Shown here one piece after another: positions 1-42,765 of a stretch of DNA of 42,765 nt. Below the pieces are notes generated by a model. It made no database searches. It saw only the letters and a list, made by a program, of their open reading frames with translations, and was not told the origin of the DNA. Every line of letters starts with the position of its first letter. Positions within the stretch are counted from its first letter, which is position 1. A program made the translations under genes and the position numbers. Source of the DNA: Candidatus Poseidonia sp. (GTDB lineage Archaea > Thermoplasmatota > Poseidoniia > Poseidoniales > Poseidoniaceae); contig JASLVM010000013.1 in the NCBI GenBank assembly GCA_030741355.1, forward strand, positions 1 to 42,765, in the 5' to 3' direction.

Positions 1-2
1 TG

Positions 3-863
3 TTCTCTGCGATTGTGCTTGGCGGCATCCTCTCTGAGTCTGGCTTCCAGGCCGCGTTGACGGTGCAGTTGCCCGTGCTTGCGGCCATCATGCTGGTGCC
101 CATTTTCCTGCGCGAGCGACCCGGCGACCGCCGCTTCCCTTGGGAGGCCGCAACGGGCGAAGCATCCACTTCGGCTGAGTCGGACACCATGAGCCTCGGA
201 GACATCGTCTCCGGCCTCCGCTCAGCGTTGAGCGGTGGCGCGCCGGCATGGGCCCTGATGTTTGCCGTGATGATGTGGATCGGCGGCGGCATGGGCGCCG
301 GCATGGGCCTCATCGACATCCAATTCCCCTTCCTGTTCATCGAGGAACTCGGATGGAGCGACACCGAATACCTCGCCTTGAAGGGCGGCCTGATCACCTT
401 GGCCACCTTGCTTGGTGTCTTGACTGGCGGTGAACTTGGACGCCGCTTTGGCATCAAGACCGTGCTGTGGTGGGGCATCATCGTCGGTGCCTCGCTGACC
501 ACCTTGTGGTCCCTAGGCCGCTCACAATGGGGCGACGCTGGCGTGATGACCCTCGTGTGGATCGTGTGGACCTTCGTGTGGGGCATCGTCGGCAACAACG
601 TCATCGCGCTGCTCATGAGCCTCACCGAAAGCGACCTCGGCGGAACCCAATTTTCGCTCTACATGACGCTCATCAACGTGGGCGCGCTGTCGGGCACCCT
701 CCTCTCGCCACGGATTCTCGAGGCTATTGGCGGCAACTACCCCAACCTCTTCCTTATCGGTGCTGTGCTGCAGTTCTGCTTGCTCTTCCCACTGAGCAAG
801 ATACGCGGCGCGATTACCTCGTCTCCTGACTTGATGCTTACCAGCGCATCAGAAAGCGAGTGA
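3..863 (+). CDS. MFS transporter, C-terminal part (partial at window edge)
   Basis: The reading frame is open to the first base, so the N-terminal half lies outside the window. The visible part of about 286 residues has several hydrophobic segments (for example around the GGGMGAGMGL and VWIVWTFVWG stretches) and a GxLxxRFG-type cytoplasmic loop (GGELGRRFGIK) typical of the major facilitator superfamily. The late GGTQFSLYMTLINVG segment resembles the TQF(A/S)L...SL..LG region of AmpG/PAT-type MFS carriers. Substrate cannot be read from sequence. It ends 30 bases before the next gene on the same strand. MFS membership is well supported; the AmpG-like subgroup is a guess. Confidence 0.8.
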   Translation, partial: FSAIVLGGILSESGFQAALTVQLPVLAAIMLVPIFLRERPGDRRFPWEAATGEASTSAESDTMSLGDIVSGLRSALSGGAPAWALMFAVMMWIGGGMGAGMGLIDIQFPFLFIEELGWSDTEYLALKGGLITLATLLGVLTGGELGRRFGIKTVLWWGIIVGASLTTLWSLGRSQWGDAGVMTLVWIVWTFVWGIVGNNVIALLMSLTESDLGGTQFSLYMTLINVGALSGTLLSPRILEAIGGNYPNLFLIGAVLQFCLLFPLSKIRGAITSSPDLMLTSASESE

Positions 864-893
864 CCGTAGGATGCACACCTGCGGAGGCCTTTG

Positions 894-1439
894 ATGAATC
901 TTGAAACCGCTGCAAGTTTGGGTGAGGCACTGGGTGGTCTCGCCATCATGGCTACGCTCTTATTCGGTCTTCGACAAGTGATGGAAGTCAACCGCAACCG
1001 TCGGTATGAAATTTCTCAAACCATCGCACAATCCCTTGAAAATCCACTTGTTCAACGAGGGTTTGCAACCTTTGGGGGAGTGGTCACGGCGGATACTGGC
1101 CTTGAAGAATTGATGGGGCTGTCTCGGGAACAAAAGGATGCCACCAACGCTGTTATCGTTCTCATGGCCAATCATGCCGTGATGACCTACCATCGGAATC
1201 TCTCGTTTGATATCGTCTATTCCTTCTACAAGCCTTATCTCTCGCTCATAGGATCGAGCATGCGGCGTATGATGTTCCTGACCGAGCAAGGTTACATCAT
1301 GCACGATAAAAGCAGCGTCACCGAAGAGGACGGAATGGGGACATTCCATTGGGTGATTTGGTTGCTTGACCGGCTTGAAGAGCATGACAAACCAGATGAA
1401 TTCAAACCCCACTTGAACAAGAAGGATTGGCTCCCCTGA
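894..1439 (+). CDS. Small membrane-anchored protein of unknown function
   Basis: The ATG at 894 is preferred over the in-frame TTG at 891 because GGAGG at 883-887 lies six bases upstream of it. The 181-residue product starts with a short amphipathic stretch and one likely membrane segment (residues about 9-26, LGEALGGLAIMATLLFGL), followed by a soluble, mostly helical domain with a Trp-rich C-terminus (FHWVIWLLDRLEEHD). The architecture, one N-terminal helix plus about 150 helical residues, recalls DUF4760-like bacterial proteins, but I cannot assign it firmly. Its stop codon abuts the stop of the convergent protease gene with no intervening base. Confidence 0.7.
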   Translation: MNLETAASLGEALGGLAIMATLLFGLRQVMEVNRNRRYEISQTIAQSLENPLVQRGFATFGGVVTADTGLEELMGLSREQKDATNAVIVLMANHAVMTYHRNLSFDIVYSFYKPYLSLIGSSMRRMMFLTEQGYIMHDKSSVTEEDGMGTFHWVIWLLDRLEEHDKPDEFKPHLNKKDWLP

Positions 1440-3983
1440 TCACGCTTCATCTTCGATTTCTGGGACTGGCTTGTCTTCGTTTTCGTTCAGCAACACCGCT
1501 TCTTCAACATCCTCCTCGGTTTGGAGGCGAACGGTATAACCGAGCGTTCCTGCGCCGCCAATCAACATCAGCAGTGAGATGATCACGGCAAAGGGGTGGT
1601 CGGCGATGACGCCACCAAGGCTCGAGAAGAAGCCTTGATTGTCGCTCTCTGTGTCGGTGGATTTGGGTGTGATGAGTGAAACAACGGTCGCCTGGTCGTA
1701 GGCTTTTCGAGTGAACGTGAGCATCCCGTCCATCGAATCTTCGTATTCCTCGGACGGTGTGGTTGGGTTCAAATCCGAGTAGAAATCCGGTCGCTGTTCA
1801 AACTCGATGTTCACCGGTTGCGTGAGGTCCATCGTCAGCATGACGTCCACGGTGTAGGGGACCCTGGATTCAAAGAATTCAATGTCGCCGAGGAATCCCC
1901 AGAGCGTTACTGCCGTGCCAGAGACATCGAAATGGGCCCACTGACCCCAAGATGATTCGTCCACGGCGAGGTCGTAATACCAAGAATCAGCGAGGCGATT
2001 TCCCTCGCCTTGGGCGTCGTTGCTTCCATCATCACCCAAATCGATGGCGAGTTGAAGAGCACCGGATTGCCCGGTATCAAGGTCGATTTCGGTGGCGGTG
2101 AAGGTGGCTTCAAGACGCACCGTGCCGTTCGGAATCCAGACGTAGTGTGAGTCTTCCGTGTAATACACTGCCCCTGTTTGGCCGTTGTTGAAATGGTTCC
2201 AATCTCCTTTCCAAGCATGGCGTACTCGGTCGGTATCAGCGGGAATCACCGCCGTTGTCATCATGTCATCGTAAAGTGCGTAAGCGTCCCAGACATTGTA
2301 CTCCGGGTGGTCGACGATGCCGTCGTTGTCTTGGTCACGCATCAACTGAAGGGTTCGTGCGAGGGCGACCGCCGCATCCACGTCGGTCAGGCCGTGGCCC
2401 ACTCTCCAGTCGTGGCACTGCCCCGTAGCACTGCGGTAGCATTCCTCTGGGATGTCGTTGCACGAGTCTTCGTCGTTTCCGTCTTCGCAGGAATTGTCCA
2501 TGCCTTCGTAGCGTGCTGTTAATTCGAGGATGAGTTCAACTTCGTGCACACGGCTGTTGTTTCGTTCGTTCCAGTCCTCAAACTGACCGTAGGCGGCCGT
2601 TCCGTCGCCTCCCACTTGACTGGCGCCAAAGTCGTGGTCGTCTCGGTGATAATCGGCCACGCCCAAGGACGGTGCGACATCGAGCAGAATGCCTGCCATG
2701 CCGCCAACATGGGGTGTGGCCATGGACGTGCCTGAGATCGACATGTAATACAGGTCGCCTTGTGTGCGGGTGGAGGCATCGATGGCGGTTCCGCGAGGGG
2801 CCGTGGCCCAGATGTCTCGTCCAGGTGCGCCAACATCGGGCCATGTGTGTTGCTGATTCATGCATCCGCGGGATGAAAAGGAGGTGACCGCCGTTCCGTC
2901 ATGGGTCAATGCTGCGACGGAAATGGCGGAGGGTGTGTTCGCATAGACGTTGGTGCGGAGGTCGCCCGAACACTCTCCACCAGAGCCTCCTGAATTGGAT
3001 GCAGCGAAGATGACGGCCACGTCGTTTTCGTAGGTCAGTCGGTCGGTCAACTGCGCGATGACGCCGTTGGGGTCGTAGTCTCCATCGGTGCCCCATGAAT
3101 TGGAAACCACGCGAATGTGGTAGGGGTTCTGTCCGGGAACGGAGTGGGCGTAGGTCCACTCAAGTCCTTGTTCAGCTGCAAAAATTGAGGCGCCATCACC
3201 CGTTCCAAGCGCCACGAGTTGACCGCCTTTGGCGACACCTGCACGACGTCCAGCCGAGGCGTCTCCGTTACCGGCAATGGTTCCGCCGACGTGGGTTCCG
3301 TGCCCCGACGAGGTGTCGGAATTTCGTGTTTCAACCCATCCACTTGGGCCGTACTTTGCGGAGTAGAGTGTCTTTTCACCGGTCCATGGTTCAAGGTAAT
3401 CGTAGTCTGGATGTCCAGCGTCAACGCCGGTATCAAGGTCGACAATAGCGGTGCCGTCGCCGTCCCATTCGGTGAAGGAGAGGTCCGTTTCTCGTTGAAT
3501 TTCACCGCTGGGCGTGATGATGACCCTGTCCCAAGCGTCCGTTGCACGGACCACATGGGTCGTTTCGTGCATCAAGATGCCTGGGTTGGGCTGTCCGCCC
3601 CACTCCGATGGGAGGTAGAAGAACTCCAGTGGTTTGTCGAGTTCCAAGTATTCAACCCGGTCCCAGGTGGAAAGACGGCGAACATCGATGGCTGCGCCTT
3701 CGACAAGCCCTCCATCCACCAGCGGTGCATCGCCAAGAAGTTCAAACCCGAGTTGTCCGATGAACGATTTGTCATGGGACGTTACGGGAGAATGCAACTG
3801 GAAAATGACCGGTAGACGGGCCGTGTCGTCCACTTCGTCGAGGCGTTCCACCAAATCAACGTTCATCTTCGATGCATCGCCGAGTGGGTTGGTGGAATCT
3901 GCGAGGGGTGATGCGGTAGCGCCGACCATGAGGAGTTGAAGAACAAAAGCGCAGAGGACCAATGCACGACGTGGGGTTGCCAT
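1440..3983 (-). CDS. Secreted, membrane-anchored subtilisin-like serine protease (S8)
   Basis: The product is 847 residues if it starts at the ATG at 3983. This start is followed directly by a signal peptide (MATPRRALVLCAFVLQLL...GATASP), and a TTATAA box lies about 26 bases upstream. An open extension to 4229 exists but begins with unrelated sequence. The catalytic triad is complete: Asp184 in VDLDTG, His228 in SGHGTH and Ser420 in GTSMATP, with the oxyanion Asn330 in AASNSG. Residues about 30-115 look like an inhibitor-like propeptide. A long C-terminal region of about 400 residues resembles beta-sandwich domains. The C-terminus has one membrane helix (PFAVIISLLMLIGGAG) and an acidic cytoplasmic tail, so the enzyme is probably held on the outer face of the cell. 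Secreted peptidases of this sort fit a protein-degrading heterotroph. Confidence 0.95.
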   Translation of the reverse strand: MATPRRALVLCAFVLQLLMVGATASPLADSTNPLGDASKMNVDLVERLDEVDDTARLPVIFQLHSPVTSHDKSFIGQLGFELLGDAPLVDGGLVEGAAIDVRRLSTWDRVEYLELDKPLEFFYLPSEWGGQPNPGILMHETTHVVRATDAWDRVIITPSGEIQRETDLSFTEWDGDGTAIVDLDTGVDAGHPDYDYLEPWTGEKTLYSAKYGPSGWVETRNSDTSSGHGTHVGGTIAGNGDASAGRRAGVAKGGQLVALGTGDGASIFAAEQGLEWTYAHSVPGQNPYHIRVVSNSWGTDGDYDPNGVIAQLTDRLTYENDVAVIFAASNSGGSGGECSGDLRTNVYANTPSAISVAALTHDGTAVTSFSSRGCMNQQHTWPDVGAPGRDIWATAPRGTAIDASTRTQGDLYYMSISGTSMATPHVGGMAGILLDVAPSLGVADYHRDDHDFGASQVGGDGTAAYGQFEDWNERNNSRVHEVELILELTARYEGMDNSCEDGNDEDSCNDIPEECYRSATGQCHDWRVGHGLTDVDAAVALARTLQLMRDQDNDGIVDHPEYNVWDAYALYDDMMTTAVIPADTDRVRHAWKGDWNHFNNGQTGAVYYTEDSHYVWIPNGTVRLEATFTATEIDLDTGQSGALQLAIDLGDDGSNDAQGEGNRLADSWYYDLAVDESSWGQWAHFDVSGTAVTLWGFLGDIEFFESRVPYTVDVMLTMDLTQPVNIEFEQRPDFYSDLNPTTPSEEYEDSMDGMLTFTRKAYDQATVVSLITPKSTDTESDNQGFFSSLGGVIADHPFAVIISLLMLIGGAGTLGYTVRLQTEEDVEEAVLLNENEDKPVPEIEDEA

Positions 3984-4006
3984 GGTGATTTTCCACCGCC
4001 TCGGTG

Positions 4007-4012
4007 TTATAA
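4007..4012 (-). promoter_or_regulatory. TATA box of the S8 protease gene
   Basis: On the minus strand TTATAA is centred about 26 bases upstream of the A of the ATG at 3983. In archaea transcription starts about 25-27 bases downstream of the TATA centre, so the mRNA probably begins at the start codon (leaderless). No Shine-Dalgarno sequence precedes this ATG, which agrees. Confidence 0.55.
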
Positions 4013-4084
4013 CGCTGATGGTTCCTCGGACAATAGTGATAAAGAGGACAAGGACCAAAATTATGTACAGGTATTCACATGCAA

Positions 4085-4405
4085 ATGACAACTTCAGGAT
4101 ACATCTCAGCCTTTCAGGGTCTTCGTGCCTTGTGGGGTTGGTGGCGTGGGAGTGAGAACGATTCGGTTGATGCTGAACATGAAGAGCGAATGAAGGAGGC
4201 ACAACAAGAACGAGAACTTGCACTCTCACGAGCCCAAACCATACGGGAGGTTGCCGAGGTACGAGCTGAAACCGAGCGTTCGGTCAATCGATCACGGGCC
4301 CAAAGTCGGAGAGAGCGCCTCCAACCGGTCATGGCCATGTATGCCGCTGTTCAAGCCAATAAACGAGCCCGTTTGGGTTCGCCGGATGAAGAGGAAATGG
4401 ACTGA
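4085..4405 (+). CDS. Small coiled-coil protein of unknown function
   Basis: A 106-residue charged protein. The N-terminus has a Trp-rich patch (LRALWGWWRG); residues about 28-90 form a long Glu/Arg-rich helix with heptad-like spacing, then an acidic tail ends the chain. ATGs occur at 4079 and 4085; the second is preferred because an AT-rich element (AAAATTATG, 4057-4065) lies about 24 bases upstream of it, close to the leaderless spacing seen at other genes here. It diverges from the protease gene and is followed 70 bases later by the pseudouridine synthase gene. Function unknown; that it is expressed is inferred from frame integrity and spacing. Confidence 0.5.
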   Translation: MTTSGYISAFQGLRALWGWWRGSENDSVDAEHEERMKEAQQERELALSRAQTIREVAEVRAETERSVNRSRAQSRRERLQPVMAMYAAVQANKRARLGSPDEEEMD

Positions 4406-4475
4406 GGACCACGCTTTTTCTCTTCTGCAGTGCGAAACGATAAGAGGGCCATCGGAAAACGGAACACTGAGGCCT

Positions 4476-5243
4476 GTGAAAGTTCGACTGCATCAATTCC
4501 TTTCACGAACGGGTCAATTTTCCTCCAAACGGGAGGTGAAGGAGGCGATATGGTCGGGTGAGGTCACGGTGGCCGGCTCGGTGGTCAAGGACATCGCCTT
4601 TCAGTTCAATGCGAACACGAAAGAGGTTCACTGGATGGGTGAACCACTTCACCTGCCAGGTCTTCACCGCACCTACGTGCTCAACAAGCCAAGCGGTGTG
4701 ATCTGTTCGAGATTGAATCGTCAAGAACGCTCACTTGGAAAACATTCGGTCTTTGAATTGCTCAGGGAGCACGTCGACGACTCCACCTACGACCGGATGC
4801 TTACGGTTGGTCGCTTGGATGAAGCAACCACGGGCCTGTTGATTCTTACCACCGATGGGCACCTCGTACACCGCATCGCTTCACCCGATGGTAAAGTCGA
4901 CAAAACCTATGCTGTGAAAACAGATCAGCCGGTTCCTGAGGAGGACCTCGATACGTTGCGAGAGGGTCTCGCCATCGAACTTGAAGAAAACGGGGTGCTT
5001 TCCACTTACAACACCGCTCCCGCCCGGGTCGTGGTCGAAGAAGACGGGACCCTCCTGTTGACCATCTCTGAAGGTAAAAAACGGCAGGTGCGTCGTATGT
5101 TTGCCTCCCTCGGATTTGAGGTGGTGGACCTTCATCGCCGTTCCATTGGTGGCTTGAATCTCGACCTGCTCAACCTCGCTGAGGGTGACTCGGTGGAGAT
5201 GGACCAACGTTTGCTTTGCCAGTCCATCTTCAATGAATCATGA
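4476..5243 (+). CDS. 16S/23S rRNA pseudouridine synthase, RsuA/RluB family
   Basis: The product is 255 residues from the GTG at 4476. The open frame extends to 4218, but that part overlaps the previous gene in another frame and has no family similarity, whereas the S4 domain begins at once after the GTG (VRLHQFLSRTGQFSSKREVKEAI). Residues 1-50 form the S4 RNA-binding domain and residues about 65-245 the catalytic domain. The catalytic motif GRLDEATTGLLILTTDG holds the nucleophilic Asp115, and the C-terminal EGKKRQVRRMF motif is typical of the RsuA/RluB/RluE/RluF group. These enzymes isomerise a single uridine in rRNA. The family is mainly bacterial, so an origin by transfer is likely. The exact target uridine cannot be read. 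Confidence 0.9.
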   Translation: MKVRLHQFLSRTGQFSSKREVKEAIWSGEVTVAGSVVKDIAFQFNANTKEVHWMGEPLHLPGLHRTYVLNKPSGVICSRLNRQERSLGKHSVFELLREHVDDSTYDRMLTVGRLDEATTGLLILTTDGHLVHRIASPDGKVDKTYAVKTDQPVPEEDLDTLREGLAIELEENGVLSTYNTAPARVVVEEDGTLLLTISEGKKRQVRRMFASLGFEVVDLHRRSIGGLNLDLLNLAEGDSVEMDQRLLCQSIFNES

Positions 5244-5291
5244 GACAAAAGACCTTGAAGCACCGCGACCTAGGTTGGTTGAGGAAGCACA

Positions 5292-6473
5292 ATGCCCGGT
5301 GATATGTCCTGGATGAAAGCTCGCTACGATGAACTCAACGAGAAGTCCCTCTTGTGGGAGCCTCCCACGCTCGAGGGGCCCAATCAACCGCGGTGTCAGA
5401 TGGATGGAAAGCCCACCATCATGCTCTCTGCAAACAATTACCTCAACCTCACCACGCACCCAAGGGTCGTTTCAGCCATGCAAGAAGCCACGACAAAATA
5501 CGGCGCAGGAAGCGGTTCAGTTCGGGCTATTGCGGGTACGATGGACATCCACTTGGAGGCCGAGAAGAAGGTCGCTGAGTTCAAGGGGGTTGAGGCATCG
5601 TTGATTTACTCCGCCGGCTATACCGTGAACGTTGGTTTGATCCCAACCTTGGTCACCGGTTCGCAAGACGTCATCATCTCAGATGAGTTGAACCACGGGT
5701 CCATCATCGATGGTGTTCGTCTCACAAAGGCTTCGCGTGCGGTTTATGCCCACAACGACATGGGTGAGTTGGAAGCGGTCTTGAAAGCCCACGAATCCTC
5801 AGAACGAAAACTCATCATCACCGATGGCGTGTTTTCCATGGATGGCGACATCGCTCCACTGGATGAAGTCTCGGCGCTTGCTGAAGAATACGGTGCCATG
5901 GTCTACGTCGACGACTGTCACGGTGAGGGCGTTCTTGGTGATGGAGGCGCAGGTATTGTTGACCACTTCAAACTACAAGGCAAGGTTGATTTTGAAACAG
6001 GCTCGTTTTCCAAAGCCTTGGGTGTCCAGGGTGGCATTTTGGCAGGGACTGAGATGACGCGAACCCACGCTCTGAACCACTCGAGGTCGTGGCTTCTCTC
6101 CGGTTCACAACCCCCTGGCGTGGCCGCCGCCCAAAAAGCAGCGATTGAGGTTCTGATGAGTGAGCCAGAACATCACGCCAAACTTTGGGACAACACGAAT
6201 TATTTCCGTAAAGAACTCCAATCAATGGGCTTTGACACGGGCGATTCCGTTACGCCCATCATTCCCGTCATGTGCGGTGAGTCGTCAACAGCGAAGGCCA
6301 TGACACAAGCCCTCGGTGAACAGGGTGTCATGGCAGGCGCCATTGTGTTCCCGATGGTGGCCCGCGACAAAGCCCGAATTCGAACGCAGATGTCTGCAGG
6401 TTTGAGCCGCCAAGATTTGGATGATGTGTTGGCTTGCTTCGAGAAGGTTGGGCCGCAGGTCGGCGTTCTTTGA
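5292..6473 (+). CDS. kbl: Glycine C-acetyltransferase / alpha-oxoamine synthase (Kbl family)
   Basis: A 393-residue PLP enzyme of the alpha-oxoamine synthase family. The family aldol-condenses an amino acid with an acyl-CoA; Kbl makes 2-amino-3-ketobutyrate from glycine and acetyl-CoA or runs in reverse in threonine breakdown. The motifs are GAGSGSVRAIAGT, NHGSIIDG, the PLP-binding DDCHGEG (Asp207, His210) and the Schiff-base Lys241 in TGSFSKALG. GAGG at 5281-5284 supports the ATG at 5292. No threonine dehydrogenase or biotin gene is adjacent, so BioF or a related condensing enzyme is an alternative; overall sequence style favours Kbl. Its stop lies two bases from the stop of the convergent membrane-protein gene. 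Confidence 0.85.
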   Translation: MPGDMSWMKARYDELNEKSLLWEPPTLEGPNQPRCQMDGKPTIMLSANNYLNLTTHPRVVSAMQEATTKYGAGSGSVRAIAGTMDIHLEAEKKVAEFKGVEASLIYSAGYTVNVGLIPTLVTGSQDVIISDELNHGSIIDGVRLTKASRAVYAHNDMGELEAVLKAHESSERKLIITDGVFSMDGDIAPLDEVSALAEEYGAMVYVDDCHGEGVLGDGGAGIVDHFKLQGKVDFETGSFSKALGVQGGILAGTEMTRTHALNHSRSWLLSGSQPPGVAAAQKAAIEVLMSEPEHHAKLWDNTNYFRKELQSMGFDTGDSVTPIIPVMCGESSTAKAMTQALGEQGVMAGAIVFPMVARDKARIRTQMSAGLSRQDLDDVLACFEKVGPQVGVL

Positions 6474-6475
6474 GT

Positions 6476-7135
6476 TCATTCGGACTCAAAGGCGTCCACG
6501 ACTTCGAGCATTTCTGTATCGCCGTCAACCATTTCTTCAGCTTCAATGGCCTCGTCGGGCTTCACTTCCAAGCCGATGAACGGGTCCTTTCCGTCTTCAA
6601 TCATGCACAAGAGGCGCCACCGTGGAGCCCAAGACAAGTGGACATAGATGGGCCCAGGTAGCAAAAGCAAGGCCCAAACCAACAACGGAGGAATGACCAG
6701 CATTTCCACACGGTCGATGGTCAAGAGCGCCAGTCCAAGGAAGGGCATGGGGTAGAGAATTTGGCGAGGTGGTGCGACTGGATGCCGTTGTGAGAAGGCG
6801 ATGAGCAAGACGGAAACAAAGCCGCAGGCTCCAGAGGCGATGATCAACAACGAAGCGTGGAACATCCATTGAACACCCCATACCTCGCTGCTGTCTCCGT
6901 AGGCGTAGGGTAGGATGAGGGCCAACGCCACCAAGAATCCGTAAAACCCTCCGATGTTAGCGGGGTGGCTTAACCACAACGGGAGCCGAGAGAAACGGCG
7001 GGAGAGCGATGTGCCCAAGAGCGTCTCTTGCTCCTGGGGAGCCAAGGCCTCGACCTTGGACATCCATGTTTCATTGGTTGGCACAACTTCCGGTCGGTGG
7101 AAACGGTTTTGAAGATAGGGGTCGTTTTTCTGCAA
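6476..7135 (-). CDS. Multi-pass membrane protein of unknown function
   Basis: A 219-residue protein read from a TTG at 7135; an ATG further in (7063) is possible. After about 55 soluble residues there are four likely membrane helices (starting near IGGFYGFLVALAL, MFHASLLIIASGA, ILYPMPFLGLALL and LLVWALLLLPGPI). An acidic C-terminal tail ends in DAFESE. No enzyme motif is visible. It is the last gene of a three-gene minus-strand run with the DUF309 protein and a two-helix membrane protein, six bases after the latter, so co-transcription is likely. Confidence 0.7.
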   Translation of the reverse strand: MQKNDPYLQNRFHRPEVVPTNETWMSKVEALAPQEQETLLGTSLSRRFSRLPLWLSHPANIGGFYGFLVALALILPYAYGDSSEVWGVQWMFHASLLIIASGACGFVSVLLIAFSQRHPVAPPRQILYPMPFLGLALLTIDRVEMLVIPPLLVWALLLLPGPIYVHLSWAPRWRLLCMIEDGKDPFIGLEVKPDEAIEAEEMVDGDTEMLEVVDAFESE

Positions 7136-7141
7136 AAAGAT

Positions 7142-7798
7142 TCATTCTTTGCCACGGAAAAACGAAACGAGTGGACTTTCAACGTCCACGACTTCCTCGT
7201 CCTCAAGCCAAGAACGCTCAAGCAGCCCGGAATCGTTCTTCTCCCGGTCTCTTGCATCTTCAATCGGGTCGTGCACTTCGTTGACAGCATTGCGAAGAGC
7301 GATGGCCTGGTTGATCAGAGCAAGATGTCGGGCAAGGGTGCCAGCCACCTCTTTTGCGCTCGAAAAATGGCCAAGAGCCGGAAAATCTTCGGTGTCCTGA
7401 ACCAGCGTGAACCCTCCGAGAAGGTCGTCCGGTATCGTGCGAACCCTGTGTTCTCCTGGAGCAATCCAACGCCCGTCTGCCATTTGGATCATCACCCTTG
7501 CTTCCCCCATCGGTTCCGTGTCCATGAAGGGGTGATTGAGGTTGACCGCCAAAGGTGTTGAGGCATGGCTCTGGAATCGAAGCCAAACCACGGTGGCGTT
7601 CATGATGAGGGTGATGGTGGCGAAGAGGGATGCAAGCGCCGACGATAAGGCGAATTGGCGCAGAAGAAAGAAAAGCACCAAAGCGAACACCACGCTTCCG
7701 ACCATCGCCGTGTTTCGCCCTTTGATGAGAGGTTGTGCCACCGGGGTATCGATGAAGCGAAGCATGTCGGTGGGCAGCACCGAAGCATCATCGACCAT
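7142..7798 (-). CDS. Two-helix membrane protein of unknown function
   Basis: A 218-residue product from the ATG at 7798. The open frame reaches 7990, but that extension overlaps the upstream DUF309 gene in another frame and is compositionally different. Two adjacent membrane helices lie near residues 30-70 (AMVGSVVFALVLFFLLRQF and SLFATITLIMNATVVWL). They are followed by a soluble domain with a helical stretch (GTLARHLALINQAIALRNAVNE) and an acidic end. I do not recognise a family. It is placed tightly between a DUF309 gene and another membrane-protein gene on the same strand. Confidence 0.65.
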   Translation of the reverse strand: MVDDASVLPTDMLRFIDTPVAQPLIKGRNTAMVGSVVFALVLFFLLRQFALSSALASLFATITLIMNATVVWLRFQSHASTPLAVNLNHPFMDTEPMGEARVMIQMADGRWIAPGEHRVRTIPDDLLGGFTLVQDTEDFPALGHFSSAKEVAGTLARHLALINQAIALRNAVNEVHDPIEDARDREKNDSGLLERSWLEDEEVVDVESPLVSFFRGKE

Positions 7799-7829
7799 GG
7801 GGTGAACCAAACGCCGCTGACTTTGAACC

Positions 7830-8216
7830 TCACGCCCGCGGCATTTGGTGGTCGCTGGCCGTTTGCGTCCATTCTCCAGCATCCAACGCATAGGTTTCAA
7901 TGACTTCGAGATGACCGGAGATGTCAAGCCCCCAAGCCGTTGACCATTCCGACAACTTCGGATGCAATTTTGCCCATTGCTTTCGAACACCTACGGCGTT
8001 TTTCCGTTCGTGGTGGAGCAACATCGCCGCCGTTTGTATGAGCCCTTGAACGAGAAGAATCTCGGCATCAGGGGCCTCTCTTCGCTTCAGGGCATTCCAC
8101 AAATCTTCCCATGATTCGTGAGCGTGCCAGAACTGGGCGGTATCAAATCGGTGGAGTCCTTCGTTGAGCAGTTGCGTCTCGTCCGCATCGAGCGGTCCAG
8201 CGGTCAACGGGCTCAT
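7830..8216 (-). CDS. DUF309 domain protein
   Basis: The helical DUF309 signature is clear: FWHAHESWEDLW, then VQGLIQTAAMLLHH and later a KLHPKL-type segment. This matches the family pattern F..aHE..E.lW...GLiq.A..l.H. Biochemical function of the family is not established. The start is uncertain. In-frame ATGs lie at 8321, 8234 and 8216; the DUF309 core needs only the shortest form (128 residues), and the longest would overlap the divergent gene's start by two bases. I chose 8216, which leaves a short divergent spacer, but no TATA or ribosome-binding site decides it. Confidence 0.8.
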   Translation of the reverse strand: MSPLTAGPLDADETQLLNEGLHRFDTAQFWHAHESWEDLWNALKRREAPDAEILLVQGLIQTAAMLLHHERKNAVGVRKQWAKLHPKLSEWSTAWGLDISGHLEVIETYALDAGEWTQTASDHQMPRA

Positions 8217-8319
8217 GCCCGTCCCAAGCATCATGGCTTGAAACGCTTCGCCCTGTCCCTGAACTTCCGCACTCTTCAAGAGGGGGTTTGGGGAAGGTGA
8301 TGATGTAGGGTGCGTCCGC

Positions 8320-10263
8320 ATGGTCACGATAGAACACGGCGACATGGTCGAACAACGGCGCGGAGGTGTCGATGTTCTTCGCGTCTTGGTTCGAAATCTC
8401 GCCGCTCATGAGCAGTCTGGAGCCGTTTATATCCGGCCTTCCTCCGACCGGGAAGGATGGTTGCTTTTCCGGCTCGGTCAACCCGTCATGGCCTTCCATC
8501 AGGGCGAGACCGAGCAACAAGGTTTGGAAGCCCTCCTCAGCATTGAGGAAGATGCGCTGGATGTTGGAAGTGAGTTGCGACTCTACGAGTTGACGATGAA
8601 CGCCTTGCGTTCAACGATGGCTCAACATCCCGAAAGCGTCCTTCATCTTGAGCACCAAGAGCAAAAAGCGACCGGCTCCTCATGGTGGTCAAGTGTTCGC
8701 CTTCCTTCGACCTCGTGGCGACGTGCCTCTCGACTTGAGGAGATTGAAGCGTTGGCCCTGGATACCGAACATCGGCGAAGAGAAACAATGGAAACGAATT
8801 CGTTTCAACTTGAACCTGGGCATGTTTACCTTCTCGACTCACCGGACCCTCATCCAATGATTTCCCTGGGTGTAGAATTGGCAGAACGTGGGATGCCCCT
8901 CCTCGGTATGTTCGGTCTGCCCCATGCGCAAACCGAAGCAACCCACCGCTTGCCCGGGCCCCAAACCTATGCGTTACTCTCGCCCCATGGTGGGTACGAG
9001 GTTCTCCAAGACCAAGCTTCGATTCACGCCGTGGTCAATGCTTTTCAATGGGGGAATGAGCGCTCGGTTCTCCTCATCGACGGTTTGGACCGCCTCGCCA
9101 ACGCCTTCGGAGAAAACGGCATGGTGGACGTGTTCCGTTCAATTTGTGATGGCGTTCGCTTCAACGACCATATCGCTTTGATCACCACAGACTTGGAATT
9201 GTTTGAGACGGCCGTTCAACGTTCCATCGCTTCAGAATCGACGAACCTCCGTCAAAACACCATCGCGCAGTGGATTGATGACCCCGATGTCCTTTGGGAC
9301 CACCCGGTCCTGATGGCTCCCGATGAGGAAGAAGAGCAATGGCTCGAGGCACAAATCCGACATCAAGGTGCAAAGGTCGGTGGTCCTGCGACGTACGGCG
9401 ACACCCTCCTTGAGGGCGGTAGTTTTGCACCCGAGGATGAAGACCGAATCGAGGCGACCCAAGCGTTGAGCGAAGTGGTCGAGGCGTGGCCTGAACAACC
9501 GGGCCGCGTTCGTGATGCCGTAGCAGAGCCAGAACTCAGCAACGTCGCCATCGGTTCCACCTCGTGGAGGCCCGAAATCGAATCCTCAGTGGTTCGTGGA
9601 GGCTATGTTAGTGAATCACCAAGAGCGATTGAGGGCCCGGATGAGGGACACGATGCTCCTGCCGAGGTCAAGCGAGGGCGAAAAACCAAACCGGCACCCA
9701 AGGTCGCACCGCCTCAGCTTCGTTCTCCGCAACGCCTTCCTTCGAGGAAGCCCAGACCACAACTTCCGGAAATTGACCAGGGCTTGACCACCGGTCGAAG
9801 TTCTGCGGTTGTCAACAGCGCCTCAACCTTACCGGACTGGCCGACCAAGGCTCAAGCCAAAGATGCGTTCCGAAAGGAAAACATGGATGTGTTCGCCGAT
9901 AAACAAAGTTCTGCGCTTGAGCGACAAAAGAAATTGGCGGTCCCTGCCCACACCAAAGCGCTGAAGGACAACGTCGTCAGTTCACCCGACCTTTCCGAGG
10001 CGACGTTGCCCATGCCAGCCATGAACAAGACCGTCAAACTTCCTTCAGAAGCGGATGAAGCACCGCTGACCAACAGTCTTCGCCCAGTCAACCAGGAAGC
10101 AAAACCTTCCAGAGAGGCCTCCTCAAAAACCCAAACCAAAGTGGATGTTGAGAAGGCGTATGTTGAATGGTCAACCTTTGACGAACCCGACGGTATGGAT
10201 GCGACGGCTCTGTACAATGAACGGGGAGAGGCTTTGAAGCGATACGACGGTGAAGAGCCATGA
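8320..10263 (+). CDS. DUF835 domain protein with PATAN/DUF4388-like N-terminus and long disordered tail
   Basis: A 647-residue cytoplasmic protein with no signal peptide. Residues about 18-95 (GAVYIRP...WLLFRLGQPVMAFHQG) look like the DUF4388/PATAN fold found in bacterial and archaeal regulators. Residues about 165-305 match DUF835: GHVYLLDSPDPHPM, then SVLLIDGLDRLANAFGENG, a Walker-B-like strand ending in Asp, and ALITTDLELF. DUF835 resembles a P-loop ATPase core without a Walker A, and none is visible here. Residues about 310-420 are acidic and 420-640 are Pro/Lys/Ser-rich and probably disordered. AGGGTG seven bases before the ATG supports the start. The stop overlaps the next ATG (ATGA), so it is translationally coupled to the DnaA-like gene. 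Confidence 0.75.
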   Translation: MVTIEHGDMVEQRRGGVDVLRVLVRNLAAHEQSGAVYIRPSSDREGWLLFRLGQPVMAFHQGETEQQGLEALLSIEEDALDVGSELRLYELTMNALRSTMAQHPESVLHLEHQEQKATGSSWWSSVRLPSTSWRRASRLEEIEALALDTEHRRRETMETNSFQLEPGHVYLLDSPDPHPMISLGVELAERGMPLLGMFGLPHAQTEATHRLPGPQTYALLSPHGGYEVLQDQASIHAVVNAFQWGNERSVLLIDGLDRLANAFGENGMVDVFRSICDGVRFNDHIALITTDLELFETAVQRSIASESTNLRQNTIAQWIDDPDVLWDHPVLMAPDEEEEQWLEAQIRHQGAKVGGPATYGDTLLEGGSFAPEDEDRIEATQALSEVVEAWPEQPGRVRDAVAEPELSNVAIGSTSWRPEIESSVVRGGYVSESPRAIEGPDEGHDAPAEVKRGRKTKPAPKVAPPQLRSPQRLPSRKPRPQLPEIDQGLTTGRSSAVVNSASTLPDWPTKAQAKDAFRKENMDVFADKQSSALERQKKLAVPAHTKALKDNVVSSPDLSEATLPMPAMNKTVKLPSEADEAPLTNSLRPVNQEAKPSREASSKTQTKVDVEKAYVEWSTFDEPDGMDATALYNERGEALKRYDGEEP

Positions 10264-12302
10264 CGCCTCCACCGACCAAATTGCGAACTCAGTTGGAAGA
10301 AGCGAAGCGCCAGCTAAGGGATTCCATTCATGCCCAACAAGTGACCGATGGTCCCTCCGTCAAACCATCCACGCCCTCCGATATCCATCAGCGTCCAGCG
10401 CGATCCAAACTCAACACCTTACTCGGAAAGACCAGCGTTCCCCAACGCCCCCTTTCCTTGTTCCAAACCGTGGGGGTGTCTCAGCGACCAACCTACGATT
10501 TAATCGCTGACCGGATTCTTGGAACCGATGTTGGTGCGCCTCAGTCTTTCCTCGACCATCACACCGGCTACGCACATCATGTTGCAGAACGCTTGTTGCA
10601 TTTGCAACAACGACTGGAAGCTGCCCAAAGCCCACCTCTTTCGTCCGAAACACCCGACCTCTACGTGGGTGTTGAAGCGGATGGACGACCTGTTTGGAGC
10701 CAGGTCTTGAGCGAGCAAAGGGGCGAGGAGCGGCGTGCTCTAGGGGAAGAACTTGCACCGCCAAGTGAGGCGGACGCCTTCCATGCAACTCGTATCCTCA
10801 ACATCGCTTCTGACTGGCCACAACGCCTTGGTTGGTCAAACCATTTGACCTTCAAGCAATGGTTTGTGGCCGAGGAGAATTTCCAAGCGACGCAATATTG
10901 CGAACAGGTCGTTGACCGCCCTGCGCACCATCTCAACCCCCTTCTGGTCGTGGCCGACCCACAAGCAGGCTGTTCACACTTGCTTCACGCCACCGGGCAA
11001 GCCTTGCTCCGTCGTCAAGAAGGCCATGTGTTGTTCATCACGGCTGCGGACATGTCCGGTACCGATGTTCTCGATGCATCTTGGCAGAACGCTTTGCCAG
11101 GTGGAACCGCATTGGTGATCGACGATGTTCACGAATTTGCAGAACATGAAACATGGAGTCACCAACTGGGGGTCCTCGTTGACCACGCCCTGAACCACGG
11201 CCTTCAGGTGATCGCTGGGGGTCGTACGGCCGTCAATGCGTTCTCTTCTTCCAGATTGAAGGAAGTGTTCCGTTCATCTCTTGAAGTTCGTCTCAGTTCT
11301 CCGCAGTCTCCAACCCTCATGGCCTATGCTCGTTGGCGATGTGCTCAGCGAAATTTACTGGTTTCTGACCGACATCTCGCCCAAATCAGCCGTATGCAGC
11401 CGCAGGGTTGGCGAATGATTGAGACGAGGCTGGAGCAGTTGGCTTTGGCTTTCGAATCGGGGGCCGTTCTGCTTGACCACGATGACGTTGATGACGTGCT
11501 TGGTGGGGTGAACCCTGCCGCTTCCGTTGAAGAAGAGCAACGTGTTGAGGATCTTGCTTCCCGCCTTGTAGGCGACGCATTGGACAGTGTGTATTCCTCC
11601 TTGGAAGCAGGTGGTATCGACTTGCACAGTCCGCTGGAACCTTGGGCTGAAGACGATTACCAACCGCCTGGATGGGACGCAACCTCCATGCGTGATGGTG
11701 CTCGACATCTCGAAGAGAAACTGCGAGAAAGCGTTGACTCGGTTGAACCTGGACGCCCCTCCGTTTTGGACGTTCACGAACGCGAGAAATACATCATTCG
11801 AGCAAACGACCCTCTCGATGATTCAGATGTTGGACGGGCTGTTGAAGTGCTGGTCGATTTGGACGATGCCATCGATCAGCGAATGAACGCATCAACCGCA
11901 GCGAGCGTGTCAGCCTCCCTTGAACTTCAGCAACTCGAGGAGCAGATGGTCGTGCTCGCCCAACGCGCTGTCGAGGCCGATATTGATGAACTCATCACCA
12001 TCGCCGATGAACTTCGCTCGCTTGAGGAACGCTTGGTCGAACTTGACCCGGACAGGGCCCCTCTGCCTCCATTCGAAGACGATGTTCCCGCCAAACGCGA
12101 ACGAAAGGCGGTTCGACGCCGCAAACGACCGGCCGTCTCAGCGCCTCAAGAAGCCTTGGACTCCTTTGAGCCAGAGGGAGAATGGAACATCGACGGCACC
12201 GGGATTTCAGCGGACGATTTGCTTGAAGACGAATCCGAGAAGAACGTGGTGCATCTGGCCCGCCTCCATCCACGAACGGTGTTGATGGGTGAGGAAGAAT
12301 GA
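10260..12302 (+). CDS. DnaA/Hda-like AAA+ domain protein with degenerate Walker A
   Basis: A 680-residue protein whose middle (about 196-395) follows the bacterial DnaA AAA+ core step by step. LTFKQWFVAEEN corresponds to the yTFdnFvvGpsN entry motif, and HLNPLLVVADPQAGCSHLLHA aligns with NPLfiyGgvGlGKTHLLHA. The Walker B strand is intact (ALVIDDVHEF, Asp288-Asp289), and WRMIETRLEQL aligns with sensor 2 (vRelEgaL). Key residues are lost: the Walker A GKT reads GCS (237-239), and the arginine-finger motif RLrSRF reads RLKEVF. ATP hydrolysis is therefore unlikely. Residues 1-195 match nothing I know; about 540-598 is a coiled coil, and a basic patch (KRERKAVRRRKR) follows. DnaA's DNA-binding domain IV was not seen. 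It overlaps both neighbours by ATGA. Confidence 0.75.
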   Translation: MTPPPTKLRTQLEEAKRQLRDSIHAQQVTDGPSVKPSTPSDIHQRPARSKLNTLLGKTSVPQRPLSLFQTVGVSQRPTYDLIADRILGTDVGAPQSFLDHHTGYAHHVAERLLHLQQRLEAAQSPPLSSETPDLYVGVEADGRPVWSQVLSEQRGEERRALGEELAPPSEADAFHATRILNIASDWPQRLGWSNHLTFKQWFVAEENFQATQYCEQVVDRPAHHLNPLLVVADPQAGCSHLLHATGQALLRRQEGHVLFITAADMSGTDVLDASWQNALPGGTALVIDDVHEFAEHETWSHQLGVLVDHALNHGLQVIAGGRTAVNAFSSSRLKEVFRSSLEVRLSSPQSPTLMAYARWRCAQRNLLVSDRHLAQISRMQPQGWRMIETRLEQLALAFESGAVLLDHDDVDDVLGGVNPAASVEEEQRVEDLASRLVGDALDSVYSSLEAGGIDLHSPLEPWAEDDYQPPGWDATSMRDGARHLEEKLRESVDSVEPGRPSVLDVHEREKYIIRANDPLDDSDVGRAVEVLVDLDDAIDQRMNASTAASVSASLELQQLEEQMVVLAQRAVEADIDELITIADELRSLEERLVELDPDRAPLPPFEDDVPAKRERKAVRRRKRPAVSAPQEALDSFEPEGEWNIDGTGISADDLLEDESEKNVVHLARLHPRTVLMGEEE

Positions 12303-12772
12303 GGGCTCCTTGGTGGTCGAAAGGGGTCAACTTTTCCTGTCAACCCAACTGCGGTAAGTGTTGCGATCAACCCGGTGGCATTGTCTACCTCTCTGCCGAT
12401 GACGCGAAGAGGCTTGCAGACCATGCCGGTTTGGATGTACCCACTTGGCTCGAACGTGATGCTCGCACGACCTTTGATGGTCGCTATGTGTTGAAAAGCC
12501 GGGAAGAAGACGGTATCTGCATTCATTTGAACGACCAGCAGCAATGCAACATTTACGAGATTCGTCCCCAGCAGTGCAAAGCGTTCCCGTGGTGGGGTGA
12601 AAACCTCGCCACCGCCTCTGCGTGGGAGGGCGTGAAGCGAACCTGTCCGGGCATTGATGCCGAGGATGCCATCCTCATTGACGGTCAAACCATTCGAATC
12701 AACATCTTCGCCGACCGTACTTCGACGAAAGGGTTCCGAACATGGCCGCCCAAGAAGTTCCGCCGGAAATGA
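12299..12772 (+). CDS. YkgJ-family cysteine-cluster protein
   Basis: A 157-residue protein with the YkgJ/CxxCxxCC signature. SCQPNCGKCC carries Cys14, 18, 21 and 22, followed by the GICIHL...QCNIYEIRPQQCKAFPWW block, which matches the family pattern CpfL...CsIYe.RP..Cr.yP. The family is thought to bind zinc or iron; some relatives act on the flagellar or secretion apparatus and others are unassigned, so no reaction is claimed. Its ATG overlaps the stop of the DnaA-like gene (ATGA), making it the third gene of a tightly coupled unit. Citrate synthase starts about 100 bases later with its own promoter. Confidence 0.85.
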   Translation: MRAPWWSKGVNFSCQPNCGKCCDQPGGIVYLSADDAKRLADHAGLDVPTWLERDARTTFDGRYVLKSREEDGICIHLNDQQQCNIYEIRPQQCKAFPWWGENLATASAWEGVKRTCPGIDAEDAILIDGQTIRINIFADRTSTKGFRTWPPKKFRRK

Positions 12773-12833
12773 TGGACTGCGGCGGTGTGGCCAGCAACAC
12801 CGTTTTCAATATCGGCCTCGGGCAGGAGCCGCA

Positions 12834-12839
12834 TTTATA
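12834..12839 (+). promoter_or_regulatory. TATA box of the citrate synthase gene
   Basis: TTTATA lies about 40 bases before the ATG at 12877, inside the gap after the YkgJ gene. The expected transcription start near 12862 leaves a leader of about 15 bases that just contains the Shine-Dalgarno-like GGGGGAAGG (12865-12873). Confidence 0.5.
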
Positions 12840-12876
12840 CCGAACTTGGATGTCGGCCTTTCACGGGGGAAGGACA

Positions 12877-14043
12877 ATGACGCAGGACGAGCCCATGTTC
12901 ACCGTCCATACATCTCACCTCAACACAGGTCTTCGCGGTGTGCCCGTCGGCACCTGCCGCACCTCCTTCGTCACGCCGACCGAAGGTGTTCATTACTGCG
13001 GTTATCCCATCGCAGAACTCGCTCACTACGCCCCCGAAGACATCGTGTATTTGCTGTTCAACAAAGAACTGCCAACCTCAGAACAATCGGACCTCTTCAA
13101 GGCCGAACTTGCCTCCCGAGGCCGTGTTCCGGAGAGCGTCGCTGCCGTCTTTTCCACCCTGCCCAAAGACGGCCATCCCATGGATTGGCTGAGTGTTGGG
13201 ATTCACACCCTCGGCATGTTGGAGACCACGGGAGATTGGAAAGATGACGCCCTCAACCTCATCGCTCGAATGCCACGAATGATGGGACTGTTGTTTCGGA
13301 TTCGAGAAGGCCGTGGAGCAGACATCCCCGAGGATGACCTCTCAGCGTCCATGGTTCAGCGATTTGTTCGGACGCTTGCCTTGGATGACGTGGACCACGC
13401 TCTGATGGAACGAATTCTGGCCACCTATCTCGTCCTTCATATGGACCATGGAGGTGGCAACCTTTCCACCTTCACCGGGAAAGCCATCGCCTCGGGCCAC
13501 GCCACTGTTTACTCTTCCATCGCTGGTGCCATGAACGCCTTGTCTGGGCCTCTTCACGGACGAGCAAATCAATCCTGTCTTGAATTCGTGCTACGAATTG
13601 GCACGAGCGATCCCGAAGAGGTGGAGGCCTTTGTCCGTGGCGAACTTGCCGCTAAGCGCCCTGTGTTTGGTTTCGGCCACGCTGTTTTGCGAGCAGAAGA
13701 TCCTCGGGCGACCGTTCAGTTTGCCCTTGGAGAAGAGCTCTGCCCTGACGATGAGAATTTCAAAATCATTCGGACACTCCGAGAAGTTGCACCCCGTGTG
13801 CTCTCAGAAAACGAGAAAATCTCGAACCCGAACGCCAACGTCGACATCGCCAGCGGCGCCTTGCTTCATCACGTTGGCTTCAAAGACCCAACCTATTACA
13901 CCACGTTCTTTGGATGGGCCCGAGTGGCTGGTATCGGTGCTCAAATCATCGACGAGCGCACCGTGATGCGTGGTGGGAAAGGAACACCCATCTACCGTCC
14001 AAAGTACATCGCAGAAGAACAGGAACTTCGTCACATTGACTGA
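12877..14043 (+). CDS. gltA: Citrate synthase
   Basis: The product is 388 residues from the ATG at 12877. The open frame extends upstream to 12742, but that part overlaps the YkgJ gene, while a GGGGGAAGG site and a TATA box fit 12877. It condenses oxaloacetate and acetyl-CoA to citrate, the entry to the TCA cycle. Catalytic residues are in place: His227 in SGPLHGRANQ, His268 in FGFGHAVL and Asp323 in NANVDIASG. The HGGGNLSTFT segment and the short length fit the archaeal/gram-positive type. Methylcitrate synthase activity cannot be ruled out from sequence. Its 3' end overlaps the convergent GDPD gene by 13 bases. Confidence 0.93.
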   Translation: MTQDEPMFTVHTSHLNTGLRGVPVGTCRTSFVTPTEGVHYCGYPIAELAHYAPEDIVYLLFNKELPTSEQSDLFKAELASRGRVPESVAAVFSTLPKDGHPMDWLSVGIHTLGMLETTGDWKDDALNLIARMPRMMGLLFRIREGRGADIPEDDLSASMVQRFVRTLALDDVDHALMERILATYLVLHMDHGGGNLSTFTGKAIASGHATVYSSIAGAMNALSGPLHGRANQSCLEFVLRIGTSDPEEVEAFVRGELAAKRPVFGFGHAVLRAEDPRATVQFALGEELCPDDENFKIIRTLREVAPRVLSENEKISNPNANVDIASGALLHHVGFKDPTYYTTFFGWARVAGIGAQIIDERTVMRGGKGTPIYRPKYIAEEQELRHID

Positions 14044-15221
14044 AGATTCAGCACGGGTCTCGATGTTTTTCCCGAGCCTCGATGACCGATCAAACGTGGT
14101 GCATACGAAGGCGGCGTCACGCCGCTGTACGTTTTGAGAAGATCATCCACGTCCATGTCCCACTGCCAGCGTTTACGCATCTCTGAGACCAGAGCACGCC
14201 GGCGGGAAATGTCAGCCTCTGCCCATGTCGGTGTTTCATTTTCCAGGGTGTTGAGCAGGTCAAGATGGTTCGCTTGATTGGCTGTTTCCAGTTGTTCCCA
14301 TTCCGTGTCCATGAGCGGACGTATCGCCGGTTGCAACCAACGAGCATGGCCGGAGGGTAGCCATCGCAAATCAGGGTCGGCGTGGTCGGTCAGTCCCGTC
14401 ATTCCAGCGCGCAACAAGTCATGTTCCATCCAAAGTTTGGTCGGCCAAACATAGGTTGGCATTCCTTTTCGGGCACGAGTCAATCGATTCAGGGCCGCAC
14501 CCTTCAGGCCGACATGGCGCCCGAGGGGGAGGTGCCGAGTCGAGGATTGAAAATACTCAACGGCGCAAGGGAGCATGGAACTCCCTTGAGAGCGATGTTG
14601 TTTCACCAACCGCTTGAACGGCGTCGTGATGAATTGTGGTAGGACTTGGAGGCGTTGGGTTTGACGCGTCCCGTAAGGTGGAATGTAGGGTATCAAGGCC
14701 GCCCATGGCCGTTTTGTGGCAGATAATTGAGCAGAGGCGGGCATGCCTCGGTGAAAGGCGTAGAACACGGTGTTCTCTCGAGGAATTTCACGTTCGTCAA
14801 GTGCTTCTTCAGCCAGTCGCATGGCTTCTGCCACGTGCTTATTGTGCTCCTTCCGACCAAAAAAACCGCCTCCGCTTTTCGCTTTTGGATGCGGTCGCTT
14901 GATCTCAATGCACCCCATCCGACCTTCGTCTCTCCACAGCCGCTGGACCGTGGAATCGTCAAGAAAGGCTTCGAAACTGAGGAAGCCCAACTCCACCAGT
15001 TCGTCATGGGTCCATTCCTCGACCCATGTTGGTTTTCCTTCCAAGTAAGAGGGAGGGACGGATACGGTTCGGTCGTGGTGAATCATCAGTTGATTGTCGG
15101 CCGTAATGCGGATGTCGAATTCAATGCCGTCAAACATTTGCAAGGCATGCAGGAGGCTTTCGAGGGTGTTTTCAGGCGCTGGAGTCCACGATTGCTCCCC
15201 TGCCATGGTTTCTCCTCGCAT
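14031..15221 (-). CDS. GDPD-family phosphodiesterase, apparently circularly permuted
   Basis: A 396-residue protein with glycerophosphodiester phosphodiesterase features in an unusual order. The N-terminus begins directly at the second motif, PAPENTLES (Glu17). IEFDIRITADNQLMIHHD follows (Glu34, Asp36, His49), then CIEIKRP (Glu106, Lys108) and the last-barrel-strand motif AGMTGLTDHADPDL (272-285). The HRG motif that normally opens the domain is absent there; a matching RLIGHRGSGKT (His380, Arg381) occurs 12-22 residues before the C-terminus, after about 90 helical residues. All catalytic groups exist, so a permuted TIM barrel is plausible. The family cleaves glycerophosphodiesters to glycerol-3-phosphate and an alcohol. 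GAGGAGG just upstream supports the ATG at 15221. No signal peptide. Confidence 0.85.
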   Translation of the reverse strand: MRGETMAGEQSWTPAPENTLESLLHALQMFDGIEFDIRITADNQLMIHHDRTVSVPPSYLEGKPTWVEEWTHDELVELGFLSFEAFLDDSTVQRLWRDEGRMGCIEIKRPHPKAKSGGGFFGRKEHNKHVAEAMRLAEEALDEREIPRENTVFYAFHRGMPASAQLSATKRPWAALIPYIPPYGTRQTQRLQVLPQFITTPFKRLVKQHRSQGSSMLPCAVEYFQSSTRHLPLGRHVGLKGAALNRLTRARKGMPTYVWPTKLWMEHDLLRAGMTGLTDHADPDLRWLPSGHARWLQPAIRPLMDTEWEQLETANQANHLDLLNTLENETPTWAEADISRRRALVSEMRKRWQWDMDVDDLLKTYSGVTPPSYAPRLIGHRGSGKTSRPVLNLQSM

Positions 15222-15290
15222 CGGTCCTCCTCAAAGGTTCCCGCTGAAGGGGGGTTGAATTGCAAAATGCGTCCTTGAATCGTCCGAAGG

Positions 15291-15298
15291 CATAAAAC
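15291..15298 (+). promoter_or_regulatory. TATA box of the PAP2 phosphatase gene
   Basis: CATAAAAC is centred about 25 bases before the ATG at 15320, the spacing expected for a leaderless archaeal transcript. There is no Shine-Dalgarno sequence before this ATG. The divergent GDPD gene on the other side has a strong GAGGAGG instead. Confidence 0.5.
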
Positions 15299-15319
15299 CG
15301 GTCTCTCTGCCCCCGAACC

Positions 15320-16774
15320 ATGGAACCCTATGACATCATGATGGGCATGATTCTGTTCCTGACGCCCATCATATGTTGGTTCTTTACTCGCTCGCAGAAG
15401 GAACACCGAATACCATGGCGCTCTTGGGCTCAAGAATTTCATGAGAAGCGGTATTATTTGCACGCCATGGGCTACATCGTCATCATTCGATGGAAAGCCA
15501 TTACGGACAAATTGAACGAGCCGATGAAAGTTCGAACGGGACACTGGACTGAGTGGGTCTACGGCATTGAAGGTGAATTCACCAAATGGATCCAAGATGC
15601 GTTCAGAAACGACGCCTTGACCGAGTTCCTGAACTTTCACTATCTCTTTGTTTACCTCTTTCTGATTTACGTCACCACGGTTTACTTCGCCTTTTCCGGT
15701 GACAGAGACATGACCGACAAAGTCACCCTCAACTACCTCTTGATTTACGCCTTGGCCGTCCCCTACTATCTGTTCTTTAACGTTGAAGTCACGTCTTCAT
15801 GGATTCCTGGAATGGATGCGTTACTCTACCATGACGGATGGTACACCGTGTTCTATGCCCTCCACGACCCCTTGGACAACGCCGTTCCAAGTTTGCACGT
15901 CGCCATCCCGTTCGGTATTCTCATGCTGAATTATTTACATGTCAAAGAGCAAGGTGGAACCTTGAGGGAGTGGCGGCATTGGCCGTACCATCTGTTTGTT
16001 CTCATCAACACAGGATTGTTCATCTTCACCATCCTTTACCTTGGCATTCACTGGTTTGTTGACATTCCTCTTGGGATACTGATCGGTAGCATTGGTGCTC
16101 TGTTTATCCATCACCTTCAACCGAGGCTTCGCAACGATTACGGACCCGTGTTCAAGGGTATTTCTCGGGAAAAAGTCCGCCGTCATATTTTGGTGGAGGG
16201 CGTGGTCATGCTCATCCTGTTGACCGGGATGATGATGGCGGTCAACTATCAAGAAGAGACCATCGAGGACAGGGTCTCTTTCCAACTTGGTGAGGATGAC
16301 AGTACGTTCGAAATCATCCAGAAATTTGACCCCGGGATGATGGTGCAATCCAACATCAGCAACCTCAATTCAGTGGGGCAGCTTGAGGTCGTGGTGGTCA
16401 TGGTCGAGACCAGCGTTCCTGCGATGGAGACCGGCGCCATCGATTGGGAGGTGATGCAAACCCTGGGCGAACACTACACGGTCGCACCACAAACCACCTT
16501 GAGTTTGAACATCACCTCGCCGAAGATTTACCACTTCATCGTCATGCATTACGAAGATGCGCCAGAGGATGAATCGGTCATGCAGGTTCGAATCATCAAC
16601 GATTACGGGGAAGACAAAATGGGAGAAGCCATGTTCCTCAGCCTCCCTTCCTTGTGGATGACCGGCTTCGTTGTGTATCGATTGTACCGCCTCAAGAAGG
16701 AAGGTCGCAGTTGGATTGATTCTACACCCTCATATGTATGGGCCTCTTCATCGTCAACAGACGAAGAGGCGTGA
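15320..16774 (+). CDS. PAP2-superfamily membrane phosphatase / phosphotransferase
   Basis: A 484-residue multi-pass membrane protein. The PAP2 active-site motifs are clear: VPSLHVAIPFG (PSxH) and LGIHWFVDIPLG (GxHWxxDxxxG). The upstream KxxxxxxRP motif is not evident, as in the PAP2_3 (inositol-phosphotransferase-like) branch. About six helices span residues 100-300. After another helix (VMLILLTGMMMAV) comes a beta-rich domain of about 130 residues, probably extracytoplasmic, then a final helix and a Ser-rich tail. It likely hydrolyses or transfers a lipid phosphate in envelope metabolism; the neighbouring GDPD gene also points to phospholipids. The C-terminal domain is unrecognised. Confidence 0.88.
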   Translation: MEPYDIMMGMILFLTPIICWFFTRSQKEHRIPWRSWAQEFHEKRYYLHAMGYIVIIRWKAITDKLNEPMKVRTGHWTEWVYGIEGEFTKWIQDAFRNDALTEFLNFHYLFVYLFLIYVTTVYFAFSGDRDMTDKVTLNYLLIYALAVPYYLFFNVEVTSSWIPGMDALLYHDGWYTVFYALHDPLDNAVPSLHVAIPFGILMLNYLHVKEQGGTLREWRHWPYHLFVLINTGLFIFTILYLGIHWFVDIPLGILIGSIGALFIHHLQPRLRNDYGPVFKGISREKVRRHILVEGVVMLILLTGMMMAVNYQEETIEDRVSFQLGEDDSTFEIIQKFDPGMMVQSNISNLNSVGQLEVVVVMVETSVPAMETGAIDWEVMQTLGEHYTVAPQTTLSLNITSPKIYHFIVMHYEDAPEDESVMQVRIINDYGEDKMGEAMFLSLPSLWMTGFVVYRLYRLKKEGRSWIDSTPSYVWASSSSTDEEA

Positions 16775-16778
16775 ACGC

Positions 16779-17567
16779 ATGAGTCAGCAATCAATTCAGG
16801 CCACGGTTGAGCAGTTGGCTCAGTCATCGGGAGGTCAAATTCTTGCTTCGCTGCGCACCACGATTGAAGCCTCACTCAAGTATTACGTCGGTCTCTTCCT
16901 CCTTGGCTTCACGGTCGCTTTCCCGATGACCAGTGCCTTCATCGCTTGGCTGGTTGACGATGCTCGATTACCTGATGGGGTCGAAATCATCGTGATTTCA
17001 CCCGTTGAATTTCTCTTCCTCCAACTGCGGATTGCCGGTTCGTTCGGCCTTGTCTTGGTCGTGTTGTTGGTCGTGGTTCAAGTCACAAAATACGGTCTAC
17101 GGCATGAAGCGGTCAAGTCTCGATTGACTGAATTGGACGTGCAGTTGCCCAAACCAGGGCCACGTGTCCTCTTGGCCATTCTCGTCTCTTCCCTCCTGCT
17201 CGTGCTTGGGGCGCTCTATGCATGGTACGGGCTGATTCCTCTCCTGTTGGATTATCTGACCACCGATGCTCAGCAAGCTGGATTGAGCACCGAATGGCGC
17301 CTCTCCAATTACGCTGGTTTCATCGTCAATTTGGTATCGGCTTCGGCCATCGGGTTTCAGGCTCCTCTCATCACGACGCTCATCCTACGCTCCGGAGCGG
17401 TTTCAAGAGCACAAATGGCGGGCTCACGCCGAATCATTTGGTTCAGCGCCTTTGTCGTTGGTGCGTTCATGTCACCGCCAGACCCACTTTCGCTGTTTTT
17501 GGTGGCTCTGCCCATCATCGTGCTTTTCGAAGCAGCTTTGATGTTCGATGCCTTCAGGACGACATGA
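16779..17567 (+). CDS. tatC: Twin-arginine translocase subunit TatC
   Basis: The product is 262 residues from the ATG at 16779, just after the PAP2 stop. It is the multi-pass receptor of the Tat pathway, which exports folded proteins. TatC landmarks are ISPVEFLFLQL, the loop GLRHEAVKSRL (aligning with the Glu of the first cytoplasmic loop), the YAGFIVNLVSASAIGFQAP segment and SPPDPLSLFLVALPIIVLFEA, which matches the family's TPPD...lAiP...yE stretch. The usual N-terminal HLxELR signal-binding motif is weak; ASLRTTIEASL stands in its place. No tatA gene is in the window. It overlaps the convergent PHP gene by 14 bases. Confidence 0.88.
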   Translation: MSQQSIQATVEQLAQSSGGQILASLRTTIEASLKYYVGLFLLGFTVAFPMTSAFIAWLVDDARLPDGVEIIVISPVEFLFLQLRIAGSFGLVLVVLLVVVQVTKYGLRHEAVKSRLTELDVQLPKPGPRVLLAILVSSLLLVLGALYAWYGLIPLLLDYLTTDAQQAGLSTEWRLSNYAGFIVNLVSASAIGFQAPLITTLILRSGAVSRAQMAGSRRIIWFSAFVVGAFMSPPDPLSLFLVALPIIVLFEAALMFDAFRTT

Positions 17568-18441
17568 GTCGTGGGTGTAATCTCTCAACTTGATGAGGCA
17601 TGTTGCCCGGTCGAGATTGGTACGAAAGGCCATGGAAGTCAGAGCCCACCGACACCGACATACCGTACTGTTTGGCCTCTTCTGTCAGTTCATGTCGATA
17701 TGCATCGGTGTGGCTTCGATGAACGGCTTCAACCGCATCAACGCCGAGTCCGTGAAGGGTTCGAAGCAACGTTGGTGTGGAAACACCGTAGTACAGCGGG
17801 TGAGCGAGCGAAGTGATGCCCCCTGCGGCTTTCACGGCCTCCACGGCTTCGATGACGGACGGCTTTTCATGCGGAACAAAGGCCGGCAAACCGTCCCCAA
17901 TCCACGTTTCAAAAGCCTCCTGTTTGGAAGAAACATAGCCGAGTTCGACCATGGCTTCAGCGAGGTGTGGTCGTCCGACCGATCCACTTGCTCGTTGGAT
18001 AACGTCTTCTACGTTCACCGGCATCCCAAGTTCGGTCAGCCTCTGACACATGGCTCGCATGCGGGGTTGACGTCCGTCCTGCTTTGGAAGGAGCCATGCT
18101 TTGAAGGCCTCCACTTCCGGCTGGTCGGCTCCTGGTTGATGGTGAGGGAAGAATGCAAGCAAGTGCCACGATGCCGAAGCTCGGTCGCGACCGGTCGCCT
18201 CCAATTGTTTTGGCTCAGGTTTGAGGGCAGGCTCGCACGTGATTTCCACGCCGGGTACGAACAACAACCCCTCTGCGTCCGCCGCTTCTTGCGCTTCCTT
18301 CCAGCCCGATGTGGTGTCATGGTCGGTGAGTGACCACACGCTGACCCCTTCTTGCTTCATCAATCGAGCCACCATCGCGACCTCGTGTTCGCCATCGCTG
18401 TGGATGGAATGCGAGTGCAAATCATGCGTTTGCGTCCACAC
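17554..18441 (-). CDS. PHP-domain phosphoesterase (RNase AM / nucleoside 3',5'-bisphosphate phosphatase type)
   Basis: A 295-residue metal-dependent phosphoesterase. The PHP metal-binding motifs appear in order: DLHSHSIHSDG (His9, His11, Asp16), SLTDHDT, VPGVEIT, SLAHP and VGSDFHG. Length and order match the YciV/RNase AM family, which removes nucleotides from 5' RNA ends or dephosphorylates 3',5'-bisphosphonucleotides; a trpH-type label is common. The start is a GTG at 18441 with GAGG four bases upstream. It lies 38 bases after the Pro-rich membrane-protein gene, probably in one transcript, and its end overlaps tatC. A polymerase-associated PHP role is unlikely since the domain stands alone. 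Confidence 0.88.
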   Translation of the reverse strand: MWTQTHDLHSHSIHSDGEHEVAMVARLMKQEGVSVWSLTDHDTTSGWKEAQEAADAEGLLFVPGVEITCEPALKPEPKQLEATGRDRASASWHLLAFFPHHQPGADQPEVEAFKAWLLPKQDGRQPRMRAMCQRLTELGMPVNVEDVIQRASGSVGRPHLAEAMVELGYVSSKQEAFETWIGDGLPAFVPHEKPSVIEAVEAVKAAGGITSLAHPLYYGVSTPTLLRTLHGLGVDAVEAVHRSHTDAYRHELTEEAKQYGMSVSVGSDFHGLSYQSRPGNMPHQVERLHPRLMSS

Positions 18442-18479
18442 GATCCTCGCTTGATTGCTTTCGTTTTGAACCCTCGTGT

Positions 18480-19403
18480 CTAGAACAGGTCGTCCAAATC
18501 GGGAAGGTCAGGCAAGCCCGCTATCTCTTTTGGAGCGGAGGGAGTGTCTTCTTCAGCAAATAATCCGTCCAAATCCGGTACTTCAAAAGAGGGCGTGTCA
18601 GAGGTCATCTCTACGTTGTCCGTGGCTTCGTCTGCATCAAACGCTGGTAGGTCGAGCATGCCCGGCAAGTCGGGTAGGTCCGGTGCAGAGGGTGAGGTTG
18701 GTGCATGAGAGGGTGTGATTTCATGGGAGGCCGGGGGAGGGGCAGGGGCCGAAGGTTCCGCCTGCTCTTGACCCGGTAGCGGGATGCTTGCTATGCCTTC
18801 GGAGACAAACTTCCGGTTGGGTTCCAGGCCGGGAATGGTCCCCTGATCGATCACGGAAGCCGGTGGTTGTCCGGGAAGAGGTATGGACTGCACGACGACC
18901 CGTTCGAGCGTTTGACCGGTTTCCTCGTCTGCCGGCGTTGCTTCTCTCGGCGTGGTTGGTTTTTGATTGGCCAACTCAACCGCTTCCATCGTTTGACGGA
19001 CGGACTCACCAAACGTCCCCGATGAGAGTGTATCGATGGCGGAGTTCACCTGTTGTTGGTTCGTTGTTGCCTGCTCGCCGAGAATGCTCGTGAGAATGGT
19101 GGCCGTGGTGGGATTGACCTCACGCTGGCTCACCACGGGCGCCGATGAGGTCAGGGCGTCAAACGTCTCAACATCGGTCCGTGCTGAAACGAGGTTGAGT
19201 TCAGGAATTTCCCGTTCGACACTGGCCAACCTCGCAACGAGCAGGAAGACGCCCACGCCTGCAAGAGCAGCCCCCTCTTCAGCGGATGGACCGGTTGAAC
19301 CAACGAGGTTCAACACCAAATTCAGAGCCGTTAATATCACGAGGACAGCGGCCGACAACGTCGACATGGCCGCCAGTCGGGGTGCTCGGGGGTCGTGGAC
19401 CAC
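18480..19403 (-). CDS. Membrane-anchored Pro/Asp-rich protein of unknown function
   Basis: A 307-residue protein from a GTG at 19403 with GAAGG upstream; an ATG at 19367 is possible. Two N-terminal membrane helices (STLSAAVLVILTALNLVL and GAALAGVGVFLLVA) precede a long, low-complexity, probably disordered cytoplasmic region. Short sequences recur: SIPLPGQ appears twice, and DLPDLPG-like units recur through the last 80 residues, ending in LPDLPDLDDLF. Such repeated acidic-hydrophobic motifs often act as docking sites, but no partner can be named. Gene order places it between folD and the PHP gene on the same strand. Confidence 0.65.
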   Translation of the reverse strand: MVHDPRAPRLAAMSTLSAAVLVILTALNLVLNLVGSTGPSAEEGAALAGVGVFLLVARLASVEREIPELNLVSARTDVETFDALTSSAPVVSQREVNPTTATILTSILGEQATTNQQQVNSAIDTLSSGTFGESVRQTMEAVELANQKPTTPREATPADEETGQTLERVVVQSIPLPGQPPASVIDQGTIPGLEPNRKFVSEGIASIPLPGQEQAEPSAPAPPPASHEITPSHAPTSPSAPDLPDLPGMLDLPAFDADEATDNVEMTSDTPSFEVPDLDGLFAEEDTPSAPKEIAGLPDLPDLDDLF

Positions 19404-19440
19404 ATGACGCCTTCGATGGCGTATGTCTTAGCCCTTCTCT

Positions 19441-20319
19441 TCATCGGTCATGAACCAATTCTGCGGCTCGAACCGTGTTTTCCATGAGCATGGCGATGGT
19501 CATCGGACCCACTCCTCCGGGTACTGGTGAAAGCCAACTTGCGACCTCGGCTACGCCGGGATCGACATCACCTGCAAGCCGCCAACCGCGCTCTCGTGTG
19601 GCGTCGTCCACTCGGTTGATACCAACATCCACAACAACAGCTCCCGGTTTGACCCATGAGGGTTTCACCATGTCGGGACGACCCACGGCAGCCACCAAAA
19701 TATCGGCTTCTTTGCACACCGCCTCGAGTTCCTGGGTTCTTGAGTGAGCGACGGTGACCGTAGCGTCTGCTCCACGTGCTGCGAGAAGGAGGGCGGCAGG
19801 CATCCCCACGATTCGGGACCGTCCGACAACCACAGCGCGTTTTCCTTCAAGATCGATGTTCGCCCAACGAAGCATACGGAGAACACCGCTTGGTGTACAG
19901 GGGAGCATCCCATTGGTTCTTCCTTGGACCAAGCGGCCGAGGTTTTGGGGATGGAAGCCGTCCACGTCTTTTTCCGGTGCGATGAGGTCGGTGATGGCCT
20001 CTTCGTCCATGTGGTTTGGCAGAGGAGACTGAACCAAGATTCCGTGGACATCTTCGGCGTTGTTCAGGTCTTGGATGTGCTGTTTCAACGTTGATTCTTT
20101 TTCCGAAACGGGAAGCGAGATGTGGGTGGAACGGATGCCCAGGCGAGCGCATGTTTTGATTTTTGAATTGACATACACATGGGATGCGGGGTCGTCCCCT
20201 ACGATGATGACGGCCAAGTGGGGCTCAATGTTCTGGGCCTTCAAGGCCGAAACGCGTCCAAGCAAGTCAGCCTCGACCTCTGTCGCACAGGCCCGTCCAT
20301 CCAATCGCTGTGCTGCCAC
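19441..20319 (-). CDS. folD: Bifunctional methylenetetrahydrofolate dehydrogenase / methenyl-THF cyclohydrolase
   Basis: FolD interconverts 5,10-methylene-, methenyl- and 10-formyl-THF for one-carbon supply. Motifs are SHVYVNSKIKTC (catalytic Tyr and Lys), VQSPLPNHM, PEKDVDGFHPQNLGRL, PCTPSGVLRML, the NADP loop GRSRIVGMP, VVDVGIN and PVPGGVGPMTIAML. The frame opens at a TTG at 20361 (306 residues), but the family normally starts a few residues before LDGRACA. A GTG at 20319 with GGAAG upstream gives 292 residues, close to the usual length, and is preferred. FolD is patchily present in archaea, generally read as bacterial acquisition. It follows the small membrane-protein gene on the same strand. 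Confidence 0.93.
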   Translation of the reverse strand: MAAQRLDGRACATEVEADLLGRVSALKAQNIEPHLAVIIVGDDPASHVYVNSKIKTCARLGIRSTHISLPVSEKESTLKQHIQDLNNAEDVHGILVQSPLPNHMDEEAITDLIAPEKDVDGFHPQNLGRLVQGRTNGMLPCTPSGVLRMLRWANIDLEGKRAVVVGRSRIVGMPAALLLAARGADATVTVAHSRTQELEAVCKEADILVAAVGRPDMVKPSWVKPGAVVVDVGINRVDDATRERGWRLAGDVDPGVAEVASWLSPVPGGVGPMTIAMLMENTVRAAELVHDR

Positions 20320-20370
20320 ATGACTTCCAAAATGACGAGCGTTTTGAGCGTTCGCCTCCAAGGGCGAGGC

Positions 20371-20601
20371 TCACAACGGTGTCTTGATGCCGATGGCTCG
20401 AACGATGCACCAACCGGCACGGGCTTCGTAGATGGCGAAAGCGCCACCGAAAATGGCTCCTGCAACGGCGTACCAACCAAACCCAAGGCTGAGGGTTTCG
20501 GTGGCGAGAAGTGCGGCGAGAACAAGAGCGCCCAAGATGGAGGCCACGCCCCCAAGGAAGCGGGCCGCTTTTCCTTTGGCGTCAATGTTGCACTCCGGCA
20601 T
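20371..20601 (-). CDS. Small two-helix membrane protein (DUF2892-like)
   Basis: A 76-residue protein starting MPECNIDAKGKAARFLGG, with two hydrophobic helices (GALVLAALLATETL and GWYAVAGAIFGGAFAIYEA) and a final GWCIVRAIGI. The short Cys-N-I-D start, the R-x-x-G turn before helix 1 and the Cys near the end resemble the DUF2892 / YgaP membrane domain. Function of this family on its own is unknown. A TCATATAC box lies about 25 bases upstream of the ATG, suggesting a leaderless transcript that would continue into folD. Confidence 0.7.
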   Translation of the reverse strand: MPECNIDAKGKAARFLGGVASILGALVLAALLATETLSLGFGWYAVAGAIFGGAFAIYEARAGWCIVRAIGIKTPL

Positions 20602-20620
20602 GTCTGGTCAGTCCTCTCAA

Positions 20621-20630
20621 GAGTATATGA
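20621..20630 (-). promoter_or_regulatory. TATA box upstream of the small membrane protein and folD
   Basis: On the minus strand TCATATACTC is centred about 25 bases before the ATG at 20601 and lies between this gene and the 3' end of the tRNA-Thr gene. The spacing predicts transcription starting at the ATG. Confidence 0.5.
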
Positions 20631-20652
20631 ATCGCTGTTTAACTCAAGCGTA

Positions 20653-20728
20653 TGGAGCCAACGGAGGGACTCGAACCCCCGACCGTCTGATTACAAATCA
20701 GACGCACTACCAGCTGTGCTACGTTGGC
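20653..20728 (-). tRNA. tRNA-Thr (anticodon UGU)
   Basis: On the minus strand the sequence folds as a full cloverleaf. The 7-bp acceptor pairs GCCAACG with CGTTGGC, the D stem GCAC with GTGC, and the anticodon stem TCTGA with TCAGA. The loop TTTGTAA gives anticodon TGT (Thr), and the T arm carries TTCGAGT. The discriminator base is U and a CCA end is encoded. There is no intron. It lies in the gap between the aminotransferase and the small membrane-protein gene. Confidence 0.97.
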
Positions 20729-20829
20729 TTCGTCCTTCGGGTGACACCACCCCTTCATGAAGAAAGCGGAACAATGCACCGAAATGGACGGACGGTCAAA
20801 GCAAAAAACAGGAAGGCACTGGAGGAGGT

Positions 20830-22125
20830 ATGGACGAGGCGAGCGCCATGCAATACCTCGCCAGTCACGGCCACGATAAGACGGGAAATGACGTCATCTT
20901 CAGTTGGTTGGCTCGCTATCAAAACGCTGCTGCCGCTGGTGCATCCGCCGTGAACGGGACCATCGGTGCCCTGCTCGAGGATGACGGAAGCCTGGCCATC
21001 AACGGAGTTGTGGATGCCGCTCTTCGCACGGCTCCAGCAGCCGAATTCGCCGCCTATGCTCCGCTCAAGGGTCTCCCTTCTTTCCTCGATTTAGCCGTTT
21101 CATTGGCCTTGGGCGATCATCGGGCCACCTTGGAATCGCTTGGTCTTCACACCGGTGCAACCGCCTCGCCGGGGGGTTCTGGAGCCCTCTTCCTAGCCGC
21201 CTCGAACTTTGCTGAACGAGGTGACGCCGTTCTGCTGAGGGACCGATATTGGGGGCCGTATGCAGGTTTCTTGCGAGGATGCGGCCTCAAGTCAGCGACC
21301 TACCCGTTGTTGCCCTCAGCCAACGAGTCGGCGGCGGCTCATTTGGACCTCGATGCCTTTTCGGCTTCGTTGGATGAACTCGCGAACACACAGCAGAGCG
21401 TGATGACTTGGTTGAATGACCCAGCTCACAACCCTACCGGGCTCTCCTTGCCTGCTGAGAGTCGTTTTGCGCTCCTTAACGCCTTCATGGAAAGCGCCAC
21501 GCGAAACGAACATGTCGGTCACACCCTTTTGCTCGATGCTGCTTACCACCTTTACGCCGACGAGCCTCACGGCTGGGCAGAAACCATCGCAGATGCCCTT
21601 GATGCGGGTTTGCCGTGGCCCGAAAACATGCTTGTTTGCTTCGCTCTCTCTCTGTCGAAATCCCACACCATTTACGGTCTGCGTACGGGGGCGTTGGTTT
21701 ACCTTCATCCTGAAGAAGCAAGTGTTCAGCGATTGAACGACGTCATGGGGGTCACTGGACGCCAAACATGGTCAGCCGCTCCAAGGGTGGCTCAACACGT
21801 TTTGAGTGAATTGCACGCCACAGAAGCGGGTGGCCAATCGTGGTCCGAAGAACGAGACCGGCTTGCTTCCCTCCTCTTACAACGACGGGAACGCTTCCTT
21901 CGGGCATGCACACAACATGGCGTGAACATCAACCCCAGCCATGACGGTTTCTTTGCATGGTACGAGTGTGAGGACCCGGTGGCTGTTGCCGAAGCATGTG
22001 CTGACCAACACGTCTACCTCGTACCCCTCACCGGGGGAGTCCGAATCGGCCTTTGCGCCGTACCAACATCCCAAGTTGAGCGGGTTGCTGAAGCCTTGGC
22101 GGTGGCCACGGGGGCTACCCAATGA
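20830..22125 (+). CDS. Class I/II (aromatic/aspartate-type) aminotransferase
   Basis: A 431-residue PLP aminotransferase of fold type I. PLP residues are visible: Asn201 in NDPAHNPTG, Asp236 and Tyr239 in LLLDAAYHLY, the Schiff-base Lys277 in LSLSKSHTIYGLR, Arg285, and a substrate-carboxylate Arg in VRIGLCAVP near the end. The bulky spacing and the ALSLSKSHTIYGLRTG motif resemble the aspartate/tyrosine (TyrB/AspC) type. Amino-acid specificity is not decided by sequence alone. GGAGGAGGT directly before the ATG at 20830 is strong but close. The stop overlaps the next ATG (ATGA). Confidence 0.85.
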   Translation: MDEASAMQYLASHGHDKTGNDVIFSWLARYQNAAAAGASAVNGTIGALLEDDGSLAINGVVDAALRTAPAAEFAAYAPLKGLPSFLDLAVSLALGDHRATLESLGLHTGATASPGGSGALFLAASNFAERGDAVLLRDRYWGPYAGFLRGCGLKSATYPLLPSANESAAAHLDLDAFSASLDELANTQQSVMTWLNDPAHNPTGLSLPAESRFALLNAFMESATRNEHVGHTLLLDAAYHLYADEPHGWAETIADALDAGLPWPENMLVCFALSLSKSHTIYGLRTGALVYLHPEEASVQRLNDVMGVTGRQTWSAAPRVAQHVLSELHATEAGGQSWSEERDRLASLLLQRRERFLRACTQHGVNINPSHDGFFAWYECEDPVAVAEACADQHVYLVPLTGGVRIGLCAVPTSQVERVAEALAVATGATQ

Positions 22126-22499
22126 CGCGGCTGAGCCGAGAGAATTTTCTCATCACTGGATTTGTTTGCATTTTCTTTGGCGCTTCGATGAGTGTGGCCA
22201 ATCTCGGACCGATGGCGTTGACGGTGGGGTTGTTCGGTGTCGTGTTTTTCATCGTCGGAATGTCCATGGGTCGACAAGTGGGTCTCTCTCCTGAAGCCAT
22301 CGCAGGTTGGCAACCTGAAAGTGAGACGCTGCGCGATGCAGGGCGTTTCATGTTCCGAGTTGATGTGACGCTCGACGAACCCATTCGCTCGTCCATATTG
22401 TGTGGGGCCTGCGGCCATGTTCATGTTCAGGACGGCTCCAAACCCGCTTCGTTCACCTGCCCAAATTGTGGCGTTCAACTCTGGGACGAAGAGGAGTGA
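22122..22499 (+). CDS. Membrane protein with C-terminal zinc ribbon
   Basis: A 125-residue protein, translationally coupled to the aminotransferase by an ATGA overlap. Two membrane helices (NFLITGFVCIFFGASMSV and MALTVGLFGVVFFIVGMSM) come first. The C-terminus holds two CxxC knuckles (CGACGH and CPNCG) about 20 residues apart, a classic zinc ribbon, followed by a short acidic tail. The arrangement suggests a membrane-tethered ribbon facing the cytoplasm. Function unknown. Confidence 0.75.
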   Translation: MTRLSRENFLITGFVCIFFGASMSVANLGPMALTVGLFGVVFFIVGMSMGRQVGLSPEAIAGWQPESETLRDAGRFMFRVDVTLDEPIRSSILCGACGHVHVQDGSKPASFTCPNCGVQLWDEEE

Positions 22500-22560
22500 A
22501 CGGTGGCTTTGCTGCCTTCCTCAACGGTGATTTCAAAGGACGAAGGCGTTTAGCAGGGCC

Positions 22561-24057
22561 ATGGGTGCACCCGATTTGCTGAACCCCGAGCGCCGAATGC
22601 TCAGGGCCATGCAATTGAGTGAGTCCGACCGTTCGTGGGACCTTGAGAGCCTTCTTGCTGCTTGTGATTGGACCGACCAAGCTGTTGCAGTGGGCGCAGG
22701 GCACGGCCTGGAGAACCATGGATTGGTCAACCTTGACGAGCAGGTGCTCCGAGAAATCAGTTTGGACCTTGGAGGTGAGGATGCTCACGAGAACGGGTTA
22801 CTTGAGCACCGTATTTGGACGTGGATGAACGGCTTTGAGGAGGGGGCATCTCCTTCAATGCAAGGATTGCAAGAGGCCTTTGAGCGTCATGAAGCAGGTC
22901 CTGGGGTGGGCCTCCTCAAGCAACTTGGCGTCTCGATAGAGGGCGGTTTACTCGTCGCCTCAAATCCAGACGAAATCAGCGAAACCATCGCCTCCCGCAC
23001 TGCATTTCTTACTTCACTGCCCGCTTTGGCCGAAACCCTTGACCAAGAGATGCTGCGTCATTTCTCTGCACGAAAAAATCTGATCAAGGCCGTGGAAAGG
23101 ACAGTCCGCCATTGGACGCTTACAGCCGACGGCCAGGCCGTGTCATCCGATGACCTTCAGGAAAGCGTTGTCATCACCGACATCACGCCGGAACTTCTCC
23201 AAGGTGAGGAATGGAAAACCGCTGAATTCCGTTCGTTTGACGTGACCCTTGAAGCCGCCACGCCTCGCACCGGACGCAGCCATCCGATGCAAGCTTTGAT
23301 CGAACGTATTCGTGCCATTTTCCTCGAGATGGGCTTTTCTGAACTCGTTGATGATTATGTCCAATCTGCCGGTTGGAACATGGACGCCCTGTTCATTCCC
23401 CAAGACCACCCAGCGCGGGAGATGCAAGACACGTTCTACCTCGACCAACCTTCGTCCATTGACCTCGATGATGACGTCCTCCAGGCATGGAAAGCGATTC
23501 ACGAACACGGTGGCGAAACCGGCTCAACCGGTTGGGGCGGCTCCTATTCTACCGAAGTTTCTCAGCGTCCATTGTTGCGAACGCACACCACGGTGAACAC
23601 CATCCAATACCTGGCTGAGCACCCAACCGAGGCCTGCAGGGTCTTTTCAGTCGACCGTGTGTTCCGAAAAGAAGCCATTGACCGAACCCACCTTCCGGAG
23701 TTCCATCAGATTGAAGGAATCATCATGGAGGAGGGTGCGAACCTGCAGATGTTGGTGACCACCCTCAAGACCTTCTATGCCAAAATGGGCTATCCCGAAG
23801 TTCGTGTCCGCCCTGCATACTTCCCGTACACCGAACCCAGTTTGGAAATTGAAGTGAAGTGGCGAGGCAAATGGCTGGAGCTTGGCGGGGCCGGTATCTT
23901 CCGTCCCGAGGTGACCGAGCCGCTCGGCATCACCTCCCCAGTGCTTGCATGGGGCATGGGCTTGGAGCGATTGGCCATGTTGGTCCTCGGTCTGGACGAT
24001 ATTCGGCAACTGTACATCTCCGACCTCGAGTGGCTACGAAATCAGCCCGTTTTGTGA
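22561..24057 (+). CDS. pheS: Phenylalanyl-tRNA synthetase alpha subunit
   Basis: The 498-residue catalytic chain of PheRS, which charges tRNA-Phe with phenylalanine as an alpha2-beta2 enzyme. Class II motifs are present: GRSHPMQALIERIR, MQDTFYLDQP, LLRTHTTVN (motif 2 region), FHQIEGII, LGGAGIFRPEV and the motif 3 AWGMGLERLAML. The length of about 500 residues, with an extended helical N-terminal half, is the archaeal/eukaryotic cytosolic type. The pheT (beta) gene, often adjacent, is not in the window. The ATG at 22561 lies about 60 bases after the zinc-ribbon gene, on the same strand. Confidence 0.95.
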   Translation: MGAPDLLNPERRMLRAMQLSESDRSWDLESLLAACDWTDQAVAVGAGHGLENHGLVNLDEQVLREISLDLGGEDAHENGLLEHRIWTWMNGFEEGASPSMQGLQEAFERHEAGPGVGLLKQLGVSIEGGLLVASNPDEISETIASRTAFLTSLPALAETLDQEMLRHFSARKNLIKAVERTVRHWTLTADGQAVSSDDLQESVVITDITPELLQGEEWKTAEFRSFDVTLEAATPRTGRSHPMQALIERIRAIFLEMGFSELVDDYVQSAGWNMDALFIPQDHPAREMQDTFYLDQPSSIDLDDDVLQAWKAIHEHGGETGSTGWGGSYSTEVSQRPLLRTHTTVNTIQYLAEHPTEACRVFSVDRVFRKEAIDRTHLPEFHQIEGIIMEEGANLQMLVTTLKTFYAKMGYPEVRVRPAYFPYTEPSLEIEVKWRGKWLELGGAGIFRPEVTEPLGITSPVLAWGMGLERLAMLVLGLDDIRQLYISDLEWLRNQPVL

Positions 24058-24086
24058 GGGTTAACCCCGCTCCCTTACGAGCGAAG

Positions 24087-24092
24087 TTTTAT
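24087..24092 (+). promoter_or_regulatory. TATA-like box upstream of the first YbjQ gene
   Basis: TTTTATT around 24087-24092 is centred about 29 bases before the ATG at 24119. It falls in the gap after pheS and fits a separate, nearly leaderless transcript for the two YbjQ-like genes. Confidence 0.4.
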
Positions 24093-24118
24093 TGAGGTCA
24101 TTGGCGAGTTTTCTTTCC

Positions 24119-24454
24119 ATGGAACCCACAAGCATCTCAATGTATATGTCCAACGTTGAAACCATCCCAGGGATGACAATCGCCAAATCCCTCGGTTTGG
24201 TCACCGGATCAACCGTCCGTGCCAAACACATTGGAAAAGACATCTTTGCGGGTTTCAAGAACTTCGTGGGTGGAGAACTCAAGCAGTACACGGATTTGTT
24301 GAATGAATCCCGCAATGAGGCTCTCCAACGCATGATGATGCAGGCGAGCAGCATGGGGGCAAACGGCATCGTGAACGTCCGTTTCGCTACCTCAAACGTG
24401 GCAGCGGGTGCCTCTGAATTGTTCTGTTATGGAACGGCTGTCATCGTCCAATGA
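24119..24454 (+). CDS. YbjQ/UPF0145 family protein
   Basis: The product is 111 residues from the ATG at 24119; upstream TTG codons and a later ATG at 24143 are possible starts, but the TATA position favours 24119. The YbjQ pattern is clear: ETIPGMTIAKSLGLVTGSTV, GGELKQYTDLLNESRNEAL, then MGANGIVNVRFATSNV and a C-terminal beta strand. The family forms pentameric small beta rings in known structures; its cellular role is not settled. It is followed by a membrane-anchored relative on the same strand. Confidence 0.85.
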   Translation: MEPTSISMYMSNVETIPGMTIAKSLGLVTGSTVRAKHIGKDIFAGFKNFVGGELKQYTDLLNESRNEALQRMMMQASSMGANGIVNVRFATSNVAAGASELFCYGTAVIVQ

Positions 24455-24463
24455 GGTGTTCCT

Positions 24464-24961
24464 TTGAGCGAAGACTCTTCTTTCATCATCGTCTTGGTTC
24501 TTCTGTTCTCGCTGCTGCCGATTTTGTTGCCTTTTTTGTCCTGGGCAATCGGTAGATGGTACCAAGGCCGATTGATGGATGCACTTGTGCTCAACGAAAA
24601 ACAAAACGGTGTGATGCTTCAAAACGACCAGCATCTCTCAACAGCATCCTCGATGACGACCATGGCCGCTGCGTCTTCAACGCTGCTTCATGTGAGCATT
24701 TGCGTTGGTCCATCCATGGGCCAGATTTTCTTCATGTGGTTCAAGAGCCTTTTTGGAGGCCGTCTTCATTCCTACGATGTTGTTTTGGATTTCGGTCGCC
24801 GAGAAGCGTTGCTTCGACTCAATCAACAAGCGAAAGACCTGGGATGTTCTTCCATGGTAAACATCAGAATAGAAACATCAACCGTTTCCTTTGCAAAGAA
24901 CAACAAGAACAAGACATCATCGGTTGAATTCCTCGCCTTTGCGACGGGTATACGCCAGTGA
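24464..24961 (+). CDS. Membrane-anchored YbjQ-like paralogue
   Basis: A 165-residue protein from a TTG at 24464 with GAGGTG upstream. A single N-terminal membrane helix (FIIVLVLLFSLLPILLPFL) is fused to a domain related to its upstream neighbour. GGRLHSYDVVLDFGRREALLRL parallels GGELKQYTDLLNESRNEALQRM, and SSMVNIRIETSTV parallels NGIVNVRFATSNV. The N-terminal half of the YbjQ fold is divergent. The pair looks like a tandem duplication in which one copy gained an anchor. The stop at 24961 lies two bases from the stop of the convergent gene. Confidence 0.7.
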   Translation: MSEDSSFIIVLVLLFSLLPILLPFLSWAIGRWYQGRLMDALVLNEKQNGVMLQNDQHLSTASSMTTMAAASSTLLHVSICVGPSMGQIFFMWFKSLFGGRLHSYDVVLDFGRREALLRLNQQAKDLGCSSMVNIRIETSTVSFAKNNKNKTSSVEFLAFATGIRQ

Positions 24962-24963
24962 GG

Positions 24964-25404
24964 TTATTCCCATTCATCTCTGAAGCGTTGTTGGCGCTTC
25001 TTGGCGTCTTCGTCGGTATGCTTCTCATCCGGTTGGTGTTCTTCAGGGTCGATGTTCAAGGCGGATTGGTCTTCCTCGTCTAAGAATTCTCGGCTGAATC
25101 GGTTGCGGAAGAAGCGACGGATATCTCCTTTGTTCATGCCTTGAAAACGCATGTGGACGTGTCCCTCACGTTCACTGTTTTCTCGGCGTTGACGAGTTCG
25201 TTGACGCCAAAATGTTCTGAATACATGGAAGCATTGTTTTTGGTCCTCAGCGAGTTGAAAATACTCGGGCCAATCCATGCTCTCAACGAGGTTGACAAAG
25301 CGATTCAGGGCGAGGACAAACTCCTCCATATCACCGATCATCTCCTTCTCCTTCTGTTCTTCATCTTGAGTTGCATTTTCGTCTTTGGTGTTGTCATCAG
25401 TCAT
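24964..25404 (-). CDS. Charged hypothetical protein
   Basis: A 146-residue, strongly charged protein without membrane segments. The N-terminus is Asp/Glu/Lys-rich, residues about 25-75 form a helical core (EEFVLALNRFVNLVESMDW...CFHVFRTFWRQR), and the C-terminus is again acidic and Lys/Arg-rich. I do not recognise a family. It diverges from the riboflavin kinase gene; its TATA element (minus-strand TCATAAGG at 25426-25433) is the mirror image of that gene's and sits about 25 bases from the ATG. Confidence 0.6.
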   Translation of the reverse strand: MTDDNTKDENATQDEEQKEKEMIGDMEEFVLALNRFVNLVESMDWPEYFQLAEDQKQCFHVFRTFWRQRTRQRRENSEREGHVHMRFQGMNKGDIRRFFRNRFSREFLDEEDQSALNIDPEEHQPDEKHTDEDAKKRQQRFRDEWE

Positions 25405-25425
25405 GAAAGAGAACCACCCGTGAGT

Positions 25426-25468
25426 CCTTATGAAGGGTTCATCAAGTCATGAACGCATGCTCATAAGG
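25426..25468. promoter_or_regulatory. Palindromic divergent promoter with nested inverted repeats
   Basis: CCTTATGA (25426-25433) and TCATAAGG (25461-25468) are a perfect 8-bp inverted repeat. Inside it GTTCAT (25437-25442) and ATGAAC (25449-25454) form a second perfect one. Read outward, each outer arm presents TCATAAGG centred about 25 bases before the ATG on its side (25404 minus, 25489 plus), so both probably serve as TATA boxes for leaderless mRNAs. The inner palindrome is a possible operator. Confidence 0.55.
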
Positions 25469-25488
25469 GAAGTGCCCGAGGCGTTGTT

Positions 25489-25953
25489 ATGGAACTCTCG
25501 GGAACGGTGAGCAGCGGTCTTGGACGCGCCCATGTCTTCATGGCCCAACCGCATTATCAGGACCAATTCAGAACGGTCTTGGGAAACACGGCTTGGCCGG
25601 GTACGTTGAACATCGAGATTGACGATGCGATGTTCAGCCATTACATCGCCTTGCGCCAAAAGGCAGGCATCGATACGCTCGACGCACCCGAGGATGCTCG
25701 GGAGCATGCAAAGGGCCTTGATGTGGACGCCTATGAACGGATTCGGATTCGAGGTTTTCTCAGAGACGGTGTTTCATTTGGAGGGGCCTCTGCCTTCAAG
25801 GGAGCCATCCACCACGGCGAACAAACCGTAGAATGCGCCGTGTTGATTCCAGATTTGACTCGCCACGTTGATGTGGTTGAGGTCATCTCCACCGCCTTCC
25901 TTCGTGAGCATCTAAAGCTCAGTGATGGCGACCGAATCACGATTTCATTGTGA
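25489..25953 (+). CDS. ribK: CTP-dependent riboflavin kinase (DUF120)
   Basis: A 154-residue archaeal-type riboflavin kinase that makes FMN from riboflavin, using CTP in characterised homologues. Family features are the Gly-rich start GTVSSGLGRAHVFM, YQDQFRTVLG, the hallmark WPGTLNIEID, a C-terminal ECAVLIPDLTRH and VISTAFLREHLKLSDGDRI. It lacks the N-terminal helix-turn-helix found in the regulator-fused form (RbkR), so it is an enzyme only. The ATG at 25489 is placed for a leaderless transcript from the palindromic promoter. Its stop overlaps the convergent truA stop by nine bases. Confidence 0.92.
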   Translation: MELSGTVSSGLGRAHVFMAQPHYQDQFRTVLGNTAWPGTLNIEIDDAMFSHYIALRQKAGIDTLDAPEDAREHAKGLDVDAYERIRIRGFLRDGVSFGGASAFKGAIHHGEQTVECAVLIPDLTRHVDVVEVISTAFLREHLKLSDGDRITISL

Positions 25954-26841
25954 GCGGTGGTAAACGACCGGAAGGGTGCCGATTTCGGCCCATTCATTGT
26001 AGAGCATGCTCTTCAACTCATGCTGGGCGGCTTGACGCCAACGGCCGATTCGTGTTCGTTCCGCTGTTCTCCCGGTTGGGGGGGCGGAAAAAGCGGTGGC
26101 GTGGCTCTCCTCGGGCAACGGAGCCCGCTGCCAAGCGACTCCCCACAAGACCAGCCACTCCGGAGGAGCCACGCCAAAATCTACGGGGACCATCGGGTGT
26201 TCAATCGCCTGCTGGATGTCGTTTTCCTCCAGTTCGCCAACGGCAAGTCGGAAGAGGGCATTGGCCATGCGTCGCACTTGATTCCAGAGGAAGGCTTCCC
26301 CGGTGACCTCAAAGCCAATCAGTCGGTCTCCGTCCATCCAAGGTTTGGTCTCAAGAACGGTTCGCATGGGGTTTTTTCCCTCTTCGAGACGGGCAAAGTT
26401 TCTCGCGTCGTAGGTGCCGACGAAGAGGTCGAGCCAACGGCTGAAGTCCTCTTTTTGCGGCTCAATCCAGAATTCCATCGCCTCCAACCTGTATCGGTAC
26501 GTGCGATGCAGGGCCATTCGGGGGTTAAACGTGGATTCAACCTCCTCAACGGTGAGAAAGGCAATGTTTCGGTCCAAGCGGTCGTCCACGGCACGTATCA
26601 TTTTCCGCGGCGAGAGGGCCTCCCACAACGTCCGGTCCAAATCAACGATACCGCCGTTGATTCTTACATGCACGCCGGCATCGGTTCGACTGGAGAGCAC
26701 GAGGAGTTGCTCTTCTTTGGGTCCAGTGAGCCACTTGAGGGACCGAAAGACCCTGATCAGTTCACCCTGAACGGTTCGAACATCAGGTTGAATTTGGCTT
26801 CCGTGGAAGGCATCGCCCAAGTAGCCGATTCGAAAAAACAA
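25945..26841 (-). CDS. truA: tRNA pseudouridine synthase A
   Basis: A 298-residue TruA that converts uridines 38-40 of the tRNA anticodon stem-loop to pseudouridine. The catalytic Asp54 lies in SSRTDAGVHV. Other features are FRIGYLGDAFHGSQIQPD at the start, HRTYRYRL, GTYDARNFAR and EAFLWNQVRRMANALF. The start is a TTG at 26841 with GAGAAGG upstream; no nearby ATG keeps the N-terminal RIGYLGDAFHG motif. About 60 residues follow the catalytic domain as an unconserved tail. It lies 30 bases after the TPR-like gene and probably shares its transcript. Confidence 0.93.
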   Translation of the reverse strand: MFFRIGYLGDAFHGSQIQPDVRTVQGELIRVFRSLKWLTGPKEEQLLVLSSRTDAGVHVRINGGIVDLDRTLWEALSPRKMIRAVDDRLDRNIAFLTVEEVESTFNPRMALHRTYRYRLEAMEFWIEPQKEDFSRWLDLFVGTYDARNFARLEEGKNPMRTVLETKPWMDGDRLIGFEVTGEAFLWNQVRRMANALFRLAVGELEENDIQQAIEHPMVPVDFGVAPPEWLVLWGVAWQRAPLPEESHATAFSAPPTGRTAERTRIGRWRQAAQHELKSMLYNEWAEIGTLPVVYHRSQ

Positions 26842-26871
26842 CCGAACCTTCTCGGTCAGGATACCCTCTCC

Positions 26872-27390
26872 TCATTCATCAGAAGTGAGGGTGGCGACGG
26901 CGTCTTCGGTTGAAAAACCGAGGGCACCAACGGCCCATTCCAAGGCCTGCTTCAACCACGGTTGAATCATCGGGGCCTTTCGACTTGGGTCCATCACTTC
27001 AATGGCGTCCACGAGGTTTCGACTGGCGGTAAAGAGCACTTCGTCAACGGGGATATCTTCGAGTTCCAGGCGTCGTGCGTAGCGCTGAAATTCCTTGACG
27101 GCGACCGGAATACGTCGGCACTCAAGAGCAAAAGAGGCGAAATCAGCGATGTATTCCATGTTGTCTTCATCGAGTTCCATGGCTTTCTTGTAAGCGTTCA
27201 TGATCTTACGGCCGGGAATGACATCGTCTTGCGCATCCATGTTCTTCATGTTTGCAAATTCAGCCCACATGTGGTGAAGTTGAGCGACGTCAGCGTTCGC
27301 CCCAATCTTCTCATTCAGGTCTTCAAGCGCCCCATCGATGTTGCCTTCTCGGAACAAAGCGATGGGCTTCTCCAACAATTCTTCAACCAT
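26872..27390 (-). CDS. TPR-like helical repeat protein
   Basis: A 172-residue all-helical protein. Segments such as PIALFREGNIDGALEDLNEKI, HHMWAEFANMKN and IMNAYKKAMELDEDNMEYIADFASFALE have the alternating-helix and small-residue pattern of tetratricopeptide repeats, with perhaps three units in residues 5-110. TPR proteins bind other proteins; no partner is evident. It precedes truA on the same strand and follows the PH-domain membrane-protein gene after 64 bases. Confidence 0.65.
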   Translation of the reverse strand: MVEELLEKPIALFREGNIDGALEDLNEKIGANADVAQLHHMWAEFANMKNMDAQDDVIPGRKIMNAYKKAMELDEDNMEYIADFASFALECRRIPVAVKEFQRYARRLELEDIPVDEVLFTASRNLVDAIEVMDPSRKAPMIQPWLKQALEWAVGALGFSTEDAVATLTSDE

Positions 27391-27454
27391 GTTCTCTTCT
27401 CCAACCCTTCGTAGCCGATTCGGCTTTTCAAGGCTCGCTCAAGCACCGTTGCTT

Positions 27455-28516
27455 TCACGATTCACTCTCGGCTTCGTTGCTGAGTGCGCTCTTGATGTCT
27501 TCGAGCATGTTGGATTGCGAATGCTTGCGGTGCATTTCGTTGAGCATCATCTTGATGTCTTCCCACTTTCTGATTTTGTAGAAACAGTGTCGGGGGTCAT
27601 GGTCAACTCGACGGGTGGTTCGTTGGTAGGTCAAGAAGGCAAACAAGGAACGGAAGATGCCCTTGCGCACTTTATCGGCCGTGGAATCATCCCCGCTGGT
27701 GGCCGTCCCTGGTAGCCCACCTGCGCCGGCGCTCACACCGACGGTTTCCTCCATCAAGCCCACGCCGGAGTCGGTCATGATGGTCACGGTGGCGTAGCCG
27801 AGCATGGTGCCCATGGGCGTTCGCTCAACCATCACTTCCGAGATGCGGTCAAACAGGATGCGTCGATGGGACCTGGAGAGCAGGAAGGCGTGATGGTAAA
27901 TGATGGCGTTCGTGGTCACCACATAGGAAAAACTGCGTTGATACTTGTAGGTCAGGGCCCAAAAGAGCAGGGTGAAGGTGGCTCCGGCAATCAGATAGTT
28001 GTAGGAGTTGATTGGGATGAAATCAAACGCCCCTTCCTCGGCTCCAAACAAACCAGCGATGGCGCTGATGAGGTTGTCAGCTGTGATGATGAGCGGCAAG
28101 AACGTCGCTCCAAGCATTGCGGTCGTGACCCAGCGCCCCGAGGTTGAGATGTTCAGCATGCGGTTCGCCCAGGTGAGGAACCCCATGGTCAACACAAAGC
28201 CGATGGGAAGGCTCTCCCAACTCGTAATCTCGATGAGTTTCGCCGTAAATTTCAGTAGGAATGATGCATCATCGGCCGGATTTAAGCCGTTCGCAAACAA
28301 CATATGGACGCCAAAAACAAGGCCTCCGAGGACGTACATCCCGAGGAACGCCAGCGTGCTCGGTCGAGCCACGCCGTTCTCGAGAATTTCTTCACCGGCG
28401 ATCAACCTGTACTTGTCCCTTGATGCATCATCAGAGGGAGTCTCTTCCTTGGTCTCCTCGGTTGGTTGTTCGATCGGCTCTTCGGCCGCTTCTTCCGCCA
28501 CTTGTTCCTCGCTCAT
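27455..28516 (-). CDS. Membrane protein with bacterial PH-like domain
   Basis: A 353-residue protein. The first 35 residues are Glu/Thr-rich and disordered. Several membrane helices follow (LAFLGMYVLGGLVFGVHML, SLPIGFVLTMGFLTW, MLGATFLPLIITA, YLIAGATFTLLFWAL). The next part, YVVTTNAIIYHHAFLLSRSHRRILFDRISEV...GYATVTIMT, matches the YdbS/bPH_2 pattern of a bacterial pleckstrin-homology-like domain, normally at the membrane surface. The tail (FYKIRKWEDIKMMLNEMHRKHSQ) is helical. An AGTTATTTGA TATA-like site (28551-28560) and TGAGGA before the ATG support the start. Confidence 0.75.
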   Translation of the reverse strand: MSEEQVAEEAAEEPIEQPTEETKEETPSDDASRDKYRLIAGEEILENGVARPSTLAFLGMYVLGGLVFGVHMLFANGLNPADDASFLLKFTAKLIEITSWESLPIGFVLTMGFLTWANRMLNISTSGRWVTTAMLGATFLPLIITADNLISAIAGLFGAEEGAFDFIPINSYNYLIAGATFTLLFWALTYKYQRSFSYVVTTNAIIYHHAFLLSRSHRRILFDRISEVMVERTPMGTMLGYATVTIMTDSGVGLMEETVGVSAGAGGLPGTATSGDDSTADKVRKGIFRSLFAFLTYQRTTRRVDHDPRHCFYKIRKWEDIKMMLNEMHRKHSQSNMLEDIKSALSNEAESES

Positions 28517-28582
28517 GCTCGGTCCTCAGTTGGTGATGTTACCAAGTGAATCAAATAACTTCCCCCGTAAGGTCCGTCATAT

Positions 28583-29788
28583 TCAGTGTAAAACGCCCCA
28601 TGCGTGTTCGGCGTTTCCTCGTGCCCAACCATAATCTCGGCGGGTTCTGCGACCAAATTCGTCAACGATTTCCAACCTCGTGACGTCCAGCGGGTATTCG
28701 TTGTAGGTCAGGTGGGACCACAAGCCTCCTCGCGTGGGTTGGTCGAAGTGCCAATGGGCGCGCTCCACGGCCTCTACGGTCAGTTTGATGCTGGTTCGTC
28801 CGTTCCACATGTGGACGTTGAACATCGGCAGAGGAGCGCCCGGTTGTTGACCGTGTTCACCTTCCACGCGTTTTGAAATCACCTTTTCCACCTGAACACG
28901 AGCAAAGCGCTCAGTACGCTGATGCTTGGCATCGTGGAACAGTCCACCTTGAGACAAGGCGATGTGTTGAATGTCCCGTTTCTTCCAAGGGCGGGGATTT
29001 CGTGCGGTGATCGTTGGCGAAAGATGGGGGAGAAACCAATCCATGTATGAGCCGTCTTCAAAGTGAAGAACACCCCAATACCAAGGAGGTGAAGGGGCCT
29101 GGACGCAGACTTTTTGGAAATATGCGGTTCCTGTGACGCTTTCACCGTCGATTAGACCTTGGACCTTTGTGCCGTGAACTCGAAGGATGTCGTACCCCAT
29201 GGAAGCCGCGTAGGTGGCGGTGGACGGGCGAGCCACCGACATGGCGGGGTTCCACGGTGTGAGCGACAACTCCATGGAGGCAGGTGCTCCGTTTTCTACC
29301 GCTTGCTTATCACCCCTGAGGTTCAACCAGAACGCATGCTTGTCGCTGTGAAGTCCCATGGAAAGGTCGTCGGGGAGAAGCGGTACGACCGCTCCACCGC
29401 CCGTTCCCGTTCCTGAGGCCGGCCACGACGGATGGTCATCGGTCATGGCCACCATGTTGCAGGTTCGCTTGATGTACGGTTCGTGCATGCGCTCTCCATC
29501 AAACCACCAAGCACAGACCATCCCATCAAGGACCATGCCGCCGTGTTCGTCGACACCAGGTCGGCCTTTGGGTTTCCAAGGCGTGTTGTTCACCTCTACT
29601 CGGTCGTTGTCTTTGGTCGACCACAGAACCATGAGCTGCTTCCCCCACCGTTGGCCTTCCGGATCGTCGATCATGACCAACCACCACCACCAATCCCACG
29701 TCATGTGCCACAAAGGTTCACGAATGCCGAGTTTCCACATGGTGGAAAAGTCGCCTTGGAAGGTGTTCAAAGCGATGGTTTCGTCCAC
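28583..29788 (-). CDS. CrtC/AttH-like lipocalin-type protein (tentative)
   Basis: A 401-residue Trp-rich soluble protein with no signal peptide. WHMTWDWWWWLVMIDDPEG near the start and VTGTAYFQKVCVQ...PWYWGVLHFEDGSYMDWF in the middle resemble the two-part pattern of the CrtC/AttH family (eWWYf...G; G.aY.d..wg...W.W..l.l.dG). That family includes carotenoid 1,2-hydratase and lipoprotein-associated lipocalin-like proteins. I rate the match as suggestive. It is the last gene of the tgtA-ABC run, nine bases after the second permease, so a role near the exported substrate is possible. Confidence 0.5.
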   Translation of the reverse strand: MDETIALNTFQGDFSTMWKLGIREPLWHMTWDWWWWLVMIDDPEGQRWGKQLMVLWSTKDNDRVEVNNTPWKPKGRPGVDEHGGMVLDGMVCAWWFDGERMHEPYIKRTCNMVAMTDDHPSWPASGTGTGGGAVVPLLPDDLSMGLHSDKHAFWLNLRGDKQAVENGAPASMELSLTPWNPAMSVARPSTATYAASMGYDILRVHGTKVQGLIDGESVTGTAYFQKVCVQAPSPPWYWGVLHFEDGSYMDWFLPHLSPTITARNPRPWKKRDIQHIALSQGGLFHDAKHQRTERFARVQVEKVISKRVEGEHGQQPGAPLPMFNVHMWNGRTSIKLTVEAVERAHWHFDQPTRGGLWSHLTYNEYPLDVTRLEIVDEFGRRTRRDYGWARGNAEHAWGVLH

Positions 29789-29797
29789 AAGTTCACC

Positions 29798-31099
29798 TCA
29801 TTCGATTTCCTTGGATTTGAACAATGCACTCCCGAGCAGCCAACAGGCAGCCGTTTGGAACACCAAGACGAGAACCGAGACGATGATGGTCCCAAGCGCT
29901 CCCAATCCGAGTCCGGGCGTTGACCAAAAGAAGTTCAGGCCTTCTGAGCCTTCGAGCGGTCCATTTCCGCCTCCCCAAAGACCCATTTGAATCAACAAAG
30001 GTGTGTCTGACCACGCCAGGGCAGCACCAGCGTCCACGATGTTCATCGCCCATCCGATGACGGAGAATCGCAGGATGGATGCCTCGGGTGCCCCGAGGGT
30101 GGTCAAAACCATGCCCAATTCCCACGCGGCAAACGGGAGAGCCAGGACCATGCCGTGCTTCCACATCACCCCAAGGGTGCAGAACAACATTCCGTACACC
30201 ATCACGGCGAGAAGAGAGGCCAGCCAAACCGCCATCCAAACGCCAAGGTCGCTGAATCTGAAGAAACCTTCACTTGGACCGGTGAGTCCGGTGATGACGG
30301 CCAGCAAAGCGATGAGGACGGTGAGATACACCCAGGCAAGGGCGTAGAATCCGAGCAAGCGATAGAGGAAGACTTCACTTCTTGCAATCGGTTTGGCGAG
30401 CATGAAATGCATGGTGCCCGAGGTCATCTCGTTTCGAATCAGCCCGGTGGCCATGAACAACGGGACAAAAATCCCGATGAGGAACACCACGCCAAGTTTG
30501 CCGGTGGCCAAGACGAAACTTCTGTGAATCGCTTCGAGTGCATAGGCTTCGTCGTCAGGGTCCTCGTCGACGTTACCATCGGAGCGAATGACGAGAGCGT
30601 TGGGGTTCCAACGCTCGGAGGTGATTTCGATGTCGCAGGGGATGCCGTTGTTGTTCGCATCCTTTTGTGATGCGGTTCTGGATTCAACATCACAGTCGCC
30701 GTTGTCGTCTTTGCCAACGCTTCCCTCAGCCAGCGAATCCCAGTCGAAGTCGTCTTCGTTGATCCATACGCTTGGGTCGTCGGGGAGAATGGACGGGTCG
30801 AGTATTCCCGGGTGAGAATTTGTATCCAAGGCATCGGTTCCGTAGAGGGCTTCCTGGCCGTTGGGGTAACCGTCCCCATCCCAATCGTAGGAATCGCCAT
30901 CGTTATCGATGGCTTCGTAATCCCTGGTCATGGCGTCAATGTAGAACATCGTCATGACGCCCATGGCTGCTATTCCTACGATGAAAACCACCCATGTTGA
31001 GAGCCGTTTCCGCTGTTGCCTGAGGGTGAATTCACCGATGGCGAGGGCCTTCCTGTCCATCCCGCTCCAAAGGCTCGGAATTTCTCGGTCTTGCTTCAT
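29798..31099 (-). CDS. ABC-2 type permease with calcium-binding-like extracytoplasmic loop
   Basis: A 433-residue permease. One helix (STWVVFIVGIAAMGVMTMF) near residue 45 is followed by a loop of about 140 residues that must lie outside. The loop has a thrombospondin-type-3-like Asp-rich motif (DNDGDSYDWDGDGYPNGQE, residues 65-83, then GTDALDTNS) and a second motif with paired cysteines (DDNGDCD ... DANNNGIPCD) that recalls excalibur calcium-binding domains. Five or more helices follow, with the ABC-2 signature region MTSGTMHFMLAKPIARSEVF. Its ATG overlaps the stop of the upstream ATPase gene (ATGA). Confidence 0.8.
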   Translation of the reverse strand: MKQDREIPSLWSGMDRKALAIGEFTLRQQRKRLSTWVVFIVGIAAMGVMTMFYIDAMTRDYEAIDNDGDSYDWDGDGYPNGQEALYGTDALDTNSHPGILDPSILPDDPSVWINEDDFDWDSLAEGSVGKDDNGDCDVESRTASQKDANNNGIPCDIEITSERWNPNALVIRSDGNVDEDPDDEAYALEAIHRSFVLATGKLGVVFLIGIFVPLFMATGLIRNEMTSGTMHFMLAKPIARSEVFLYRLLGFYALAWVYLTVLIALLAVITGLTGPSEGFFRFSDLGVWMAVWLASLLAVMVYGMLFCTLGVMWKHGMVLALPFAAWELGMVLTTLGAPEASILRFSVIGWAMNIVDAGAALAWSDTPLLIQMGLWGGGNGPLEGSEGLNFFWSTPGLGLGALGTIIVSVLVLVFQTAACWLLGSALFKSKEIE

Positions 31100-32085
31100 G
31101 AACTCCCTCCTGCGAGGTAGTTGAGCAGCGATTCAAGGTCGTCGTCTGGATTGTCGATCATGTCCACTCGATGGTTATTCTCGACGATAAGGCGAGGTAA
31201 ATCAGCATGAAGTTGGCCGAAATGGTAGGTTTGAATGAGCAATTCCCTGTCGTTGGGGAAACTGACACCAAACACGGCGGGGTGGCTCAACAGGTCTCGA
31301 GCGAGCGCTCGTGCGTCCTCGCCCACGATTCGAATGGTGTGCGGTATTTGGTCGAGCCGTTCTCTGATGGCGTGAAGATTCCCAAGGGCCACCAGTTTCC
31401 CCTGATGGAGAATGACAATTTGTTCGGTGATGCGTTCAATTTCATTCAGGATATGGCTGCTCACCAGCACCGTTCGACCGAGTTTACCGAGTTCACGTAT
31501 CACGTTCATGATGGTGGTTCGTGCCAGTGGGTCACACCCTTGGAGGGGTTCGTCGAGGATGATGAGGTCGGGGTCATTGACAAGTGCATGGGCGATTTTG
31601 GTTCGTTGTCGCATGCCTTTGGAAAAGCGTCCAATCTCCTTGTTGGCCACATCGCTCAAGCCCACGAAATCCAGCACTCGAATCGCTTCTTTTTCGGCTT
31701 CGCTCCGTGTCATCCCGTGCAAGCGGGCGAAGGTGCTCACAAACTCAAGCGCCGTCATCCAGTCGTGCATCTTCTCGTGTTCCGGAACAAAGCCGACACG
31801 AGCGTAAGGTGCGGGATTCTTCCATGGGTTCGTTCCGAATAGTTTGACCTCACCAGCACTGGGTCGTAGTTTTCCCATGAGGAGTTTGAAGAGCGTCGAT
31901 TTTCCTGCGCCGTTCATGCCCAGGATGCCCGTTACTCCCCCGCTTAAGGCGAGGGTGATGTTGCTGAGGGCGTGAATGCGTCCGTACGATTTTGAAACAC
32001 CATTGAACAGCACAACAGGCACGTTTTGGGTGGTCGGAGACGGTGCCTGTGAGGGCTGCCCTTGTTGGGTCATGTCGGGTATCAT
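31096..32085 (-). CDS. ABC transporter ATP-binding protein
   Basis: The product is 329 residues from the ATG at 32085, which overlaps the stop of the upstream permease (ATGA); the open frame continues to 32238 but would lie inside that permease. The ATPase has Walker A GMNGAGKS, a Q-loop-like FVPEHE, signature FSKGMRQR, Walker B LIILDEP and switch SSHIL. The C-terminal 100 residues (IRIVGEDARAL...) form the regulatory extension common in ABC-2 exporter ATPases. An N-terminal Gln/Pro/Thr tail of about 25 residues precedes the domain. It pairs with the permease that follows it. Confidence 0.9.
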   Translation of the reverse strand: MIPDMTQQGQPSQAPSPTTQNVPVVLFNGVSKSYGRIHALSNITLALSGGVTGILGMNGAGKSTLFKLLMGKLRPSAGEVKLFGTNPWKNPAPYARVGFVPEHEKMHDWMTALEFVSTFARLHGMTRSEAEKEAIRVLDFVGLSDVANKEIGRFSKGMRQRTKIAHALVNDPDLIILDEPLQGCDPLARTTIMNVIRELGKLGRTVLVSSHILNEIERITEQIVILHQGKLVALGNLHAIRERLDQIPHTIRIVGEDARALARDLLSHPAVFGVSFPNDRELLIQTYHFGQLHADLPRLIVENNHRVDMIDNPDDDLESLLNYLAGGSS

Positions 32086-33095
32086 TCCCGGGTCACCTCC
32101 ATCGAGGCCACGCGGGAAGCCAACACATAGAGGGCCACGGCGTTCATGGCCACCAGGGCCACCAGTGAGTAGGTCCACGAATACTGGTCGTAGGTGGTTT
32201 GGGTGCCAATCAGGGCTTGACCAACATGGGCCACACAATCGTAAGGTGAAATCAGGTAGAGGATTTCCCGTTCAAACAAATTCTTCACGATGCTGGCAAG
32301 GGTCTTCGTTCCAAACACGATGGCGAGCAATCCGATGCCGGGGAAGAAACGGCCGGTGGAGACGCTCGAGAGGCTGAGGCCGATGCTCGTGTAGGTGATG
32401 ATGAGCAACATTCCGGCGATCATACCGGCCAAGAACATGGGAAAGATGTCCACCATCCAGGCCCATCCTCGTCCAAAGGCCACGACTTCAGCGAGGAAAT
32501 AGAGAACGTAGGTGATGAGGATGACCAAGGCTTGAATCATAGCGACTGAGAGGAACTTCATGCCCACGTAGTCAAACCTTGAGATGGGTCGGGAAAAGTA
32601 GAGTGCAGAGGTTCCGTGCTGTCGGTCTTCCGAGATGACGCCGCCGACCAACAGTGCTGCGACCAGTGGATAATAGAGCACGTTTCGGGGGAAGAAACCA
32701 AGCACATGGCCGTACAAATTGTCCCGACTCACGCCAAAGAGGGAATGGAATTCCGAACTTCCTACCACGCCCGAGAGAAGGGTCATGCCGGCATCGGAAA
32801 GCGAGGCAAGGAAGGCGATGAGAATGAAAATTCGTGTGGGCATGGTCCAAGGGCGGTGCCCTTTCTTGAAGATTCCAAGAAGGTGATGTCTGAGAATCGA
32901 CCAGTTCCTCATCCATCGTGGGTTCAATTGTCCCGTCCAAGGGGTGTACAATTGCTCAAAGATCTCTCCGCTCTGAGGGGTGGAGGCGTTTTGAACTTCC
33001 TCGGGATGTTCATCTCCGGTGTTGGCGCCCCAGGCCACATCCATGCGTCCCTGGCCAGTGACGGGGGCTTCAGGTGCAGCCTCATTTTCGCTCAA
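32082..33095 (-). CDS. ABC-2 type permease
   Basis: A 337-residue permease. An N-terminal soluble stretch of about 80 residues is followed by about six helices (for example FILIAFLASLSDAG, YPLVAALLVGGVISED, MIQALVILITYVLYFLAEVV, MFLAGMIAGMLLIITY). The ISEDRQHGTSALYFSRPISRFDYV segment is the typical coupling region of ABC-2 exporters. The ATG overlaps the stop of the upstream ATPase, and its stop overlaps the next ATPase's ATG, so the four ABC genes are translationally chained. Confidence 0.88.
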   Translation of the reverse strand: MSENEAAPEAPVTGQGRMDVAWGANTGDEHPEEVQNASTPQSGEIFEQLYTPWTGQLNPRWMRNWSILRHHLLGIFKKGHRPWTMPTRIFILIAFLASLSDAGMTLLSGVVGSSEFHSLFGVSRDNLYGHVLGFFPRNVLYYPLVAALLVGGVISEDRQHGTSALYFSRPISRFDYVGMKFLSVAMIQALVILITYVLYFLAEVVAFGRGWAWMVDIFPMFLAGMIAGMLLIITYTSIGLSLSSVSTGRFFPGIGLLAIVFGTKTLASIVKNLFEREILYLISPYDCVAHVGQALIGTQTTYDQYSWTYSLVALVAMNAVALYVLASRVASMEVTRE

Positions 33096-34102
33096 GCAGC
33101 TCCACCTCCCAAGGATTCAGGGGCATCAACTCGTCGTGCTTCAACGGGTGATTTGAGCAGGTCGTCGCTTGATTTTACGCTGTAGCCGAGGTTGTCCATG
33201 ATGGCCAGGAAGAGGTCTTCCAACGAGGCTTCGTACTCGTGCATGCGCCTGATTTGAGCCCCGACGTCAGCGGCGGCCTGGAGGATACTGGAGGTGGTGT
33301 CTTCCACCGTGTGAGCGATTCGCATGACTCGACCTTCTCTCCTGACTTTGAATCCCTGATCGAGCAAACGTTGCTCCAGCGGGGTCGCTCCGCCCCAAAC
33401 ATGAATCTCAATTTCCCGGTCAATGGCCTTCAAATCCTCGATTTTTCCTTGAGCCGCCAGGGTCCCTTTGTGGAGGAGGATGATGTTTTCACAAACGCGT
33501 TCGACATCGTCCATCAAATGACTGGCCATCAATACAGAGCGGTTCGCACCGTGGACCATGGTGTTGAGCGTGGAAATCATGAATTCCCTCGCTTTCGTAT
33601 CGAGGCCGTTGGATGGTTCGTCGGCGATGAGCAAATCCGGGTCGTGGATGATGGCACAGGCCAGTTTTGTAGCCTGCTTCATGCCCGTTGAAAAACTCGC
33701 TATCTCTCGGTAACGTTGCTCGCCCATGCCAACAAATTGCAGTGCTTCATGGGCGCGGTTCATGGCCACCACAGGGTTCATCCCGAGCAGTTCCCCTGAA
33801 TACCGCACTTGATGAATGGCGTCCATGTCTGGGTTGAGCGCATCGTATTCTGGCATGTAACCGATGCGTTGCCGAATTTCCACGCCCTGATGGCGGATAT
33901 CATAACCAAGCACCGAGCCTTCACCGGAGGTCGCTTGAATCAATCCCAAAATGGTCTTGAGAAAAGTGGATTTTCCCGCCCCGTTTTGACCCAGCAGACC
34001 GGTGGCACCTCGGGGGATGTTGATGTTGAGATTATCAAGGGCGACGTGGGGGCCGTAAGCCTTGGTGAGCGCCGTGGTTTGGATGATTGGTTCATCCGCC
34101 AT
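33092..34102 (-). CDS. ABC transporter ATP-binding protein
   Basis: The product is 336 residues from the ATG at 34102, which has GAGAGG just upstream, rather than the ATG at 34114. It has Walker A GQNGAGKS, GYMPEYDAL, signature FSTGMKQATKL (unusual in having Ala-Thr where Gln/Arg-Arg is common), Walker B LLIADEPSNGLD and switch ASHLMDDVERV. A C-terminal extension (REIEIHVWGGATPLEQ...) and a helical tail follow. It is the first of two ATPases of the cluster and starts 66 bases after tgtA. Confidence 0.9.
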   Translation of the reverse strand: MADEPIIQTTALTKAYGPHVALDNLNINIPRGATGLLGQNGAGKSTFLKTILGLIQATSGEGSVLGYDIRHQGVEIRQRIGYMPEYDALNPDMDAIHQVRYSGELLGMNPVVAMNRAHEALQFVGMGEQRYREIASFSTGMKQATKLACAIIHDPDLLIADEPSNGLDTKAREFMISTLNTMVHGANRSVLMASHLMDDVERVCENIILLHKGTLAAQGKIEDLKAIDREIEIHVWGGATPLEQRLLDQGFKVRREGRVMRIAHTVEDTTSSILQAAADVGAQIRRMHEYEASLEDLFLAIMDNLGYSVKSSDDLLKSPVEARRVDAPESLGGGAA

Positions 34103-34168
34103 GGTCCTCTCCACCGATGGGTGATGGACGACGACCCATGAAGGCTTTTGTCCGATGCATGGTCGCGG

Positions 34169-36397
34169 TCAACCTTCGTAGCCGCCTCGTGTTTTCACAG
34201 CGATGCCCTTGGTAAAGGTCGCCATTTCGGTGGAAGTACACTGCGATACTCCATGACCCAAGAGACTCCCCTCTTCGTTGGTGATGATGCACGCCTCTCC
34301 CGGTGCCAGCCATGGATCGCATGCTTTGACAAAGCCATGGAACACGTTACGTCCCTTGCGGACGAAGGGTTCAGCGTCCTCGTTGACAACCACGAGAGCA
34401 GGTCCCTTGGAACCGTGGCCCCACCACTCGGTTCGGGGAAGCGAGGTGGGCAGTGGTTCAGTGCGTGCCTCCAACAAGGCATGGGCGCCCGCTGTCGCCA
34501 ACGAAAATCCTCCATCACGCAATCGTGGGCTGAACAGATGTGCACCGTCAGCGTTGTTGATGTTCTTCATCCGCCCCTCTCGATTGACCACAAAGGTCGC
34601 CCCTTTCATGACGTGCTCGGCCGAGGTGCGGTCGAGGTTGAGCATCACGCATTGTTTGTCCACGCCCTGTTCATGGCGAAGCGATGCACGCGCCTGCTCA
34701 CGCTGTTCGGTAGAAATTGGTTGGTGCACCTCGTGGCTCAAGCCCAGGGTTTCCAAAGCAGACGCCAAGCGTTGTTTCATGCCGTCTCCGTTGACATCCA
34801 CCGTCGCGAAGGGCTGGCTGTGGAGGCCAAGACGGGTGAGCTCTCTGCGAATCCAATCGTGCTCGGGTTGATGGCGAAGCACCCATGTTGGTGCATCAAG
34901 GTGGGCGAAGGGATTCAAATCTTCCAGCGAAACCGGCACAAGTCCCAACGGGGTCAATATCATTGGTTGAACTCCATCGTGTTGCGTTTTGAGCCATTCA
35001 AGAACATCGTTGATGCGCTCACGAAAAGGTCCCCGAATACCGTGGAAGACGACAACATGTTCGGTTTCTTGGCGTGGTTGCCACCGCAATTGGAGCGTTC
35101 GCCTCGCCTTTGCAATGTGAGGGCGTCCGAAGGTGTCATCTCCTCCCCACAACACACCACCGGTTCGTGGCGTCAACTGGCTCCAAACGACCCAATCCCA
35201 TGCGTCTTCCCACATCCCTTGGTCCCGGTCTCGGTCTCGTGCAGCGTCTCGGTCGGTGTAGAACCGATCTGGGCGAACGTTGCGTTCCATCGTCGGCGGC
35301 GTGGTAAGCCACAAGAAGGCCTCGCGGAGGGCAGGATGTTGATGGCTTCGTTGCTCGGCAAGTTGCCAAATCTTCCCATCGCGCACCGCTTGCTTGCACC
35401 TTGCGAGTTCGGCGAGCGTGACTTCGAGGTTGAAGTGAGCCAACAGTTCCTCTCGCTGCTTTGGCTTCATGCGCCGAACTTCTTCGGGGGTGATGTGGGC
35501 AACGCAGGGCATCAAGAGCGGCCAATGCACCAATTCATCGATACGCTCCGTACCCCACGGCGTCAGCAAGCGCCCGTCTCTGGCGAACAAGGCGTAAGCC
35601 GCTGAGTCGAACAGGTCGGCCCCCAAAGCGATGGACATTGGAAACAGCATGGGGTGGCCGCACCCAAACATGTGGACCGGTCGATTTGGAGGAAGCAAGG
35701 GCAGCGTGGCCATCATGATCTTCGCGTATTCTTTGTAGCGCTGTTGTTCCATGACGGGCACAATGCCGCCGATGGGGTGGACAGAAAACGGATGCTGGCC
35801 CATCAACTGGGCGGAGATGTGGCGCAGTTCTCTGAACACACCGCCTTGGACAGGCCCGTTGAGCATCGTGTTTTCAGCCGCTTTGAGGCTCTGCGCGGCT
35901 CTTGCTTCGGTTTCACGGACAGCGTGTTCGACCTCTGTGACGGTCATGTCGGGTCGTGAAAACACATCCAACATGGTCGCGATGTCAACGCCTATTGAGC
36001 GTTGAAAGGCGACGATTTCATCCACGCCCACTTCGACGTCCCCGTAAACATAGGACTGGAACGTTCCGGAATCGGTCATGATGACGCCGGGAAAGTCCAG
36101 AAGTTTGTGAACACCATCGGTTTGGGCAACCTTTCGAAGGTCGTCGTGTTTCCACATGATGTAGGAGTTCGTGATGAGGGCCTGAATGCCATACTTGTCC
36201 CACATCACACGCGGTTCAATCGTCCGAATGTTCGGGTTGACAACTGGAAGAAGTGCCGGCGTCTCCAATACGCCGTGTTGAGTGTGCAGGCGGCCTAAAC
36301 GGGCTCGGCCATCACGCTGAGTGATTTCGAATCGTCCGTGGTCTTGTTCACGACACGGAGTTGGGTCGTCCCGCCTGTCGGTCATCCAAGCGGTCAT
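34169..36397 (-). CDS. tgtA: Archaeosine tRNA-guanine transglycosylase (arcTGT) with PUA domain
   Basis: A 742-residue enzyme that exchanges guanine-15 of archaeal tRNA D-loops for preQ0, the first step to archaeosine. Catalytic features are VIMTDSGTFQSY (Asp109) and the nucleophile region LGADLFDSAAYALFARDG (Asp264). FGCGHPMLFPM and the helix following the Zn region (LAHFNLEVTLAELARCKQAV) also fit. The zinc site, normally CxCxxC plus His, reads MPCVAHIT, so two of three cysteines are missing while His321 stays. The C-terminal PUA domain (GRNVFHGFVKACDPWLAPGEA...) binds RNA. Length exceeds the usual 600 or so. The ATG at 36397 was kept; one at 36385 is possible. Confidence 0.92.
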   Translation of the reverse strand: MTAWMTDRRDDPTPCREQDHGRFEITQRDGRARLGRLHTQHGVLETPALLPVVNPNIRTIEPRVMWDKYGIQALITNSYIMWKHDDLRKVAQTDGVHKLLDFPGVIMTDSGTFQSYVYGDVEVGVDEIVAFQRSIGVDIATMLDVFSRPDMTVTEVEHAVRETEARAAQSLKAAENTMLNGPVQGGVFRELRHISAQLMGQHPFSVHPIGGIVPVMEQQRYKEYAKIMMATLPLLPPNRPVHMFGCGHPMLFPMSIALGADLFDSAAYALFARDGRLLTPWGTERIDELVHWPLLMPCVAHITPEEVRRMKPKQREELLAHFNLEVTLAELARCKQAVRDGKIWQLAEQRSHQHPALREAFLWLTTPPTMERNVRPDRFYTDRDAARDRDRDQGMWEDAWDWVVWSQLTPRTGGVLWGGDDTFGRPHIAKARRTLQLRWQPRQETEHVVVFHGIRGPFRERINDVLEWLKTQHDGVQPMILTPLGLVPVSLEDLNPFAHLDAPTWVLRHQPEHDWIRRELTRLGLHSQPFATVDVNGDGMKQRLASALETLGLSHEVHQPISTEQREQARASLRHEQGVDKQCVMLNLDRTSAEHVMKGATFVVNREGRMKNINNADGAHLFSPRLRDGGFSLATAGAHALLEARTEPLPTSLPRTEWWGHGSKGPALVVVNEDAEPFVRKGRNVFHGFVKACDPWLAPGEACIITNEEGSLLGHGVSQCTSTEMATFTKGIAVKTRGGYEG

Positions 36398-36438
36398 GCC
36401 ACGGCCTCATGTGTGTCTTTTTTCAAAGGCTCGGCGGA

Positions 36439-36918
36439 TTATTCGCTGCCTTCATCGGATGGAGGGTCAACAAATTCAACGGCACCGTGGGCGAGAATGA
36501 ATTCACGTCCGAGGTCGTCGAAGGTATCCAGCAAGGCAGATGAGAAACGAATGCGCTGAATTTCACCGTCTGCCTCAAGGTCGTTTTTGACCCCTTCGAG
36601 CGTGCCAGGGGCGGCACCGCAGGACAAACACGCTCCCGTCAAATCGAGAACGAGGTCAAGCCGGTTGTTCTCCTGTTCCAGCTGGGATACAGCGATGCCT
36701 CCGCCGTGACCGTCCAGCGCCGCTCGTACGGCCCCCAGACGAGAAAGCAAGGCTGGAATGAAGTGGTCGGATTCCAAAACATCGAAAAGCGACAAGTTTC
36801 GCAACCGCTCCTCCTCTTCCGGGTTCGTGGATTCGGCCACGCGACGTGCGGCCTCGGCGTCCATGGCTGCTTTGGCTTCAGCGGCGTATTTGGCCACCAA
36901 ATCGTCGTCCATGGTCAT
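36439..36918 (-). CDS. NifU-like domain protein (Fe-S scaffold/carrier)
   Basis: The product is about 159 residues from the ATG at 36918 (or 36912). The first 60 residues are Ala/Glu-rich and helical. The rest matches the NifU C-terminal domain: LDGHGGGIAVSQLE, then LDLTGACLSCGAAPGTLEGVKNDL, where Cys-Leu-Ser-Cys is the cluster-binding CxxC. Nfu-type proteins receive [4Fe-4S] or [2Fe-2S] clusters and pass them on. The gene diverges from sufC with about 130 bases between, matching the SUF role. No N-terminal NifU scaffold is present, so a carrier role is favoured. Confidence 0.8.
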   Translation of the reverse strand: MTMDDDLVAKYAAEAKAAMDAEAARRVAESTNPEEEERLRNLSLFDVLESDHFIPALLSRLGAVRAALDGHGGGIAVSQLEQENNRLDLVLDLTGACLSCGAAPGTLEGVKNDLEADGEIQRIRFSSALLDTFDDLGREFILAHGAVEFVDPPSDEGSE

Positions 36919-37014
36919 GGCTCGGGGTGTTGAATTTGAATCCTCGCATCCTCGCAAGAATCTCAGGGCATGGTTTCGGTTGTGAAACCGGTCAACGCCT
37001 GTGAACTACATCCA

Positions 37015-37023
37015 TTGATAAAG
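37015..37023 (+). promoter_or_regulatory. TATA-like box of the SUF operon
   Basis: TTGATAAAG is centred about 28 bases before the ATG at 37048, in the divergent spacer between the NifU-like gene and sufC. It fits a near-leaderless transcript. A second ATG (37054) is in frame, with CAGGG a few bases before it. Confidence 0.4.
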
Positions 37024-37047
37024 GAGTGATGAGACGCATATACAGGG

Positions 37048-37803
37048 ATGACCATGGGTGAAGAAATCCTGCGCATTGAGGACCTGCACGTGAGCGTTGA
37101 TGAAACGCCCATCCTCAACGGCATGAGTTTGACCATCAACCGTGGTGAAATTCACGTCATCATGGGTCGAAACGGGGCCGGAAAATCCACGCTTGCCAGC
37201 GTTATCATGGGCCATCCGGCTTACGAAATCACCAAGGGAAGCATCCACTACATGGGCGCCAACATCGAGGAGATGAGCGTCTTTGAGCGGGCCCGTGCTG
37301 GCATGTTCCTGTCCTTCCAGTATCCAGCCGTCATCCCGGGCGTTCAAGTCGGCACGTTTCTCAAGAAATCCGTTCAGTCGGTTCGTGATGAACCGCTGAA
37401 GGGTCGTGAATTCCGCAAGGAACTCAATGCGGCCATGAAAACACTCGAGATGCAGAAATCCGTCCTTTCACGGTACGTCAACGACGGATTCAGTGGCGGT
37501 GAAAAGAAACGTTTGGAGATGCTTCAAATGCTGTTGTTGCAACCCACCCTCGCCCTTCTCGATGAAACCGATTCAGGCCTTGACATCGATGCCCTCCGCA
37601 TCGTTGCAAAAGGCATCAACAGCGTTGCTCCCCAAGCGGGCAGCCTCATCATCACGCACTACCAGCGTCTTCTTGACCACGTCCAGCCGCACCACGTTCA
37701 CGTGATGATCGATGGCGTGATCGTCGAATCCGGTGGACCAGAGCTAGCGCTCAAATTGGAAGAGCAAGGCTACGAATGGCTTGAAGCCCCCAAGGAGGCC
37801 TGA
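37048..37803 (+). CDS. sufC: SUF system ATPase SufC
   Basis: A 251-residue ABC-type ATPase that drives the SufBCD Fe-S scaffold. It has Walker A GRNGAGKS, the SufC-typical [13 protein letters not shown], signature FSGGEKKR, Walker [13 protein letters not shown] and [10 protein letters not shown]. The DETDSGLD variant of Walker B/D-loop is a SufC hallmark. It is the first gene of a six-gene operon. The stop lies two bases before the ATG of sufB, which has AAGGAGG within sufC's end. Confidence 0.96.
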
Positions 37804-37805
37804 AC

Positions 37806-39212
37806 ATGAGCGATGAAGCACGTGAGGCAGTGGGCGATTACAAATTCGGGTTTCACGACCCGGAAAACGCCACCATTCGATTTGACAAAGGCCTCTCTGA
37901 GCAGGTGGTCCGGGACATTTCTGCCCTCAAAGATGAACCCGAATGGATGACAGATATTCGTGTCAAAGCCTACCATCACTTCATGGAGCGCGAGATGCCA
38001 AACTGGGGGAATTGCGGCGAACTCAACAACATCGATTTCGACAACGTGACCTATTTCCTTCGCTCTTCTGACGCTACAGAGAAAGATTGGGACGATGTTC
38101 CAGACGACATCAAGAACACGTTTGACCGACTTGGAATCCCCGAAGCGGAGCAAAAGTGGTTGGGCGGAGTCACCGCTCAGTATGAATCCGAAGCGGTTTA
38201 CCACTCCATCCGTGAGGACCTCGAAGAACAGGGTGTCCTCTTCCTCGACATGGACAGCGGTCTCAAGGAGCATCCGGAAATCGTCAAGAAATACTTCGGT
38301 ACCGTGATTCCCTACAGCGACAACAAGTTCTCAGCGCTCAACACCGCAGTTTGGTCGGGTGGCTCGTTCATTTACGTCCCCAAAGGCGTCCATGTGGAGA
38401 TGCCCGTTCAGGCTTACTTCCGCATCAACGCCAAGAACATGGGTCAGTTTGAACGCACCCTCATCATCGCCGATGAAGGCAGCAGTATTCACTACGTAGA
38501 AGGCTGCACGGCCCCTACTTACTCCACCGATTCCTTGCACTCAGCCGTGGTTGAACTCATCGCCATGAAGGACGCCAAGATTCGGTATTCCACCATTCAA
38601 AACTGGTCGGCCAACGTTTACAACTTGGTCACCAAGCGAGGCGTGGCGCACGAAAACGCCACCGTGGAATGGGTCGACGGCAACATTGGCTCAAAATTGA
38701 CCATGAAGTACCCTGCCGTTTTGCTCAAGGGCGAAGGAGCGCATGCCGAGGTGATTTCCGTGGCCTATGCCGGTGCCGGTCAACATCAAGACGCCGGGGC
38801 CAAGGTGCACCACCTCGCTCCCAACACCACCTCAAGCATCCTTTCCAAATCGATTTCGAAAAACGGCGGACGTTCCTCCTATCGAGGCATGCTGCAAGTC
38901 ACGCCGAAGTCGCACGGTTGCCGCTCCAAGATTGTCTGCGATGCGCTGATGCTCGACAACGATTCGCGGTCAGACACCTACCCTACGATGGAAATCGGCA
39001 ATTCAACCGCTGATTTGGAGCACGAGGCCAGTGTTTCCAAGGTCTCGGGAGACCAACTCTTCTACCTCATGAGCCGAGGCTTCTCTGAAGAAGAGGCCAT
39101 GGGGCTCATTGTGAACGGGTTCTTTGAGCCCTTCACCCGTGAACTCCCGATGGAATATGCCGTGGAACTCAACAAGTTGCTCGAGTTGGAAATGGAGGGT
39201 TCCATCGGATGA
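37806..39212 (+). CDS. sufB: Fe-S cluster assembly protein SufB
   Basis: A 468-residue SufB, the scaffold subunit on which the cluster is built with SufC and SufD. Family blocks are [68 protein letters not shown], then the C-terminal [31 protein letters not shown] and [15 protein letters not shown]. The AAGGAGG at 37792-37798 supports the ATG. Its last bases overlap sufD by four (ATGA). Confidence 0.96.
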
Positions 39213-40249
39213 AGTATGCCGATATGGCCGTTCCCTCCCGTGCTCTTCATCTGTGGCGATACACTCCATGGGCGCGTATTCATCCGTCCAAGGTTGATGT
39301 TGTTCCCGAGGCAACCGGCGTTCGTTTCAACGTGGTTGAAGGCGGTGAACTGGTTGGCGGTGCGCCTCGCATCGTGAACGCTGAAGACATCGGCCGCGTC
39401 TTTCTGAGCGAATTGGGCGGTACCGCCACGACCTTCGAGACCAACGGGACCAGTGACGTGGTTCACTTGCGAGCCGTGGCTTCAGGACATGTTGCCGTTG
39501 GCCACTTGCATCTCTCGCTCAAGCACGATGTTGCCGTCATGCTCCACCTCTCTGGCGAAGCGGATTGGACCGGCCTCCACATCACCGGCGAGGTTGGGGC
39601 AAACGTTCGAGCAGGTTTTGGCCTTGTCAACGAACTCGCATCGAACGGTAAGTTCCTCCACTGCGAGGACTGGTCCATTGCTCGGGATGCCAACTTGGAA
39701 CTGGCCGGCCTATCGATCGGAGGCTTCCGCTGCAAGAGCGACATCCGAAGTCGCTTCACTGGAAGTGGAGCTGCTTTGACCCAAGCCATTTCCGTCCACG
39801 GTGTTGAACAGCGCCATGTCGACCACCACATCGAAATCCACCACGATGTACCGCATACTGATTCTTCGCTGAACATTCACGCCGCTTGTGATGACCAGAG
39901 CCATGCCATCGCCACCGGTCTCTTGACCATCGCCAGGCAAGCCAACCACTGCGATGCCGGTCAGGTGTTCAAGAACCTCCTTCTCTCAGAAAAAGCACGA
40001 GCGGAATCCATTCCCGAATTGGAAGTGCTCGCCGACGAAGTCTCAGCCGCCCACGGTGCGGCCAGTGCGCCGGTCGACCGCAACCAACTTCACTACTTGA
40101 TGAGCCGCGGTTTGGATGAAGAAACGGCGGTTGCGCTTCTCATTGAGGGCTTCATGCAGAGCGGTTTTTCAAGCCTTGAACACCAAGCCCTCGTGGACGA
40201 GATGCGAACCCGTCTTACCGTTCACTTGGAATGCGAATTGAAGAGGTGA
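39209..40249 (+). CDS. sufD: Fe-S cluster assembly protein SufD
   Basis: A 346-residue SufD, the SufB partner in the SufB-C2-D complex. The C-terminal beta-helix carries [15 protein letters not shown], then the shared SufB/D end [41 protein letters not shown]. The N-terminal 100 residues are divergent, as usual for SufD. Its ATG overlaps the sufB stop (ATGA), which keeps the two at matched levels. Confidence 0.93.
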
Positions 40250-40253
40250 ATAC

Positions 40254-41447
40254 GTGTCACTACGAGACCAGTTCCCCATCCTCCAACGCGAGGTCAACGG
40301 CCATCCACTCGTTTATCTCGACAACGCTGCAACCACGCAGAAACCTCAGATTGTCCTCGATGCGATGAACGATTACTACTCCCAATCCAACGCCAACGTT
40401 CACCGAGCCGTCCACACCCTGGCTGGAGAAGCGACCGAGGGGTACGAATCTTGCCGCCGTAAACTCAAGCAACGTTTCAATGCGGACAAGGTCATCATCA
40501 CCAGCGGCACCACCGAGGGCATCAACCTCGTCGCCCATGCATGGGGTCGGGCAAACTTGGCCAAGGGAGACGCCATCGTTTTGACCGAAATGGAACACCA
40601 TTCCGATATCGTTCCCTGGCAGATGCTGGCTGAAGAGCGAGGCGTTGAGTTGCGCTATGTGCCTGTCACCCAACACTTCACCCTCGACATGGAGGCCTTC
40701 CATCACGCCCTTGAGGGTGCAAAACTCGTCTGTGTGGTCCATACATCCAACGTCCTTGGCGTTCGAAATCCGCTCGAGGAGATCATTGCGGCTTCCCGTG
40801 AAGCAGGCGCCAAGGTTCTGATTGATGCTGCCCAGGGCGTTCCACATTCAACGGTTGATTTCGCCACCTTTGGGGCTGACTTCATGGCCTTCTCGGCGCA
40901 CAAAATGTGCGGGCCCACCGGTATTGGAGCGCTGCTGGTTCAACCCGCTGCCTTTGATGAGATGCAACCGTTCATGGGCGGAGGCGACATGATCGAGACC
41001 GTAACCGTTGAAGGTTCCACCTACCAAACCAACGAGCACAAGTTCGAGGCCGGAACCCCACGCATCGCTGAAGCCATCGGATGGACGGCAGCCCTTGACT
41101 GGATGGAATCGTTTGATTTGGACGCCGAACACGCTCGTTTGGTTAAGATTGCAGCATGGGTTGCAGGCGAACTTCGAGCCATGGGGATGACCGTTTACGG
41201 CCGCCACGAAGAACACGATGCTGCCGTCGTCTCTTTCCTTCATCCCACCATCAACAGCGAAGACATGGCTCACCTCCTGGATTCCCGTGGCTTCGCCGTG
41301 CGCACAGGCCACCACTGTGCCCAGCCACTTCTCAACCGTCTGGGCATCACCGGCACCGTTCGTGCATCGTTTTACGTTTACAACACCCGTGAAGAGGCAG
41401 AAGGGTTGGTACGAGAACTCAAAGAAATCACGGAGAAGTTCGCATGA
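40254..41447 (+). CDS. sufS: Cysteine desulfurase SufS
   Basis: A 397-residue group II PLP cysteine desulfurase that releases sulfur from cysteine as a persulfide. The Schiff-base Lys217 is in FSAHKMCGP, PLP binding involves Asp191 in LIDAAQG, and the persulfide Cys355 is in RTGHHCAQPLL. YLDNAATTQKP, SNANVHRAVHTL and LVCVVHTSNVLG complete the family picture. The start is a GTG at 40254 with GAGGTG upstream. It is followed by its activator SufE, overlapping by ATGA. Confidence 0.95.
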   Translation: MSLRDQFPILQREVNGHPLVYLDNAATTQKPQIVLDAMNDYYSQSNANVHRAVHTLAGEATEGYESCRRKLKQRFNADKVIITSGTTEGINLVAHAWGRANLAKGDAIVLTEMEHHSDIVPWQMLAEERGVELRYVPVTQHFTLDMEAFHHALEGAKLVCVVHTSNVLGVRNPLEEIIAASREAGAKVLIDAAQGVPHSTVDFATFGADFMAFSAHKMCGPTGIGALLVQPAAFDEMQPFMGGGDMIETVTVEGSTYQTNEHKFEAGTPRIAEAIGWTAALDWMESFDLDAEHARLVKIAAWVAGELRAMGMTVYGRHEEHDAAVVSFLHPTINSEDMAHLLDSRGFAVRTGHHCAQPLLNRLGITGTVRASFYVYNTREEAEGLVRELKEITEKFA

Positions 41448-41860
41448 CGTTCTATCCAGAAGCGCTCCAAGAACTGGTCGAGGAGTTCCAAGAAGTCGAA
41501 GACAAGCGTGAGCGGTTGGAGATGCTCTTTGAGCTCGCTGACGAAATCGTGGAGTTGCCTGCCAACGAATGGTCGGACGATACTCGCGTTCGAGGTTGTC
41601 AGTCGGAAGCCCACGTGCGCGTGGTCGTTGAAGACGGCTTGGTCCACGTTTTTGGTGCGGCTGACGCCAAGTTGGTGCAGGGTTTGATGGGCGTGTTGAG
41701 CATCGCCATTGAAGGATTGACGCCGGCTCAAGCCGTGCTGATTCCCGTTGACTTTGCCCAAGACATGGGTTTGACCAACACCTTGACACCAAGCCGTTCC
41801 AACGGTTTTCGAAACATGTACGACAAGGTCATGAACGAGATTCGTGCAAGCGTGGAGTGA
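41444..41860 (+). CDS. sufE: Sulfur acceptor SufE
   Basis: A 138-residue SufE that takes the persulfide from SufS Cys and delivers it to SufB. The acceptor Cys52 lies in TRVRGCQSEAHV, the conserved loop of the family. Helical N-terminus ELVEEFQEVEDKRERLEML and the C-terminal SRSNGFRNMYDKV fit SufE. SufE is typically bacterial, while many archaea lack it. It overlaps the sufS stop by ATGA. Confidence 0.93.
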   Translation: MTFYPEALQELVEEFQEVEDKRERLEMLFELADEIVELPANEWSDDTRVRGCQSEAHVRVVVEDGLVHVFGAADAKLVQGLMGVLSIAIEGLTPAQAVLIPVDFAQDMGLTNTLTPSRSNGFRNMYDKVMNEIRASVE

Positions 41861-41865
41861 GCCAC

Positions 41866-42183
41866 ATGACCACCAAAGAAGCCGTGATGGACAAGTTGGA
41901 CGACGTGGAAGACCCTGAGTTGGAACTCTCCATCGTGGAATTGGGCCTTGTGTACGATGTTCGCTTTGAGAACAAAGACGAGGGACTTCACGCTGAGGTT
42001 GACCTCACGCTGACTTCACCTGGCTGTCCTGCAGCCCCCGAAATCATGGCGGCCGCTCACCGTGCAGCATTGCAGACCGACGGTCTGTCCTCCGTCCACA
42101 TCAACCTCGTCTGGACGCCCCGCTGGGATCCGAAGGTCCACGCCAGCGAAGACGCTCGCATGGACATGGGCATCTGGGATTGA
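41866..42183 (+). CDS. sufT: SufT / MIP18 (DUF59) family Fe-S maturation protein
   Basis: The product is 105 residues from the ATG at 41866; a GTG at 41857 overlapping the sufE stop is the alternative. The DUF59 pattern is clear: DVEDPELELSIVELGLVYDV and LTSPGCPAAPEIM, with the conserved Cys near the centre. SufT/MIP18-type proteins help load Fe-S clusters into targets. It is the last gene of the SUF operon here. Confidence 0.9.
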   Translation: MTTKEAVMDKLDDVEDPELELSIVELGLVYDVRFENKDEGLHAEVDLTLTSPGCPAAPEIMAAAHRAALQTDGLSSVHINLVWTPRWDPKVHASEDARMDMGIWD

Positions 42184-42189
42184 AGCAAA

Positions 42190-42206
42190 ACGCCTCAAAC
42201 AGGCGT
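42190..42206. other. Short hairpin after the SUF operon
   Basis: ACGCCT (42190-42195) and AGGCGT (42201-42206) form a perfect 6-bp stem with a five-base loop, seven bases after the sufT stop. It could mark transcript ending or mRNA processing. No T-run follows, so it is not a canonical archaeal terminator. Confidence 0.3.
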
Positions 42207-42243
42207 GAACAATCTTGAAGGCGAACAGGGCAACCCTTCGTCC

Positions 42244-42765
42244 ATGCGACCGGTTCATCTGCTCTTGATGCTGGTCGTGTTCGCATCGGTCTCGGGTTGC
42301 CTCGGGGGCGGTGAAGGTGATTCTGAATCCACGGGCTCCTACACCGTTGAGTCGTCGATGACCTCCATTGAATTGGAAGCGAAATCTGCCGACTACCAAG
42401 ACGAAGCAACCGTTGAGTGGAGCGTTGATTCCTCGGCGTTCTCCGAAGCCATCGAGGCAGCCGGCGGCAACGTCGTGGGTGTTCTCTTCTCACTCACCTA
42501 CGGCGAAGATGAGACCTCCGGAGGACCGCTCTGCACGGGCGGAGAAGCCAATGCACCTGACACGATCACTGGAGGAGCCACCAAGGGCGAATGGACCCTT
42601 TCGGGGTCGGGAGAAAACCCCGGGTCTCACGACGTGAACCTGACATGGCACAATGCTTCCCTTCTTTCTGGAGTGATCGAGGGCATGACAAAGAGTGAAA
42701 TCGAGTCCCAATTGGCCTTTGGTGAGGAGGCCCTGGGTGCCTACAATCTTGCCGTAACCGTAGAT
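42244..42765 (+). CDS. Lipoprotein of unknown function (partial, runs off window)
   Basis: The ATG at 42244 opens a frame that stays open to the last base (174 codons). A short signal peptide (MRPVHLLLMLVVFASVSGC) ends in a lipobox-like SVSG-Cys19, so the product is probably lipid-anchored outside the membrane. The mature part begins Gly/Glu/Ser-rich and then alternates Thr/Ser-rich beta-like strands (YTVESSMTSIELEAKS, ATVEWSVDSS). Similarity to a known family is not evident. It starts 60 bases after sufT, past a small hairpin. Confidence 0.75.
   Translation, partial: MRPVHLLLMLVVFASVSGCLGGGEGDSESTGSYTVESSMTSIELEAKSADYQDEATVEWSVDSSAFSEAIEAAGGNVVGVLFSLTYGEDETSGGPLCTGGEANAPDTITGGATKGEWTLSGSGENPGSHDVNLTWHNASLLSGVIEGMTKSEIESQLAFGEEALGAYNLAVTVD

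Follow-up and report, generated by a model that had tools for sequence, protein, structure and literature searches.

The window, the whole stretch of 42,765 nucleotides that was analysed, belongs to a Poseidonia-like Marine Group II archaeon (source assembly of 1.97 Mb in 127 contigs), a group that is among the most abundant archaea in the ocean. Two overlapping genes on the forward strand, P0002 and P0001, were found with the following domains and regions:

8320..10263, + strand: P0002, partner gene, 647 aa, with an N-terminal alpha/beta domain and a putative DUF835 domain; its 3' end overlaps the P0001 start by 4 bases
8341..8631, + strand: N-domain of P0002, residues about 8-104; profile matches to the N-termini of single-chain DnaA-DUF835 proteins
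8824..9249, + strand: DUF835-like RecA/KaiC fold of P0002, residues about 169-310; family matches to PF05763 and Foldseek
10260..12302, + strand: P0001, DnaA-like AAA+ protein, 680 aa, ATG start; open reading frame with Pfam, PDB profile and Foldseek matches
10821..11459, + strand: AAA+ core of the DnaA domain III type, residues about 188-400; Pfam, PDB profile, AlphaFold and Foldseek
11820..12044, + strand: C-terminal long helical hairpin of P0001, residues 521-595; confidently predicted by AlphaFold and relatively well conserved
12090..12134, + strand: basic, predicted disordered stretch of P0001, residues about 611-625, KRERKAVRRRKRPAV; sequence, pLDDT below 50

The P0001 frame was present as the initial annotation had placed it, on the forward strand with an ATG start and 680 residues. 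The searches for relatives covered the Thermoplasmatota among the archaeal phyla, and the nearest named relatives of P0001 came from metagenome-assembled genomes of the Poseidoniaceae (Marine Group II), with up to 82 percent protein identity. The genome search revealed P0001 in 56 of the 58 genomes of the family, and its architecture was the same in all 18 searched genomes of the Poseidonia genus. Comparison of the window with the nearest relatives gave dN/dS values of about 0.06-0.10 for P0001, and likewise for P0002, which are rough since dS was near saturation but point to purifying selection on both genes, strong in the case of P0001. Because of these values and the presence in 56/58 family genomes, P0001 is neither a chance reading frame nor a decaying gene; the same family-wide presence, together with the synteny conserved across the order, ruled out contamination or a lone oddity. 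No relative of P0001 was found among viral contigs in a single-protein scan for a mobile or viral origin.

The Pfam family Bac_DnaA matched residues 195-320 of P0001 with 35.5 bits (1.5e-8, cut-off 23) and was the sole significant Pfam family in the protein. The bare match was insufficient because the same model also exceeded its cut-off in control archaea, e.g. Methanocaldococcus jannaschii and Haloferax volcanii. When a 64-member profile was compared with the PDB, DnaA structures ranked first (8btg, 3.5e-23; 2z4r, 1.3e-18; 1l8q, 5.4e-15), followed far behind by DnaC and Hda, and DnaA was also on top of the NCBIfam ranking. P0001 scored below the cut-offs of the DnaA equivalog TIGR00362 (57.3 bits, cut-off 343.9) and of the Hda model TIGR03420 (37 bits, cut-off 194.8); the Thermoplasmatota relative L112 attained 367.7 bits with TIGR00362. 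In the AlphaFold model, pLDDT of the core was mostly about 93-97, with 77-89 in a few blocks, and the whole-chain pTM was low (0.44). The best 17 PDB matches of this model in Foldseek were all DnaA or Hda, with a TMt of 0.82 for DnaA. P0001 thus carries a real DnaA-type AAA+ core, chance resemblance being ruled out by the Pfam match, the PDB profile ranking and the AlphaFold/Foldseek matches. The initial annotation had recognized this core by eye and had named DnaA/Hda as the expected top match of a profile search, as was found. It had also noted the lack of DnaA domain IV, and indeed a Pfam search for Bac_DnaA_C found nothing in P0001, in 63 relatives or in the single-chain proteins that were scanned. 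DnaA domain I was not matched by Pfam in P0001, nor was the Cdc6_C winged helix (PF09079), whose matches in the genome sit on other contigs.

The catalytic motifs of the core were located in an alignment of P0001, its relatives and DnaA; residue numbers are those of P0001, and the reference positions K178, R285 and R334 are those of E. coli DnaA:

10953..10976, + strand: degenerate Walker A ADPQAGCS, residues 232-239, with Lys replaced by Cys238; alignment
11115..11126, + strand: intact Walker B, residues 286-289 (DD at 288-289); alignment
11250..11270, + strand: box VII region SRLKEVF, with V336 at the arginine finger position R285
11409..11435, + strand: sensor 2-like WRMIETRLE, with R385 retained at the sensor 2 position R334

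Box I of P0001 read LTFKQWF, and NPL...HLLHA was also present, so that the entry motif, the NPL motif, Walker B and the sensor-2-like segment WRMIETRLEQL, all first picked out by eye, were upheld by the alignment. The two reported departures from DnaA were likewise placed: Walker A ends in G237-C238-S239 instead of GKT, with C238 at the K178 position, and valine occupies the arginine finger position. The first Gly of Walker A was an additional loss (A232), and the sensor 1 region had drifted in the Poseidonia genus, with GGR for TSD. The Walker A-to-B spacing was 49 in P0001 vs 56 in DnaA, about 7 residues shorter; it was 48-52 in Marine Group II and 55-57 in 20 of the 22 single-chain Thermoplasmatota proteins. 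Judged from length and alignment, the Marine Group II proteins have thereby lost most of the stretch containing the initiator-specific (ssDNA-binding) helix.

Among the relatives, the K178 position was Lys in all 22 single-chain Thermoplasmatota proteins, in the five aligned family-2 (Marine Group IIb) members and, with Arg as the other state, in nearly all Marine Group IIa members outside Poseidonia (29 Lys, 20 Arg). In the Poseidonia genus it was Cys, Ile, Gly or Thr in 17/17 aligned rows, and with the remaining members read as well, the lysine was absent in 18/18 searched genomes. Two isolated further losses were found in L014 and L027. A survey of related genomes, which the initial annotation had called for, therefore revealed the protein across the family, but the GCS change was not family-wide, the lysine loss being genus-level apart from these two cases. 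The arginine finger was Arg in 18 of the 22 single-chain proteins and in none of the aligned Marine Group II rows. Walker B was retained, and so, mostly, was the sensor 2 Arg. A tree built by a quick method from 229 columns, which included the Walker A columns and contained several long branches and unsure deep joins, united the Marine Group II forms in a single clade (SH-aLRT 99). On this tree the lysine state had to change six times, and the Poseidonia genus lost the residue once, at its base. Since relatives in other genera have Lys or Arg, the Walker A lysine is ancestral and its loss in Poseidonia derived, late and genus-level. The arginine finger and the spacing of the ssDNA-binding helix were lost before the lysine. 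The series from intact motifs through loss of the finger and Lys to Arg to, finally, Lys to Cys can be regarded as a natural experiment in which an AAA+ switch becomes a scaffold. The missing lysine alone does not prove that nucleotide binding was lost.

The partner P0002 has two recognizable parts. Its N-domain matched no Pfam family; a by-eye idea that it was PATAN/DUF4388 or DUF2226 was rejected as the Pfam models were not matched, and DUF2226 gave a single sub-threshold match (16.6 bits) within the single-chain protein L104. PF05763 (DUF835) scored 11.8 bits against P0002 itself, below the cut-off of 33.1, and matched 28/40 members of the P0002 family (E up to 0.01), several above that cut-off, so the putative DUF835 assignment of P0002 derives from its relatives. 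Foldseek of the P0002 model, whose whole-chain pTM was low (0.37), gave a RecA/KaiC-like fold in the DUF835 part with weak scores. No P-loop was seen in the sequence of this part, and it is probably a dead KaiC-like domain.

P0001 and P0002 were closely linked in inheritance. With duplicates of one gene counted, 97 of 106 loci had a P0002 relative directly upstream of the P0001 relative and in the same orientation, and the other nine were mostly contig edges or upstream frames overlapping beyond the set limit. Among 60 genomes of the order, 34 had both genes, 25 had neither and one had P0002 alone, in a 360-contig assembly where P0001 was apparently cut by a contig edge. With relatedness ignored, the Fisher p for co-occurrence was 5e-16 overall and 7e-6 within family 2, most genomes of which had neither gene. 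The number of DUF835 genes was 1-2 in each tested Marine Group II genome and 9-31 in six other Thermoplasmatota; with so few copies, chance adjacency in Marine Group II is unlikely. The P0002-family profile matched the N- and C-termini of about nine Thermoplasmatota single chains (L104, L105, L109, L111, L117, L120, L121, L129 and L130; the N-terminal match was weak in L120 and L117), in which the N-domain was at the N-terminus, the DnaA core in between and DUF835 at the C-terminus, with Pfam DUF835 above its cut-off in single-chain relatives. In two more loci, a DnaA-like gene had a separate DUF835 gene as its direct or close neighbour, in one case a 7TM-DUF835 fusion. The Marine Group II unit is a split form of the single chain, with the N-domain and DUF835 in P0002 and the DnaA core in P0001. 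A pairing of an archaeal DnaA-type AAA+ domain with DUF835 was not described in the open-access papers searched.

DnaA is regarded as the initiator of Bacteria and Orc1/Cdc6 as that of Archaea, and the initial annotation had found a DnaA-like protein in an archaeon unexpected. This expectation did not hold: DnaA-type AAA+ domains were widespread in the Thermoplasmatota, usually with intact motifs and often fused with the N-domain and DUF835. Many of them are tied to DUF835 rather than to a DNA-binding domain, which suggests that the DnaA core is a general switch in Archaea. Domain III of DnaA (PF00308, TIGR00362), the best sequence and fold match of P0001, shares with it the AAA+ core, box I, NPL..HLLHA, Walker B and sensor 2, whereas P0001 lacks domains I and IV, the arginine finger and the Walker A Lys, has a shortened Walker A-B segment, and carries other N- and C-terminal regions and a DUF835 partner protein. 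Hda, the regulatory inactivator of DnaA, is a protein of about 230 aa that works with the bacterial beta clamp. It was the second-best fold match and is likewise a DnaA-type AAA+ protein without domain IV, but P0001 has 680 aa and lies far under the Hda cut-off. The single-chain proteins share all three parts with the pair (N-domain, DnaA AAA+, DUF835), but on one chain and with Walker A, arginine finger and sensor 2 mostly intact. DUF835 has been listed as an inactivated KaiC (iKaiC) and as an output domain in archaeal response regulators, in proteins of the REC-DUF835 or REC-PAS-PAS-DUF835 type (PMC5847659); the P0002 family shares the domain with these iKaiC proteins but pairs with a DnaA-type AAA+ protein. 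The virus-associated archaeal AAA+ ATPase of SSV, arCOG07960, has also been called DnaA-like (PMC4158269); it was set beside P0001 by description, and P0001 had no relatives on viral contigs.

P0001 and P0002, the split form of an [N-domain]-coiled coil-DnaA AAA+-DUF835 chain, probably make up a two-protein unit, most likely a regulatory or signalling assembly and not a replication initiator. A regulatory role is favoured because DUF835 serves as the output domain of archaeal response regulators (PMC5847659). The earlier suggestion of a repurposed structural or regulatory relative is therefore probably right, although P0001 does not stand alone but is one member of a two-gene unit, the other being the upstream P0002. 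In such an assembly, P0001 and P0002 would bind each other through contacts between the DnaA core and the RecA-like DUF835 domain, the well conserved helical hairpin of P0001 (residues 521-595) would make multimers, and the N-domain of P0002 would receive an input. In most relatives, nucleotide binding may switch the P0001-P0002 assembly, and those with an intact Walker A and no arginine finger would be expected to bind nucleotide without hydrolysis in trans. In the Poseidonia genus, the assembly may now be a fixed, nucleotide-independent scaffold. A broader and more tentative reading is that the Thermoplasmatota possess a regulatory system made of a DnaA-type AAA+ switch and an inactive KaiC-like domain, which was split in Marine Group II and in Poseidonia became a strongly selected scaffold with both partners dead ATPases.

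The closeness of the P0001 fold to DnaA and Hda raised another explanation, in which P0001, as a factor akin to DnaA or Hda, would bind DNA, the sliding clamp or Orc1/Cdc6 and govern initiation. The basic tail of P0001, predicted to be disordered, might interact with nucleic acid, and gyrB, often with gyrA, and thiC were close to four related single-chain proteins. However, no match to DnaA domain I or IV was found, and the arginine finger and the spacing for the ssDNA-binding helix were gone throughout Marine Group II. The source genome already contained two Orc1/Cdc6 genes (PF09079 search), and the whole pair was missing from most sister-family genomes. An origin-proximal location was not seen either: in the relative G011, assembled as one contig, the two Orc1/Cdc6 genes lay about 0.31 Mb and 0.82 Mb away from the pair, which was at 1.52 Mb. 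Because of the missing domains, finger and ssDNA segment, the two Orc1/Cdc6 genes and their distance from the pair, and the patchy sister-family distribution, P0001 is not considered an initiator, and a role as replication regulator is unlikely, although the gyrB neighbourhood of the single-chain relatives still speaks for some DNA-linked role. Equally improbable is that P0001 is still a nucleotide-binding switch that, like certain pseudo-ATPases, binds ATP or ADP through Ser239, Walker B and sensor 2. Ser239, the Walker B DD and mostly the sensor 2 Arg are retained, and other genera have Arg in place of Lys, but Gly at 232 and the sensor 1 region have also drifted in the Poseidonia genus.

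Control of the archaellum or a pilus was considered from a phyletic pattern resembling that of the archaellum, and is very improbable. Archaellin was found in all sampled family-1 genomes, where P0001 was present in all but one, and in three of the five family-2 carriers of the pair; two family-2 carriers, however, had no archaellin, five archaellin genomes had no pair (Fisher p 0.10), and no archaellum gene was found near the pair. The stepwise loss of catalytic motifs could also indicate a decaying gene heading for loss, a reading with almost nothing left to recommend it given the low dN/dS and the constant architecture in 18/18 Poseidonia-genus genomes, and ruled out by the selection data. 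Compared with these alternatives, the regulatory two-gene assembly is preferred. As for the flanking genes, a functional tie of the pair to the downstream CxxCxxCC gene or to citrate synthase was dropped, as the strand of the former varies despite the conserved order around the pair. The CxxCxxCC gene is probably outside the unit because it was on the opposite strand to P0001 in most family-2 loci.

In and around the pair formed by P0001, the DnaA-like AAA+ protein, and P0002, its upstream partner with an N-domain and a DUF835, the window contained the following features:

6476-7990, (-) strand: two uncharacterised small genes that encode hydrophobic segments and diverge from the P0001-P0002 pair
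8683-8688 (P0002 residues 122-123): invariant Trp-Trp in the stretch that links the N-domain to DUF835, with basic residues after it
12299-12772, (+) strand: gene of a CxxCxxCC (PF03692) protein, with a 4-base overlap with the end of P0001

The position of the two small genes beside the pair was kept in most loci of the order Poseidoniales. The CxxCxxCC gene lay on the opposite strand in most Marine Group IIb loci and is therefore probably a mere neighbour of P0001. Within P0002, the Trp-Trp and the basic residues could form a motif that binds a membrane or a partner.

Many Marine Group II genomes also encoded a second, stand-alone DUF835 protein, as at these two loci:

L143:1807-2913, (-) strand: stand-alone DUF835 protein
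L144:331-1887, (-) strand: stand-alone DUF835 protein

The gene back to back with that of this protein encoded an EF-hand-like, zinc-ribbon-like product.

Among the relatives, thiC and gyrB, often with gyrA, were found near the genes of the single-chain N-domain-DnaA-DUF835 proteins (L104, L105, L109, and L111). Gyrase genes are located near dnaA in bacteria too. Since these four proteins formed one related group, this neighbourhood is probably a single ancestral arrangement.

In L110 (L110:3955-7454) and L113, fibronectin-like and apparent membrane segments preceded the DnaA AAA+ domain, which looks like a membrane sensor arrangement; a 7TM-DUF835 protein was encoded near the L110 gene. Five other proteins (L102, L103, L112, L128, and L131) were about 1000-1400 residues long, with the DnaA AAA+ domain toward the C-terminus. 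The two that were scanned, L102 and L112, combined zinc ribbons with a long coiled coil resembling that of SMC proteins, and DNA-binding domain IV was found in neither. L112 scored 367.7 bits, above the DnaA equivalog cut-off (TIGR00362, 343.9 bits).
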